DNA of 53,345 nucleotides, taken from assembly GCA_001914535.1 (NCBI GenBank), contig MNCR01000096.1, forward strand, positions 27,433 through 80,777, written 5' to 3'. The stretch comes from Candidatus Rokubacteria bacterium 13_2_20CM_69_15_1. Lineage in GTDB: Bacteria > Methylomirabilota > Methylomirabilia > Rokubacteriales > CSP1-6. A model generated the notes under the pieces. It was given only the letters and a program-made list of their open reading frames with translations, did not search any database and was not told the origin of the DNA. The position numbers and the translations under genes are program-made. Position 1 is the stretch's first letter, and every line of letters begins with the position of its first letter. Below are positions 1 through 53,345 of this stretch, piece after piece.

Positions 1-1137
1 CCGCTCGCCGCCGACGCGCTCGACGGGCTCGTCGCGTTCGCCAAGCGCGAGCGGATCGACCTGGCCGTGGTGGGACCGGAGGCGCCGCTCGTCGCCGGGC
101 TCGCCGATCGGTTCATCGAAGCGGGCCTCGCGGTGTTCGGTCCGGTCGCGCCGGCCGCCGCGATCGAGGGCTCGAAGGCGTTCGCCAAGCGTCTCATGGC
201 GCATCATGGGATCCCGACAGCGCGCTTCGCGACGTTCGACGACGCCGCACGCGCCCGCCGGTACTGCCGCGAGCTCGGTGCGCCCCTCGTCGTCAAGGCG
301 GACGGTCTCGCCAGCGGCAAGGGTGTCGCCGTGTGCCGGACGCTCGTGGAGGCCGACGCCGCGGTCGCCGCGTGCATGGAGACGAAGGCGTTCGGCGCGG
401 CCGGCACGACGGTGGTCGTCGAAGAGCTCCTGACGGGCGAGGAGGTCTCGTTCTTCGCGCTCGCCAACGGCCACGACGTGCTGCCGCTCGCGGCGGCCCG
501 GGACCACAAGACCGTGTTCGACGGCGACCGGGGTCCGAACACCGGTGGCATGGGTGCCTACTCGCCGGTGGCGGGGTTCGACGCGGCGATGGAGCGCCAC
601 GTGATGGAGACGATCGTGCGTCCGACGATCACGGCGCTCGCCAAGGAGAGCGCGCCCTACCGGGGCGTTCTCTACGTCGGGCTCATGCTGACCGCGGAGG
701 GACCGAAGGTCCTCGAGTTCAACTGCCGCTTCGGCGACCCCGAGTGTCAGGCGCTCCTGGTCCTCGCTCCGGGCGACCTGGTCCCGCTGCTCGTCGCGGC
801 CGCCCGCGGCGGGCCGTGGCCCGAGGTTGGCCCCTGGCCGGCGCGGGCCTCAGTCTGCGTCGCGCTCGCCTCCGGCGGCTATCCCGGCAAGTACCGGACG
901 GGCGTGACCATCGACGGCGTCGCGGCGGCCGAAGCGTTGCCGGGCGTGGCGGTCTTCCATGCGGGCACCGCGCTCCGCGACCGGCGTCTGGTCACGGCGG
1001 GCGGCCGCGTGCTCAGCGTCACCGCGGTGGCCGACGACCTCGCGACCGCCATCGCGCGCGCCTATGGTGCGGTCGAGGAGATCCGCTTCGCGGGGATGCA
1101 CTACCGGAGCGATATCGGGCAAAGGAGATCGGCGTGA
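1..1137 (+). CDS. purD: Phosphoribosylamine-glycine ligase, 5'-truncated by window edge
   Basis: GARS catalyses the second step of de novo purine synthesis: ATP-dependent ligation of glycine to phosphoribosylamine in the cytosol. The frame is open from base 1, so the true start lies upstream; 378 residues are visible and about 45-50 N-terminal residues are missing compared with typical 420-430 residue PurD. Seen directly: the [11 protein letters not shown] segment, the ATP-grasp stretch [13 protein letters not shown], the [12 protein letters not shown] loop and the metal/ATP-binding [12 protein letters not shown] segment. The stop overlaps the GTG start of purE by 3 nt, so the two are translationally coupled. 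The identification is firm; only the N-terminus is unseen. Confidence 0.96.
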
Positions 1138-1658
1138 CGCGATCCGTGCGGGTGGGCATCGTGCTCGGCAGCGACTCCGACCTAGAGGTGATGCTCGAGG
1201 CCGTGAAGGTTCTCGACGCGCTCGAGGTGGGACACGAGGTCGTCGTCGCCTCGGCGCACCGGACGCCGGCGCGGACGCATGAGTACGCGACGGGCGCCCA
1301 GGCGCGAGGGCTCGGCGTCCTCATCGCGGGCGCGGGCGGCGCCGCGGCCCTCCCCGGGTTCCTCGCGTCGCTCACGCCGCTGCCAGTGATCGGCGTGCCG
1401 ATCGCCGCCACGCCCCTCGGTGGGCTCGACGCGCTCCTGTCGATGGCCCAGATGCCGAAAGGCGTGCCCGTGGCCACCGTCGCCATCGGCAAGTGGGGAG
1501 CCGCCAACGCCGGGATTCTCGCAGCCCAGATCCTGGCGCAGGGCGATCCGGCGCTCGGCAAGCGCCTCGATGCCTATCGCAAGCACCTCGCCGACGAGGT
1601 GGAGGAGCGCGCGCGCCGGGTCGCCGATCAGACGAAGAGGCCGACGAACCCGGCGTGA
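1134..1658 (+). CDS. purE: 5-(carboxyamino)imidazole ribonucleotide mutase, class I PurE
   Basis: PurE moves the carboxylate of N5-CAIR to give CAIR in purine synthesis; it normally partners PurK, which is not in the window. The 174-residue protein has the class I signature: VGIVLGSDSDLEVM at the N-terminus, VVASAHRTPARTHEY, IAGAGGAAALPG and a VPIAATPLGGLDALLS segment. The GTG start at 1134 is chosen because AAAGGAG at 1121-1127 lies 6 nt upstream and the protein then begins at the usual position before the first beta strand. It overlaps purD by 4 nt and the next gene by 4 nt, an operon arrangement. Confidence 0.96.
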   Translation: MTRSVRVGIVLGSDSDLEVMLEAVKVLDALEVGHEVVVASAHRTPARTHEYATGAQARGLGVLIAGAGGAAALPGFLASLTPLPVIGVPIAATPLGGLDALLSMAQMPKGVPVATVAIGKWGAANAGILAAQILAQGDPALGKRLDAYRKHLADEVEERARRVADQTKRPTNPA

Positions 1659-2272
1659 GCGCGCGCCACCCGCGCGTCGTTCGCGTGGACCCGGCGACGC
1701 CCGAGCGCGCGGCGCTCCGCACGGCTGCCGCGGTGCTCGAGCGCGGCGGTGTGGTCGCGTTCCCGACGGAGACCTTCTACGGCCTCGGCGCCGCGGCGCT
1801 CGACCGCGCGGCCCTCCGGCGTGTGTTCGAGCTCAAGCGGCGCCCCGAGACCAAACCGGTACTCCTCCTGGTGGACTCGATCGCCATGGCCGAGACCGTG
1901 GGGGAGGTGAGCGCCCAGGCGCGGGCGCTCATGTCGCGCCACTGGCCCGGCGCCCTCACGCTCGTTTTGCGCGCGCGACCCGGCGTTCCCCAGGACGTCA
2001 CCGCGGGGACGGGCACGGTCGGCGTGCGCCTCTCGCCGCACCCGGTGGCACGCGGCCTGGTCGGCGCCCTCGGCGCGCCCGTCACCGCGCCGAGCGCCAA
2101 TCCGAGCGGGCTCGAGCCCCCCACGACCGCATCGGCGGTGCTCGCGTACTTCGGCGACGCCGTCGACCTCGTGCTGGACGGCGGTCCCACGGCGGGCGGC
2201 GAGGCCTCGACGGTCCTCGACACGACCGTGGAGCCGCCGCGCGTCCTGCGTCGGGGCGCCGTGAAGGTCTGA
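1655..2272 (+). CDS. tsaC: L-threonylcarbamoyladenylate synthase (Sua5/YciO/YrdC family)
   Basis: The enzyme makes threonylcarbamoyl-AMP from threonine, bicarbonate and ATP for the t6A37 modification of ANN-decoding tRNAs. The 205-residue protein is YrdC-domain only, without the C-terminal Sua5 extension. Seen: GGVVAFPTETFYGLG near the N-terminus, the KRRPETKP segment of the substrate pocket, WPGALTLVL, VGVRLSPHP and APSANPSG, all family hallmarks. GTG at 1655 overlaps the purE stop (GTGA); GTG at 1685 is a later alternative. The partner TsaB is at 11136 in the same window, so two t6A genes are present but not linked. Confidence 0.93.
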   Translation: MSARHPRVVRVDPATPERAALRTAAAVLERGGVVAFPTETFYGLGAAALDRAALRRVFELKRRPETKPVLLLVDSIAMAETVGEVSAQARALMSRHWPGALTLVLRARPGVPQDVTAGTGTVGVRLSPHPVARGLVGALGAPVTAPSANPSGLEPPTTASAVLAYFGDAVDLVLDGGPTAGGEASTVLDTTVEPPRVLRRGAVKV

Positions 2273-2320
2273 TGGGGGTGGAAAGTCGCCGCGCGGCGCG
2301 CCCGGCGAGCCCGTGACGCG

Positions 2321-2917
2321 ATGAGAGTCACGGGCGTCGTCCAGGCGGGAGGCAAGAGCGCGCGCATGGGCGGCCGGCCCAAGGCGCTGCTCGAGCTCGG
2401 CGGCCGGCGGATCATCGAGCGCGTGGTGGACGCCGTCAAGCCCGCGGTCGACGACCTCCTGATCGTCACCAACACACCCGAGCTCTACGCGTTCCTCGGC
2501 CTGCCGATGGTCGCGGACGTCTACCCCGACCACGGCTCGCTCGGCGGGATCTACTCGGGCCTCCGCGCCGCGCCGGGCGACACGGCCTTCACGGTGGCGT
2601 GCGACATGCCGTTCCTCCACCCCGACGTCGTCCGCCTCGTGGTGGAGCGCGCCGGATCGGGCGACGTCGTCATCCCCAAGGTCGGCGCGCAGCTCGAAAC
2701 CCTGCACGCCGCGTACGCGAAGAGCTGCCTCGGGCCCATCGAGACGCGGCTCGTCGCCGGGCGGCTCAAGATCGTCGACTTCTTCGACGACGTCCGCGTG
2801 GTCGAGATCGCCGCGCGCGAGGTCGCGCGCTACCGCGACCCCGGGATCGTCTTCATGAACGTCAACACGCCCGCCGAGCTCCGCCAGGCGCGCGCGATCG
2901 CGGCGAGGCTCGCGTGA
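2321..2917 (+). CDS. mobA: Molybdenum cofactor guanylyltransferase
   Basis: MobA attaches GMP to molybdopterin to form the guanine dinucleotide cofactor. The 198-residue protein starts with the nucleotidyltransferase motif VVQAGGKSARMGGRPKAL (the family has LAGGxSxRMGxDK), followed by DVYPDHGSLGGIYSGL, the metal-binding ACDMPF, and the C-terminal VFMNVNTPAEL that is typical of MobA. The usual first residues LAGG are VQAGG here. It lies 48 nt after tsaC and its stop overlaps the thiI GTG start by 4 nt. A related NTP transferase cannot be excluded, but the NVNTPxEL tail supports MobA. Confidence 0.9.
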   Translation: MRVTGVVQAGGKSARMGGRPKALLELGGRRIIERVVDAVKPAVDDLLIVTNTPELYAFLGLPMVADVYPDHGSLGGIYSGLRAAPGDTAFTVACDMPFLHPDVVRLVVERAGSGDVVIPKVGAQLETLHAAYAKSCLGPIETRLVAGRLKIVDFFDDVRVVEIAAREVARYRDPGIVFMNVNTPAELRQARAIAARLA

Positions 2918-4113
2918 GCCGACTGCGACCCGCGGTCGTCGTCCACTACCACGAGATCGGGCTCAAGCGCGGCAACCGCCCGCTCTTCCTTCGTCACCTT
3001 GCGAAGAACCTGACCCGCGCCACGTCGGACCTCGGCCCCGTGCGCCTCCGTCAGCTGTCGGGCCGCATGCTCCTCGACCTCGACGACCACCCCGCCCCGG
3101 AGGCGGTGCGGGACCGGACCCTGCGCGTGTGCGGCGTCGCGAGCGCCGCGCTCGCGTACCGGGTGCCGTCCACGCTCGAGGCGATGAAACGCGTGGTCGG
3201 CCGGCTGATCGAGGGGCGGGCGTTCGCCTCGTTCCGGATCAGCGCCCGCCGGGCGTTCAAGACCTACCCGTTGACGTCCGTCGAGCTGAACCGGGAGCTC
3301 GGCGCCTTCGTCCTCGAGCGGGTGGCCGCGCGCGTGGATCTCAGAGAGCCCGAGCTCGAGATTCACGTGGAGGTCATGCCGTCGGAGACGTTCGTGTACG
3401 TGGACCCCATGGCCGGGCCCGGCGGCCTGCCCGTGGGCGCGTCGGGGACGGTCGCGGCGCTGCTCTCGGGCGGGATCGACTCGCCGGTGGCCGCGTGGCG
3501 GATGATGAAACGCGGCTGCCGCGTCGCTTTCGTGCACTTCCACAGCGTGCCGTACCTGCCGGCGACGTCGCAGGCGAAGGCGCGGGCGCTCGTCGAGCGG
3601 CTCACCGCGTGGCAGTACGAGTCGCGTCTGGTCGTGGTCCCATTCGGGGAGATCCAGCGCGAGGTCGTCCTCACGGTCCCGCCGCCCGCGCGCGTGATCG
3701 TCTACCGCCGGCTCATGGTCCGGATCGCGGAGGCGATCGCCCGCGAGTGCGGGGCCCAGGCGCTCGCGACGGGGGAGAGCCTCGGGCAGGTCGCCTCGCA
3801 GACGCTCCAGAACATCGCGCGCATCGACGAGGCCGCCGGGATGCCGATCCTTCGACCCCTCATCGGCATGGACAAGATCGAGATCACCGAGGAGGCGCAG
3901 CGCCTCGGGACCTTCGAGATCTCGATCGAGCCGGACGCCGACTGTTGCACGCTCTTCGTGCCGACACACCCGGCGACGCGGATGTCCGAGGACGAAATCC
4001 TCACGGTCGAGGCGCGGCTGGACGTCCCGGGGCTCGTCGCCCAGGGACGCGCGGGCGCGGTCACCGAAACCTTCGAGTTCCCGGCGCGGGCCCACGCCGC
4101 GGTCGCCCCGTGA
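2914..4113 (+). CDS. thiI: tRNA sulfurtransferase ThiI (4-thiouridine / thiazole sulfur transfer), no rhodanese domain
   Basis: ThiI adenylates and thiolates U8 of tRNA and can feed sulfur to thiamine thiazole synthesis. The 399-residue protein has an N-terminal ferredoxin-like/THUMP region (about 1-165), the PP-loop SGGIDSP at 185-191, and the conserved tail PDADCCTLFVPTHPAT. It ends without the C-terminal rhodanese domain of E. coli ThiI, like the shorter Bacillus-type enzymes, so a cysteine desulfurase would have to deliver sulfur directly. GTG at 2914 overlaps mobA (GTGA) and places HYHEIGLKRGNR at the usual N-terminal position. Confidence 0.94.
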   Translation: MSRLRPAVVVHYHEIGLKRGNRPLFLRHLAKNLTRATSDLGPVRLRQLSGRMLLDLDDHPAPEAVRDRTLRVCGVASAALAYRVPSTLEAMKRVVGRLIEGRAFASFRISARRAFKTYPLTSVELNRELGAFVLERVAARVDLREPELEIHVEVMPSETFVYVDPMAGPGGLPVGASGTVAALLSGGIDSPVAAWRMMKRGCRVAFVHFHSVPYLPATSQAKARALVERLTAWQYESRLVVVPFGEIQREVVLTVPPPARVIVYRRLMVRIAEAIARECGAQALATGESLGQVASQTLQNIARIDEAAGMPILRPLIGMDKIEITEEAQRLGTFEISIEPDADCCTLFVPTHPATRMSEDEILTVEARLDVPGLVAQGRAGAVTETFEFPARAHAAVAP

Positions 4114-4257
4114 GTCACGCCCCGACGGGGGGCATGTCCCTGCGCGCGCGAGGGCCGTGAAGGGGGTCGGCCCCTCAGGATCCGGGGCAGGTTTCCCTCC
4201 CTCGATTTTCAAAGAATTCCCGGATTTCTCTTCCCCGCGCCTGGGTCTACGTCTTGA

Positions 4258-4299
4258 GATGGGAGAGCCACGCGTGTGGCCCTTGCCGAGACTCTCATC
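4258..4299 (+). promoter_or_regulatory. Possible structured 5' leader of the secreted-protein gene
   Basis: Seen: GAGAG (4263-4267) can pair with CTCTC (4292-4296), extended by GAT/ATC across a GG bulge, and it encloses GCCAC-GCGT-GTGGC (4267-4280). The structure ends just before the ribosome binding site AAGGAG (4303-4308) of the next gene. It matches no riboswitch class I can name. Rho-type or chance structure in GC-rich DNA is possible. Confidence 0.3.
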
Positions 4300-4315
4300 G
4301 CCAAGGAGTGCCTGA

Positions 4316-4783
4316 ATGAGAAAACTCATCGACTCGAGACGCGTGATGATCCTGACGGCCGCGACGGTGTTGGCCCTCGGCGAGGCGTCGGGGGCGCTCG
4401 CGACAACGGGGACGGGCGGCCAGAACCAGGACTTTACGGTTTCCGTGTCCGCGGCGTCCGTCGGGACTCCCGATCCGGACGTCGGCACCGTCGGGGACAC
4501 CGTTCGTGTGGTCCTCTCCGTCAGGAACAACAAGTCGTGGACCGGCGGGCCCAGACCGGACGACGTCCGGCTCCGCGTCACCCTGCAGACCCCGTTAGGC
4601 GCGCCCTATACCGTCTCCTTCACGATCTCCATGTACCCGGGTCAGACGCTGCAGCTCCCGCTCGAGTTCGCGGTGAGCGACTCCTTTCCGAGAGGGGCGT
4701 ACACCCTGACCCTGGAGGCAATCGAGGTGAGGGATCCGGCGGCGCCGGTGTCGAGCGCCACGGCGACGCTGACCATCGTGTAG
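4316..4783 (+). CDS. Small secreted beta-sandwich protein, unknown function
   Basis: This 155-residue protein has a clear Sec signal: MRKLIDSRR basic region, hydrophobic MILTAATVLALGEA, and a likely cleavage near ALA-TTG (about residue 30). The mature part alternates hydrophobic and polar residues in short strands (TVRVVLSVRNN, RLRVTLQT, TLQLPLEFAVSDSFPRGAYTLTLEA), a pattern typical of an Ig-like/CARDB-type fold. No catalytic motif is visible. AAGGAG sits 7 nt before the ATG. It is monocistronic, with 202 nt upstream and 287 nt downstream. I cannot assign a function. Confidence 0.75.
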   Translation: MRKLIDSRRVMILTAATVLALGEASGALATTGTGGQNQDFTVSVSAASVGTPDPDVGTVGDTVRVVLSVRNNKSWTGGPRPDDVRLRVTLQTPLGAPYTVSFTISMYPGQTLQLPLEFAVSDSFPRGAYTLTLEAIEVRDPAAPVSSATATLTIV

Positions 4784-5034
4784 GGCGCGCCGACGAGCGG
4801 GAAATTTGAGTGAGCCGGCCGGTGCATGGCGTTCCCCGCGCACCGGCCGGCGCGACGAGCCCGCGAAGCCGACGACCTTTGGGCCGCGCGTGGGCGCGTC
4901 GCTCCGGTTCTGGCCCGCGCCGGCCCGGACCTGGCCGTTCTCGGACCGTCGTTGTCTGCGGACTCGCCCGGCGCAAAGGACACACCGCTCGGGAAGCGCT
5001 CAAAACCGACCCAGTACCCCGATATGTAGGTTGC
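4784..5034. other. Intergenic stretch without a recognised gene
   Basis: About 250 nt between the small secreted-protein gene and the rpiB promoter. No convincing coding region, RNA gene or repeat is seen on either strand; the frames present are short and have no ribosome binding site. It ends at the -35 box at 5035. Confidence 0.5.
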
Positions 5035-5064
5035 TTGACACGCCCGACCCCCTACAGATATGGT
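5035..5064 (+). promoter_or_regulatory. Sigma70-type promoter of rpiB, probably leaderless
   Basis: TTGACA (5035-5040, perfect -35) is followed after 18 nt by TATGGT (5059-5064). The start codon ATG is at 5071, exactly 6 nt after the -10 hexamer, so the predicted transcription start falls on the ATG. There is no purine-rich ribosome binding site between them. Confidence 0.6.
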
Positions 5065-5070
5065 CGCGGT

Positions 5071-5541
5071 ATGAGCGCGATCGCCCTGGGCGCCGACCAC
5101 GCCGGCTTCCCTCTCAAGGAAGACCTCAAGGTCTGGCTGATCGAGCAGGGGTACGAGGTCGTGGACTGCGGCACCCAGTCCTCCGACTCCGTGGACTACC
5201 CCGACTACGCCGCCGCCGTGGCCGGCACCGTGACGGCGGGCAAGGCCGCGCGGGGCGTCCTCGTCTGCGGCACCGGCATCGGCATGGCGATCGCGGCCAA
5301 CAAGGTGCCCGGTATCCGTGCGGCGGCGTGCACCGATGCCTACACCGCCCGGCTCTCGCGCGAGCACAACGACGCCAACGTCCTCACGCTCGGCGCCCGG
5401 GTCACCGCGCGCGAGGCGGCGGTCGAGATCCTGGCCACATGGCTCGGCGCCGAGTTCGCCGGCGGCCGGCACGCACGGCGGGTCGAGAAGCTCGCCGAGC
5501 TCGACCGCGCGCGGGGGAAGCCGCATGCGCCGGCTCGCTGA
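5071..5541 (+). CDS. rpiB: Ribose-5-phosphate isomerase B
   Basis: RpiB interconverts ribulose-5-phosphate and ribose-5-phosphate. The 156-residue protein begins [12 protein letters not shown], carries VDYPDYA, and has the active-site loop [24 protein letters not shown] with the conserved Cys, then [14 protein letters not shown]. The ATG at 5071 is the family's natural N-terminus. RpiB genes often precede glyA as here; the 3' end overlaps glyA by 17 nt. The C-terminal tail after [10 protein letters not shown] is slightly long. No ribosome binding site precedes it (see the promoter entry). Confidence 0.96.
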
Positions 5542-6772
5542 CGTCGATCCCGACGTCGCCAAGGCGCTTCGTGAGGAGGCCGCCCGGCAGCACCGCAACC
5601 TCGAGCTGATCGCCTCCGAGAACTTCGTCTCCGAGGCGGTGCTGGAGGCGATGGGCTCGGTGCTGACCAACAAGTACGCGGAAGGATACCCGGGGCGCCG
5701 TTACTACGGCGGCTGCGAGGTCGTGGACGTCGTCGAGGACCTCGCGATCGCGCGGGCGAAGGAGCTGTTCGGCGCGCCGCACGCCAACGTCCAGCCTCAC
5801 TCGGGCGCCCAGGCCAATATGGCCGTCTACTTCACGATCCTCAAGCCCGGCGACGTCGTCCTCGGCCCGAACCTCTCTCACGGCGGCCATCTCACCGCCG
5901 GGAGCCCCGTGAACTACTCGGGCAAGTTCTACTCGATCGTCGCCTACGGCGTGCGGAAAGACACCGAGCTCATCGACCTCGACGAGGTGCGCGACCTCGC
6001 GAAGAAGCACCGCCCGAGGCTTGTCATCGCCGGCGGCTCCGCCTTCCCGCGGGCGATCGACTTCAAGCCCTTTGGTGAGATCGCGCGCGAGGTCGGCGCC
6101 AGCCTCATGGCCGACATCGCCCATCCGGCGGGTCTCGTGGCGGCGGGGCTCCACCCGTCGCCGGTCGGCATCGCCGACTTCGTCACGACCACCACGCACA
6201 AGACCCTGCGGGGGCCGCGAGGCGGGATGGTCATGTGCCGGACCGAGCACGCTCAGGCGCTCGACAAGACCGTGATGCCCGGAGTCCAGGGCGGACCCCT
6301 CATGCACGTCATCGCGGCGAAGGCGGTCGCCTTCAAGGAGGCGCAGGAGCCCGCGTGGCGTGAGTACCAGCAGCAGGTCGTGAAGAACGCACGAGCGCTG
6401 GCCGCGGCGCTCCTGGCGCGGGGCTTCCGGCTGGTCTCGGGCGGCACCGACACCCATCTGATCCTGGTCGATCTCACGAGCCGAGGGCTCACGGGTAAAG
6501 AGGCCCAGGAGGCGCTCGACCGCGCGTGGATCACCGTGAACAAGAACACGATCCCCTTCGAGACGAAGAGCCCGATGGTCACGAGCGGCATCCGCCTCGG
6601 CACGCCCGCCGTGACCACGCGTGGGATGCGCGAGCCGGAGATGGCCGAGATCGCGGGCCTGATCGATCGCGCGCTGTCGAAGGTCGGGGCGGTAGCCGTG
6701 GAAGCCTCGGTCCGCGACCAGGTCCAGGAGCTGACGAACCGCTTCCCGCTCTACACGGAGCGGCGCGCCTGA
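5525..6772 (+). CDS. glyA: Serine hydroxymethyltransferase
   Basis: This PLP enzyme converts serine and THF to glycine and 5,10-methylene-THF, the main one-carbon source. The 415 residues match the family length. Seen: [14 protein letters not shown] near the N-terminus, [40 protein letters not shown], and the PLP lysine K226 in [14 protein letters not shown]. The ATG at 5525 lies inside the end of rpiB (17-nt overlap), indicating translational coupling. nrdR follows after 16 nt, so one-carbon supply and control of nucleotide reduction are co-transcribed. Confidence 0.97.
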
Positions 6773-6788
6773 GAGGGGGACTCGCCCG

Positions 6789-7295
6789 GTGAAATGCCCG
6801 TTTTGCGGCCACACGGAGGATCGGGTCGTCGACTCGCGGGTTGGGCGCGACGGCGAGTTCATCCGGCGCCGGCGCGAGTGTCTCAAGTGCCACCGGCGGT
6901 ACACGACCTACGAGTACATCGAGGACGTCCTGCCGCACGTCGTCAAGCGGGACGGCCGTCGTGAGCCCTTCGACCGCCAGAAGCTCCGTGCCTCGATTCT
7001 GAGGGCGTGTGAGAAGCGGTCGGTCGGCGTCCAGGCGGTCGACGATGTCGTCGGTGAGATCGAGTCGCAGCTCCACGACCGCGCCGAGAAGGAGATCTCC
7101 AGCGAGGAGCTGGGGAAGATCGTGATGGAGCACCTCCAGAAGCTCGACCCCGTCGCCTACGTCCGTTTTGCGTCGGTGTACCGGAAGTTCAAGGACGTCG
7201 GCCAGTTCGTCGACGAGGTGAAGGGGCTCCAGAGCCACGACAAGGCCAAGGCGGCGCCCGTCGTCAAGCCCAAGGCGGTCGCCAAGGCGAAGTAG
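6789..7295 (+). CDS. nrdR: Transcriptional repressor NrdR
   Basis: NrdR senses ATP/dATP through an ATP-cone and represses ribonucleotide reductase genes. The 168-residue protein starts at a GTG giving MKCPFCGH. The zinc ribbon uses C3, C6, C31 and C34, with the conserved VVDSR and RRRRECLKCHRRYTTYE stretch. The ATP-cone (about 49-139) has VVKRDGRREPFDRQKL and YVRFASVYRKFKDV. The tail after residue 150 is Lys/Ala/Pro-rich and longer than in most NrdRs. A GAGGGGG stretch 10-15 nt upstream of GTG serves as ribosome binding site. The glyA-nrdR order is common in bacteria. Confidence 0.96.
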   Translation: MKCPFCGHTEDRVVDSRVGRDGEFIRRRRECLKCHRRYTTYEYIEDVLPHVVKRDGRREPFDRQKLRASILRACEKRSVGVQAVDDVVGEIESQLHDRAEKEISSEELGKIVMEHLQKLDPVAYVRFASVYRKFKDVGQFVDEVKGLQSHDKAKAAPVVKPKAVAKAK

Positions 7296-7323
7296 CGGCA
7301 AGCCCGTCTTCGCCCGCCATCCA

Positions 7324-8193
7324 CTATCGCGTCGCCAGGAACACGCCGGCGATCGCGAGGACGGCGCCGACCAGGTGATAGAGGTGGGCCACCTCACCAA
7401 CCAGGAGCCATGTCAGCGCGATCACCACGAAAGGCATCAGGTTCATGAAGCCGGCCGCCCGCCCCGGGCCGATGGCGCGTACCACTGCGTAGTACCAGAC
7501 GTGCGCCGGCGTCACGAGCCCGGCGCAGTAGAGCACAACGGCCCAGCCGAGAGGCGCGGCGAACGGCGAGCGCCAGGGCTCGACGGCGGCCGCCAGCGGG
7601 ACCAGGACGAGCGCGCTCACGACGTGGGCGCCCGCCATGACCCACACAGGCGGAAGCTGGGACGCGGCGGCCCGGCTGTAGAGCGAGTAGGTGACCCAGA
7701 GGCTTTGCGAGGCGAGGATGATCAGGTCGCCGCGGTTCACGGAAAAGGTCAGGAGGACGTGGAGCGAGCCCTTCGCCAGGGTCGTGAGGACGGCGGCGAC
7801 GGTGAGGGCGATGCCGAGCCAGTTCCGCGCGCTCACCCGGTCGCCCAGCAGGGCGCTCGCCCCCAGCGCGACGAAGATCGGGGAGGTCGCGCCGAGGACC
7901 CCGGCATTGAGCGCGCTCGTCTGGCGGAGGCCGAGGTACCAGAGGGTCGTGTTGCCGACGAGGCCGGTGAGGCCGAGGATGACGAATGCACGATAGTCGC
8001 GCAACGCCAGCGGGTGGCTCCGCGGAGCGGTGACTCGCGCGATCACGAGCAGGATCGGCGCGGCGATGAGGGCGCGGCCCGCGGTCAGCGTGAGGGGCCC
8101 CAGTTCCGCGAGCGCGAGCTTCCCGAGCGGGAAGTTTCCCGCCCAGAACGCGATTACCGCGAGGAGCAGGAGATAGGCGCGACGCTCACTCAT
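7324..8193 (-). CDS. EamA/DMT-superfamily transporter
   Basis: This 289-residue inner-membrane protein has about ten hydrophobic segments in two EamA halves (first ending near SALLGDR, second near LVGEVAHLYHLVG), the layout of drug/metabolite transporters such as amino-acid exporters. The substrate cannot be read from sequence. The ATG at 8193 starts MSERRAYLLLL, right before TM1. An in-frame ATG at 8289 would add 32 acidic residues and is judged unlikely. The AGGG ribosome-binding candidate (8201-8204, 7 nt upstream) lies inside the 3' arm of a 10-bp hairpin, and a lysine-rich micro-ORF precedes it, so translation is probably regulated. Confidence 0.87.
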   Translation of the reverse strand: MSERRAYLLLLAVIAFWAGNFPLGKLALAELGPLTLTAGRALIAAPILLVIARVTAPRSHPLALRDYRAFVILGLTGLVGNTTLWYLGLRQTSALNAGVLGATSPIFVALGASALLGDRVSARNWLGIALTVAAVLTTLAKGSLHVLLTFSVNRGDLIILASQSLWVTYSLYSRAAASQLPPVWVMAGAHVVSALVLVPLAAAVEPWRSPFAAPLGWAVVLYCAGLVTPAHVWYYAVVRAIGPGRAAGFMNLMPFVVIALTWLLVGEVAHLYHLVGAVLAIAGVFLATR

Positions 8194-8198
8194 GGCAC

Positions 8199-8229
8199 GG
8201 CCCTGTCGAAGCGGGAGCACGACAGGGCC
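8199..8229 (-). promoter_or_regulatory. 10-bp hairpin sequestering the transporter ribosome binding site
   Basis: On the minus strand GGCCCTGTCG (8229-8220) pairs perfectly with CGACAGGGCC (8208-8199) around an 11-nt loop. A second small stem GCGCC-GATGA-GGCGC (8246-8232) lies just 5'. There is no U-run afterwards, so it is not a canonical intrinsic terminator. The 3' arm contains the AGGG located 7 nt before the transporter ATG. Confidence 0.6.
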
Positions 8230-8246
8230 GGGCGCCTCATCGGCGC

Positions 8247-8285
8247 TTACTTCTTTTTCTTCTTCTTCGTCGCCTTCTTCTTCAC
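8247..8285 (-). CDS. 12-residue lysine-rich micro-ORF (leader peptide candidate)
   Basis: Starting at GTG (8285) the frame reads MKKKATKKKKKK then TAA (8247-8249): nine lysines in twelve codons, eight AAG and one AAA. It has an unusually good ribosome binding site: AGGAGG (8298-8293) with 7 nt spacing, part of AAGGAGGTG. A promoter with TTGACA and TAGCAT lies 49-77 nt upstream. The stop is directly followed by two hairpins and then the DMT transporter. This looks like an expressed leader peptide or microprotein. The same DNA read in the transporter frame gives an acidic Glu-rich extension, but its ATG would have only 3 nt spacing to AGGAGG. Confidence 0.6.
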   Translation of the reverse strand: MKKKATKKKKKK

Positions 8286-8333
8286 TCATTCACCTCCTTC
8301 TGGGCACGTTTACGCAGCACGCTTCTGCTCGGC

Positions 8334-8362
8334 ATGCTAGTAAGGGGTGGACATCGTGTCAA
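8334..8362 (-). promoter_or_regulatory. Strong sigma70-type promoter for the micro-ORF/transporter
   Basis: On the minus strand, TTGACA (8362-8357) is separated by exactly 17 nt from TAGCAT (8339-8334). The predicted start is near 8327, giving a leader of about 40 nt before the micro-ORF. It is back to back with the promoter of the radical SAM gene (8440-8468). Confidence 0.65.
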
Positions 8363-8439
8363 GGGGAAAATCCAAGATGTGGGGGTCCGCACCGGTTCTT
8401 GCGCCCCAGGGATGGGGGAGGAGCCTCTGCTCGCGATAA

Positions 8440-8468
8440 TTGACATCGCCGCCGGGCCGCGGTAGCGT
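8440..8468 (+). promoter_or_regulatory. Promoter of the radical SAM gene
   Basis: TTGACA (8440-8445), a 17-nt spacer and TAGCGT (8463-8468). The -10 keeps only the TAnnnT core. The predicted start at about 8475 gives a leader of roughly 43 nt containing GGGGAG (8503-8508), 9 nt before the ATG at 8518. Confidence 0.5.
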
Positions 8469-8517
8469 GGGCCAACTTACGGTCGTCCTTTCACAGTCAA
8501 CCGGGGAGATTCCGCCC

Positions 8518-10335
8518 ATGAGACGCACCCTCAAGAAGCTTGTGTTCGTCGAGCCCAAGTCGACGCACCTGCACATCTATAGCCGCGTCTGCATCCCGCG
8601 GCTCGGGTCCGTCCTGCTCGCGACGATCATGCGGGCGAAGGGGTACGACGTCCGTGTGTACATCGAGGACATCCATCCAATCGACATGAGCGAGGTGCTC
8701 TCCGCCGACCTCGTCGCGATCTCGGCCATCACGTCCACGGCCCCGCAATCCTACCGGCTGGCCGACCAGGTGCGGCAGGCGGGCGCGGTCGCCGTGATCG
8801 GGGGCACGCACACGAGCTTCCTGCCCGAAGAGGGTCTCGAGCACGCGGACTTCGTCGTCCGCGGCGAGGGCGAGTTCGCGTTCCAGGAGCTCGTGGACGC
8901 GATCCAGGCGGGCGACGGGTTTGCGAAGATCCAGAACCTGTCCTACCTGATGGACGGCCGCGTGGTAAACAACCCGGAGCGCCCGAAGATCCCGAACCTC
9001 GACGTGAACCCGATCCCGGACTACCACCTCATCACGGGCTGGAAGCCGGGCGGAGTCATCTCGGTCGCCACGTCGCGGGGCTGCCCGTTCTCATGCACCT
9101 TCTGCTCGGTTCCGGGCATGTACGGCCACGCGTTCCGCACCCACTCGGTGGAGCGCGTGCTGGAGGAGCTGGAGAGTCACCGGGGGAACCTCTACACGTT
9201 CTTTGCCGACGACATCTTCACCGCGAACAAGAAACGCGTGAAGGAGCTCATTCGCGGGATGATCGAGCGGAACCTGACGCCGCAATGGGGTGCCCAGGTG
9301 CGCACCGAGACCGTGGACGACCCGGAGCTCCTCGAGCTCATGCGCGACTCGAACTGCTTCAACGTCTACGTCGGCTTCGAGTCCATCAATCCTCGCACGC
9401 TCAAGCTCTTCAACAAGAAGCAGGATCTCGGCAAGATCGAGCGCTCGATCGAGCGCTTCCACGACTACGGGATCAGGATCCACGGCATGTTCGTGGTGGG
9501 TTCGGACGAGGACGACGTGGAGACGCTCGACGCCACCGCGGATTTCGCGCTCAAGCACGACATCGACTCGATCCAGTTCATGATCATGACGCCGATCCCG
9601 GGCTCGCCCGACTACGACACGATCTACGCCCACGGCGAGAAGTACATCATCAGCCGGAACTGGCAGTTCTACGACGGCCACCACGTCGTCCACCAGCCGC
9701 GCCGGCTGAGCCCGTACGAGCTCCAGGTCGGCGCGATCCGGGCGATGGAGAAGTTCTACTCTTGGCGTGGGATCGGCCAGAAGCTCCTCAAGCGCGACAT
9801 CTACTACGCGACGATCCGGTACTGGGGCAAGAAGATGATCCGCCAGTGGTGGAAGAACGAGGAGAACCGGGCCCACGTCGCGTGGCTCAGGGCGCAGCTC
9901 TACGAGGACGCCACCGAGCTGGGCCACGGCGCGGTGAAGACGGTCGCCCTGCCGGCGCTCCTGCTCCAGGACTCGCTCGGCCGCCTGCTCGAGCGTTTCC
10001 TTGCCGAGCTCGGCGTCAAGGTGGTGCCGCTGGCCGAGGCCGCTGCGGAGGGCGGGAAGCGGGCGCGGGAGACCTTCGATTGCCTGATCACGCCGATCGC
10101 CAAGCGCGCCGCGCAAGAGCGGGAGGAGTTCCACGCCCGCCTCGCGGCCGTGACCGCCGCGCTCCAGACCCACTGGGAGAAGCTGCCGCGGGTGAGCTTC
10201 CCGCTCGTGGACGGTCAGGGGCCCGTGTTTGAGCCGTTCGCGAAGATCGGGCTCCTCGTGACCAAGAACCTGGACCGCATCCGGGAAGCCTACAAGACCG
10301 CGGGCGTGGCGGAGGGGCTGTGGGAGGCCGCGTAA
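8518..10335 (+). CDS. B12-binding-domain radical SAM protein
   Basis: This 605-residue protein has an N-terminal Rossmann-like cobalamin-binding-type domain (about 1-165, with IPRLGSVLLATIMRAKGYDV and IGGTHTSFLPEE) and a radical SAM core whose cluster cysteines are C189, C193 and C196 in RGCPFSCTFC, followed by FFADDIFT and GFESINPRTL. A helical region of about 150 residues after residue 450 matches nothing I recognise. The family includes methyltransferases and ring-modifying enzymes (BchE, hopanoid and methylthio-type enzymes), but the substrate is unknown. The ATG at 8518 is chosen for its GGGGAG site and domain start. The gene is monocistronic. Confidence 0.88.
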   Translation: MRRTLKKLVFVEPKSTHLHIYSRVCIPRLGSVLLATIMRAKGYDVRVYIEDIHPIDMSEVLSADLVAISAITSTAPQSYRLADQVRQAGAVAVIGGTHTSFLPEEGLEHADFVVRGEGEFAFQELVDAIQAGDGFAKIQNLSYLMDGRVVNNPERPKIPNLDVNPIPDYHLITGWKPGGVISVATSRGCPFSCTFCSVPGMYGHAFRTHSVERVLEELESHRGNLYTFFADDIFTANKKRVKELIRGMIERNLTPQWGAQVRTETVDDPELLELMRDSNCFNVYVGFESINPRTLKLFNKKQDLGKIERSIERFHDYGIRIHGMFVVGSDEDDVETLDATADFALKHDIDSIQFMIMTPIPGSPDYDTIYAHGEKYIISRNWQFYDGHHVVHQPRRLSPYELQVGAIRAMEKFYSWRGIGQKLLKRDIYYATIRYWGKKMIRQWWKNEENRAHVAWLRAQLYEDATELGHGAVKTVALPALLLQDSLGRLLERFLAELGVKVVPLAEAAAEGGKRARETFDCLITPIAKRAAQEREEFHARLAAVTAALQTHWEKLPRVSFPLVDGQGPVFEPFAKIGLLVTKNLDRIREAYKTAGVAEGLWEAA

Positions 10336-10341
10336 GACAGT

Positions 10342-10389
10342 CGGAGGGGGCGTCTGACCGACGGGCTCCGCCCTCTGGGGCCCCCTCCG
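10342..10389. terminator. Hairpin between convergent genes, likely bidirectional terminator
   Basis: CGGAGGGGG (10342-10350) pairs with CCCCCTCCG (10381-10389), enclosing 30 nt with an inner GGGC-TCC-GCCC stem. It lies between the stop of the radical SAM gene and the stop of the convergent phosphoribosyltransferase gene. No T-run is obvious on either side. Confidence 0.5.
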
Positions 10390-10404
10390 AGCCCTAAGGA
10401 TCGA

Positions 10405-11088
10405 CTAGGGCACCTTCGGCTCCTGGATCGACGACGGCTTGCGGGTGTGCCGCCGCCGCACGAACTCCTCGTTGAGGGGCACGCCTTTCTTGCAGAGCGG
10501 ACACACCTCGGGATCGTAGGTCGGGAAATCACGGCTCACGAGGCTGAAGACCGGCTTGCCGCTCACCTCCACCGACGTGCGTCGCCACAGACACCCGACG
10601 CCGACCACCTGCGCGCCGAGCTGCTCGATCAGGTTGATCAAGAGATTGAGGGTCGACCCGGTACTGACGAGGTCCTCGATGATGAGGACCTTCGAGGTCG
10701 CGCGGATGAGGCGCTGGAACTCGACCGGCAGCGTCACGCGCCGCTTGCCCCCCGAGAGACCCTTGGTGCCGTAGACGACGACGGGACGCGAGGGATGGGC
10801 CCGCGCCACACAGTGGGAGAGGATGAGCGCGCCCGGCCCCGTGGACAGGACGACGTCCACGGGCCACTGGGCGAAGTGCTTCGCGATCACGGCGCCCAGG
10901 CCCTCGGTGAACGAGGGCTCGGTCGTCACGAGCGTCTTCTCGATGTACTCCGTCGTGTGCTGGCCCGAGGGCAGGAGCACGTGGTCGTTGGCGTGGTAGG
11001 CGCCGGTGCGCTTGAGGATCTCGAGGTGGATCTTCTCGCGGACTTCGGCCTCGACGGCGACGGGATCCTTCCTGGGCGTGGCGCTCAT
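10405..11088 (-). CDS. Orotate phosphoribosyltransferase-like protein with C-terminal CxxC
   Basis: The 227-residue type I phosphoribosyltransferase has the PRPP motif VLIIEDLVSTGSTL near residue 140, LLPSGQHTTEYIEKT (cf. PyrE SGxxxxxY) and VVVYGTKGLSGGK. The C-terminus carries YDPEVCPLCKKGVPLN, the CPLCxxGxP element found in a subset of OPRT-like proteins. It could be the cell's PyrE (UMP synthesis from orotate) or a paralogue, so I leave the symbol empty. The ATG at 11088 follows a GGGGAGGAAGGGG stretch. It is divergent from tsaB with a 47-nt gap. Confidence 0.8.
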   Translation of the reverse strand: MSATPRKDPVAVEAEVREKIHLEILKRTGAYHANDHVLLPSGQHTTEYIEKTLVTTEPSFTEGLGAVIAKHFAQWPVDVVLSTGPGALILSHCVARAHPSRPVVVYGTKGLSGGKRRVTLPVEFQRLIRATSKVLIIEDLVSTGSTLNLLINLIEQLGAQVVGVGCLWRRTSVEVSGKPVFSLVSRDFPTYDPEVCPLCKKGVPLNEEFVRRRHTRKPSSIQEPKVP

Positions 11089-11120
11089 CCCCTTCCTCCC
11101 CGCGCATTATCGCATTTTAT

Positions 11121-11129
11121 TGCTACACT
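11121..11129 (+). promoter_or_regulatory. Extended -10 of tsaB, leaderless spacing
   Basis: TGC-TACACT: the -10 hexamer occupies 11124-11129 and carries a TGn extension. Exactly 6 nt (CGGCCC) separate it from the tsaB ATG at 11136. No ribosome binding site is present and the -35 is poor, as expected for an extended -10. Confidence 0.5.
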
Positions 11130-11135
11130 CGGCCC

Positions 11136-11810
11136 ATGCGCGTGCTCGCCGTAGAAACCTCGACGCTCGCGGGCGGCGTCGCGCTGCTCGACGGTGACGT
11201 CCTCCTGGGTCAGTACGTGCTCGACGTGCGCGTCACCCACTCCGAGCGCCTCATGGTCGCGGTGGACCGCCTCCTCGGCGACGCGGGCTTCACGGCGGGC
11301 TCCCTCAGCGGGCTCGCCGTCGCGGTGGGGCCGGGCTCGTTCACCGGGCTCCGCGTCGGCTTGAGCGCGATCAAGGGCCTCGCCCTGGCGCTCGGGATTC
11401 CCGTGGCCGCCGTGCCGACGCTCGACGCGATGGCCGCGTCGCTGCCGTTCGCCGCGCTGCCCGTGTGCCCCGTCCTCGACGCCCGCAAGGGCGAAGTCTA
11501 CGCGTCGCTCTACCGCTGGGACGGCGTCGCCATGCGGCGCGAGTGGGAGTATCAAGCGCTCGCGCCGGAGACGCTGGCCGCGCGGCTCGGCGAGCCCGTG
11601 ATCGTGCTCGGCGACGGAGCGCCCGCGATTCGCTCGCCGCACGCGCGCCTGGCGCCGCCGAGCCACCGCGCGCCGTCGCCCGTGTGGGTCGCGCTCCTCG
11701 GCGCCGAGCGGCTCCTGGCGGGCGACACCGTGGCGGCCGCCGACCTCGTCCCGATCTACCTCCGGCCCTCCCAGGCGGAGCTCACGCGCCGTGCCGTCGT
11801 TGTCCGTTGA
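11136..11810 (+). CDS. tsaB: tRNA threonylcarbamoyladenosine biosynthesis protein TsaB
   Basis: TsaB is the non-catalytic ASKHA-fold partner that dimerises with TsaD in the t6A synthase complex. The 224-residue protein opens MRVLAVETSTLAGGVAL and carries VAVGPGSFTGLRVGLSAIKGLALAL, the family's strongest signature, plus PVLDARKGEVYASLY. It overlaps rimI by 20 nt, the classic tsaB-rimI pair. TsaC is at 1655 in the same window; tsaD is not present. It is probably translated from a leaderless mRNA (see the -10 entry). Confidence 0.95.
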   Translation: MRVLAVETSTLAGGVALLDGDVLLGQYVLDVRVTHSERLMVAVDRLLGDAGFTAGSLSGLAVAVGPGSFTGLRVGLSAIKGLALALGIPVAAVPTLDAMAASLPFAALPVCPVLDARKGEVYASLYRWDGVAMRREWEYQALAPETLAARLGEPVIVLGDGAPAIRSPHARLAPPSHRAPSPVWVALLGAERLLAGDTVAAADLVPIYLRPSQAELTRRAVVVR

Positions 11811-12264
11811 CCTGATGCGACCCGAGGACCTCGACGAGGTCCTCGGGATCGAACGCGCGTCGTTCTCGATGCCGTGGTCGCGCGGCGCGTTCCTCTACGA
11901 GATGCAGCAGAACCGGGTGGCGCGCTGCTGGGTCGCGCGCGAGGACGGAGGCGTCGTCGGCTACCTCTGCCTCTGGGAGGTCGCCGGCGAGCTGCACATC
12001 ACGAACGTCGCGGTGCATCCGACGGTTCGCCGACGCGGCATCGCTCGCACGCTGCTCGGCGGGGTTCTGGACGGCGCGCGCCAGCGCGGGCTCCGTCTCG
12101 TCGTCCTCGAGGTGCGTCCGAGCAATGCCGAGGCGCTCGGCCTCTACGACTCCTTCGGGTTCCGCGTTGTTGGCCGCCGTCGCGGGTACTACTACGACAC
12201 GGGCGAGGACGCCCTCGTCATGGAAGCAGACCTGCAGGCCGCCCAACCGGGAAGTCGCGCCTAG
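11791..12264 (+). CDS. rimI: Ribosomal protein bS18-type alanine N-acetyltransferase (GNAT)
   Basis: RimI acetylates N-terminal alanine of ribosomal protein S18 from acetyl-CoA. The 157-residue GNAT protein has MPWSRGAFLYEM, the acetyl-CoA loop VAVHPTVRRRGIARTLL (R/QxxGxG/A type), LEVRPSNAEALGLYDSFGF and VGRRRGYYYDTGEDALVM, a near-complete RimI signature. GTG at 11791 overlaps tsaB by 20 nt; ATG at 11815 (MRPEDLDEVL) is an alternative start with no better site. The neighbouring tsaB supports RimI over other GNATs. Confidence 0.93.
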   Translation: MPSLSVDLMRPEDLDEVLGIERASFSMPWSRGAFLYEMQQNRVARCWVAREDGGVVGYLCLWEVAGELHITNVAVHPTVRRRGIARTLLGGVLDGARQRGLRLVVLEVRPSNAEALGLYDSFGFRVVGRRRGYYYDTGEDALVMEADLQAAQPGSRA

Positions 12265-12361
12265 CGTCACGCGGTTTTGCGCGGGAACCTAGCGCCGGTT
12301 CGAGCGGTTAGTTACAGCTGAGCTCGTCTGCAGTTCACTCCGCTGTCAGGGGGAAGGCTCG

Positions 12362-13168
12362 ATGAGACAATTGGTCAGCGCCCTCGGCCTCTCGACGATG
12401 TTGCTCTCCATGGCCCCGCCGCACACGTACGGCTACTCGGGTGGCCCCCTCCGGAACGTCACCGACCTCGCGCCCACCTGCGCCGGGTGCCACTCGTCCT
12501 ACTCCAAAGACCAGCTCCGGAACGAGCCGGAGGCGTTTGCCAACGGCCAGGTGAAGGAGAACAAGCACTACAAGGCCATCGAGGATGGCTCGGGTCCCTA
12601 TCAACAGATGTCGCTCGCCGACCGCCAGAAGCTGCTTGCCGACGTCAAGCTCATGGACGAGCTGGCCTCGGTGAACCTCAGCGCGCCCGCTAGCCTCCGA
12701 CCCGGTCAGGAGGCGCAGGTCACGGCGACGGTGAAGGGAGGTCACGGCGTCGTCGGCGTCCTCCTCCTCGACACGGACCTTCGCTTTCAGGCGCGGCCCA
12801 TCCAGGCCGAGGGCTGGATGATCGTCGGCCCGCCGAAAGTGTGGGGCGGCGACGGCCAGGAGCAGACCAAGTGGGTGGATGGCCGCGCGCCGGGGCTCAA
12901 GAAGAACCTCAACAGCGTTCTCATCTTCGACCAGAAGACGGATCTGGCGGCGCGTAAGCTCGCCGAGGGCAAGGTTGTCTGGACCGTCAAGGCTCCGCAG
13001 GAGCCCGGCACGTACTCGATCACCGTCGCCTTCCACTTCGGCGGCGAGAAGGCCTCGTCCGTCGGCACCGTGACGACGCCCACGGGCGTGGTGCTGCCTC
13101 GGGGTGGTCCCGGCGGCCCCTCCGCGCGCGTCATGTTCGCCAGGCCGGTGATGGTGACCGTTCGCTAG
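12362..13168 (+). CDS. Secreted monoheme c-type protein with C-terminal beta-sandwich
   Basis: The 268-residue exported protein has a hydrophobic N-terminus (LVSALGLSTMLLSMA) with a likely signal cut before residue 25. One heme c site, C40-A-G-C43-H44, lies in LAPTCAGCHSSYSKD. Residues about 105-268 look like a beta-sandwich of the Reeler/choice-of-anchor kind (RPGQEAQVTATVKG, GTYSITVAFHFGGE). GGGGGAAGG precedes the ATG. The pentaheme cytochrome starts 25 nt downstream, so the pair probably forms a periplasmic electron-transfer unit. The exact role is unknown. Confidence 0.8.
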   Translation: MRQLVSALGLSTMLLSMAPPHTYGYSGGPLRNVTDLAPTCAGCHSSYSKDQLRNEPEAFANGQVKENKHYKAIEDGSGPYQQMSLADRQKLLADVKLMDELASVNLSAPASLRPGQEAQVTATVKGGHGVVGVLLLDTDLRFQARPIQAEGWMIVGPPKVWGGDGQEQTKWVDGRAPGLKKNLNSVLIFDQKTDLAARKLAEGKVVWTVKAPQEPGTYSITVAFHFGGEKASSVGTVTTPTGVVLPRGGPGGPSARVMFARPVMVTVR

Positions 13169-13193
13169 CAGCCCCGGGAGGAGGGCCACCGCC

Positions 13194-13838
13194 ATCGGCC
13201 GGTCGCTCGGACGGTCCCTCGCGCTCTGCGCGGCGGGCGGGGCGGGGGCTCTGCTCCTCGGCATGCTCTTCCTGGTGGCGCTCGCCGCCAAGGAGCGCGA
13301 CAACCGCTTCTGCGTCTCCTGCCACCTGCACGATGAGAAGTTCGGGCGTCTGATCGCGGCCCCGCCCAGCGACCTGGCCGGGCAGCATCACCGCAAGGAC
13401 GCGGCGGTCGGGTGCATCGCCTGTCACGGCGGCGCCGACCCTGCGATGCGGCTCACGGTCTGGGCGGTGGCGGGATTCGACACGCTGAAGTTCTTGGCCG
13501 GGGCCTATCGGGAGCCGACGCAGATGCGGCTGCCGCTGCGTGACGCCGAATGCCGCCAGTGCCACACGCCGATCCTACGCGTGTCGCGCCCGACTGGCGC
13601 GGCCTCGGAGACGCGGGCGCGGGCCGCCCGCCCCGGCGATGAGTCGGCGTTCGCGGCGGAGGCGGCGACCGAGGGCCGGGGTGGCACGTCCTACCATGCC
13701 ATCCGCGAGCACGACCCGGTGCGAGTGGCCTGCGTTCGCTGTCACACGACGCACACGACGGACAGCGACGCCGGCCACCGGTTCATCTCTCGCGATAGCG
13801 TCGTCCGCGTCTGCCGGGAGTGCCACACGGAGATGTAA
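13194..13838 (+). CDS. Membrane-anchored pentaheme cytochrome c (NapC/NirT-like)
   Basis: There are five CxxCH motifs: CVSCH, CIACH, CRQCH, CVRCH and CRECH. An N-terminal transmembrane anchor (LALCAAGGAGALLLGMLFLVALAA) precedes them, as in quinol-oxidising NapC/NirT proteins. The first ATG (13263) cuts this anchor in half. The reading frame is open upstream, and AGGAGG (13179-13184) lies 9 nt before an ATC at 13194, which would give (M)GRSLGRSLALC and a complete basic-plus-hydrophobic anchor. I therefore place the start at ATC with reservation (214 residues); from ATG it is 191. It likely passes electrons between the quinone pool and periplasmic partners. Confidence 0.8.
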   Translation: MGRSLGRSLALCAAGGAGALLLGMLFLVALAAKERDNRFCVSCHLHDEKFGRLIAAPPSDLAGQHHRKDAAVGCIACHGGADPAMRLTVWAVAGFDTLKFLAGAYREPTQMRLPLRDAECRQCHTPILRVSRPTGAASETRARAARPGDESAFAAEAATEGRGGTSYHAIREHDPVRVACVRCHTTHTTDSDAGHRFISRDSVVRVCRECHTEM

Positions 13839-13846
13839 GGCCGTCC

Positions 13847-14218
13847 TCAGGTGAGGGCACCGAGGAGGAGCGCCAGCCCGAGCGCCGCGGCGCCGAGCCA
13901 GCGCGCGAGACGTCCACACAGCACCGCGGTGACGCCGACGCCGAGGTGGAAGAGAGCGAGTGCAAGGTAGAAGTCCGTGAGGACCATGCCGAGGCCGTTG
14001 AGGACGAAGAATCCCCCGCCGAGCGCCAGGAGAACGCCGAGTAGCCGCGGTCGCATTCCGAGCCCGACCGCGATCAGGCAGGCGAGATCGGCGACGAGCA
14101 GCCAGCGTGTCGCGGTGGCCGCGGGGACGATGATCGCCAGGCCGTCCAGCCACGCCCGCTGCGGAGTGAGGTACCGCTCGGCGACGACGAGCGTGACCCG
14201 CGCCGGGATCCCCCGCAT
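13847..14218 (-). CDS. Small four-helix membrane protein, possibly DoxX-like
   Basis: The 123-residue protein has about four hydrophobic segments (around 25-52, 56-75, 78-97, 100-121), with GLGMRPRLLGVLLALGGGFFVLNGLG in the middle. Length and topology resemble DoxX/TQO-type subunits, but no diagnostic motif is clear. It is convergent with the pentaheme cytochrome (8-nt gap) and divergent from the HdrD-like gene. A -10 box TAGGAT with a TGn extension lies 8 nt before the ATG. Confidence 0.65.
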   Translation of the reverse strand: MRGIPARVTLVVAERYLTPQRAWLDGLAIIVPAATATRWLLVADLACLIAVGLGMRPRLLGVLLALGGGFFVLNGLGMVLTDFYLALALFHLGVGVTAVLCGRLARWLGAAALGLALLLGALT

Positions 14219-14226
14219 ACGTCGCG

Positions 14227-14232
14227 ATCCTA
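14227..14232 (-). promoter_or_regulatory. Extended -10 TAGGAT of the small membrane protein gene
   Basis: Minus strand TGC-TAGGAT with 8 nt to the ATG at 14218. Spacing suggests a leaderless or nearly leaderless transcript, and no ribosome binding site is visible. Confidence 0.4.
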
Positions 14233-14324
14233 GCAGACGGCGGTCGGCGACGCGGTCCTGACGCCACGCTCGACCCGGACTCCGCCGCGGAGGCGATTCT
14301 CACTGTGCTAAGGTTGGAGTCCTC

Positions 14325-16310
14325 ATGACCGCGTCCGTCCCGTTCCGCGACACATTCTGGAACGTTCCGGGCTGGGCCCAGGTCGCGCTCTACGTCGGCG
14401 CCATCGTCGCCGTCACCGTGTTCGTCTACGGCCTCGCGCAGCGCGTCCGCCTCTGGAGCGGCGGGCGCCCCGAGCCGCGGTTCGACCACATTCCCGAGCG
14501 TGTCACGCTCGTGGCCAAGCACGCGCTCGGCCAGGCGCGCACGCTCTCGCAGGCGTACCCCGGCGTCATGCACGCGATCATGTTCTGGGGCTTCCTGGCG
14601 CTCTTCATCGGGACGGTCCTCGCGACGATCGACTACGACATCACCGTGCCCTTGCTCGGCTACAAGCTGCTGAAGGGCTCGTTCTATCTCGTGTACGAGA
14701 CCGTGCTCGACATGTTCGGGCTCTGCTTCGTGCTGGGCCTTGGCATGGCCCTGTGGCGCCGCTTCGTGCTCCGTCCCGAGCGGATCGATCCGACGGCACG
14801 CTTCGCCGGGGCGTTGGCCCTGCTCCTTGTCATCAACGTGACCGGGTTCGTGATGGAGGCGTGTCGCCTCGCCGCGGTCCGCCCCGCCTGGGCGGCGTGG
14901 TCGCCGGTCGGCTGGGTCCTCGGGCAGGGGATGCTGGCGGCCGGGATGTCGGAGGGGGCGCTGCGGGCGACCCACCTCACCGTGTGGCTCGTCCACGCCG
15001 CCGTCTCGCTCGCGTTCGTCGCCGTCATCCCGTACTCGTACTTCGTCCACCTGATCACGACGCCGCTCAACATCTTCTTCGCGAAGCTCGGCCCGCGCGG
15101 CGCGATTCCGGCGATCGCGAACATCGAGGAGGCCGAGAGCCTCGGCGTCTCGAAGCTCGAGGAGTTCTCGTGGAAGCGACGACTCGACTTCGACGCCTGC
15201 GTCGAGTGCGGGCGCTGCCAGGCCGCGTGCCCCGCGTGGATGGCGGGCACCGCGCTCTCACCCAAGCAGATCATCGTGAAGCTCAAGCGCCACATGCACG
15301 GCGAGCTGCCGGGCCCGATCCACGGCGCGCTGATCCGCCCCGAGGAGCTGTGGGCGTGCACGACGTGCATGGCGTGCGTGGAGGAGTGCCCGGCGTTCAT
15401 CGACATCGTGGACACGATCATCGACCTCCGGCGCTACCTCGCGCTCTCGGAGGGCGCGCTCCCGTCCACCGCCCCGCAGTCGCTCCAGAACATCCAGCGG
15501 GCGGGCAACCCGTGGGGGCTCCCCGCGGGCGAGCGACTCGCGTGGGCCCAGGGGCTCGACGTGCCGGTCATGGAGCCCGGCCGAGAGGTGGAGTACCTCT
15601 ACTGGGTGGGCTGCTCGGCGTCGTACGACAGGCGCAACCAGGCGATCGCCCGGGCGGTGGTGAAGATCTTGAAGGCGGCGCGCGTGACCTTCGGCGTCAT
15701 GCAGGAGGAGCGGTGCCACGGCGAGGTCGCCCGGCGGCTCGGCGAGGAGTACCTCTATCAGACCCTCCAGCGGGAAAACGTCGCCGCGATCAACCGGTAC
15801 CGCTTCCGGAAGGTGATCACCCACTGCCCTCACTGCTTCAACACGATCCGGAACGAGTTCCCCCAGTTCGGCGGAACCTACGAGGTCCTCCATCACTCGC
15901 AGGTGATCGACGAGCTGATCCGCGCGGGGCGGATCAAGCCGACGAAAGCGCTCGACGCGACGCTCGCGTTCCACGATTCCTGCTATCTCGGCCGCTACAA
16001 CGGCATCACGGAGCCGCCCCGTCGCGTCGCGCGCTCGGTGCCGGGGCTCCGAGTGGTCGAGCTCCCCCGCAGCGGTGCGCGCGGCCTCTGCTGCGGTGGC
16101 GGCGGCGGCCACATGTGGATGGAAGTGAAGGCCAAGAAGCGGGTCAACCTGATCCGCGTGGAGGAGATCCTCGAGGCGAAGGTGGACGTGGTCGGCACCG
16201 GCTGTCCGTTCTGCCTCGCCATGATGGACCTCGGCCGTAAGGTGAAGGAGGCCGAGGGGACGCTCCAAGTGAAAGACGTGAGCGAGCTCGTCGCCGAAAG
16301 CTTGGAATGA
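14325..16310 (+). CDS. HdrD-like membrane Fe-S oxidoreductase (candidate ETF:quinone oxidoreductase)
   Basis: The 661-residue protein fuses an N-terminal cytochrome b/NarI-like membrane domain (about five helices between 17 and 245) to a ferredoxin domain with C292/C295/C298/C302 and C345/C348/C351/C355, then two CCG domains: CSASYDRR...HCPHCFN and HDSCYLGRYN...LCCGGGGGHMW...TGCPFC. This architecture is shared by HdrDE-type reductases and by the membrane proteins proposed to pass electrons from ETF to menaquinone. The fatty-acid genes elsewhere in the window fit that role, but etfAB are not here. It lies beside two c-type cytochrome genes. Confidence 0.87.
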   Translation: MTASVPFRDTFWNVPGWAQVALYVGAIVAVTVFVYGLAQRVRLWSGGRPEPRFDHIPERVTLVAKHALGQARTLSQAYPGVMHAIMFWGFLALFIGTVLATIDYDITVPLLGYKLLKGSFYLVYETVLDMFGLCFVLGLGMALWRRFVLRPERIDPTARFAGALALLLVINVTGFVMEACRLAAVRPAWAAWSPVGWVLGQGMLAAGMSEGALRATHLTVWLVHAAVSLAFVAVIPYSYFVHLITTPLNIFFAKLGPRGAIPAIANIEEAESLGVSKLEEFSWKRRLDFDACVECGRCQAACPAWMAGTALSPKQIIVKLKRHMHGELPGPIHGALIRPEELWACTTCMACVEECPAFIDIVDTIIDLRRYLALSEGALPSTAPQSLQNIQRAGNPWGLPAGERLAWAQGLDVPVMEPGREVEYLYWVGCSASYDRRNQAIARAVVKILKAARVTFGVMQEERCHGEVARRLGEEYLYQTLQRENVAAINRYRFRKVITHCPHCFNTIRNEFPQFGGTYEVLHHSQVIDELIRAGRIKPTKALDATLAFHDSCYLGRYNGITEPPRRVARSVPGLRVVELPRSGARGLCCGGGGGHMWMEVKAKKRVNLIRVEEILEAKVDVVGTGCPFCLAMMDLGRKVKEAEGTLQVKDVSELVAESLE

Positions 16311-16328
16311 GAAGGGACGGGAGGAACG

Positions 16329-16384
16329 GAGCCGCGGCGCACCTCGTCTCGGGCCACCCACCGACGGTGCCGGCCCCGCGGCTC
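16329..16384. other. Long inverted repeat between the HdrD-like and DUF1232 genes
   Basis: GAGCCGCGG (16329-16337) pairs with CCGCGGCTC (16376-16384), a perfect 9-bp stem enclosing 38 nt. It lies in the 82-nt gap and may act as a terminator or processing site; no T-run follows. Confidence 0.4.
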
Positions 16385-16392
16385 TCGATACC

Positions 16393-16743
16393 ATGAAGGC
16401 GCTGCTCCAGGCACTGCCGGACCTCGCGCGGACCATCGTGCGCCTCGCCGCCGACCCCATCCTGCCGGCCGCCACAAAGGTGGTGCTCGCCGCCGCCGTG
16501 CTCTATCTGCTTTCGCCGATCGACCTGATCCCCGATTTCATTCCCGGGCTCGGCGCGCTCGACGATATTCTCGTCGCGGCGGTTGTCGTCGACGGCCTCC
16601 TGAACTGGGTCGATCGCGGCCTCGTGCTGAAGTACTGGCCCGGGAGCGCCGAGTCGCTCGAGCGCGTGGCGCGTGCCGCGCGGGTGCTGGCCGCGTGGGT
16701 TCCGCAGCGGGTCAAGGTGAAGCTCTTCGCGCGGAGGCCCTGA
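16393..16743 (+). CDS. DUF1232 (YkvA-like) membrane protein
   Basis: The 116-residue protein contains the DUF1232 core LLSPIDLIPDFIPGLGALDDIL (about 39-60), which inserts as a hairpin into the membrane, with VVVDGLLNWV after it. The N-terminus is amphipathic and the C-terminus basic (RVKVKLFARRP). The family is widespread and its biochemical role is unknown. It is preceded by an inverted repeat and followed by 335 nt of non-coding DNA, so it is probably a single-gene unit. Confidence 0.88.
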   Translation: MKALLQALPDLARTIVRLAADPILPAATKVVLAAAVLYLLSPIDLIPDFIPGLGALDDILVAAVVVDGLLNWVDRGLVLKYWPGSAESLERVARAARVLAAWVPQRVKVKLFARRP

Positions 16744-17078
16744 GGCGTCGCAGCGCCGCCGCCGTGTCCGTGCGGAGCTCACCCGTCCGATTCTGTGGAC
16801 CGCGTCTGTCCTGACCCACCCCGGCGTCATGGCTCGAGCGCAGCCGGCGGCCAGAGTGCACCAGCGTGATGCATCTGCACCGAGTTGGTGCACCCGACCG
16901 GGTCGGCGCTGATCCAAACCGGAGTCCAAGACGCATAGAACCCGATAGTTAGCGGCCGCCAGGCCCTGGCATGGCCTGTGATCGCTAGTTATTTTGGGGT
17001 GCGACGCCGTGTCACGGATAATCATGAGGGAGAGGGTGAGAGAAGGGCCCCGCTAAAGGTCATTTGCGCACCTGAGCA
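16744..17078. other. 335-nt intergenic region upstream of the hybrid kinase
   Basis: No gene is seen. It holds a perfect inverted repeat TGCACC-GAGTT-GGTGCA (16876-16892) flanked by further GTGCA elements, then CCCGACCGGG immediately after. Local GC drops near 16975-17060. The region could carry the kinase promoter and an operator, but no strong -35/-10 pair stands out. Confidence 0.4.
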
Positions 17079-19226
17079 ATGAAGCCATCAGGACCTCCGT
17101 CGGACATGGCGGGTGAGCTCACAGACGGGCGCCGGGTATTCCTGTCGACGCTGCCCGCGGGGCACGGCGAGCGCCGGCTCACGCTCGCGGTCGTTCTGGT
17201 GTCCGTCGCGATCTTTCTCACGGCGGCGCCCTTGGCGAGGGTGCCGCTCGCTCAAGTCTGGGCCTTCATCCCGATCTATGAATCGGCGCTCGTGATCAAC
17301 GATCTGATCACGGCGGTCTTGCTGTTCGGTCAGTTCGGCTTCTTGCGCTCGCGGGCGCTGTGTGTGCTGGCCAGCGGCTACCTGTTCACGGCCTTCATGA
17401 CCGTCGCGCACGCGCTCACGTTCCCCGGCCTGTTCTCGCCGACCGGTCTGCTCGGCGCCGGACCCCAGAGCACGGCCTGGTTGTATATGTTGTGGCACGC
17501 CGGCTTCCCGCTCCTCGTCATCGCGTACGGGCTGCTCAAGGACGACGGGCGCGAGACGAGCCGGCCACGCGGCCGCGCCGGGGTCGCCGTCCTGTCGAGC
17601 GTCGCGGCGGTTCTCGTCGCCGCGTGCGGGCTCACGCTTCTCGCCACGGCCGGCCAGGATTCTCTCCCCGCGATCATGGAGGGCAACCACTACACCCCCG
17701 CGATGATCCTCGTCGTGTCGAGCGCCTGGGTGCTGAGCCTCCTCGCGCTGATCATCCTCTGGCGGCGACGGCCGCACGCGGTGCTCGACCTGTGGCTCAT
17801 GGTCGTGATGTGCGCGTGGCTCTTGGATATCGCACTGGCCGCGGTCCTCAACGCGGGCCGCTTCGACCTCGGCTTCTACGCCGGCCGGATCTATGGGTTG
17901 CTGGCGGCGAGCTTTGTGCTGACGGCGCTGCTGATCGAGAACGGCAAACTCTACGTGCGGCTCGTCGCGGCGCACGAGAGCGAGCGCCGGGAGCGCCAGC
18001 GCGTCCAGGAGCGAACCACCGAATTGGTCGCCGTGAACGCGGACCTGGCGACCGAGGTGGGGGAGCGCCGTCGGGCCGAGGCCGAGGCGGAAGGGGCGAA
18101 TCGCGCCAAGAGCGAATTCCTCTCGCGGATGAGCCACGAGCTTCGGACGCCCCTGAACGCGATCCTGGGCTTCGCGCAGCTCTTGGAGCTCGAGGTGCAA
18201 CGGCCGGAAGACCGCGAGAGCGTCGAGCAGATCACGAAAGGGGGCCGGCACCTCCTGAGCCTCATCAACGAGATCCTCGATATCGCGCGAATCGAGGCGG
18301 GGCGCCTCGCGCTCTCTCTGGAGCCCGTGCGCGTCGACGACGCGATCCAGCGGGTGTTGGACCTGGCACGGCCGCTCGCCGCGGGGCGCGGGGTCGAGCT
18401 TCAGACCGACGGAGCGGCACGGTCCACTCAGCACGTCTGGGCCGATGCGCAGCGGCTCCAGCAGGTGCTCCTGAACCTGGTGTCGAACGGCATCAAGTAC
18501 AACCGGGAACGGGGGAGGCTCGCGGTGACGTGTGACGAGGTCGGGGAGGGCCGGCTTCGGATCAGCGTGACGGACACGGGACCCGGCATCTCCCCGGCGT
18601 CGCGCGAGCGCTTGTTCCAGCCCTTCGATCGGCTGGACGCCGAGCAGCGGGGGGTGGAGGGAACCGGCCTGGGGCTGGCGCTGTCCAAGGGGCTCGTCCA
18701 GGCGATGGGCGGCACCATCGGCGTGGAGAGTGTGCCGGGCGAGGGCAGCACGTTCTGGATCGAGTTCGTCGAAGCGGAGAGCCCTGTATCCCGTCTCGAG
18801 CGCCTCGAGCCGAGCGTCATGGCGGTGCCCAGCTCGTCGGACCAGAGTGGGACCGTGCTCTACATCGAGGACAATCTCTCGAACCTGCGCCTGGTCGAGC
18901 GCACGATCGCCCTGCGGCCGGGGGTGAAGCTCATCCCCGCGATGCAGGGCCGGCTCGGACTCGCGTTGGCTCAACAACACCGGCCGGACCTGATCCTGTT
19001 GGATCTGCACTTGCCGGACATCTCGGGGGATCAGGTGCTGCGTGCGCTGCACGAGGATCCCGAGCTCTCGCAGACGCCGGTGGTCGTCTTGAGCGCCGAC
19101 GCCACGCCGGGGCGGGTGCAACGGCTGCTCGGGGCCGGGGCGCGCGCCTATCTCACCAAGCCACTGGACGTTCGACAATTCCTGGTGCTCCTCGACGAGG
19201 CGCTGCCAGCCTCACGGAGCGCCTGA
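17079..19226 (+). CDS. Hybrid sensor histidine kinase (MASE4-type sensor, HisKA, HATPase, REC)
   Basis: The 715-residue protein has about eight transmembrane helices (35-290, MASE4-like), a coiled segment (290-345), HisKA with phospho-acceptor H353 in SRMSHELRTPLN, HATPase with NLVSNGIKYN, VTDTGPGIS and GTGLGLALS, and a C-terminal receiver (about 595-710) with LYIEDN, LILLDLHLPD and YLTKPL. It probably starts a phosphorelay; the signal is unknown. Its stop overlaps the next kinase's ATG by one base (TGATG), so both are co-translated. I chose the ATG at 17079 because it precedes the first helix by about 30 residues; the ribosome binding site is weak. Confidence 0.9.
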   Translation: MKPSGPPSDMAGELTDGRRVFLSTLPAGHGERRLTLAVVLVSVAIFLTAAPLARVPLAQVWAFIPIYESALVINDLITAVLLFGQFGFLRSRALCVLASGYLFTAFMTVAHALTFPGLFSPTGLLGAGPQSTAWLYMLWHAGFPLLVIAYGLLKDDGRETSRPRGRAGVAVLSSVAAVLVAACGLTLLATAGQDSLPAIMEGNHYTPAMILVVSSAWVLSLLALIILWRRRPHAVLDLWLMVVMCAWLLDIALAAVLNAGRFDLGFYAGRIYGLLAASFVLTALLIENGKLYVRLVAAHESERRERQRVQERTTELVAVNADLATEVGERRRAEAEAEGANRAKSEFLSRMSHELRTPLNAILGFAQLLELEVQRPEDRESVEQITKGGRHLLSLINEILDIARIEAGRLALSLEPVRVDDAIQRVLDLARPLAAGRGVELQTDGAARSTQHVWADAQRLQQVLLNLVSNGIKYNRERGRLAVTCDEVGEGRLRISVTDTGPGISPASRERLFQPFDRLDAEQRGVEGTGLGLALSKGLVQAMGGTIGVESVPGEGSTFWIEFVEAESPVSRLERLEPSVMAVPSSSDQSGTVLYIEDNLSNLRLVERTIALRPGVKLIPAMQGRLGLALAQQHRPDLILLDLHLPDISGDQVLRALHEDPELSQTPVVVLSADATPGRVQRLLGAGARAYLTKPLDVRQFLVLLDEALPASRSA

Positions 19227-20791
19227 TGGACGCGCAGAGCCTCAAGGGCGCCCGAATCCTGATCGTCGACGACGAGGCCGCCAACGTGCGGCTCCTCGAG
19301 CGGTTGCTCCAGCGCGACGGCTACACCACCGTGACGTCCACGACGGACGCGCGCCAGGCGCTGCCGCTCTACACCACGTTTCGGCCCGACCTCGTCCTGC
19401 TCGATCTCGCGATGCCGTACCTGGATGGCTTCCAGGTCCTCGCGCAGATCAAGCCGCTGGTGGAGCCAACGGCGTATCTCCCCATTCTGGTCCTGACGGC
19501 CGACGTGACGTTCGAGGCCAAGCGCCGCATGCTCGAGGGCGGGGCGAAGGACTTCCTGACCAAGCCGTTCGAGCATATCGAGGTGCTCCTTCGGATCCGG
19601 AATCTCCTCGAGACCCGCTTGCTCCATCTGGAGCTCGCGCGCCACAACGAGAGCCTCGAGCAGACCGTGCGCGAGCGCACCGAGCAGCTCTTACAGACCG
19701 AGAAGCTCGCCACGATGGGCGAGCTCCTGGCCGGCGTCGCCCACGAGCTCAACAATCCGCTCACCGTCGTGATCGGTCAGACCCATCTGCTGCGGGGCGG
19801 GAGTACGTCCCTCTCGCCCGCCGCGCGAGGCGAAAAGATCCACGCCGCCGCCGATCGCTGTGTTCGCATCGTGCGCAATTTCCTGGCGATCGCGCGCCGC
19901 CATACGCCGGAGCGTGGCGAGGTCCACCTCAACGACGTGGTTCGGGCGGCGCTCGAGCTGCTGGCCTACGAGCTGCGCACCGGGAACGTCGAGGTCGCCT
20001 TCGACCGCGCCGAGTCCCTGCCGACGCTCTGGGCGGACGGTCACCAGCTCCACCAGGTTCTGGTGAACCTCATCGTCAACGCCCAGCACGCGATGCGACG
20101 CGCACCGGGGGCGCGCCGGTTGACGCTCGGGACACGGCACGACCGCGAGCGCGGCCACATTCGGCTCGAGGTCGGCGACACGGGTCCGGGGATTCCGCGC
20201 GAGATCCAGGCGCGGATCTTCGAGCCCTTCTTCACGACCAAGCCAAGCGGTGAGGGGACGGGACTCGGGCTCTCGCTCTGCCAGTCCATCATCAAGGAGC
20301 ATGGCGGGACGCTCACGGTCGAGAGCGAGCCGGGCCGCGGCGCCACGTTCCGCATCGAGCTGCCGGTGGTCGCGCCGCCGGCCGCCGCCAGGAAGTCCGC
20401 GCCGGAAGAGACGCTGCCGGCGCCGACCCCGAGGGCGATCCTCGTCGTCGACGACGAGGCGGAGATCGCGGCGCTGCTCGCCGAGATGCTCGAGGGCGCC
20501 GGCCATCGGGTGGAGATCGCGGCGGATGGCGCGGTTGCCCTGGAGATGCTGGAGCGCCGGGGCTACGACCTGATCCTGACCGACACGAAAATGCCCGTGC
20601 TGGACGGCGTCGAGTTCTACCGCGCGCTCGAGCGGCGCTTCCCGCAGCTCTGCCGCCGCCTGATTTTCGTCACGGGGGACGTGCTGGACCAGGAGAAACG
20701 ACGCTTTCTCGAGGAGACGGGCGCTCCCTGCCTGCCGAAGCCGTTCGATCTCAACGAGGTCGGCCGGGTCGTCCAGCGAATGCTCCGGTAG
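19226..20791 (+). CDS. Soluble REC-HisKA-HATPase-REC hybrid kinase
   Basis: The 521-residue cytosolic protein begins with a receiver (ILIVDDE, phospho-acceptor D60, LTKPF), then a coiled coil (about 125-165), HisKA with H173 in GVAHELNNPLT, HATPase (NLIVNAQHAM, VGDTGPGIP, GTGLGLSL), and a second receiver (ILVVDDE, D453, CLPKPF). Two receivers flanking the kinase suggest it takes phosphate from the upstream membrane kinase and passes it on. It overlaps the upstream gene by 1 nt. No DNA-binding output domain is present in this or the neighbouring genes. Confidence 0.9.
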   Translation: MDAQSLKGARILIVDDEAANVRLLERLLQRDGYTTVTSTTDARQALPLYTTFRPDLVLLDLAMPYLDGFQVLAQIKPLVEPTAYLPILVLTADVTFEAKRRMLEGGAKDFLTKPFEHIEVLLRIRNLLETRLLHLELARHNESLEQTVRERTEQLLQTEKLATMGELLAGVAHELNNPLTVVIGQTHLLRGGSTSLSPAARGEKIHAAADRCVRIVRNFLAIARRHTPERGEVHLNDVVRAALELLAYELRTGNVEVAFDRAESLPTLWADGHQLHQVLVNLIVNAQHAMRRAPGARRLTLGTRHDRERGHIRLEVGDTGPGIPREIQARIFEPFFTTKPSGEGTGLGLSLCQSIIKEHGGTLTVESEPGRGATFRIELPVVAPPAAARKSAPEETLPAPTPRAILVVDDEAEIAALLAEMLEGAGHRVEIAADGAVALEMLERRGYDLILTDTKMPVLDGVEFYRALERRFPQLCRRLIFVTGDVLDQEKRRFLEETGAPCLPKPFDLNEVGRVVQRMLR

Positions 20792-20841
20792 TGCGCGGGA
20801 GGACGCCGCCCAGTATTCGAGCGCCGAGGTCCTCCGTCCGC

Positions 20842-20847
20842 TAGAAT
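20842..20847 (+). promoter_or_regulatory. -10 box TAGAAT upstream of the DUF4118 protein
   Basis: TAGAAT lies 24 nt before the ATG at 20872, with a CGGAGG ribosome binding site (20855-20860) in between. A separate promoter for the third kinase-like gene is plausible; the -35 is not clear. Confidence 0.35.
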
Positions 20848-20871
20848 CGAAGAACGGAGGGGCCGTCGCCA

Positions 20872-21933
20872 ATGGTGTCCGGGCTTTGGTCGATCGCGAG
20901 GCGCTACGGCCTCGCCGTGCTGTTGACGGCGCTCGCTATCATCGCCAGCATCGTCCTGGCGCCCCACTGGAACCCGCGCCATCTCTTGCTGCCGTTCTAC
21001 CCCGCCGTGATGCTCAGCGCCTGGTTGGGCGGCTTCGGGCCGGGCCTGCTCGCGACGCTCGTGTCGGCGCTCGCCATGGACTACTTCTGGCTGCCGCCGA
21101 CCTTCGCTTTTGGCATGCGGGAGCCCGGCGACTTCATGGGGTTCCTGCTCTTCCTGGGGGTGGGGCTTCTCGTGAGCGCTCTCAGCGAGCGACTGATCGG
21201 CGCGCAGCGCCTCGCCGAGGCTGCGGCGGCGGAAGCGCGGCGCGAGATGGACGAGCGGCGAAAGGCAGAGGCGGGGGCCGTCAAGCTCGCGATGCTCGCG
21301 GAGGAGCTCAGGACCTCGGTCGAGCGGTATCGGCATCACTTCGAGCGGAATCTCGCGGGCGTGTTCCGCGCCGAGCGAACCGGGCGCATGGTCGAGTGCA
21401 GCCACGCCTTCGTCCGCCTCCTCGGCGCGAGCTCCTCCGCCGAGATTCTGGGGGTCAACGCGAAGCAGCTCTTCGTCGATCCGGCCAAGTGGCGCGAGCT
21501 GACGGCCACCCTCGCCCCGGGCGTGGTGGTCTCGAACCAGGAGCTCGAGTGGCGGAGGCGCGATGGCGCGCCCCTCACCGTGCTGGTCAACGTCCGCGAG
21601 ACGGATGGCTTCGTCGAGTGCCTCGCGATCGACATCACGGACCGCAAGCGCGCCGAGGAGGCGGAGCGTCAGACGATGCGGCTCCGCGCGGTCGCCGATC
21701 TCGCCGCGGCGGCCGCCCACGAGATCAACAACCCGCTCACCGCCGTCCTCGCGCACCTGACCCTGCTCAAGCTCGAGGGCGAGCCCGCCGAACGGGTGGA
21801 AAAGGCGCTCGAGGCAGGGCGCCGGATCCAGGAAATCATCGAACGCATGGCGCGGATCGACCGCGTCGAGATGGCCGCGCAGACCTCACCGCACGTGCCG
21901 CCGATGCTCGACATCCGGAAGTCGTCCCCGTAG
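20872..21933 (+). CDS. DUF4118-PAS-HisKA protein lacking a HATPase domain
   Basis: The 353-residue protein has KdpD-like DUF4118 membrane helices (about 12-110, with LLPFYPAVMLSAWLGGFGPGLLAT), a coiled segment, a PAS domain (about 152-258), and a HisKA dimerisation helix with H283 in AAAAHEINNPLTAVL. It ends 70 residues later: the ATP-binding N, G1 and G2 boxes are absent. The following 12 nt lead directly to a receiver gene. It may be a phosphotransfer relay served by another kinase, or a degraded kinase. No frameshifted HATPase remnant is visible downstream. Confidence 0.87.
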   Translation: MVSGLWSIARRYGLAVLLTALAIIASIVLAPHWNPRHLLLPFYPAVMLSAWLGGFGPGLLATLVSALAMDYFWLPPTFAFGMREPGDFMGFLLFLGVGLLVSALSERLIGAQRLAEAAAAEARREMDERRKAEAGAVKLAMLAEELRTSVERYRHHFERNLAGVFRAERTGRMVECSHAFVRLLGASSSAEILGVNAKQLFVDPAKWRELTATLAPGVVVSNQELEWRRRDGAPLTVLVNVRETDGFVECLAIDITDRKRAEEAERQTMRLRAVADLAAAAAHEINNPLTAVLAHLTLLKLEGEPAERVEKALEAGRRIQEIIERMARIDRVEMAAQTSPHVPPMLDIRKSSP

Positions 21934-21945
21934 CCGGGTATTAGC

Positions 21946-22344
21946 GTGACGCCCGTGAAGTCAATCCTGGTCGTCGACGACGATCCGATGTTCGCGAAGC
22001 TGCTCGAGGATATCCTGAAGGGCGATGGCCACCTGGTGACGCTCGCCGGGAATGGCGTCGAGGCGCTCGCCCTGCTCGCCCATCAGGCCTTCGACCTGAT
22101 CATGATCGACATCCGGATGCCCGAGCTCGACGGCCCGAGCTTCTACCGCGAGCTGGAGCAACGCAACCCCGAGCATGCGCGCCGGGTGATGTTCATGACG
22201 GGTGGCGCGGTGGGCGCCGAGACGGCGGAGCTCCTGTCGACGGTCCGGACGCCCGTCCTGCGCAAGCCGCTCGAGGTCAAGGAAATCCGCGCCACGGTGC
22301 AGCGGTTCTTCCTCGCCGGCGACAGCTTCCGTCGCCGCGTCTAG
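21946..22344 (+). CDS. Single-domain response regulator
   Basis: The 132-residue receiver-only protein has ILVVDDDP, phospho-acceptor D55 in LIMIDIRMPELDG, the switch threonine in MFMTGG and the lysine in LRKPLE. It lacks an output domain, so it acts by protein interaction or as a relay. It resembles the C-terminal receiver of the 19226-20791 kinase (both contain FYRxLE after the Asp loop). GTG at 21946 is 12 nt after the HATPase-less gene; GTG at 21955 is an alternative. Confidence 0.9.
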   Translation: MTPVKSILVVDDDPMFAKLLEDILKGDGHLVTLAGNGVEALALLAHQAFDLIMIDIRMPELDGPSFYRELEQRNPEHARRVMFMTGGAVGAETAELLSTVRTPVLRKPLEVKEIRATVQRFFLAGDSFRRRV

Positions 22345-22362
22345 GACGCTCCCGCCGACGCT

Positions 22363-22728
22363 CTAGCCCGGAATCAGCAGCGCGAGGCCCGTCAGGGCCG
22401 TGCCCAGCAGCACCGACTCCACGTGGATCTCACGCGCCTGGCGCTTGAGCTGCGTGACCATCCACGGGTCCGCCACGGCGTCCTCGCCGCCGTCGAGGTC
22501 GCGCCGACCGCGCGCCGCGAGTCGCACTCAGGTGTGACCCCGCGCCTGGAGGATACCGAGCGCGCCCGCCCAGAACGGCGCGACGAGCGCCACCCGCCAG
22601 GCCCGGCCCGAGCCACTCAGGACAAGGACGACGAGGACGGTGATCCCCGCCGCCAGCGCCACGGCGCCCGTCACAGCGCGACGCCGGCGGCCCTTCGGCC
22701 CGATGTTCGCGGCGCGCTCGGCCCTCAG
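22363..22728 (-). pseudogene. Small membrane protein gene with a single in-frame UGA
   Basis: Read from CTG (22728) to TAG (22363-22365) this is one frame of 121 codons interrupted only by TGA at 22528-22530 (codon 67). Before it: a basic start (RAERAANIGPKGRRRR), a helix (AVTGAVALAAGITVLVVLVL) and ALGILQARGHT. After it: VRLAARGRRDLDGGEDAVADP, an amphipathic stretch and a hydrophobic end ESVLLGTALTGLALLIPG. Codon use is equally GC3-rich on both sides. My recollection is that related small membrane proteins carry Cys at this position; I cannot verify it. Options are a nonsense mutation, an assembly error or recoding (for example Sec). No ATG/GTG start is seen; CTG has GAGGGG 6 nt upstream and overlaps the SDR stop. 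Confidence 0.55.
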
Positions 22729-23498
22729 CGCCGACCCCTCGGAGGCATGAGGCCGTTGAGCGCGAGGCGGCCGCCGTCCACGTACACGGTGGATCCGGTC
22801 ATGTACGAGGAAGCGTCCGAAGCCAGGAAGACCGCGACCTCGGCGATCTCCCGGGGCTCGGCGACCCGCTGCATGGGAGTCCGCGCGTAGACCGCGTCCC
22901 GCCACCGGCGGTCCTTCAGGAGGTGGCGCGTGAGACCCGTCACGACAGTGCCCGGGCCGATCGCGTTGACCCGGATCCCGTGCGGCGCCAGCGCGATCGC
23001 CATGGCCTTGGTGAGCTGGCGCACGCCGCCTTTGGTCGCCGCGTAGGCGGCCGATTCGGGGCGGGCCACTTCCGCGTTCACCGAGGACAGCGTGATGATG
23101 ACGCCCCGCCGGCGCCTGGCCATGCGCCGCGCCGCGGCCTGGGCGACGAGGAACGTGCCCTTCAGGTTGACGTCGACGATGCGGTCCCACGTCGCCTCGG
23201 TGAGCTCGAGGAAGGGGGCGATGGGCTCGACGGCCGCGTTCGTCACGGCGACGTCGAGCCGCCGCCAGGCCCGGTCGATCGCGTCGAAGCCGTCACGGAC
23301 CGATGCGGAGTCCGCCACGTCCATCTGGAGCGCCAGCGCCTTCGCGCGCCCGATCTTGTTGGCCGTCGCCCGGGCGGTCGTCGGGTCGACGTCGGCGACG
23401 GCGACCTTGGCGCCCTCACGGGCGAATGCGAGCGCGATCGCCTGCCCGATCCCGCGTCCCGCGCCCGTCACGAGTGCGACCTTGTCCTTCAGCCTCAT
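22725..23498 (-). CDS. SDR-family oxidoreductase
   Basis: This 257-residue classical SDR has the Rossmann motif TGAGRGIG, NAAVEP (variant of NNAG), catalytic Ser in TLSSVNAEV, the Tyr-Lys pair in SAAYAATKGG, and a C-terminal MTGSTVYVDGG. DVD after beta-2 favours NAD(H). Unlike most SDRs the NNAG motif reads TNAAVE. The substrate is unknown. It lies 14 nt downstream of the intradiol dioxygenase-like gene on the same strand, so both may act in degradation of an aromatic or hydroxylated compound. Confidence 0.88.
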   Translation of the reverse strand: MRLKDKVALVTGAGRGIGQAIALAFAREGAKVAVADVDPTTARATANKIGRAKALALQMDVADSASVRDGFDAIDRAWRRLDVAVTNAAVEPIAPFLELTEATWDRIVDVNLKGTFLVAQAAARRMARRRRGVIITLSSVNAEVARPESAAYAATKGGVRQLTKAMAIALAPHGIRVNAIGPGTVVTGLTRHLLKDRRWRDAVYARTPMQRVAEPREIAEVAVFLASDASSYMTGSTVYVDGGRLALNGLMPPRGRR

Positions 23499-23512
23499 GC
23501 GATTCGGAAGGG

Positions 23513-23965
23513 TCAGTCGGCGACCAGGACGAAGTCCATGTCGATGTGCGCCTGGCCGGGACGCGGGTAGAGCTGCGTGACGAGCGGTCTGTGGCCGGGC
23601 GCGGTCACGCGCACGTGGATATGGAGTGGCCGACCCGGGTAGCGGCCCGGGAAGTCCGTTTCGTAGCGGTAGCGCCCGGCGCCGTCCACGCGCTGCGCGG
23701 CGCGGTGCTCGGCGTCGTAGTCGCCGCGTGGGCCGGCCGACCACCACTCGATGCGCGCTGCGGGCAGCGGGGCGCAGCCCTTCGCCGCGCTCACCCGGCC
23801 CGTCACCGTGAGCCCGCGACCGGTGACCGAGCGCTCCGGAGCGTCCGGCTCGTAGAACGGCCCCAGCATGTCGGGACGCGTGGGCGCGCACGCGGGCTGC
23901 CCCTCGGCGCGCGCCGACAGCGTCGCAAGCAGGATCAGCGCCGCGGAAGCCAGGACGCGGGTCAC
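23513..23965 (-). CDS. Exported intradiol ring-cleavage dioxygenase-like protein
   Basis: The 150-residue protein has a signal peptide (MTRVLASAALILLATLSARA) and a compact intradiol dioxygenase beta-sandwich: GPFYEPDAPER, GRVSAAKGCAPLPAARIEWWSAGPRGDY and DFPGRYPGRPLHIHVRV. The non-heme Fe(III) ligands of the family are visible as Y83, Y109, H115 and H117. It lacks the N-terminal dimerisation helices of catechol dioxygenases; short exported versions are known and their substrates are mostly undefined. GTG at 23965 is preceded by TAGCAT at exactly 6 nt, a leaderless arrangement. Confidence 0.85.
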   Translation of the reverse strand: MTRVLASAALILLATLSARAEGQPACAPTRPDMLGPFYEPDAPERSVTGRGLTVTGRVSAAKGCAPLPAARIEWWSAGPRGDYDAEHRAAQRVDGAGRYRYETDFPGRYPGRPLHIHVRVTAPGHRPLVTQLYPRPGQAHIDMDFVLVAD

Positions 23966-23971
23966 GCGCCA

Positions 23972-23981
23972 ATGCTATCAT
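23972..23981. promoter_or_regulatory. Overlapping divergent -10 boxes
   Basis: Minus strand TAGCAT (23977-23972) is 6 nt from the GTG of the dioxygenase-like gene. Plus strand TGC-TATCAT (hexamer 23976-23981) lies 17 nt before the small ORF at 23999. The two hexamers share 2 bp, so the genes must compete for polymerase. Confidence 0.5.
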
Positions 23982-23998
23982 TCCGCCCGCACACGCGT

Positions 23999-24151
23999 AT
24001 GAACGAGCCCCCTCGTCAGCTCCGGGTGGATGTCGCCGACCTCGCGGCCGCGATCGAGCGCCTCGCGGGCGACCTGTCGCTTGCCGAAGAACCCTCGGGC
24101 TTCAGCGTGGTTCTCGAGAACGACCCCGACGTGCGCGAGCAGCGTGACTGA
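23999..24151 (+). CDS. 50-residue acidic protein translationally coupled to amidase
   Basis: From ATG 23999 the frame gives MNEPPRQLRVDVADLAAAIERL and ends VLENDPDVREQRD, overlapping the amidase GTG start by 8 nt. The middle (DVADLAAAIERLAGDLSLAEEPSGF) is predicted helical. The position before an amidase recalls the small GatC/AtzG-type partners of amidase-signature enzymes, but the sequence has no motif I can assign. An extended -10 (TGC-TATCAT) lies 17 nt upstream. The length and coupling suggest a real gene; its function is unknown. Confidence 0.55.
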   Translation: MNEPPRQLRVDVADLAAAIERLAGDLSLAEEPSGFSVVLENDPDVREQRD

Positions 24152-25547
24152 CTGGACGATCGCGACGCTCGGCCGCGAGATCGCGGCCCGCCAGGTTTCA
24201 CCCGTCGAGGTGACGCGCGAGTGCCTGGAGCGCGTCGCGCGGCTCGACGGCAAGATCCGGAGCTTCATCACGGTCGACGCGGAGGGCGCCCTCGCGACGG
24301 CGCGAGAGCTCGAGGCCGAGCTGTCCGCCGGCCTCTCGCGCGGGCCGTTCCACGGCATTCCGCTCGCCTACAAGGACCTCTGCCACGTCCGCGGGCTGCC
24401 GACCTCGTGCGGCACGGTCACGCGCGAGTACTTTACGTCCGAGCACGAGTGCACCGCCGTGTGCCGCCTGCGCGACGGCGGCGCCGTGACGCTCGGCAAG
24501 CTCAACATGACGGAGCTCGCGCTCGGGCCCTTCGGGGACAACGCCCACCACGGTGACGTCCAGAACCCGTGGCGGCCTGGTCACGTCGCGGGCGGCTCGT
24601 CGAGCGGCTCGGCGGCCGCGGTCGCCGCGGGGTTCGTCCTCGGGACGCTCGGCAGCGACACGGGAGGCTCGATCCGGCTGCCCGCGGCCTGCTGCGGCGT
24701 CGTCGGGCTCAAGCCGACGTACGGGCGCGTGAGTCGGGCGGGCGTGATGCCGCTGTCGTGGTCGCTCGACCACATCGGGCCCCTCGCGCGCACCGTGGCG
24801 GACGCGGCGCTCGTGCTCGGCATGATTGCCGGCCACGACCCGCACGACGCGACGTCGAGCCGGCGGGGCGTGCCCTACTACGAGCGGTTGCTCGACACAC
24901 CCGTCGACGGCCTCCGCGTCGGGCTTCCCGAGAATTATTTCTTCGACGGGCTCGACGGCGTGATGGACGCGGCGGTCCGTGCCGCGGCGCGGGTCCTCGA
25001 GGGGCTCGGCGCCGAGGTCGTGACCACCCGCGTCCCCGACCCGCGGCCCGTCGTCGACGTGTCGAACGTCATCGCCCGCGCCGAGTCCTCCGCGATCCAC
25101 GCGCGGATCGTCCGCGAGCGGCCGCACGAGCTCCAGCCGGCGGTGCGAGCGCGGCTCGAGGTCGGCTTCCACATCTCGGCGCACGACTACCTCCAGGCTC
25201 TCCGCCTGCGCGCCCGCTACGCGCGGGACTTCGTCGCCCAGGTGTTCGCGGGACTGGATGCGCTGCTGGCGCCCGTGATCCCCGAACCCGCGCCGCCGCT
25301 GGAGGCGGTCAAGGCGGGAACCGTGGAAGAGATCGTCAGCCGGATGGGCCGGTTCTCGCGCCTGACGCGCCCCTTCAACGGCCTCGGGCTGCCGGCGCTC
25401 TCCGTCCCGTGCGGCTTCTCGGGGGACGGCCGCCCGCTCGCGGTCCAGATCGTGGGTCGTCCCTTCGACGAGGCGACGGTGCTCCGCCTCGGCCACGCCT
25501 ACGAGCGCGCGACCGACTGGGGCGCGCGACGCCCGGCGCTCGCCTGA
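24144..25547 (+). CDS. Amidase-signature family hydrolase
   Basis: The 467-residue amidase has the complete Ser-cisSer-Lys triad: K77 in LAYKDL, cis-Ser S152 in VAGGSSSGSAAAV, and nucleophile S176 in GSDTGGSIRLPAACCGVVGLKPTYGRVS. Spacing matches GatA (Lys79, Ser154, Ser178 in S. aureus) shifted by two. It could be a GatA paralogue or a catabolic amidase; the absence of gatB next to it favours the latter. GTG at 24144 overlaps the small upstream ORF by 8 nt. Confidence 0.92.
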   Translation: MTDWTIATLGREIAARQVSPVEVTRECLERVARLDGKIRSFITVDAEGALATARELEAELSAGLSRGPFHGIPLAYKDLCHVRGLPTSCGTVTREYFTSEHECTAVCRLRDGGAVTLGKLNMTELALGPFGDNAHHGDVQNPWRPGHVAGGSSSGSAAAVAAGFVLGTLGSDTGGSIRLPAACCGVVGLKPTYGRVSRAGVMPLSWSLDHIGPLARTVADAALVLGMIAGHDPHDATSSRRGVPYYERLLDTPVDGLRVGLPENYFFDGLDGVMDAAVRAAARVLEGLGAEVVTTRVPDPRPVVDVSNVIARAESSAIHARIVRERPHELQPAVRARLEVGFHISAHDYLQALRLRARYARDFVAQVFAGLDALLAPVIPEPAPPLEAVKAGTVEEIVSRMGRFSRLTRPFNGLGLPALSVPCGFSGDGRPLAVQIVGRPFDEATVLRLGHAYERATDWGARRPALA

Positions 25548-25563
25548 CGCCCGCCGCTCCGTC

Positions 25564-26364
25564 GTGGACCAGAGAGCCCTCGGCCCGCCGCGCCTCTGGC
25601 CGGTCTTCGCCGCCTACGTCGTGGCCTTCGCGTCGATCGTGGTCCTGTCGCTCGTGGCGGCGAGCACGTTGCGCGCGATGTACCCGGACGTCCCCGACCA
25701 CGCGCTCTTCGACGGGCTCCCGGGCCTGATCGCCGGCGGGCTCGCCTCCTCCATCGGGCTCGTGCTCACGGTCGGGCTCTTCAACCAGCCGCTCGAGCCG
25801 GTGCTCCTGCGGCTCGTGCCGGGCTGGGAGACGGGCAGCACGCTCGCGGTGATGATCGTCGGCATGCTCGCCCTCGGCCAGGCGCTCGATTCGCTGACCA
25901 CGCTCGCCGGGCTCGGCGACAAAGGTGCCTTGGCCGCGATCCGCAGTGCCATCGCCGCCGCGGCCGGGCCGGAGCTGTTCGTGGCGGTCCTCGTCATCGG
26001 CGTGCTCGCCGGCTCCGCCGAGGAGCTGTTCTTCCGCGGGTACATGCAGACGCGTCTCGGCCAGCGGGTGCCGCCTGCGCTGGCCGTCCTCGTGACCTCT
26101 CTGGCCTTCGGGCTCCTCCACCTCGAGTGGATCCACGCCCTGCTCGCCTTCGTCCTCGGGCTCTACCTCGGGTGGATCACCGAGATCGCCGGGAGCGCCT
26201 TGCCCGCGATCGCGTGCCATGTGATCAACAACGCGCTCTTCACCGTGCTCACCGCGCTCGTCGGCACCGTCGCGGGCGCGGGACCGAACGCGGCGCTGCT
26301 CGCCGGGTGCGGATGCGTGTTCGTGGGCGCGGTCGTCTGGCTGCGACACTGCCGGACGTGGTAG
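25564..26364 (+). CDS. CPBP-family intramembrane metalloprotease
   Basis: The 266-residue membrane protein has about seven to eight helices and the three CPBP (Abi/CaaX protease-like) motifs: E153-E154-x3-R158 in SAEELFFRGY, H186 in FGLLHLEW, and H219-x3-N223 in CHVINN. These residues form the intramembrane active site. Bacterial members have roles in peptide processing, bacteriocin immunity or prenyl-protein cleavage; the substrate here is unknown. It starts with GTG 16 nt after the amidase. Confidence 0.9.
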   Translation: MDQRALGPPRLWPVFAAYVVAFASIVVLSLVAASTLRAMYPDVPDHALFDGLPGLIAGGLASSIGLVLTVGLFNQPLEPVLLRLVPGWETGSTLAVMIVGMLALGQALDSLTTLAGLGDKGALAAIRSAIAAAAGPELFVAVLVIGVLAGSAEELFFRGYMQTRLGQRVPPALAVLVTSLAFGLLHLEWIHALLAFVLGLYLGWITEIAGSALPAIACHVINNALFTVLTALVGTVAGAGPNAALLAGCGCVFVGAVVWLRHCRTW

Positions 26365-26395
26365 CCTTGGCCGACCGTCCGGTCGTCGAACAACA

Positions 26396-27157
26396 GTGAG
26401 CGGTGACGCCACACGCCTCGCAGAGCTTTTCGATCGCGCCCGGCGCGCCGTCGCGTTCACGGGCGCCGGCGTCAGCACCGAGTCGGGCATCCCCGACTTC
26501 AGGAGCCCGGGCGGGATCTGGGACCGCTTCGACCCCAACGAGTTTACCTACGCGAACTTCATCGGGAGCCTCGAGGGGCGGCGAAAGTACTGGGAGCTCG
26601 GCCGGGTGACGTACCCTGTGATCCGCGCCGCCCGGCCGAACGCTGCCCACGTGGCGCTCGTCGAGCTCCACGGGCGCGACCGCCTCGACTGCTGCATCAC
26701 CCAGAACATCGACGGCCTCCACCAGGCCGCCGGCCTGCCGCCCGAGAAGGTCATCGAGCTCCACGGCAACGCGACGCGCGCGCGGTGCCTCGCGTGCTCC
26801 GCGGCCTACACGCGTGACGAGGTGCACGCCTGGCTCGAGGCGGGTGACGCGGCGCCGACCTGCCCGGCGTGCGGCGGCATCGTCAAGCCCGCGACCGTGC
26901 TCTTCGGGGAGGCGATGCCCGAGGGGGCGATGGCGGAGGCGGAGCGGAGGGCGCGGGAGGCCGACCTGTTCGTCGTGCTCGGCTCCTCGCTCGTCGTCTA
27001 TCCGGCGGCCTACATCCCGTTGCACGCCAGGGAGGCGGGCGCCACGCTCGTCATCGTCAACCTCGCGCCGACGCCGCTCGACGCGCGCGCGGACCTCGTG
27101 ATCCGCGGCCGAGCGGGGCAGATCATGTCGGCGGTGCTCGAGCGGATGGACCGCTGA
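26396..27157 (+). CDS. NAD-dependent protein deacylase, sirtuin family
   Basis: This 253-residue Sir2 enzyme removes acyl groups from lysines using NAD+. Seen: GAGVSTESGIPDFRS (NAD loop), TQNIDGLH, catalytic H123 in ELHGN, zinc cysteines C131/C134 and C156/C159, and GSSLVVYPAAY. The Tyr/Arg pair of class III desuccinylases is not evident (RRKYWELGR is there instead), so the acyl preference is open. It starts with GTG 31 nt after the CPBP gene and is followed 12 nt later by an SDR. Confidence 0.94.
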   Translation: MSGDATRLAELFDRARRAVAFTGAGVSTESGIPDFRSPGGIWDRFDPNEFTYANFIGSLEGRRKYWELGRVTYPVIRAARPNAAHVALVELHGRDRLDCCITQNIDGLHQAAGLPPEKVIELHGNATRARCLACSAAYTRDEVHAWLEAGDAAPTCPACGGIVKPATVLFGEAMPEGAMAEAERRAREADLFVVLGSSLVVYPAAYIPLHAREAGATLVIVNLAPTPLDARADLVIRGRAGQIMSAVLERMDR

Positions 27158-27169
27158 CCTGATCCGCGC

Positions 27170-27952
27170 ATGCGCCTCGAGGATCACGCCGTGGCGATCA
27201 CCGGCGCGGGCGGCGGCATCGGCCGCGCCGTGGCGCTCGCGTTCGCGGCCGAGGGGGCGGGCGTGGTCGCCGCGGATCTCGGAGAGCGCGCCGACGCGGT
27301 GGCCGAGGAGGTCCGCCGCGCGGGCGGGCGCGCCGTCGCCGTGCGGGCGGACGTGAGCCGCTCGGCGGACATGCGCGCCCTCGTCGAGCGATCGGTGCGG
27401 GAGTTCGGAGGGCTCGACGTGCTCGTCACGTGCGCCGGCCTGGGCACGGCCGGCCTCCTCCTCGAGCAGGACGAGAGCGAGTGGACGCGCGTCATCGACG
27501 TCAACCTGAACGGCACCTACCGCGCGATCCGCGCGGCGCTCCCGCAGATGATCGCCCGGCGGCGCGGGCGGATCATCACGATCGCGTCGGTCCTCGGAAA
27601 GATGGGCGGGTACGGCTTCGTCAGCGCCTACGTCGCCTCCAAGCACGGCGTCGTCGGCCTCACGCGCGCCCTGGCGTCCGAGCTCGGCTCGCAGGGTTAT
27701 CCCGGGATCACCGTGAACGCGATATGCCCCGGGTACGTGCGCGCCGGGATGGGCGTCGCGACGCAGGCCACCAAGGCCGGGCCGATGTCGGGCACGGAAA
27801 TCTTCGAGCGCTACTACAAGCGCCTGGTCCCGCAGCGGCGCATGATCGAGGCCGAGGAGATCGCCCACGCCGCGGTGTTCCTCGCCCTGCCCGAGTCCGC
27901 CGGGATCACGGGCCAGGCGCTGAATGTCGACGGCGGCTTTGTCACGTCCTAG
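27170..27952 (+). CDS. SDR-family oxidoreductase
   Basis: A 260-residue classical SDR: TGAGGGIGRAVAL, DVSRSADM, CAGLGTAG (variant NNAG), IASVLGKMG (Ser), SAYVASKHG (Tyr-Lys), ICPGYVRAGM and ITGQALNVDGGF. The C-terminal half, with EIFERYYKRLVPQRRM, resembles hydroxybutyrate-dehydrogenase-like SDRs, but the substrate is not readable. It is in the same transcription unit as the sirtuin and the NUDIX gene (12 and 29 nt gaps). Confidence 0.9.
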   Translation: MRLEDHAVAITGAGGGIGRAVALAFAAEGAGVVAADLGERADAVAEEVRRAGGRAVAVRADVSRSADMRALVERSVREFGGLDVLVTCAGLGTAGLLLEQDESEWTRVIDVNLNGTYRAIRAALPQMIARRRGRIITIASVLGKMGGYGFVSAYVASKHGVVGLTRALASELGSQGYPGITVNAICPGYVRAGMGVATQATKAGPMSGTEIFERYYKRLVPQRRMIEAEEIAHAAVFLALPESAGITGQALNVDGGFVTS

Positions 27953-27981
27953 CGCCGGATGCGTGTGAGCACGGTCCGCCG

Positions 27982-28557
27982 ATGACCCTCGACGAGCTGG
28001 CGGCGCGCACGCGGGAGCGGCTCGCCGCGCGGGCGCGGCGGGTCGTGGCCACGGGACCGCTCGTCCAGGCCGCGGTGCTGGTTCCCCTTATCGAGCGTGG
28101 CGGGCCGTATCTGGTCTTCGCCAAGCGCACCGACCGCGTCTCCACCCACCGGGGCCAGATCTCCTTCCCGGGCGGCACCGTCGATTCGCGCGACGCCTCG
28201 CTGCTCGACGCCGCGCTGCGGGAATCCGAGGAGGAGATCGGCCTCCCGCGAAGGGCCGTCGAGCCGCTCGGCGCGCTCGACGACACCGAGACCGTCGCCA
28301 CGCAGTTCGTCATCACGCCGTGGGTCGGCGTGATCCGCGAGCCCGTTGTCTGGCGGCCAGACGGTGAGGAGATCGAGAAGGTGATCGAGGTGCCGCTCGC
28401 CGCGCTCCTCGAGCCCGCGAACTTCCGGGTCGAGCACTGGACGCGCGACCGCGTCCGGCGTCCCGTGTACTTCTACGACTACGACGGCGAGATCATCTGG
28501 GGCGCGACGGCGCGGATCGTCAAGCACTACCTCGACCTCGTGATCGGCGCGCCGTGA
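27982..28557 (+). CDS. NUDIX hydrolase, CoA pyrophosphatase type
   Basis: The 191-residue protein carries the CoA-specific element VSTHRGQISFPGG directly before the NUDIX box ALRESEEEIGL, the arrangement of CoA diphosphatases (NudL/YeaB) that split CoA or oxidised CoA into phosphopantetheine and 3',5'-ADP. The helix of the box reads RESEEEIGL with the catalytic glutamates. ATG at 27982 is the first plausible start; upstream codons in the frame overlap the SDR. Last gene of the 23999-28557 plus-strand run. Confidence 0.9.
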   Translation: MTLDELAARTRERLAARARRVVATGPLVQAAVLVPLIERGGPYLVFAKRTDRVSTHRGQISFPGGTVDSRDASLLDAALRESEEEIGLPRRAVEPLGALDDTETVATQFVITPWVGVIREPVVWRPDGEEIEKVIEVPLAALLEPANFRVEHWTRDRVRRPVYFYDYDGEIIWGATARIVKHYLDLVIGAP

Positions 28558-28582
28558 GCGAGGCGAGCCGACGTCGGAGGTC

Positions 28583-29515
28583 CTATCTGCCGGCGAGGCG
28601 GGCCACGACAGGGGCGAAGGCGTCCAGACCCGCCTCGAAGATGAGGTAGTCGGAGATCCCCCAGCGGCGCCGGCGAGCCTGGAGATCGTCGACGAGCTGG
28701 TCCACCGTGCCGGCAAGCACGTAGGGACTCTCGAGAATGTCTTCGGGGTCGAGCTGGCTCCAGCGGCGCGCCAGCTCCGCGGCGGCCTGGCGGCGGTCGT
28801 CCGTGACGACGACCCGCTGCACCAGCGCGCTCAGCTCGAGCCGGTCGTATCGCTCGCCCGCCGCCTTGCGGATAATCTCAACCCGCTCGTCGACCGCCGC
28901 CGCCCGGAACGTGGCGACGTCGGGCTGGGCTCCGCCGCGCTGGAATGTGATACCCGTCAGGCCGACGACGTCAGCTTCCCGTGCGGCGAGGACGAGGAGC
29001 CGTCGCGCGTTGCCACCGATCAGGATCGGCGGGCGGGGTCGCTGGACCGGAAGCGGGTAGATCGCATGGCCGGTCACACGATAGTGCCGACCGGCGAAGG
29101 TGACCTTCTCGCCCTCGAGCAGTCCCTTGATGATGGCGACTGCCTCTGCCAGCCGCTCGACCCGGGTGGCTCCCGCATCGAAAGAGAGCCCCGCCTGGTC
29201 GTACTCGGATTGCGCCCACCCGGCGCCGAGGCCGAGCTGGAGCCGGCCATCGGTCAAGAGGTCCACCGTCGCGGCCTCGCGCGCGACCACGACGGGATGC
29301 CGGAGGTCGTTGTTGAGCACGGCGGTGGAGAGCCGGAGGCTCTTCGTTGCCTCGGCAGCGCTCACCAGGGCCGGGATCGGTGCCAGAACCTCGGCGAGAT
29401 GATCGGGCACGGCCAAGACGGCGTAGCCGAGGGCCTCGATCTTGCGGGCCTTGTCCGTCCACTCCGCCCGCGAGGCTGCGCTGCGGGCGACCACGCCGAA
29501 ACGGAACGGCTTCAT
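28583..29515 (-). CDS. LLM-class F420/flavin-dependent oxidoreductase
   Basis: The 310-residue luciferase-like TIM-barrel protein begins FRFGVVARSAASRAEW and contains YAVLAVPDHLAEVLAPIPAL, LGLGAGWAQSEYDQAGL, RPRPPILIGGNARRLL and the C-terminal DYLIFEAGLDAF. It resembles the F420-dependent subfamily with conserved VxDH and GxGWxxxEY. The cofactor cannot be settled from sequence, and no F420 biosynthesis gene is in the window. It is convergent with the NUDIX gene and ends 43 nt before sppA on the same strand. Confidence 0.87.
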   Translation of the reverse strand: MKPFRFGVVARSAASRAEWTDKARKIEALGYAVLAVPDHLAEVLAPIPALVSAAEATKSLRLSTAVLNNDLRHPVVVAREAATVDLLTDGRLQLGLGAGWAQSEYDQAGLSFDAGATRVERLAEAVAIIKGLLEGEKVTFAGRHYRVTGHAIYPLPVQRPRPPILIGGNARRLLVLAAREADVVGLTGITFQRGGAQPDVATFRAAAVDERVEIIRKAAGERYDRLELSALVQRVVVTDDRRQAAAELARRWSQLDPEDILESPYVLAGTVDQLVDDLQARRRRWGISDYLIFEAGLDAFAPVVARLAGR

Positions 29516-29558
29516 CCCACCTGCCGTGCGGTCCGGATTCGGCCCGCGCGGCTCGGCC

Positions 29559-30524
29559 TCAGGGCCACCAGAAGTAGAGGAAGCGTGGCCCAGCGCCCAG
29601 GACCGCCGGGAGCTGCATGAGCGAGCCCTCCATCGCGCCCGCGGGCGCCTCGGAGCGCGCGTAGTAGGTGGCGCGGTACTCGCGGGGGCGGCGGTACACG
29701 ACGACCCGTGCCTCCTCCACGCCGATCGCGCGCTTCGCCGCCTCGATGGCGTCGGGCATGTAGCCGACGCGGTCGATCAGCTTGAGCTCGAGCGCCTGCT
29801 GGGCCGTGTAGATCCTGCCGTCGGCGACTTTCCGGGCCGTCTCCAGGGGCAGCTTCCGGCGCTCGGCGAGCTTCGCGACGAACTGGTCGTAGAGCCCATC
29901 GATGACCACCTGGAAGATCTTCCGCTCCTCGTCGGTCATCGGCCTGAAGGGGCTCCCCATGTCCTTGCGCTCCGCCGACTTGATCGTCGTGGTCGAGAGA
30001 CCGAGCTTCTGCATGAGCCCCTCGGCGCTCAGCGTGACCATCAGGACCCCGATCGAGCCCGTCACCGATGTCGGATGGGCCACGATCGTGTCGGCGACGA
30101 GCGCCACGTAATAGCCGCCGGACGCGGCGATGTCCAGCATGACGGCGACGACGGGTCTGCCGGTGGAACGCTTGAAGAGGTCGAGCTCCCGGAAGATGAC
30201 ATCGGAGGCCGTGACCGTCCCGCCCGCGCTGTTGATCCGGACGACGAGCGCGCGCACGTCCCCGTCGTCGGCGGCCTTCGTGAGCTCCTCGCGGACGCGG
30301 ACGAGCAGCGGCACCCGCGGCGCGGACGGCGCGCCAATGACGAGGCTCGGCGCGCCGGCCTCGTCGGAGAGGAATCCAGAGATGTCCAGCAGGAGGATCT
30401 TGGCGCGGCCGCTGCCCTCGACCGTCTGCTCCCGCAGCGGTTCGATCCGCGGCGTGAGGTCGAGCGAGATGAGGGAGCAGCCCGCGAGGGGCAGAACCAG
30501 CGCCGCCGCGAGCCACCGTCGCAT
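29559..30524 (-). CDS. sppA: Signal peptide peptidase SppA (lipoprotein)
   Basis: The 321-residue membrane-associated serine protease degrades cleaved signal peptides. It has a lipobox LPLAGC16 at the N-terminus, nucleophile S135 in MLDIAASGGYYV, TGSIGVL, and general base K187 in AERKDMGSPFRPMT. The 52-residue Ser-Lys spacing equals that of B. subtilis SppA (147/199). It is the short, single-domain form. ATG 30524 starts at the lipoprotein signal; earlier in-frame codons would run into the divergent promoter. TATACT lies exactly 6 nt upstream, suggesting a leaderless mRNA. Confidence 0.93.
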   Translation of the reverse strand: MRRWLAAALVLPLAGCSLISLDLTPRIEPLREQTVEGSGRAKILLLDISGFLSDEAGAPSLVIGAPSAPRVPLLVRVREELTKAADDGDVRALVVRINSAGGTVTASDVIFRELDLFKRSTGRPVVAVMLDIAASGGYYVALVADTIVAHPTSVTGSIGVLMVTLSAEGLMQKLGLSTTTIKSAERKDMGSPFRPMTDEERKIFQVVIDGLYDQFVAKLAERRKLPLETARKVADGRIYTAQQALELKLIDRVGYMPDAIEAAKRAIGVEEARVVVYRRPREYRATYYARSEAPAGAMEGSLMQLPAVLGAGPRFLYFWWP

Positions 30525-30530
30525 GGGACG

Positions 30531-30540
30531 AGTATATAAT
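30531..30540. promoter_or_regulatory. Shared divergent -10 region, sppA and threonine dehydratase
   Basis: AGTATATAAT holds TATAAT on the plus strand (30535-30540, perfect) and TATACT on the minus strand (30536-30531). TATACT is 6 nt from the sppA ATG; TATAAT is 9 nt from the GTG of the dehydratase. Neither gene has a ribosome binding site. The two boxes share 2 bp, so only one direction can be used at a time. Confidence 0.6.
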
Positions 30541-30549
30541 CTCGCCGTC

Positions 30550-31524
30550 GTGATTGGCGCCTCCACGTTCACCGTCGACGACGTCCACGCCGCGGGCCGT
30601 CGGCTCCTCGGTCGCATTCACCGCACCCCGGTCATCGTGTCGGAGTCCTTCGACGACGCGAGCGGTTACCGCGTGTCGTTCAAGTGCGAGAACCTCCAGC
30701 GCGCGGGATCCTTCAAGATCCGCGGCGCGCTGAACAAGCTCCTCTCGCTCCCGGCGGCGGAGCGCGCGCGGGGCGTCGTGGCGTACTCGTCGGGGAACCA
30801 TGCTCAGGGCGTCGCGCTGGCCGCGCGGATCACCGGGACGAGCGCGGTCATCTGCATGCCGACCGACGCGCCCGCGCTCAAGGTCGAGGCGACCCGCGGC
30901 TACGGCGCCGAGATCGTCTTCTACGACCGGATGAAGGACGACCGGGCGGCGCTCGCCCAGCGCATCGCGTCCGAGACCGGGCGCGTGCTCGTGCCACCGT
31001 ACGACGACTACGCGGTCATGGCGGGCCAGGGGACGGCGGCGCTCGAGCTGTGGGAGGACGCCCCCGCGCTCGACGCGCTCGTGACGCCGGTGGGCGGCGG
31101 CGGGCTCATGGCGGGCTGCGCCACGGTGGCGAAGAGCCTCGCTCCGACCATCGCGGTGATCGGCGTCGAGGCCGACACCGCGAACGACACCTACCTCTCG
31201 CTGCGGAAGGGCGAGCGCGTCACTATCGCGCCGCCGCCCACGATCGCCGACGGGATCCGTGTCACGAGCCCCGGTGCGCTCACGTTCCCGATCCTCCGCG
31301 AGCGCCTCACCGACGTCACGCTCGTGACCGACGCGGAGATCGTCGCCGCCGTGCGGTTCTTGGCGCTTCGGGCGCGCATCGTCGTCGAGCCGACGGGTGC
31401 GGTGGGCGCCGCCGCGGTGCTCGCCGGCAGGCTTCCCCTCCCGCGCGGCGCGCGCGTCGGCGTGGTCCTGTCGGGCGGCAACATCGACCCCGACCTGCTG
31501 ATCAGAATCCTCCAGTCGAGCTGA
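30550..31524 (+). CDS. Threonine/serine ammonia-lyase (dehydratase)
   Basis: This fold-II PLP enzyme deaminates threonine (or serine) to 2-oxobutyrate (pyruvate). The 324 residues include the PLP lysine K56 in RAGSFKIRGA, SSGNHAQGVAL, VPTDAP-type MPTDAPALK, the phosphate loop VGGGGLMAG and VLSGGNIDPDLL. There is no C-terminal ACT domain, so it is a catabolic-type (TdcB-like) or serine racemase-like form. GTG at 30550 is taken because it lies 9 nt after TATAAT and starts VIGASTFTVDDV. Confidence 0.92.
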   Translation: MIGASTFTVDDVHAAGRRLLGRIHRTPVIVSESFDDASGYRVSFKCENLQRAGSFKIRGALNKLLSLPAAERARGVVAYSSGNHAQGVALAARITGTSAVICMPTDAPALKVEATRGYGAEIVFYDRMKDDRAALAQRIASETGRVLVPPYDDYAVMAGQGTAALELWEDAPALDALVTPVGGGGLMAGCATVAKSLAPTIAVIGVEADTANDTYLSLRKGERVTIAPPPTIADGIRVTSPGALTFPILRERLTDVTLVTDAEIVAAVRFLALRARIVVEPTGAVGAAAVLAGRLPLPRGARVGVVLSGGNIDPDLLIRILQSS

Positions 31525-31560
31525 CCCGATCGCCCCGTCACGGGTCGGGCTGGCGGAGAG

Positions 31561-31575
31561 GGGTCGGCGAGACCC
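31561..31575. terminator. Small hairpin after the dehydratase gene
   Basis: GGGTC-GGCGA-GACCC, with purines before it and GTTCCCTC after it, in the 186-nt gap between two convergent genes. Weak terminator candidate; the remainder of the gap shows nothing else. Confidence 0.35.
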
Positions 31576-31710
31576 GTTCCCTCGGCGCGTCTGCGGGCTC
31601 ACAGCGTGTGATGGAGTAGAGCCGCAACGGGCCATGCGGGCGCGTGCCGCGTGGTCGAGCGACGCCGCTGCGCCAGGCCGACGCGCGGCGGGGCGCTGCG
31701 GCCGAGGGAC

Positions 31711-32646
31711 CTAGCGACGGTGGAAGGGCGGGATCACCTCGTCGGCCAACCGCGCGAGCTGGTCGAGCATTCGCTCGGACGGACCCATCGGCCGCACGAT
31801 GAACTTCGAGGCGCCGCCCGCCACGTACTGCTCGAGTCGCTCGGCCAGAAGCTCGGGTGGGCCGAAGGCGGTGCAGGCGGCGAGCGTCGCATCGTCGACG
31901 CGGCCGCGCGGGACGAAGGGCGCCGCGATCGCGCGGGCGCGCGCGGGGTCGGGGTCGAGCCAGAAATTCACGAGGGCGCCGAAGTGGTCGCCGGGGATCT
32001 CGCGCCGCGCCTCCCCCGCGTACGCGCACGTCTTCTCGACACCGATCCGGAACTCGGCAGGGGTGATGAAGGAAGGGATCCACCCGTCGCCGAGGCGGCC
32101 GGCGCGGCGCATCGCCGCCTCGCTGTTGCCGCCGATCCAGAGCGGCATCGGCTGCTGGACGGGTTTCGGCAGGACCGTGACGCGCTCGAGCTTCCAGAAC
32201 TCGCCGTCGTAGGTCACCTCGTCCTCGGCCCAGCAGCGGCGCATGATGCCGATCGCTTCGTCCGTGCGGCGGCCGCGCTCCTTGAACGGCACGCCGGCGG
32301 CCCGGAACTCGCGCTCCTGCTCGACGCCGATGCCGACGGCCGGGAGGACGCGCCCGCCGGAGAGGTAGTCGAGCATCGCGAGCTGGCGCGCCGCGAGGAC
32401 GGGGGAGCGGAACGGCGCCACGAGCACGCTCGGACCGAACTTGAGCCGCCGCGTGCGCGCCGCGACGGCGGCCATGGCGACCATAGGCTCGAGGACGGGG
32501 GTGGGCGAGGAGAGCCGCTCGGAGAACCAGACCGAGTCGATCTCGGTGCTCTCGCAGGTCTGAATCACCTGCCAGAAGAGATCGCGGCCGTCTGGCGCCG
32601 CCGGCCACGCGCCCGGCATGACGCCGATCCTGTACTTGATCTGCAT
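31711..32646 (-). CDS. LLM-class F420/flavin-dependent oxidoreductase
   Basis: The 311-residue luciferase-like monooxygenase-fold protein starts MQIKYRIGVMPGAWP and has FSERLSSPTPVLEPMVAM, GPSVLVAPFRSPVLAARQLAMLDYLSGGRV, GIGVEQEREFRAAG, and LWIGGNSEAAMRRAGRLGDGWIP. This is the typical bacterial F420-like LLM subfamily, distinct from the 28583 protein. It lies 11 nt after the TPP-enzyme gene on the same strand, so the two are co-transcribed. The ribosome binding site is poor (C-rich), which suggests translational coupling. Confidence 0.87.
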   Translation of the reverse strand: MQIKYRIGVMPGAWPAAPDGRDLFWQVIQTCESTEIDSVWFSERLSSPTPVLEPMVAMAAVAARTRRLKFGPSVLVAPFRSPVLAARQLAMLDYLSGGRVLPAVGIGVEQEREFRAAGVPFKERGRRTDEAIGIMRRCWAEDEVTYDGEFWKLERVTVLPKPVQQPMPLWIGGNSEAAMRRAGRLGDGWIPSFITPAEFRIGVEKTCAYAGEARREIPGDHFGALVNFWLDPDPARARAIAAPFVPRGRVDDATLAACTAFGPPELLAERLEQYVAGGASKFIVRPMGPSERMLDQLARLADEVIPPFHRR

Positions 32647-32657
32647 GGGGGGGGCGT

Positions 32658-34310
32658 CTAGCCCCCGGTCCCGGCGCCGTACAGCGAGAAGTCCACGGCT
32701 TTCTCGGTGATGAACTCGACGAGCGCGGGCACGCCCTCGTCGGTCTTGCGGATCGCCCGCTTCAGCGCGGGGATGATCTCGCCGGGCTCGGTCACCCGCT
32801 CGCCGTGGCCGCCGAACGCGCGCGCCATGTCGGCGTAGTTGCCGCTGATGTCCGTCGAGCGGTACTTCTCGGTCGCCACCTTCATCACCTTCAGCTCGAT
32901 CGCCATCGAGAAATTGTTCAGGAGCACCGAGAGGATCGGGATGCGCTCGCGCACCGCGGTCTCGAAGTCCATGCCCGTGAAGCCGATGGCGGCGTCGCCC
33001 CAGACGTTGACGCAGAGCTTGTCCGGCGCGGCGAGCTTGGCCCCCATGGCGTAGCCCAGCCCGGTGCCGAGCTGCGTGGTCTTGCCCCAGCCGATGTAGG
33101 TGAGCGGGGCCACGGGCTCCCAGAAGGGCGAGATCTGGTCGCGGGGGCTGCCCGCGTCGTGGGTGATGATCGTGCGGGACACGTCGACCGTGTGCATGAG
33201 GTCCCACAGGACCCGGTACGGCGAGAGCGGCTTCGCGTTCGACGTGAGCCGCGGCATCCACTGGGAGAGCCACTCCGTCTTGAGCGTCTTGATTTCCTGG
33301 GCCACGGCGCCGGCGCGACCGCGCGGACCGCCGCGCAGGCGGTCCTTCACCTCGGCGATGAGCGCCCGGAGGGTGAGGCCGGCGTCACCGATCAAGGCCA
33401 GCTCGGCGGGGACGTCCTTGTTGAGGTCCGTCGGGTCGAGCGTCGCGTGGATGATGTTCTTGCCCTTGGGCATCGCGACGCCGTAGTTGGTCGTGGCGAA
33501 GCTGCAGCCGATGCCGAAGATCAGGTCGGCGTTCATCAGAAAGTGATAGAGCTGTTTTCCGATCGACCGCCCGCCCGAGCCGAGCGACAGCGGGTGAGTC
33601 TCGGGGAACGCGCTCTTGCCCTGGAGGCTCGTCGTCACCGGCGCCTCGAGGAGCTCGGCGAGCTCGCGCAGCGGTTGCCAGGCGCGCGCGTAGTGCACCC
33701 CCTGGCCCGCGTAGACGACGGGCCGCTCGGCGGCCACGAGCGCCTCCGCGACACGCGCCACGTCGCGCGGATCGGGCGCGGTGGAGAGCCGCGGCGCCGG
33801 CCGGTACTGGAGCGGCTCCGGCACCTCCTCGCCGAGGACGTCCCGCGGGAACTCGACGAGCACCGGGCGCGGGCGGCCGTTCTTCACCTGGGTGAAGGCC
33901 CGGCGCATGGCGTCGGGAACAGCATCGGCCATGACCACCTGTTCGGCCCACTTGGTCACGTGCTGGTAGTTGAGGAACGAGTTGAAGTTGGGCGGGATAT
34001 TGATGAGCCTTCGCGGGTAGCCGGCCGGCAGCACCACGATCGGCACCGAGTCGCCGTACGCCTGCGCCACGCCGCCGAACGAGTTCTCGGCGCCCGGCCC
34101 GTGCTGCATGGCGAAGACGCCGATGCGCTCGCCGGACGAGATGCGGCTCACGGCGTCGGCCATGTGGAGCCCGGTCCGCTCCTGGCGGACGATGATCGTC
34201 CGGATGTCGGCCTCGGCGGCCGCCTCGAGGATGGGGTTGACGGGATAGCCGATCAGGAAGCCGACGCCCTCACGCTTGAGGATCTCCGCGACCGCCGCCG
34301 CTGCTTTCAT
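32658..34310 (-). CDS. Thiamine pyrophosphate enzyme, acetolactate-synthase-like
   Basis: The 550-residue protein has the three-domain layout: N-terminal PYR domain with the catalytic Glu in VRQERTGLHMADA, a central nucleotide-type domain (AERPVVYAGQGVHYARAW), and the TPP-binding domain with VWGDAAIGFTGMDFETAVRERIPILSVLLNN (GDG-NN motif, with GDA). The family covers acetolactate synthase, oxalyl-CoA decarboxylase, sulfoacetaldehyde acetyltransferase and others. The regulatory subunit ilvN is absent, so a catabolic enzyme is likelier than IlvB. GGGGAG precedes the ATG. Paired with an LLM oxidoreductase. Confidence 0.88.
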   Translation of the reverse strand: MKAAAAVAEILKREGVGFLIGYPVNPILEAAAEADIRTIIVRQERTGLHMADAVSRISSGERIGVFAMQHGPGAENSFGGVAQAYGDSVPIVVLPAGYPRRLINIPPNFNSFLNYQHVTKWAEQVVMADAVPDAMRRAFTQVKNGRPRPVLVEFPRDVLGEEVPEPLQYRPAPRLSTAPDPRDVARVAEALVAAERPVVYAGQGVHYARAWQPLRELAELLEAPVTTSLQGKSAFPETHPLSLGSGGRSIGKQLYHFLMNADLIFGIGCSFATTNYGVAMPKGKNIIHATLDPTDLNKDVPAELALIGDAGLTLRALIAEVKDRLRGGPRGRAGAVAQEIKTLKTEWLSQWMPRLTSNAKPLSPYRVLWDLMHTVDVSRTIITHDAGSPRDQISPFWEPVAPLTYIGWGKTTQLGTGLGYAMGAKLAAPDKLCVNVWGDAAIGFTGMDFETAVRERIPILSVLLNNFSMAIELKVMKVATEKYRSTDISGNYADMARAFGGHGERVTEPGEIIPALKRAIRKTDEGVPALVEFITEKAVDFSLYGAGTGG

Positions 34311-34398
34311 AGGGTACGCTCCCCGGGTCCAACGAGTTTCAGCGCCGAGTCAGGAATCGGCTTATCCTACACCAGACCCTTTCACGCGGGAGGCCACG

Positions 34399-35271
34399 AT
34401 GGCAGGCAAGAAATTCGATCGCGGCAGCCAGGACGTCGGCAACATCCTCGCCCTCGAGCACGTCAACGTGAGGATCCCCGACCAGGCGCTCGCCACGCTC
34501 TTCTACGTCGTCGGGCTGGGGCTGACCCGCGACCCCTACCTCATGGTTGGCCTCGAGAACATGTGGGCGAATGCCGGTCAACAGCAGTTCCACCTGCCGA
34601 CTGCGGCGCCCCAGGTGCTGCGAGGGTGCGTCGGGCTGGTCGTCCCCGACCTCGAGGCCCTCCAGGGGAGGCTCGGCAGCGTGAGGGACAAGCTCGCGGG
34701 CACGCGGTTCGACTATGCGGTGGAGAACAAGCACGTGGCCGTCACGTGTCCCTGGGGGAACCGGATCCGCTGCCACGCTCCCGCGCCAGAGTTCGGCGAC
34801 CTCACCCTGGGCATCCCCTACGTCGAGTTCCCCGTCGAGGCCGGGTGCGCCAAGGGCATCGCGGCGTTCTACCGCACTGTCTTCAAGGCCCCCGCCACGG
34901 TGACGCCCGACGGGGGAGGTGCGCTTGCCCGCGTCCAGGTCGGGGTGAGGCAGGAGCTTGTCTTCCGTGAGACCCGGGAGCCGCTGCCGCCCTACGACGG
35001 CCATCACATCGCGATCTACATCGCGGACTTCTCGGGCCCGCACCACTGGCTCGCGGAGCGGGGCTTGATCACCGAAGAGAGCAGCGATATCCAGTACCGG
35101 TTCACCGAGATCGTGGATCCCGAGTCGGCGCGCCCGCTCTTCACGATCGAGCACGAGGTGCGGTGCGCCACGCACCCGATGTACCTGCGCCCGCTGATCA
35201 ACCGCAACCCGGCCCAGCGGCAGGCGACGTACGTCCGCGGGCGCGACGCGTTCGTCCCCGGGCTCAGCTAG
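34399..35271 (+). CDS. VOC-superfamily (glyoxalase/dioxygenase fold) protein
   Basis: The 290-residue protein has two VOC modules: ALEHVNVRIPDQALATLFYVVGLGL (about 18-42) with LRGCVGLVVPDLEAL, and a second one with YVEFPVEAGCAKGIAAFYRTVFKAP and YDGHHIAIYIADF. Metal-ligand candidates are His in LEHVNV and HHIAIYI. The function (dioxygenase or lyase) is not determined. GGGAGG sits 7 nt before the ATG. It is divergent from the TPP-enzyme operon and followed after 10 nt by an M20 hydrolase. Confidence 0.8.
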   Translation: MAGKKFDRGSQDVGNILALEHVNVRIPDQALATLFYVVGLGLTRDPYLMVGLENMWANAGQQQFHLPTAAPQVLRGCVGLVVPDLEALQGRLGSVRDKLAGTRFDYAVENKHVAVTCPWGNRIRCHAPAPEFGDLTLGIPYVEFPVEAGCAKGIAAFYRTVFKAPATVTPDGGGALARVQVGVRQELVFRETREPLPPYDGHHIAIYIADFSGPHHWLAERGLITEESSDIQYRFTEIVDPESARPLFTIEHEVRCATHPMYLRPLINRNPAQRQATYVRGRDAFVPGLS

Positions 35272-35281
35272 TCCCACCCGG

Positions 35282-36622
35282 GTGACGCGCGACGAGCTGA
35301 AGCAGCGCGTCCACGAGGCGATCGAGCGCCACGCCGAGGCGATCGTCGCGGTCGGGGAAGCGATCCGGCGCCACCCCGAGCTCGGCTTCAAGGAACACCG
35401 GACGGCGGCGCGGGTCGAGGCGGAGCTCCGGCGCCTCGGCCTCGCCCCGCGTACCGGGCTCGCGCTGACCGGGGTGCGGGCCGACGTGGCGGGGGGCGCC
35501 GGTGGGGGCCCCACGTTCGCGCTCGTGGGCGAGCTCGATGCGCTCGCCGTCACCGGCCATCCCGAAGCGGACCCCTCCACAGGGGCCGTCCACGCCTGCG
35601 GTCACAACGCCCAGATCGCCGGCCTCGTGGGCGCGGCGATCGGCCTGCTGACGTCGAAGGCGATGGAGCACCTGGCGGGCCGCGTGGCATTCTTCGCGGT
35701 GCCGGCGGAGGAGGGCGGCGACCTCGAGTGGCGACTCGACGAGGTCCGCGCGGGGCGCCTGGAGTTCCTCGGCGGCAAGTGCGAGCTGCTACGGCTCGGC
35801 CACTTCAGCGACGTGGACCTGGCGATGATGATCCACACGACGCCCCGCCCGGAGGACGGGCCGGTGTGCGTTCCGCACTCGAACAACGGCCGCGTCGGCA
35901 AGACGGCGCGCTTCGTCGGCCGCGCCGCTCACGCCGGGGGGGCGCCGCACGCGGGAGTGAACGCCCTCTCCGCCGCCCAGATCGCGCTCGCGGCGATCAA
36001 CGCCGTGCGCGAGACGTTTAGGGACGACGACACGATCCGCGTCCACCCGATTCTGACGCACGGCGGCTCGCAGGTGAACGTGATCCCCGGCGAGGCGCGG
36101 CTCGAGACGTACGTGCGCGGGCGGACCCTGGAGGGGATTCGCGACGCCAACGCCAAGGTGGACCGCGCGCTGCGCGCGGGCGCGCTGGCGCTCGGCGCGA
36201 CGGTCGAGATCGAGACCCTGCCGGGCTATCTCCCGCTTCGCACCGACCCGACGCTGGCGCGCGTGTTCAGGGAGAACGCGGACTCGCTCTTCGGTCCGGG
36301 CGCCTGTCGCGAGACCGGGCACCGCGCCGGCTCGACCGACATGGGCGACCTGAGCCAGGTGATCCCGGTGCTTCACCCGTATATGGGCGGCGCTCGCGGT
36401 TCGGGGCACGGAGCGGACTACGAGATCGTGGACCCGCATCTCGCCTACGTCATGCCGGCGCGTGCGATGGCGGCGATGGTCGTGGACCTGCTCTGGGAGG
36501 GCGCCCGCGGCGCCCGAGAGGTGGTTCTTAACGCTCGGCCGCCGATGACTCGCGAGAGCTACGTCGCCTTCCAGCGCAGCATTCGGCGACGGGAGATCTA
36601 CCCGGGGGACGGCGTCGTCTAG
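35282..36622 (+). CDS. M20-family amidohydrolase (aminobenzoyl-glutamate/carboxypeptidase type)
   Basis: The 446-residue zinc hydrolase opens with RRHPELGFKEHRTAARVE, typical of M20D amidohydrolases (hippurate, aminoacyl and p-aminobenzoyl-glutamate hydrolases). Metal residues are in AVHACGHNAQ (C106, H108), the general-base glutamates in FFAVPAEEGGD, the lid-domain HPILTHGGSQVNVIPGEA, and the last His in SGHGADYEI. The substrate is an N-acyl amino acid or similar. GTG start; operon partner of the VOC gene. Confidence 0.9.
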   Translation: MTRDELKQRVHEAIERHAEAIVAVGEAIRRHPELGFKEHRTAARVEAELRRLGLAPRTGLALTGVRADVAGGAGGGPTFALVGELDALAVTGHPEADPSTGAVHACGHNAQIAGLVGAAIGLLTSKAMEHLAGRVAFFAVPAEEGGDLEWRLDEVRAGRLEFLGGKCELLRLGHFSDVDLAMMIHTTPRPEDGPVCVPHSNNGRVGKTARFVGRAAHAGGAPHAGVNALSAAQIALAAINAVRETFRDDDTIRVHPILTHGGSQVNVIPGEARLETYVRGRTLEGIRDANAKVDRALRAGALALGATVEIETLPGYLPLRTDPTLARVFRENADSLFGPGACRETGHRAGSTDMGDLSQVIPVLHPYMGGARGSGHGADYEIVDPHLAYVMPARAMAAMVVDLLWEGARGAREVVLNARPPMTRESYVAFQRSIRRREIYPGDGVV

Positions 36623-36697
36623 GCGCGAGGAGGCAATGTGGGAAGGATTGCCGCCGGCGAGCAGCGGCGGCGTCGGGCGCGGGCGGCGGCGTTGGCG

Positions 36698-37447
36698 CTA
36701 CTGGAACCGCACCTCGAGGCGCACGGTCGGAAAGCCGACCGAGCGCTCGTCGGACCGGATCCGAATGTGGCTGCCATCGTCCGCGAGATAGAAGTGGGCG
36801 GGTGAGTCGCGGTGCCTTACGGCTCTCCCGAGAAGGTCGATCCCGAACGGGAGCCGGAACTTGCCCATGAAGTGCAGCGTCACGAGTTGCCCGGTCGTCG
36901 GATCGGGAAACGTGAAGGTGCCCTCGACCGAGCCATGCGGCACGCGGCGCACAACCGCGGCGGACAGATCGACGCTGCCCTCGAAAGTCCCGCTGATGAC
37001 CGGCAGGTCGGGGACGTGGACCGGGTCGTTGCCGGGCGCATTGATGAGGACATCGAACGTCCCGCTCACGAGCCCCAGGCCCGTCACGACGGACACGCTA
37101 CTCGTCCCATTGGCGCTCACGGTGCAGCTCCGCAATCGCGGGACCGAGATCAGAAGGTCCGACGGGCACAGCGGCGTCCCGACCGCGGCAAACCCCAAAA
37201 GCGGCGACGTGGCGGTTCTGACGATGACCGCAGGGTTGTGAGGGTCGGGGTCAAACGTGACTCGCTCGCTGATCTCGTACAGCGTGACGTCCGCCGAGCC
37301 CCGACCATCGGATTGCTCGCGGCGATCACGATCTCGGCGGTCGCCATCTTCGCGATCACCAAATCCGCGGTCATCCGCGTAACTGGCGACAGGAAATACG
37401 AGGCACGACAGGGTGAGTCCGAGGACGATCAGTGCGCGTTTCGTCAT
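36698..37447 (-). CDS. Secreted protein with Asp/Arg-rich linker, unknown function
   Basis: The 249-residue protein has a signal peptide (MTKRALIVLGLTLSCLVFPVASYA, cut near residue 24), then a charged low-complexity region DDRGFGDREDGDRRDRDRRE (about 25-46), then a beta-rich domain with repeated GTF elements (SGTFDVLI, SGTFEGSVD, EGTFTFPDP). The pattern suggests an allene-oxide-cyclase-like or other beta-barrel fold, but that is a guess. An AAAGGA site precedes the ATG. It is divergent from a TetR gene across 318 nt. Confidence 0.75.
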   Translation of the reverse strand: MTKRALIVLGLTLSCLVFPVASYADDRGFGDREDGDRRDRDRREQSDGRGSADVTLYEISERVTFDPDPHNPAVIVRTATSPLLGFAAVGTPLCPSDLLISVPRLRSCTVSANGTSSVSVVTGLGLVSGTFDVLINAPGNDPVHVPDLPVISGTFEGSVDLSAAVVRRVPHGSVEGTFTFPDPTTGQLVTLHFMGKFRLPFGIDLLGRAVRHRDSPAHFYLADDGSHIRIRSDERSVGFPTVRLEVRFQ

Positions 37448-37765
37448 GTCTCTTTTCCTTTCGGACGAGTGGCCGCGAGCACACGCCCGCTCGAGTTCAC
37501 AATCTCCCGCGGCTTCACGCTGCAGGAGACGTACCAGCGAGTCGAATTAACGGAAATTCAGCGAATTCACGTCATTACTCGAACCGAAGATTGCTCGAAT
37601 GGCTCAGTCGCTCAGTTCCTGGCCGGCGCGTCTGGCACGGCTGGCTGGAAACGCCCCGCTTTCCGGAATTCCGTGCGTGTCTCGAGGACCGAAGCCGGGC
37701 AAACGCGCGGGGGTTGATTCTCGGAAGCCGCCTTCGTAGAATGAACCGCGATTCAGTCAGCATCC
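37448..37765. promoter_or_regulatory. 318-nt divergent intergenic region with GAATT inverted repeats
   Basis: No gene is seen. GC is visibly lower near 37540-37600. GAATT (37544-37548), AATTC (37555-37559) and GAATTC (37563-37568) form clustered inverted half-sites, a possible operator. TAGAAT (37737-37742) is a -10 candidate for the TetR gene, 23 nt before its ATG. Which regulator binds is unknown. Confidence 0.4.
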
Positions 37766-38342
37766 ATGCGTGATCCCGACAAGCCCCAAGCGATCATCGA
37801 CGCCGCGATCCGCGTGTTCGCGCGCAGCGGCTACTACAACTCGCGCGTCTCGGACATCGCGCGCGAAGCAGGGATCGCCAGCGGCACGATCTACCTCTAC
37901 TTCAAAACCAAGGACGACATCCTCGTCACGCTCTTCCGCGAGAAGATGGCCGAGTGGGTGGCGCTCGTGCAGAAGGAGGTCGCCGCGGAACGCGACCCCC
38001 TCGCCAAGATCCGGAAGATCGTCGCGCTCCACTTCCGGATGATCCAGGACAACCCCGAGCTCGCCGAGGTCGTCCAGGTCGAGCTTCGCCAGGGGCACAA
38101 GTTCTTCCGCGGCGCTTCCGCCCACGAGGTTTCCGCCTACTTCGACGTGATCCAGTCTGTGCTCGAGGAGGGCGTGGCGGCCGGACGCATCCGGCGCGAC
38201 CTGCCGCTCAAGGTCGCCACCAAGATGCTCTTCGGCGCGATGGACCAGCTCGCGACGTCCTGGGTGCTCGGCAAGCGCGCCTACCGCCTCACCGACGCCG
38301 CCGAGCCGGTCGCGTCGATCTTCCTCAAAGGAGTCACGACCG

Positions 38343-38353
<11 letters not shown>
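37766..38353 (+). CDS. TetR-family regulator of fatty-acid metabolism (FadR-like)
   Basis: The 195-residue regulator has an N-terminal HTH (AIIDAAIRVFARSGYYNSRVSDIAREAGIASGTIYLYFKTKDDILVTLF, about 9-57) and a helical ligand domain with IRKIVALHFRMIQDNPELAEVVQVELRQ, a pattern seen in TetR-type FadR repressors that sense acyl-CoA. Its 3' end overlaps the enoyl-CoA hydratase by 11 nt, supporting control of beta-oxidation/PHA genes. No ribosome binding site is evident; the predicted leader is only about 17 nt. Confidence 0.88.
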
Positions 38354-39116
<763 letters not shown>

Positions 39117-39118
39117 GG

Positions 39119-39868
39119 ATGGACCTGGGGGTCCGCGACCGGGTCGCGCTGGTCACGGGTGGCGCGCGGAGCCTCGGCAAGGCGGACGCGGTCGCGCTCG
39201 CCGCCGAGGGGTGCAAGGTCGCGATCGTGGACCTCAACGCCGAGGGCGCCGCCGAGGCGGCCCGGGAGATCGAGGCGTCGGGCGGCCGGGCGCTCGGATA
39301 CGTGTGCGACATCCGCGACACGGCGGCGGTCGGGGAGACGGTCGCCCGGATCGAGGCGGACCTCGGCCCCGTGGATATCCTCGTGAACAACGCCGGCATG
39401 ATCTACACCGTCGGCCAGCTGAAAGACCTGCGCGACGAGGACTGGGAGCTGAATCTCGGCGTGAACCTGACGGGCACCTATAAGATGACCAAGGCGGTCT
39501 TCCCGGGGATGCGCGAGCGGCGCTGGGGGCGGATCGTCTGCATGGCGTCGATCGCGGGGCTCATGGGCGGGTTCGGGCAGGTCGCCTACGCCACGACGAA
39601 GATCGGCGTCATCGGGTTCGCCAAGTCGGTGGCCCTGGAGGGTGCGCGGTACAACGTGACGTGCAACGCGATCGCCCCGGGCATCATCGCGCCCAACGCG
39701 AAGCTGTCACCGCTCTACGACCGGATGGTGAAACGCGTCGCGATGCAGCGGGAGGGCGAGCCCGAGGACGTCGCGAATGCCGTGGCGTTCCTCTGCTCGG
39801 AGCGCGCGCGCTACATCACGGGCGCCGTGCTCACGGTGACGGGTGGAATGGACCTCTTCACGTTCTGA
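39119..39868 (+). CDS. SDR oxidoreductase, FabG/hydroxyacyl-CoA dehydrogenase-like
   Basis: The 249-residue SDR has TGGARSLGKADAVAL, VDLNAEGAAEAA (Asp after beta-2, suggesting NAD), VNNAGMIYTV, MASIAGLMGGFGQ, the pair in VAYATTKIG, IAPGIIAP and ITGAVLTVTGGMD. Placed between an enoyl-CoA hydratase and an SCP2 protein, it could serve as a 3-hydroxyacyl-CoA dehydrogenase. The ATG at 39119 lies 2 nt after the hydratase stop; the first glycine of the usual TGxxxGIG is S-L-G here. Confidence 0.9.
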   Translation: MDLGVRDRVALVTGGARSLGKADAVALAAEGCKVAIVDLNAEGAAEAAREIEASGGRALGYVCDIRDTAAVGETVARIEADLGPVDILVNNAGMIYTVGQLKDLRDEDWELNLGVNLTGTYKMTKAVFPGMRERRWGRIVCMASIAGLMGGFGQVAYATTKIGVIGFAKSVALEGARYNVTCNAIAPGIIAPNAKLSPLYDRMVKRVAMQREGEPEDVANAVAFLCSERARYITGAVLTVTGGMDLFTF

Positions 39869-39883
39869 CAAGGAGGCGACCAC

Positions 39884-40204
39884 ATGGCGACAGTGAAGGA
39901 GACGTTCGACGCGATGCCGAGCCGCTTTCGCGCCGACAAGGCGGCGGGGACGAGCGCGGTGATCCAGTACGACGTGAGCGGCGAGGGCGGCGGCACATGG
40001 CACGCCGTCATCAAGGACGGGACCTGCGCGGTGAGGACCGGGCCGTCCACGGGCGCCAACCTGACGCTCCAGATCGCGGCCCAGGACTGGCTCGACATGC
40101 TGGGGGGCAAGCAGTCCGGCCAGATGCTCTTCATGTCGGGCAAGCTCAAGGTGAAGGGCGACATGGGCCTCGCGATGAAGCTGGGCTCGATGTTCCAGAT
40201 GTGA
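39884..40204 (+). CDS. SCP2 sterol/lipid-binding domain protein
   Basis: The 106-residue single-domain protein belongs to the SCP2 family: VIQYDVSGEGGGTWHAVIKDG, DLTLQIAAQDWLDMLGGK, LFMSGKLKVKGDMGLAMKL. The family binds fatty acids or acyl-CoA in a hydrophobic tunnel. AAGGAGG is 7 nt before the ATG. It lies between beta-oxidation genes and phaC, consistent with acyl-CoA shuttling to PHA synthesis. A perfect 10-bp hairpin follows. Confidence 0.92.
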   Translation: MATVKETFDAMPSRFRADKAAGTSAVIQYDVSGEGGGTWHAVIKDGTCAVRTGPSTGANLTLQIAAQDWLDMLGGKQSGQMLFMSGKLKVKGDMGLAMKLGSMFQM

Positions 40205-40239
40205 CCCCCGCGTTTGCGCGTGATGCGATACTGGCGCAG

Positions 40240-40264
40240 GCGCCGGCGCTGCGCGCGCCGGCGC
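40240..40264. terminator. Perfect hairpin between SCP2 gene and phaC
   Basis: Two copies of the self-complementary GCGCCGGCGC (40240-40249 and 40255-40264) around a TGCGC loop form a 10-bp stem. No T-run follows. It may attenuate read-through into phaC or stabilise the upstream mRNA. GATACT with a TGC extension (40224-40232) just before it is a possible phaC -10. Confidence 0.45.
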
Positions 40265-40269
40265 TCACT

Positions 40270-40651
40270 CGGGACAAGGAGCCCGCATGGGTCCGACCGT
40301 CTCGCCGGAGGCCCTCCAGCGGTGGCAGGGGGAACTCGACCGGACCTTCCGGCAGCTCGAGGGTCTACGCGCGTTAGTGGGGAGACCGAGCGGGCCCAAG
40401 ATCGGCCAGACGCCGGGCGGCACTGCGGATGCCGGTGCACACCCCGGACAAGGAGCCCGAATGGGTGCGGAGCGACTCGCCGACGTGATCGAGCGATTCA
40501 CCGACGACGGTGGGGGCCCTGGTGCGGCGGCCTCGTCGGAGACGACGAAACAGTGGCAGGAAGAGTTCGACCGGAACTTCCGGCGGTTCCGGAACCTGCA
40601 CGCGTTGGTCACCCGACCGGTCGAGCCCAAGGTCGGCCAGACGCCGCGTGA
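40270..40651 (+). repeat. Imperfect tandem duplication of the phaC ribosome binding site and N-terminus
   Basis: GACAAGGAGCCCG followed by (C/A)ATGGGT occurs at both start codons, 40287 and 40461 (174 nt, 58 codons apart, in frame). The encoded segments are also repeated: WQGELDRTFRQLEGLRALVGRP...KIGQTP and WQEEFDRNFRRFRNLHALVTRP...KVGQTP. Copy two carries about 17 extra residues near its start. Confidence 0.8.
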
Positions 40652-41588
40652 GGAGGTCTACAAGAAAAACAAGTCGCGCCTCTACCGCTACGCCTCGACG
40701 CGGCGCTACCGGACGCCGCTCCTGTTCGTCCCCAACCTCGGGATCAGCCGGCCGTACATCTTCGACCTGCTCCCGGGCGGCAGCTTCATCGAGCACATGA
40801 CGCGCGAGGGATTCGACTTCTACCTGCTCGACTGGGGCGTCTTCGGGCCCGAGGACAACGACCTCACCGTGGAGCACTGCGTGACGAAGATCCTGCCGCG
40901 CATGGCCCAGCAGGTCCTCGCGAGCTCCGGCGCGCGAGAGCTCAGCGTGCTCGGCTACTGCATGGGCGCGCCCATCTCGGCGTCGTTCGTCGCCACGCAC
41001 GCCGAGATCCCGGTCAAGAACTACATCGACATGGCCGGGCCGATCGACTTCTCGAAGGTCGGCCTCTTCGGCCTGTGGCTCAAGAAGGAGTACTTCGACG
41101 TCGACCGCGTCGTGGACACGCTCGGCTCCGTCCCGGCCGACCTGGTGCGTGCCGGGTTCAAGCTCATCAAGCCGACGATAGATCTGTCCACGGGCCTGAA
41201 CCTCTGGTGGAACCTCTGGAACGACACGTACGTGGAAAGCTTCCAGGCGCTCAACCGATGGGCGAACGAATACGTCGCCTTTCCCGGCGAGTTCTTCCGG
41301 CAATGGGTGCGCGACTTCTACCAGGAGAACAAGCTCTATCGGGGCGAGCTCGTCATGGGCGGTCGCCCGGTGCGCCTCGGGACCATCACCTGCCCGGTCT
41401 TCGTCGTCGGGGCGAAGGAGGACTACATCGCGCCGCCTGCGTGCGTGCGCGCCCTCCTGGACGTGGTCGGCAGCCGCGAGACGGAGTACGCGGAGCTCCC
41501 CGGCGGCCATATCTCACTGATCGCCGGGCGGGGCGCCGCGCGACACTGCTGGCCGAAGGTCGCCGGCTGGCTCGCGCCCCGATCATGA
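40287..41588 (+). CDS. phaC: Class III-type poly(3-hydroxyalkanoate) synthase subunit PhaC
   Basis: PhaC polymerises 3-hydroxyacyl-CoA into PHA granules. The 433-residue protein has the lipase-like box GYCMGAP with nucleophile C225, D379 in GAKEDYIAPP and H408 in LPGGHISLIAG, plus NLWWNLWND. Length from the second start (40461, 375 residues) fits class III enzymes, which pair with PhaE; a PhaE-like gene follows after 30 nt. Each of two in-frame ATGs (40287, 40461) has the same AAGGAG site, so two isoforms are possible. I report the longer one because both repeats are in frame and without stops. Confidence 0.92.
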   Translation: MGPTVSPEALQRWQGELDRTFRQLEGLRALVGRPSGPKIGQTPGGTADAGAHPGQGARMGAERLADVIERFTDDGGGPGAAASSETTKQWQEEFDRNFRRFRNLHALVTRPVEPKVGQTPREEVYKKNKSRLYRYASTRRYRTPLLFVPNLGISRPYIFDLLPGGSFIEHMTREGFDFYLLDWGVFGPEDNDLTVEHCVTKILPRMAQQVLASSGARELSVLGYCMGAPISASFVATHAEIPVKNYIDMAGPIDFSKVGLFGLWLKKEYFDVDRVVDTLGSVPADLVRAGFKLIKPTIDLSTGLNLWWNLWNDTYVESFQALNRWANEYVAFPGEFFRQWVRDFYQENKLYRGELVMGGRPVRLGTITCPVFVVGAKEDYIAPPACVRALLDVVGSRETEYAELPGGHISLIAGRGAARHCWPKVAGWLAPRS

Positions 41589-41618
41589 CGGCCTCTCGTG
41601 GGATCAGGACGGTGAGTC

Positions 41619-42134
41619 ATGGCTGAGGCTCGACCCGATGCGCTGTTCGAGATGTGGAGGAAACAGGTCGAGGATTCGACGCAGGCGTGGACGCGCCTCC
41701 TCTCACGAGAGCCACCGGCCGCGACGCCACCGGATCCGACCGTGTTCTGGCGGCCGGTCCTGGACCAGGGGCTCCAGACGTGGGCAAAGCTCTTCGGCCA
41801 GACGCCCGCGACGCCGGAGCTCCTGACCCAGTGGAAGCAGTTCCTCGACCAGTGGATCGAGGCGTGGTCGAAGATCCTGGGTCAAGCGATGGGGACCGAG
41901 CAGTTCGCCAAGCTCATGGGCCAGTCGCTCGATCAGGTCCTCGTGCTGCAGGCGCCCTTCCGGAAGGCCGCCGAGCAGCACACCGAGCAGGCGCTCCAGG
42001 CGCTCGGCCTGCCCTCGCGCAACCAGGTGACGGCGGTCGCCAAGCAGATCGTGGAGCTCGAGGAGCGGATCGAGCGCCTCGAGGACCGCATCGACGCGGT
42101 GCTGCGACGTCTCGGCGGGAAGGAGCCCACATGA
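41619..42134 (+). CDS. PHA synthase subunit PhaE-like / phasin-like protein
   Basis: The 171-residue, Trp- and Gln-rich helical protein (QVEDSTQAWTRLL, LQTWAKLFGQ, WIEAWSKILGQ) ends in LGLPSRNQVTAVAKQIVELEERIERLEDRI, a coiled coil that matches the end of PhaE subunits (LPTR/SR-x-DVD-ELxxR). Together with the class III-length PhaC just upstream this supports a PhaEC synthase. PhaE is usually longer (about 300+), so a phasin-like short form is the alternative. It converges on the phaB-like gene (10-nt gap). Confidence 0.75.
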   Translation: MAEARPDALFEMWRKQVEDSTQAWTRLLSREPPAATPPDPTVFWRPVLDQGLQTWAKLFGQTPATPELLTQWKQFLDQWIEAWSKILGQAMGTEQFAKLMGQSLDQVLVLQAPFRKAAEQHTEQALQALGLPSRNQVTAVAKQIVELEERIERLEDRIDAVLRRLGGKEPT

Positions 42135-42144
42135 TCGGCGACGG

Positions 42145-42888
42145 TCACATCAAGAGGCCGCCGTTCATCGAGAGCTCGGCCCCGGTGATGTAGTCGCCGT
42201 CGGTCGAGACGATGTAGCACACGGCCCGCGCGACCTCCTCCGCCGTCCCGAACCGCTTCAGCGGGATCTGAGCCAGCAGCTTCTCCTTCACCTTGTCGGG
42301 GATCCCCCGGACCATCTCGGTTTCGATGAACCCCGGCGCGATCGCGTTCACCGTGACGCCCTTGCTGGCGAGCTCCTTGGCGAGCGACTTCGTGAACGCG
42401 GCCACGCCCGCCTTCGACGCGGCGTAGTTGGCCTGGCCGAAGTTCCCGATCTGACCGATGACGGACGTCATGTTGACGACGCGGCCGTAGCCCTGGGCGA
42501 GCATCTGGTCGACGAACACCTTGGTGCAGTTGAAGACGCCGTCGAGGTTGATCGCGAGCACCTTCCGCCACGAGGCGTGGTCCATCTTCACGAAGGTCTT
42601 GTCGGAGCTGATCCCGGCGTTGTTGACGAGGATATCGAGGTGCCCGAACTCTTTCAGGATCTCCTGCGCCATCCGGAACGTGTCGGGGAAATCGGCGACG
42701 TCGGCTTGCGCGAGCACCGCGCGGCGGCCCAACGTTCGGATCTGTTCGGCGACGTCTTTGGCCGCCGTCTCGCTCGAGACGTAGTTGACGGCGACGTCGG
42801 CACCCTCCTCGGCGAGCGCCAAGGCGACGGCCCGACCGATCCCGCGGGAGGCGCCGGTGACGAGTGCGGTGCGGCCCTTGAGCTTCAT
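42145..42888 (-). CDS. Acetoacetyl-CoA / 3-oxoacyl reductase (PhaB/FabG-like SDR)
   Basis: The 247-residue SDR has TGASRGIGRAVALALAEEGADVAVNY, VNNAGISSDKTFVKMDHASWRKVLAINLDGVFNCTKVFVDQM, VIGQIGNFGQANYAASKAG and IAPGFIETEMV. The DKTFVKMxxxxWxxVxxxNLxxxFNxTK and GQxGxFGQxNYxAxKAG segments are characteristic of PhaB. NADPH-dependent reduction of acetoacetyl-CoA to (R)-3-hydroxybutyryl-CoA would supply the adjacent synthase; FabG is the alternative. GGAGGAC precedes the ATG, and TAGACT is a -10 candidate about 30 nt upstream. Confidence 0.87.
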   Translation of the reverse strand: MKLKGRTALVTGASRGIGRAVALALAEEGADVAVNYVSSETAAKDVAEQIRTLGRRAVLAQADVADFPDTFRMAQEILKEFGHLDILVNNAGISSDKTFVKMDHASWRKVLAINLDGVFNCTKVFVDQMLAQGYGRVVNMTSVIGQIGNFGQANYAASKAGVAAFTKSLAKELASKGVTVNAIAPGFIETEMVRGIPDKVKEKLLAQIPLKRFGTAEEVARAVCYIVSTDGDYITGAELSMNGGLLM

Positions 42889-42939
42889 GATGTCCTCCCC
42901 CCGGCCGCGGGCAGTCTAGCACGGCGCCCGGCGTGGCCC

Positions 42940-42968
42940 TTGACGCGGAGTGTTATGCGATTCATGAT
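42940..42968 (+). promoter_or_regulatory. phaR promoter with candidate PhaR operator
   Basis: TTGACG (42940-42945), 17 nt, CATGAT (42963-42968). Overlapping the -35 is TGACGCGGAGTGTTA (42941-42955), which matches 11 of 15 positions of the palindrome in the phasin promoter (44098-44112). This suggests autoregulation by PhaR. Confidence 0.5.
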
Positions 42969-43000
42969 GGCCTCAGGGGGACACCCCGCAGAGGAGTGCC

Positions 43001-43516
43001 ATGGCGTACGTCATCAAACGGTACTCGAACCGGAAACTCTACGACACGCAGGAGAGTCGTTACGTCACCCTCGAGGAAATCGAGGAGATGATCCGCGCGG
43101 GCAAGGAGATCTCCGTCGTCGACGCGGCGTCGGGCGAGGACCTCACCGCCGTGACCCTGACCCAGATCGTTCTCGAGAACGAGCGCAACCACCGCGGTAA
43201 CCTGCCGATCGGCTTCCTCCACCAGCTCATCAAGCACGGCGAGGCCTGGCAGGACTTCCTGCAGCGCTCGATGAAATCGAGCCTCGAGGGGGTCGTCTCC
43301 AACCAGCGCGAGATGGAGCGTGTCTTCCAGGAGTGGATGAGTCGCGCGGGGTGGGGGAGCCTGATGCCCGCGTCGGGCCTCGGGGCCCGCGCCGAGCCCA
43401 AGCGCGACGGCGCGGACGCCGACGCCGACCGGCTCCGCGAAGAGGTAGCCGCGCTGCGCGAGCGCCTGAAATCGCTCGAGGAGCGGCTGGAGAAGCGCAA
43501 GGCCCAGCCGAAATAG
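43001..43516 (+). CDS. phaR: Polyhydroxyalkanoate synthesis repressor PhaR
   Basis: PhaR binds both PHA and DNA and represses phasin genes until polymer accumulates. The 171-residue protein has the PHA DNA-binding domain VIKRYSNRKLYDTQESRYVTLEEIEEMIRAGKEISVVDAASGEDLTAVTLTQIV (about 4-60), almost identical in pattern to known PhaRs, followed by a helical region and a coiled C-terminus (REEVAALRERLKSLEERLEKR). AGAGGAG is 6 nt before the ATG. Convergent with the phasin gene across a perfect hairpin. Confidence 0.93.
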   Translation: MAYVIKRYSNRKLYDTQESRYVTLEEIEEMIRAGKEISVVDAASGEDLTAVTLTQIVLENERNHRGNLPIGFLHQLIKHGEAWQDFLQRSMKSSLEGVVSNQREMERVFQEWMSRAGWGSLMPASGLGARAEPKRDGADADADRLREEVAALRERLKSLEERLEKRKAQPK

Positions 43517-43517
43517 A

Positions 43518-43542
43518 ACGGCCCGGTGTGGGACCGGGCCGT
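43518..43542. terminator. Bidirectional terminator hairpin, phaR/phasin
   Basis: ACGGCCCGGT (43518-43527), loop GTGGG, ACCGGGCCGT (43533-43542): a perfect 10-bp stem 2 nt after the phaR stop and 28 nt from the convergent phasin stop. There is no long T-run. Confidence 0.65.
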
Positions 43543-43570
43543 CGGGATCGCGGGTCCGCCGGGCACGCGC

Positions 43571-44020
43571 TCAGCTCTGCGCGAACACGTCCCTCATCTT
43601 CGCGACAACGGCGGTGTACGTTTCCTGAATGCCCTTGCCCGCCTGCTCCGCCGAGGTCTGCAGCCGCTCGGCCGAGCGGGTGACCGCCTGGGCCTGCGTC
43701 TCGAGGACCTTGAACGCCTTCTGGGCGTTTTCCACGCCCTCGGCCACGGCCTTCTGATAGAGCTGGACCGGGTCCTTCGCGCCGTCCTGCCACGCGGTCT
43801 GCCAGCGGAGTGCCGTCGCCTGCGAGTTGGGCAGGGCCTCGATCGCGCTCTGCTGCAGCTCGGCGTAGAGCCGCACGCCTTCCTTTGCGCTCGCCGCCCC
43901 GAACTCGACCATCTCGTGCAAGACGCGCTGATTCGCGTCGGCCCAGACGGTCATCGTCTCGACGGCCTTGCCGGCGATTTGATCGAGGAACTCCTGAGCC
44001 TTCTTGGGATCGTCCATCAT
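43571..44020 (-). CDS. Phasin family protein
   Basis: The 149-residue helical protein is a phasin, a PHA-granule coat protein: QEFLDQIAGKAVETMTVWADANQRVLHEMVEFGAASAKEGVRLYAELQQSAIEAL, then VQLYQKAVAEGVENAQKAFKVLETQAQAVTRSAERLQ. The start is the ATG at 44020 (MMDDPKKAQ) because AGGAGG lies 7 nt upstream. An upstream in-frame ATG at 44122 would run through the promoter. Its promoter carries a perfect palindrome, the probable PhaR operator. Confidence 0.9.
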   Translation of the reverse strand: MMDDPKKAQEFLDQIAGKAVETMTVWADANQRVLHEMVEFGAASAKEGVRLYAELQQSAIEALPNSQATALRWQTAWQDGAKDPVQLYQKAVAEGVENAQKAFKVLETQAQAVTRSAERLQTSAEQAGKGIQETYTAVVAKMRDVFAQS

Positions 44021-44093
44021 CGGTCGCTCCTCCTGTACCCTCTTTGTTCTCGTCCCACCGGGGTTCGCCAAGCGCGCCTCCCCTCTACCCGAG

Positions 44094-44122
44094 AGACTAA
44101 CGCGACGCGTTATACATGTCAA
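44094..44122 (-). promoter_or_regulatory. Phasin promoter with palindromic operator
   Basis: Minus strand TTGACA (44122-44117), 17-nt spacer, TAGTCT (44099-44094). TAACGCGACGCGTTA (44098-44112), a perfect 15-nt palindrome centred on A, fills the spacer and touches the -10. A repressor bound there would block polymerase. A related site lies at the phaR promoter. Confidence 0.6.
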
Positions 44123-44209
44123 GCTAATTCTCGCATCGCGTCAACGAGGAGCGCATCAGCGACAGCCCCAGCGGGACGCGCGTCGGTGTGAACCACTCGA
44201 CGAGACGAG

Positions 44210-44971
44210 CTAGAAGCGGAGCGACGCGCCCACGAACGGCCCGGAGAGATTCACCTTTGCGAAGTTGCCGCTATCTTCGGCGCGAAGGTCGAGGACCCGA
44301 TAGCCGGCCGAGAGGCTGAAGAGCGGCACGGGGAGGAAGCGCAGGCCCGCTTCGGCATCGACGATGTGCCCGAGGTCACCGGCGGGCAGGCCGGAGGCCT
44401 CGGCGAACAGGTGCACCGTCCGGTGCAGCGTGAGATCGAGCGCGACTCCGATCGTGGGCAACACGAGAGGGAGGGTCGCCGATTCCTTGGACTCCGGCGT
44501 GACCCCGCGGTTCTTCAGGGTGGCGTCAATGAGGAAGCCCTTGGCCTCGAGAATCCCGCCGAACTTGAGGACTCGGGGGATACCGAGCGGCTCCCAGATC
44601 CAACCGATCCGGCCGTACTGGACCTCGACGTCCGTGGCCACGCGCGAGTTCGCCGCAAAGCTCGTCCCGTCGAACGCGATGGTCCGGCCGACGGTCTTCT
44701 CGCCTTCGAAGTGCAGCGGGGTGTAGGCGAGGCGAATTCGGCTGTTGGGTCCGGTCAGGAATGTCAGACGGCCTTCCGGGGCGTCCGCTCCCTTGAGCCC
44801 GAGGTCGTCTTTCACGTCGATGTCGGTGCCGGGCAGGGAGCCGCCCTTGGCCTTCATGGTGGCGCGGAGATCGGTGAACCAGTAACGCCCCTCGAGCTCG
44901 ACGATCTGCCCCAAGGCCACTCCCTGGGTGAGGAGAACCGCGAGCGCCGCCAGCAGGACGGTCCGGAGCAT
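44210..44971 (-). CDS. Predicted outer-membrane beta-barrel protein
   Basis: The 253-residue protein has a signal peptide (MLRTVLLAALAVLLTQGVALG, cut near residue 21) and alternating amphipathic strands: QIVELEGRYWFTDLRATMKA, SRIRLAYTPLHFEG, VATDVEVQYGRIGWIWEP, LFSLSAGYRVLDLRA. It ends with the barrel-type terminal Phe (VGASLRF). The pattern indicates a small outer-membrane barrel; the organism would then be diderm. Function unknown. The gene is divergent from the acyl-CoA synthetase with 191 nt between. Confidence 0.72.
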   Translation of the reverse strand: MLRTVLLAALAVLLTQGVALGQIVELEGRYWFTDLRATMKAKGGSLPGTDIDVKDDLGLKGADAPEGRLTFLTGPNSRIRLAYTPLHFEGEKTVGRTIAFDGTSFAANSRVATDVEVQYGRIGWIWEPLGIPRVLKFGGILEAKGFLIDATLKNRGVTPESKESATLPLVLPTIGVALDLTLHRTVHLFAEASGLPAGDLGHIVDAEAGLRFLPVPLFSLSAGYRVLDLRAEDSGNFAKVNLSGPFVGASLRF

Positions 44972-45066
44972 CGAGCACCTCCTTGTCGCGAGAGTCGCTG
45001 CCTTCGAGTGTAGCCGGCGACCCCGGGAGCACGAAAATGGATATAGGGGCGATCCGCACGCCCCGC

Positions 45067-45072
45067 TATAAT
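45067..45072 (+). promoter_or_regulatory. Consensus -10 TATAAT upstream of the acyl-CoA synthetase
   Basis: A perfect TATAAT followed by a T-run, 90 nt before the ATG at 45163. No good -35 is seen 16-18 nt upstream. The gene also has a strong AAGGAGG ribosome binding site, so this transcript has a leader of about 84 nt. Confidence 0.45.
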
Positions 45073-45162
45073 TTTTGGCCAGTGCGATCCGATGCTCGGG
45101 GGCTGGCCGGCCTCCCGTTTCACGCGCTGACCCTTCGAGACCGCTGAGTCAAGGAGGAGCCC

Positions 45163-46959
45163 ATGGCTGCCGACACGTTGGCGCGGATGTTCTGGGACCG
45201 CGTGGAACAGAGCGCCGGCCGCCCGGCGCAGTCGTTCAAGGTCGGGGCAGAGTGGCGGACCATCACCTGGCGCGAAGTGGGTGACATCGTCCGCGAGCTG
45301 GCCCTGGGCCTGATCGCCCTGGGGCGACAAAAGGGCGACCGCGTCGCGCTCCTCTCGGCGAGCCGCGCGGAGTGGGTGCAAGCCGACTTCGCGATCTTCA
45401 GCGCCGGCTGCGTGACGGTGCCGGTCTATCCAACCTATCCGCCGGACCTCATCGCCTACGTGGTCAACGACTCGGAGGCGAAGACCCTGATCGTGGAGGA
45501 TCCGGCCCAGCTCGCCAAGGCGCTGCAGGTCCGCGACACGATGCCGGGCCTCGAGCAGATCGTGGTGATCGCGGGCTACGACGCCCCGCAGCCGCCGAAG
45601 ATGGTGGTGACGTGGCAGACCCTCCGAAGGCTCGGGCGCGAGCACGAGGCGGCCCACAAGTCGACGCTCGCCGACCGGGTCACGACGACGCGGCCCGAGG
45701 ACCTCGCGACGATCGTCTACACCTCGGGGACGACGGGGCCCCCGAAGGGCGTGCTCCAGACCCACGGCAACCACATCGCGGCCCTCAACGCCTCCATGCA
45801 GGCCAACCCGACGCAGGAGGGGTGGGTGCACCTCCTCTTCTTGCCGCTCGCCCATTCCTTCGCGCGCCTGGAATCGTTCCTGGGCGTCGCGCACGGCCTG
45901 ACGACCGCGTTTGCCGAGAACCTCGACAAGGTGGGCGAGAACCTGAGGGACGCGCGGCCGCACTTCATCTGCTCGGTCCCGCGCGTCTTCGAGAAGGTCT
46001 ACGCCAAGATCCTGGCCGGCGTCCAGGCGGGTTCGCCCGTGAAGCAGAAGATCTTCCGCTGGGCGGTGAGCGTCGGCCGCGACGTGAGCCGCCACCAGCA
46101 GCGCGGCCAGCCTGTCCCGGCGGGGCTCGAGTTGAAGCGCAAGCTCGCCCACAAGCTTGTCTTCAGCAAGCTCCACGCGGCGCTCGGCGGGAGGCTCCAG
46201 TGGGCGGTCTCGGGCGGCGCGCCCCTGTCGCGTGACATCGCGGAGTTCTTCCACGCCGCCGGAATCCTGCTCCTGGAGGGCTACGGCCTCACCGAGACGT
46301 GCCCGGCGCTGACCTTCAACCGCCCGAGCCGCTTCAAGTTCGGCTCCGTCGGCCAGGCGCTGCCGGGGGTCGAGCTCAAGATCGCGCCAGACGGCGAGAT
46401 CCTCGCCCGCGGGCCCAACGTGGCGACGCGCGGCTACTTCAAGCAGCCCGACGCGACGCGGGAAGCCTTCGAGCCCGACGGCTGGTTCCACACGGGTGAC
46501 ATCGGGAGGCTCGACGCGGACGGGTTCCTCTTCATCACCGATCGGAAGAAAGACCTCATCGTCACGGCCGGCGGCATGAACGTCGCGCCGCAGAACATCG
46601 AGAACATGCTGAAGGCCGACCCCTTCATCAGCCAGGTGATGGTCCACGGCGACCGGCGCCCGTACCCGGTGGCGCTCATCACCGTCAACCCCGAGGAGCT
46701 CACGAAGTTCGCGCGCGACCAGGGGCTCCTCGTCAACGACCCCGCGGTGCTCGTCAAGCACCCCAAGGTCGTCGAGCGCGTCGGGCGCACCGTGGAGGAG
46801 AAGAACACGCAGCTCCAGTCGTACGCGCGGATCAAGAAGTTCGCGGTGCTCGCGGGAGACTTCACGCTCGACGGCGGCGAGCTGACGCCGACCCTGAAGG
46901 TGAAGCGCAGGGTGGTCGCACAGAAGTACGCGGCCGTCCTCGACGGCCTCTATCGGTGA
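45163..46959 (+). CDS. Long-chain acyl-CoA synthetase (AMP-forming)
   Basis: The 598-residue adenylate-forming enzyme activates fatty acids with ATP and CoA. Motifs: the P-loop TIVYTSGTTGPPKG (about 183-196), EGYGLTETCP, GWFHTGDIGRLDADGFLFITDRKKDLIVTAGGMNVAPQNIE, and the C-terminal lysine region LTPTLKVKRRVV. The length and DRKKDLIVTAGGMNVAPQ are typical of FadD15-type long-chain ligases. AAGGAGG precedes the ATG. Its stop overlaps the GTG of an SDR by 4 nt, so the pair is an operon feeding beta-oxidation/PHA. Confidence 0.93.
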   Translation: MAADTLARMFWDRVEQSAGRPAQSFKVGAEWRTITWREVGDIVRELALGLIALGRQKGDRVALLSASRAEWVQADFAIFSAGCVTVPVYPTYPPDLIAYVVNDSEAKTLIVEDPAQLAKALQVRDTMPGLEQIVVIAGYDAPQPPKMVVTWQTLRRLGREHEAAHKSTLADRVTTTRPEDLATIVYTSGTTGPPKGVLQTHGNHIAALNASMQANPTQEGWVHLLFLPLAHSFARLESFLGVAHGLTTAFAENLDKVGENLRDARPHFICSVPRVFEKVYAKILAGVQAGSPVKQKIFRWAVSVGRDVSRHQQRGQPVPAGLELKRKLAHKLVFSKLHAALGGRLQWAVSGGAPLSRDIAEFFHAAGILLLEGYGLTETCPALTFNRPSRFKFGSVGQALPGVELKIAPDGEILARGPNVATRGYFKQPDATREAFEPDGWFHTGDIGRLDADGFLFITDRKKDLIVTAGGMNVAPQNIENMLKADPFISQVMVHGDRRPYPVALITVNPEELTKFARDQGLLVNDPAVLVKHPKVVERVGRTVEEKNTQLQSYARIKKFAVLAGDFTLDGGELTPTLKVKRRVVAQKYAAVLDGLYR

Positions 46960-47705
46960 CGCTCGCGGGCAAGGTCGCCGTCGTCACGGGCGCCTCCCGC
47001 GGGCTCGGCCGCGCGATCGCGGCGGCGCTCGCCGGGGCGGGCGCCGACGTCGCGCTGGCGGCGCGCTCGAAGGCAGATCTCGAGGAGACCGCGCGTCAGG
47101 TCCAGGCGGCGGGCCGGCGCGCCCTCGTCGTGCGCACGGACGTCGCGAGCTACGCCGAGGTCGAGACGCTCATGGGGCGCACGATCCACGAGCTCGGCCG
47201 CCTCGACATCGTGGTGAACAACTCGGGCGTCGCCAAGGTGGCGCCGCTCGTCGAGATGACCGCGGACGACTGGCGGTTCATGGTGGACGTGAACCTCACC
47301 GGCGTGTTCAACGGCTGCCGCGCCGCCGCGCCCCACCTCATGGCCCAGCGGTCGGGCAAGATCGTCAACGTCGCCTCGGTCCTGGGGCAGGTGGGGCTTC
47401 CCGGCTACACGGTCTACGCGGCCACCAAGGGCGGCGTGATCGCGCTCACGCGCGCGCTCGGCGTCGAGTGGGCCCGGCACGGGATTCAGGTGAACGCGAT
47501 CGCCCCGGGCTGGTTCGCCACGCCCATGACGGAGACGGCGTTCGCAGACCCGAGGATCAACGAGCGGCTCACGCGCGACATCCCGATGCGCCGGATCGGT
47601 CGGCCGGAGGAGATCGGCCCGCTCGCGGTCTTCCTGGCTTCCGCCGCCTCCGACTTCATGACGGGCCAGACCATCTTCCTGGACGGCGGCCACTCGGCAG
47701 GCTAG
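46956..47705 (+). CDS. SDR oxidoreductase (FabG-like)
   Basis: This 249-residue classical SDR has TGASRGLGRAIAAAL, ARSKADLEETARQVQ (Arg/Ser after beta-2, suggesting NADP), VNNSGVAKVAPLVEM, the Ser in VASVLGQVGL, YTVYAATKGG, IAPGWFATPMTE and MTGQTIFLDGG. It is translationally coupled to the acyl-CoA synthetase by GTGA. A 3-oxoacyl-CoA/ACP reductase role is likely, but the substrate is not proven by sequence. Confidence 0.9.
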   Translation: MTLAGKVAVVTGASRGLGRAIAAALAGAGADVALAARSKADLEETARQVQAAGRRALVVRTDVASYAEVETLMGRTIHELGRLDIVVNNSGVAKVAPLVEMTADDWRFMVDVNLTGVFNGCRAAAPHLMAQRSGKIVNVASVLGQVGLPGYTVYAATKGGVIALTRALGVEWARHGIQVNAIAPGWFATPMTETAFADPRINERLTRDIPMRRIGRPEEIGPLAVFLASAASDFMTGQTIFLDGGHSAG

Positions 47706-47744
47706 GTGACTCGGAAGCCGGCGCTCGAACCTCGGCTGCTCCGC

Positions 47745-48521
47745 CTAGGAGCCGAAGCGACGATCGCGCTGCTGGAACGCCCGCACGGCGCGCAGGAAGT
47801 CGATCTTCCTGAGCGCCGGCCAGTGGATGTCGCAGAAGTAGAACTCGCTGTACGCGCTCTGCCAGAGCATGAACCCGGAGAGCCGCACCTCGCCGCTGGT
47901 TCGGATGATGAGGTCCGGATCGGGAAGGTCTGGCGCGTAGAGATACTGGGCGAACGTCTCCGCGGAGATGCCCTCGATGATCGTCTCGAGGTCCTCGCCC
48001 TGCTTGGCCTTCTCACGGAGCATCGCCTGCATCGCGTCGATGATCTCCTGGCGCCCGCTGTAGGCGACGGCGATCATCAGGACCATCCCGCGATTGGTGG
48101 CCGTCGCCGCCTCGGCCTCACGGATCGCGGCGACGACCGAGTCCGGGAGGAGATCGAGCTTGCCGACGGCGCGGACCCGCACGCCGAGGCGGCGGAACCT
48201 CGGGTGACGGGCGAGCTGGACGAGCTTCGCCTCCACCGTCGCCAGGATGGAGAAGACTTCGCTCGGATCACGGCGGAAGTTCTCCGTCGAGAAGACCCAG
48301 AGGCTCACCGCGGGGATCGACAGCTCGGCGCACCAGAGGAGCACGTCGTCGAGCTTCCGCGCGCCGAGCGCGTACGCCTCGCGCGGGTCGACGAAGCCGC
48401 GCTCGAGCGCGTAGCGGCGGTTGCCGTCGAGGATGATACCGAGGTGCCGGGGGACCGGTCGCCCCCGGATCTGCCGCAGGAGGCGCCGCTCGTAGACGTA
48501 GTAGAGGAACGACGTCATCAA
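47745..48521 (-). CDS. cis-Prenyltransferase (isoprenyl / undecaprenyl diphosphate synthase family)
   Basis: The 258-residue enzyme condenses isopentenyl diphosphate units in Z configuration. Seen: LGIILDGNRRYALERG with catalytic D32, LSLWVFSTENFRR-type SLWVFSTENFRR, and RTSGEVRLSGFMLWQSAYSEFYFCDIHWP. The first motif reads DGNRRYA rather than the DGNGRWA of UppS, and this variant is seen in actinobacterial-type short-chain enzymes, so product length is uncertain. The N-terminal extension SFLYYVYERRLLRQI also fits that group. Confidence 0.9.
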   Translation of the reverse strand: MMTSFLYYVYERRLLRQIRGRPVPRHLGIILDGNRRYALERGFVDPREAYALGARKLDDVLLWCAELSIPAVSLWVFSTENFRRDPSEVFSILATVEAKLVQLARHPRFRRLGVRVRAVGKLDLLPDSVVAAIREAEAATATNRGMVLMIAVAYSGRQEIIDAMQAMLREKAKQGEDLETIIEGISAETFAQYLYAPDLPDPDLIIRTSGEVRLSGFMLWQSAYSEFYFCDIHWPALRKIDFLRAVRAFQQRDRRFGS

Positions 48522-48534
48522 TGGTCCCGAGAGC

Positions 48535-48564
48535 AGGCTACCGTCGAACGCCCGAGCTCGTCAA
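48535..48564 (-). promoter_or_regulatory. Promoter of the cis-prenyltransferase gene
   Basis: Minus strand TTGACG (48564-48559), 18-nt spacer, TAGCCT (48540-48535). The expected transcription start lies about 6 nt before the ATG at 48521, so the leader is very short, without a clear ribosome binding site. Confidence 0.45.
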
Positions 48565-48627
48565 GATTGCCCCGACGAGTCCGCGAGATCCGCGGGCGCC
48601 TGTCTAGGAAAAAGCCGGGGAGTGGGG

Positions 48628-48633
48628 TACATT
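48628..48633 (+). promoter_or_regulatory. -10 box TACATT with leaderless spacing to the dehydrogenase
   Basis: TACATT followed by exactly 6 nt (TCCCGC) and the GTG start at 48640. The only purine-rich stretch, GGGGAG, is too far upstream to act as a ribosome binding site. Confidence 0.5.
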
Positions 48634-48639
48634 TCCCGC

Positions 48640-49644
48640 GTGAAAGCCGCCGTTCTTCACGGTCCGCGCGACTTGCGGGTCGAGTCGTCGAGGGCTCCTG
48701 AGGTCCAGACCGACGAGGTCCTGGTGCGCGTCGCCGTGGCCGGTCTCTGCGGCACCGACTACCGCATCTGGTCGGGCGACCGGCCCGTGGCCTACCCCCG
48801 GGTGATGGGGCACGAGTTCGTCGGTCGCGTCGAGGCGGTCGGTTCCGGCGTGACGCGCGTGGCGCCCGGCGATCGCGTCGCGGTCGAGCCGAACTACGCG
48901 TGCGGGACGTGTCCGCTCTGCTGGGAGGGCAACCGCAACCTCTGTCTGGCGCGCACGGCGGTCGGAATCGACGTGGACGGCTGCTTCGCCGAGCTCGTGC
49001 GCGTCCCGTCGCGCTGCTGCTGGCAGGCGCCGGCCACGGCCGCCGACGAGGACCTGGCGCTCACCGAGCCCCTCGCGGTCGTCGTCCGCGCCGTCGGCCG
49101 TGGTGGCGTGCGGTCCGGTGAAACCGTCGCGGTCGTCGGGGCGGGAACGCTCGGGCTCCTGGCCCTCCAGGTGGCGCGCGGCCGCGGGGCCAGGGTCCTC
49201 GTCGTCGGCCGCAGCGCACGGCGCTTCGCGCTCGCGCGCGAGCTCGGCGCCGAGGCGACCCACGCCGTGGCCGACGCGCCCCTCGAGACCGTCGCCCGTA
49301 CCTTCTCGGGTCGCGAGGGCGTGGACTGCGTGATCGAGACGGCCGGCACGGCGGAAGCGGTGAATCACGGACTGGCGCTCGTGCGGCCGGGCGGGCGGGT
49401 CGTCTTGACAGGGCTGCCCCACGAGCCGACGCCGGTCGAGTTCTTCGCCGTCGTCCGCCGCGAGGTCACCATCGTCGGCTCGATGATCTATCAGGACGAG
49501 TTCGCCGAGGCGATGGGCCTCGTCGCCGACGGGACTGTCAAGACGCGTCCCCTCGTGACCCACCGCTTCGCGCTCGACAAGATCGGCGACGCCTTCACGG
49601 CTCACGCAGAGCCCGGCTCCATCAAGGTCGCCCTGGTGATCTGA
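48640..49644 (+). CDS. Zinc-dependent alcohol dehydrogenase family protein (MDR)
   Basis: The 334-residue medium-chain dehydrogenase has catalytic zinc ligands C37 (AGLCGTDYRIW) and H58-E59 (MGHEFVG), the structural zinc set C88, C91, C94, C102 (CGTCPLCWEGNRNLC), and the Rossmann loop VVGAGTLGLLALQ. It resembles sorbitol/threonine-type dehydrogenases; the substrate is unknown. GTG at 48640 gives the canonical MKAAVLHGPRDLRV N-terminus. Its stop overlaps the hydrolase ATG (TGATG), so the pair is co-translated. Confidence 0.92.
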   Translation: MKAAVLHGPRDLRVESSRAPEVQTDEVLVRVAVAGLCGTDYRIWSGDRPVAYPRVMGHEFVGRVEAVGSGVTRVAPGDRVAVEPNYACGTCPLCWEGNRNLCLARTAVGIDVDGCFAELVRVPSRCCWQAPATAADEDLALTEPLAVVVRAVGRGGVRSGETVAVVGAGTLGLLALQVARGRGARVLVVGRSARRFALARELGAEATHAVADAPLETVARTFSGREGVDCVIETAGTAEAVNHGLALVRPGGRVVLTGLPHEPTPVEFFAVVRREVTIVGSMIYQDEFAEAMGLVADGTVKTRPLVTHRFALDKIGDAFTAHAEPGSIKVALVI

Positions 49645-50456
49645 TGCCCTTCGCGGTCGTCAACCAGATCCGCATCCACTACGAGGTGAGCGGGCAGGGG
49701 GCGCCCGTGTTGATGATCAACGGCCTCTCGGCGCCGTCCGTGAACTGGGCCCTCCAGGCCAAGGCCCTCGCGCCCCACTTCCAGGTGATCACCTTCGACA
49801 ACCGCGGAGTCGGGGAGACCGATCTACCGTCCGAGCCCGTCTACGCCACGGCCCAGATGGCCGACGACGCCGCGGCGCTGCTCCAGCACCTAGCGATTCC
49901 GCGCGCCCACGTCGTCGGCGCCTCCATGGGGGGCACGATCGCGATGGAGCTGGCGCTTCGCCACCCGAGGCTCGTCCGCTCGCTGACCCTCGCGTGCACG
50001 TGGGCGGACGGGGACGCGCGGTTCGTCCATGCGATCGAGGCGTGGGTGGCGCTCGCCTACCGCGTCCCCGTCGAGGAGCGATTCCGCTACGTGCTCTATC
50101 CGTGGATCTTCTCCCCGGCGTTCCTCGCCAAGAAGGAGAACGTCGAGCAGGCCTTCCAGCGGACCCTCGCCTATCCGCACCAGACCAAGCCCGAGGCGAT
50201 CGAGCGGCAGGCGCGGGGCCTCCTCGCCTGGAACGGCACCCGCGTGAACCGGTTGGGCGGGATCCGCGTGCCGACGCTCGTGCTGGTCGGCAAGGACGAC
50301 ATCCTCACGCCGCCCGCGTTCTCCAAGTTCCTCGCGACGAAGATCCGTCGCGCGCGTCTCGTGGTGCTCCCGGGCGGCCACGGATTCTTCCTCGAGCAGG
50401 CCGACCTCTTCAACCGCACGGTCTTGCGCTTTCTGAGATCCGTGCGCTCGAAGTAG
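49644..50456 (+). CDS. Alpha/beta-fold hydrolase
   Basis: The 270-residue hydrolase has INGLSAPSVNW (oxyanion region), FDNRGVGETDLP, the nucleophile elbow GASMGGTIAM, the acid in VLVGKDDILTPP, and the His in PGGHGFFLEQ. This triad fits the 3-oxoadipate enol-lactonase / 2-hydroxymuconate hydrolase-like clade, though the substrate is not determined. It is fused translationally to the zinc dehydrogenase by a 1-nt overlap, indicating consecutive catabolic steps. Confidence 0.9.
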   Translation: MPFAVVNQIRIHYEVSGQGAPVLMINGLSAPSVNWALQAKALAPHFQVITFDNRGVGETDLPSEPVYATAQMADDAAALLQHLAIPRAHVVGASMGGTIAMELALRHPRLVRSLTLACTWADGDARFVHAIEAWVALAYRVPVEERFRYVLYPWIFSPAFLAKKENVEQAFQRTLAYPHQTKPEAIERQARGLLAWNGTRVNRLGGIRVPTLVLVGKDDILTPPAFSKFLATKIRRARLVVLPGGHGFFLEQADLFNRTVLRFLRSVRSK

Positions 50457-50461
50457 CCCGC

Positions 50462-50911
50462 TCAGTCGAGCGCGGCCGGTGCAAACGAAGGCGCGAAGGG
50501 GTTGACGAACTGGATGCCCTCGAGCACGCGACCGTGGACGAAGTCCTCGCTGAGGATTGTCGGGATCTGACTGAGCCGGGCCGTCGCCCAAAGCTGGGCG
50601 TCCCAGTATTGGAGCCCGTGCCCTGACGCTCCGCGCGCCGCCTCGAGGACCACGAGCGGGGTTACGGACACGACGGGCCACGTGGCCGTCAGCGCCGCCA
50701 CCTGACCCGCGGCTTCCATCGGCGTCAAGGGAGGGTTCAGCTTCCTCGTGCTCGTTACATAGAACTCGCCCAGGACCTGGGTCGAGATCTTGCCGCGTGC
50801 CGCGACGACGAGATGGCGTAGGACTGCGAGGGCCTGGCGCTGCTTGGCGCGGTTTCTCGCGTCGTAAGCGTAGACGAGGACGTTCGTGTCGATCAGGACG
50901 TCAGCGGTCAT
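50462..50911 (-). CDS. vapC: PIN-domain ribonuclease toxin (VapC family)
   Basis: The 149-residue PIN protein has the acidic Mg2+ site: D8 in VLIDTNVLVYAYD, E49 in QVLGEFYVT, D104 in QYWDAQLWATA, and an acidic residue in ILSEDF near 122-123. VapC toxins cleave tRNA or rRNA. It lies downstream of a ribbon-helix-helix gene and overlaps it by 11 nt, the usual antitoxin-first order. It is the only toxin-antitoxin module seen. Confidence 0.9.
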   Translation of the reverse strand: MTADVLIDTNVLVYAYDARNRAKQRQALAVLRHLVVAARGKISTQVLGEFYVTSTRKLNPPLTPMEAAGQVAALTATWPVVSVTPLVVLEAARGASGHGLQYWDAQLWATARLSQIPTILSEDFVHGRVLEGIQFVNPFAPSFAPAALD

Positions 50912-51158
50912 AGAGTTGGTTCCGCGTCCACGCCCGCTTCTGCTGCCGGAGTCGGCCCGTCCGCCGACGCCTGATGAAGCGCTCGACCTGCTTCCACGCC
51001 TCGGGGTCGGGTGCGCGCGTCGAAGTCCGTTCGAGCCCCCGGTCGATCGCTTGGCGGATCAGATCGGCCTCCGTGACACGGTACCTCCGTGCGCGCTCCT
51101 TGAGCAGGCGGTCGTGCCGGGGCTCGATGTAGACTTGCTTGCGGATCATCTCGGTCAT
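50901..51158 (-). CDS. Ribbon-helix-helix antitoxin (VapB-like)
   Basis: The 85-residue protein has MIRKQVYIEPRHDRLLKERARRYRVTEADLIRQAIDRGL, an RHH DNA-binding fold (beta strand KQVYIE, then two helices), and a basic C-terminus that probably wraps the toxin. The ATG at 51158 is used; ATG at 51149 is also possible. TATAGA lies 7 nt before the ATG (51171-51166), again leaderless-like. It likely autoregulates the divergent intergenic region with vapC. Confidence 0.85.
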   Translation of the reverse strand: MTEMIRKQVYIEPRHDRLLKERARRYRVTEADLIRQAIDRGLERTSTRAPDPEAWKQVERFIRRRRTGRLRQQKRAWTRNQLYDR

Positions 51159-51165
51159 CGCGCGC

Positions 51166-51182
51166 TCTATACATCGTAACAT
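51166..51182. promoter_or_regulatory. Divergent -10 elements, antitoxin and membrane protein
   Basis: Minus strand TATAGA (51171-51166) with 7 nt to the antitoxin ATG; plus strand TAACAT (51177-51182) with 8 nt to the ATG at 51191. Neither gene has a ribosome binding site. Autoregulation by the antitoxin could affect both. Confidence 0.35.
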
Positions 51183-51190
51183 ACATCGCC

Positions 51191-52789
51191 ATGAGGAGTG
51201 TCCCGTACACGGAGGCGGCCCGTGACGCGTGGAGCGTCCCGGACGTCGCGCTGGCGCTCGCGATCGTTTCGGGCGCCGCGGGAATGGTCGGTGTCTATCT
51301 CGACACGGCGTGGCACCGCACCGTCGGCCGCGACTCGTTCTTCATCCTGCCGCACGTCTTCATCTACTGCGGTGGGCTCGGCGTCTGGGCCGGCGCCCTG
51401 GCGAGCGTCGCCCGCGCGACCTTCGGTCACGCCGACGAATTCGGTGGCCCCGTCTACCGGTGGGGGCCGCTCCGCCTGCCGTTCGGCTTCACCCTCACGG
51501 CCCTCGGGATCCTCATGATCCTCGCGGCCGCGCCGGTGGACGCCTGGTGGCACAACACCTTCGGGAAGGACGCGCTCATCTGGAGCCCGCCGCACCTGCA
51601 GCTCCACTGTGGCGCCGGGATCGCGGCGCTCGGCCTGCTCTTCGCCGCGGCGGCGCAGCACGGGCGCGGCGCCCTCGGACGCCCCTGGCTCTGGCGCGCG
51701 GCGATGCTCGCGATCCTGGTCGATCTCGTCCACCGCGGCCACTTCGTCCTCGCGCACTACACGATGCTCCCCCACACGCGGACGCCCGACCTCTATCCCT
51801 TCCTGGTCGCCCTGCTCGCGCCGTTCGTCCTGGTCGCCGCCGCGCGGGCGATCGGACCCTGGGCGCCGACGGTGGCGTGTCTCGTTTTTCTCGGCGTCGC
51901 CTGGCTCATGGACGTGATGCTCCGGGTCGTCGCGTTCGAGCGCTACACGTTGACCCCGATCCTCGCCGTGCCCGCGGCGGCCCTCTCGCTCGCGTTCGCA
52001 TGGGCCGGCCGTCGGCGCGAGCGGGCCTGGCTCGCGGTGGCGGCGGGCGTCGCCTTTGCCCTCGTCTTCGTGGGCATGGAAGTAGGGTGGATGCGGTGGG
52101 CCGTCGGCCGACCGTGGCCGCCGGAGCGCGTCCTCGCGGCGCTCCCGCGGGTCCTCCTGACCGCCGCGGCGAGCGGCTGGATCGGCTGGGTCCTGGGCGG
52201 CTTCCTCCGCGCCGCCCCTGCGCCGGCCGCCGCCGTCGCCACGGCGGCAGCCGCGGAGTTCGGCAGTCGCGCGCGTGCCCGCGCGGCCGCGCTCGCCGCC
52301 CTGGTGCTGGCGCTCGCCGGGCTCGGCGCGACGTACCAGCCTCAGCGGTTCGGCCCACCGATGACGCTCGAGGAGCTCGGCCTCGAGCCGCTCGGCGATT
52401 TCCCGTACACGGAGGCGATCTTTTGGAACGTGTTCTTCGCCGCGGGCTGGCCGTCGGGGACGAAGATCGAGGCGCGGAGCGAGGGGGTCATCGATGGTCA
52501 GCCGGTTCCGGTGGGCCCGGCCTGGTGCGCGCCGACCGCCGCCGGCCTGGAGCGGGCGCTCGCGAACGTGCGCTTCGGCATGGAGGTCAACGGCCGCCCC
52601 GTCGAGCTGACCGCGTACCCGCTCGTACGCCTTCGGTTGCGCGAGGGTGACTCCTGCGCGTGGCTCGGTGTCGCCTCGAGAATCCAGCGCGCGAGCCAGA
52701 ACCGCTTCGTCTACACCATCGAGCACGCGGCGCTCGGCGGCCCCACCCGGACGCGCGTCGAGCTCGGCGTGACCTTCAAGGACCCGTGA
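51191..52789 (+). CDS. Multi-pass membrane protein with His/Asp motifs, unknown family
   Basis: The 532-residue protein has about ten hydrophobic helices up to residue 390 and a hydrophilic C-terminal domain (about 391-532). Conserved with the next gene: DTAWHRTVGRDSFF...PHVFIYCG, DAWWHNTFGKDALIWSPPHLQLHCG, and LVHRGHFVLAHYTMLPHTRTPDLYPFLVAL. The first two are internal repeats of one motif (DxxWHxxxGxDxxxxPPH). Spaced His/Asp residues suggest metal binding within the membrane. I do not recognise the family. ATG at 51191 is 8 nt after TAACAT. Confidence 0.75.
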   Translation: MRSVPYTEAARDAWSVPDVALALAIVSGAAGMVGVYLDTAWHRTVGRDSFFILPHVFIYCGGLGVWAGALASVARATFGHADEFGGPVYRWGPLRLPFGFTLTALGILMILAAAPVDAWWHNTFGKDALIWSPPHLQLHCGAGIAALGLLFAAAAQHGRGALGRPWLWRAAMLAILVDLVHRGHFVLAHYTMLPHTRTPDLYPFLVALLAPFVLVAAARAIGPWAPTVACLVFLGVAWLMDVMLRVVAFERYTLTPILAVPAAALSLAFAWAGRRRERAWLAVAAGVAFALVFVGMEVGWMRWAVGRPWPPERVLAALPRVLLTAAASGWIGWVLGGFLRAAPAPAAAVATAAAAEFGSRARARAAALAALVLALAGLGATYQPQRFGPPMTLEELGLEPLGDFPYTEAIFWNVFFAAGWPSGTKIEARSEGVIDGQPVPVGPAWCAPTAAGLERALANVRFGMEVNGRPVELTAYPLVRLRLREGDSCAWLGVASRIQRASQNRFVYTIEHAALGGPTRTRVELGVTFKDP

Positions 52790-53345
52790 GCACCGGGGTC
52801 ACGATCGCGCTCGCGCTCGCCCTCGGCGCGGGGTGGTTCGGCTTTCCCGGGCTCCTCTGGGACGTCGCCTGGCACCGCACGATCGGCCGCGACAGCTTCT
52901 TCTCGCCGCCGCACGTCCTGATGTACACGGGCGTCGCTGTCAACGGCCTGGTCAGCGCGTGGGCGCTCTTCTGGGGGCGGCGGCGTCATGGCGCCCCCGC
53001 CGGCCTTCTGCTGGGCGGCGTGGGCGTCCTGGTCGCCGTCGCCGGCGCGGCGCTCGACGAATGGTGGCACGCCAACGTCGGCAAGGACGTGAACCTCTGG
53101 AGTCCACCCCATCTCGTCGGCCTCGCCGGCGCGGTGCTCATCGTCCTCGGCCTGGCCTTCGCCCTCGCCGCTCACACCCGCTACGGTCTTGAGCCTCGCC
53201 GGTGGGTGCCGCGCGTCATCCTGCTCTGCGCCTTCGCCGATCTGGTTCACAAGGCGATGGTCGCGCTCGACCACTACACGCTCGATGCCTGGGGGCGCAC
53301 GCCCGACTTCTATCCATTCCTCCTCGCCCTCTTCCTGCCGGCGAT
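52786..53345 (+). CDS. Paralogue of the preceding membrane protein, truncated at window end
   Basis: The GTG at 52786 overlaps the previous stop (GTGA); 186 codons are open to the window edge. Seen: LLWDVAWHRTIGRDSFFSPPHVLMYTG, DEWWHANVGKDVNLWSPPHLVGLAG and FADLVHKAMVALDHYTLDAWGRTPDFYPFLLALF, matching the motifs and order of the upstream gene. Both are probably subunits of one membrane complex or products of a tandem duplication. Function unknown. Confidence 0.8.
   Translation, partial: MSTGVTIALALALGAGWFGFPGLLWDVAWHRTIGRDSFFSPPHVLMYTGVAVNGLVSAWALFWGRRRHGAPAGLLLGGVGVLVAVAGAALDEWWHANVGKDVNLWSPPHLVGLAGAVLIVLGLAFALAAHTRYGLEPRRWVPRVILLCAFADLVHKAMVALDHYTLDAWGRTPDFYPFLLALFLPA

Follow-up and report, generated by a model that had tools for sequence, protein, structure and literature searches.

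The leader peptides of the trp-, his- and thr-type attenuators are encoded by short open reading frames that are rich in codons for a single amino acid and are followed by hairpins in the transcript, and the small lysine-coding frame studied here, which we call the K-ORF, resembles them in both respects. Its product, the K-peptide, can also be compared with proteins of the microvirus protein J type, which are small, Lys-rich, DNA-binding and able to neutralise polyanions. This likeness is a lead only: J-type proteins are viral and are packaged with single-stranded DNA, whereas the K-ORF is chromosomal, occurs in several copies and is syntenic across an order. The Lys-rich disordered tails of bacterial histone-like proteins have a similar KAAKK-type composition and bind DNA through their charge, but the K-ORF encodes nothing beyond such a "tail", and there is no folded domain.

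A further point of comparison is provided by bS22 (AURKAIP1/COX24, PF08213), bL37 and eL41 which, like the K-peptides, are very small, highly basic and long went unannotated in several genomes; basic residues make up 55-65% of bS22 and eL41 (PMC10085706, PMC10618245). bS22 differs in that it has about 31 residues and contains arginine (for example MGSVVKKRRQKMSKHKHKKLLKRTRHQRRKK in a relative from family f5), whereas the K-peptides are mostly 10-13 residues long, consist of nearly pure lysine with alanine and threonine, and are encoded by several gene copies per genome. A search of open-licence papers turned up no account of peptides like these from Rokubacteria.

An earlier note on this locus had proposed that lysine-tRNA charging, sensed by translation of the frame, controls a downstream DMT transporter, and had offered as an alternative that the peptide is a microprotein with its own role. 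The comparisons below argue against the first proposal and for the second.

Layout of the unit

The window, by which we mean the whole 53,345-nt stretch of DNA that was analysed, carries the unit on its minus strand, where direct reading of the sequence places it at 8362-8198 (Table 1). Promoter, AGGAGG, 7-nt spacing, GTG, 12-codon frame and two hairpins were all found where the earlier note had put them, and a promoter scan also picks TTGACA-N17-TAGCAT, for which the expected number in shuffles is 0.0. The 12 residues are encoded as GTG AAG AAG AAG GCG ACG AAG AAG AAG AAA AAG AAG TAA, and this run of AAG and AAA codons is conspicuous because the window has a GC content of 70%.

Both hairpins lie 3' of the stop codon and neither overlaps the frame in the minimum-energy fold; jointly they reach -35.7 kcal/mol, compared with -21.2 +/- 2.8 in shuffles (z = -5.1). 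The AGGG of the transporter (8204-8201) sits in the 3' arm of hairpin 2, as previously described, although the stem has 11 bp rather than 10, and the reported lack of a U-run 3' of this hairpin in the window was borne out. An Rfam covariance-model search of the whole window gave no match at the gathering score, and a known riboswitch or RNA family was rejected on that basis. In the neighbouring gene, the window's NrdR was seen to carry a C-terminal Lys/Ala/Pro-rich tail (KAKAAPVVKPKAVAKAK) that extends past the match to the NrdR family model.

Table 1. Positions of the unit and of its neighbouring genes in the window.
Feature	Position	Strand	Evidence or remark
Promoter TTGACA-N17-TAGCAT	8334-8362	-	promoter scan
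TTGACA	8362-8357	-	followed by a 17-nt spacer
TAGCAT	8339-8334	-	
Shine-Dalgarno AGGAGG	8293-8298	-	7 nt 5' of GTG
K-ORF	8247-8285	-	GTG start (8285-8283), MKKKATKKKKKK, TAA
Hairpin 1 (GCGCC-GATGA-GGCGC)	8232-8246	-	5 bp; fold
Hairpin 2 (CGGCCCTGTCG...CGACAGGGCCG)	8198-8230	-	11 bp; fold
EamA/DMT transporter	7324-8193	-	PF00892; ATG 8193-8191; variable neighbour, outside the conserved unit
nrdR	6789-7295	+	TIGR00244 over cut-off; convergent neighbour, defines context A
B12-binding radical SAM protein	8518-10335	+	PF04055 and PF02310; divergent conserved neighbour

A recurrent family of lysine-rich peptides

Searching the window's own genome with the leader revealed a second site on a different contig, where the identical 12 residues are written with other synonymous codons (ATGAAAAAGAAGGCGACCAAGAAAAAGAAGAAGAAGTAG behind GGAGGAGGTGA) beside rpmB. 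When the 12 residues were searched as a degenerate pattern within the window's family, 6 of 57 genomes had an exact match and 24 of 56 a match with up to three mismatches. Of 95 genomes from the phylum, 63 contain a strict pattern (GGTGA-N5-18-KKK-N3-12-KKKK-stop), while the reversed pattern, used as a control, gave 0 matches; in Pseudomonadota the strict pattern occurred in 0 of 399 genomes. The order, a group of uncultured soil bacteria (Rokubacteria), is represented by 60 genomes from families f1-f4; a strict match is missing in just four of these, two of which (G006 and G022) hold variants, and a K-ORF is present in 58, the exceptions being G025 (82% complete) and G079 (64% complete). In all, about 145 sites were collected, in 125 distinct DNA versions that encode 58 peptides. 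A genome usually carries between one and three copies, placed at two conserved loci, and a Shine-Dalgarno sequence of the GGAGGTGA type is present at every collected site. The peptides range from 10 to 23 residues, have the consensus MAKKKATKKKKK and after the start contain only K, A, T, G, R, S, V and P. Because the same peptide appears with other codons elsewhere in the genome and recurs across the phylum, and because the reversed pattern has no matches, the K-ORF is more than a chance frame; as judged from these searches, the family is real.

The sites fall into recurrent gene neighbourhoods. In context A (39 sites), a divergent B12 radical SAM gene is followed by the K-ORF, sometimes by a DMT transporter gene, and then by convergent nrdR; promoter, Shine-Dalgarno sequence, K-ORF and hairpins recur as one self-contained unit in these 39 syntenic loci of related Rokubacteria-type genomes. 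In context B (91 sites), which is found across the order with fixed synteny, an AbiEi_2-type regulator gene (PF09952) is followed by a single K-ORF or, often, by two in tandem, and then by convergent rpmB. This regulator is a conserved stand-alone gene and lies about 25-70 nt 5' of the K-ORFs at most context-B loci (for example L002 1561-2650, minus strand). The 15 remaining sites belong to families f7-f9 and are mostly K-ORF pairs preceded by an HTH gene and a HEPN gene; pairs of this kind, with toxin-antitoxin-like neighbours, were seen at L100, L101, L103-L106 and L167. A K-ORF beside rpmB was not found in families f5-f10.

Two further observations concern mobile or viral DNA. In one f9 genome (L102, around position 1510), a K-ORF whose peptide is identical to that of the window lies near a transposase-like frame, which would reflect either transfer or misbinning of the contig. 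In viral contigs, most of the 38 pattern matches are either out of frame or the tails of longer reading frames, and a phage origin was rejected for this reason; a few are short frames (L185, L201), and short frames rich in Lys and preceded by an SD-like site, such as MACKKKKGKKKK and MGCKKKGKKKK, were noted in L173, L185 and L201.

Selection on the peptide

When nearest neighbours are compared, synonymous codon differences number 126 and non-synonymous ones 44, where 17-28% synonymous would be expected without selection; the pairs overlap and the sites were picked as Lys-rich, so that p-values from this test are too small, yet the excess is still large. The differences at codon positions 1, 2 and 3 number 26, 30 and 138, respectively. 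On this evidence, purifying selection acts on the K-peptides, which form a family of polycationic microproteins.

Hairpins and partner genes

Hairpin 2 is kept in 37 of 37 aligned context-A units and is nearly invariant (L010 and L055, which have divergent 3' regions, were omitted from the alignment), and each genome has about one copy of it, at the context-A locus. For hairpin 1, similar GCGCC/GGCGC arms are seen in many context-A units, in an alignment that is too unclean for pairs to be counted. One pair of hairpin 2 varies, being U-G in 26 units, U-A in 7 and C-G in 4, and so always pairs in the K-ORF transcript; on the opposite strand, the same position would read A-C in the 26 cases. Because this variable pair always pairs on the K-ORF strand, hairpin 2 most likely acts in the K-ORF RNA, and the sequence comparison makes it most likely that it forms the 3' end of the K-ORF mRNA. 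A generic, genome-wide terminator motif was rejected in view of its occurrence about once per genome at this locus. A terminator role at the context-A locus is possible, and the near-invariance of the hairpin exceeds what a simple terminator needs, so that in context A an RNA role may be superimposed.

Pressed further, this line of thought would make the context-A transcript a dual-function small RNA that works mainly through hairpin 2, by base-pairing or by protein binding, with the peptide secondary. The locus-specific, nearly invariant and strand-consistent hairpin is what such an RNA would lead one to expect; but selection plainly acts on the codons, the peptide recurs in other surroundings in context B and in f7-f9, and there is no Rfam match, so that we regard a mainly RNA-based function as rather unlikely.

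The genes 5' of the tandem copies raise a different possibility, namely a toxin-antitoxin-like or defence module that includes AbiEi_2 or HEPN genes. This would account for the position of the context-B copies behind an AbiEi_2-type gene and of most f7-f9 copies behind HTH and HEPN genes. It is nevertheless improbable, as context A has no such gene, no toxin partner was seen, and the context-B locus is present order-wide with fixed synteny, unlike most mobile toxin-antitoxin pairs.

Codon choice in the lysine runs

In E. coli, consecutive lysines slow ribosomes, and iterated AAA codons lead to sliding whereas AAG codons give full-length product (PMC4363877). Among 742 Lys-Lys pairs in the K-ORFs, AAA-AAA was observed 0 times, compared with 5.9 expected from codon shares. 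Because iterated AAA causes sliding (PMC4363877) and AAA-AAA does not occur, codon choice would favour completion of the peptide, and its avoidance thus favours productive translation. It bears equally on the idea that translation of the lysine run reads lysyl-tRNA supply or ribosome state and thereby controls the stability of its own transcript. Poly-Lys synthesis is slow, and the context-A transcript would consist mainly of K-ORF and hairpins, as such a sensor would have it; however, the avoidance of AAA-AAA and the interspersed Ala and Thr residues point to smooth full-length synthesis, and a conserved downstream target is lacking, which leaves charge sensing quite improbable.

Independence from the transporter

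The promoter (TTGACR, 16-19 nt, [TC]ANNNT) is matched in 38 of 39 context-A units, and at most of these loci nrdR comes next, the transporter being absent, broken or a remnant. The K-ORF is intact where the transporter is frameshifted (L009), internally deleted (L091) or reduced to a remnant (L139, L142), and in G006 the reverse is seen, with the transporter retained and the unit deleted. Among loci selected by nrdR that have the radical SAM gene adjacent and no K-ORF, L085, L092 and L095 are clean deletions and L088 is decaying; in L088 (G061), the interval between the radical SAM gene and nrdR retains hairpin 2 and has lost the ORF stop and part of the lysines. Where the transporter start is kept, it lies 54-202 nt from the K-ORF in a varying frame relation, and in context B the only downstream gene is convergent.

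Because unit and transporter each occur without the other, and because spacing and frame vary, these comparisons rule out a conserved attenuator, and an attenuator for the DMT transporter was rejected on this double dissociation. The proposal that stalling on the lysine codons opens the hairpin and switches on the transporter had rested on real features: MKKKATKKKKKK behind AGGAGG is a short frame with a codon run for one amino acid, it lies 5' of the transporter, hairpin 2 covers the AGGG of that gene, and runs of lysine do slow ribosomes in E. coli (PMC4363877). Unlike the trp, his and thr leaders, however, the K-ORF has no conserved regulated gene downstream in either context A or context B, its minimum-energy fold contains neither a U-run terminator nor a hairpin overlapping leader codons, and copies occur at unlinked loci. 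Control of the transporter by lysine-tRNA charging is therefore very improbable.

The window's transporter itself has its nearest named relative in a Candidatus Rokuibacteriota MAG (86% identity). Its frame is also open back to ATG 8289, with the acidic reading MSEEEGDEEEEKEVS..., and because it is so only in the window and the genus-mate G002, the K-ORF stop closing it in other transporter-bearing relatives, this reading is, by comparison of the frames, incidental; an acidic N-terminal extension from ATG 8289 was rejected as the frame is not conserved. That the K-ORF is chance low-complexity sequence, or such an extension in another frame, has next to no standing despite the open acidic frame, given recurrence at unlinked loci, selection and the control searches.

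Discussion

From its sequence organisation, 8362-8198 is almost certainly a small gene complete in itself, comprising a promoter of its own, a strong ribosome-binding site, a 12-codon ORF and 3' hairpins. We put at roughly 0.6 the probability of the overall reading, in which it is a free-standing K-peptide gene whose polycationic product binds polyanions and whose hairpins end or stabilise the mRNA. The alternative offered in the earlier note, that of a microprotein acting in its own right, agrees with the conserved promoter, Shine-Dalgarno sequence and hairpins and the selected frame. By composition and codon test, the K-peptides are very short, strongly basic, disorder-promoting and under selection, and because they consist mostly of Lys, interrupted only by Ala, Thr, Gly, Ser, Arg, Val and Pro, they could hardly be enzymes or membrane proteins. 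Binding of polyanions is predicted with moderate confidence: the peptide would neutralise or bridge cytoplasmic polyanions, with rRNA on the ribosome as the first candidate and DNA or other RNA as the second, and for the 3' hairpins the likeliest role would be to terminate the short mRNA or to make it more stable. By analogy, our best guess is that the K-peptides bind RNA or DNA, and perhaps do so on the ribosome.

The distribution of bS22 bears on this guess. A six-frame search found bS22 (PF08213) in 0 of 47 genomes of the order, and K-peptides gave no match to the COX24_C profile of PF08213 in these 47 genomes. Outside the window's order, most families of the class do have bS22, which was found in 15 of 15 f5 genomes, 7 of 7 f9 genomes, the one f10 genome and several f7 and f8 genomes. 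The 15 bS22-bearing f5 genomes have no K-ORF by the strict pattern, and some f7-f9 genomes hold bS22 and K-ORFs together. Loss of bS22 in the order may have been one single event. The distribution suggests a ribosomal role for the K-peptides as a lead, not as proof, and the more specific idea drawn by analogy, that they are ribosomal or ribosome-assembly microproteins which replaced part of the rRNA-neutralising job of bS22 after its loss, is tentative and on balance unlikely. If true, a near-homopolymer of 10-13 residues would be among the smallest ribosomal proteins known.

As far as comparison of sequences goes, the best description of the locus is as a member of a new family of poly-lysine microproteins that was first read wrongly as a transporter switch. 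The family is deeply conserved and lies at the lower limit of gene size, where length cut-offs in gene calling normally discard such ORFs. It shows that bacteria can have near-homopolymeric poly-lysine as a gene product under selection, and its synteny, its copy number and the contrast with bS22 make it a concrete test case for the role of minimal polycations.
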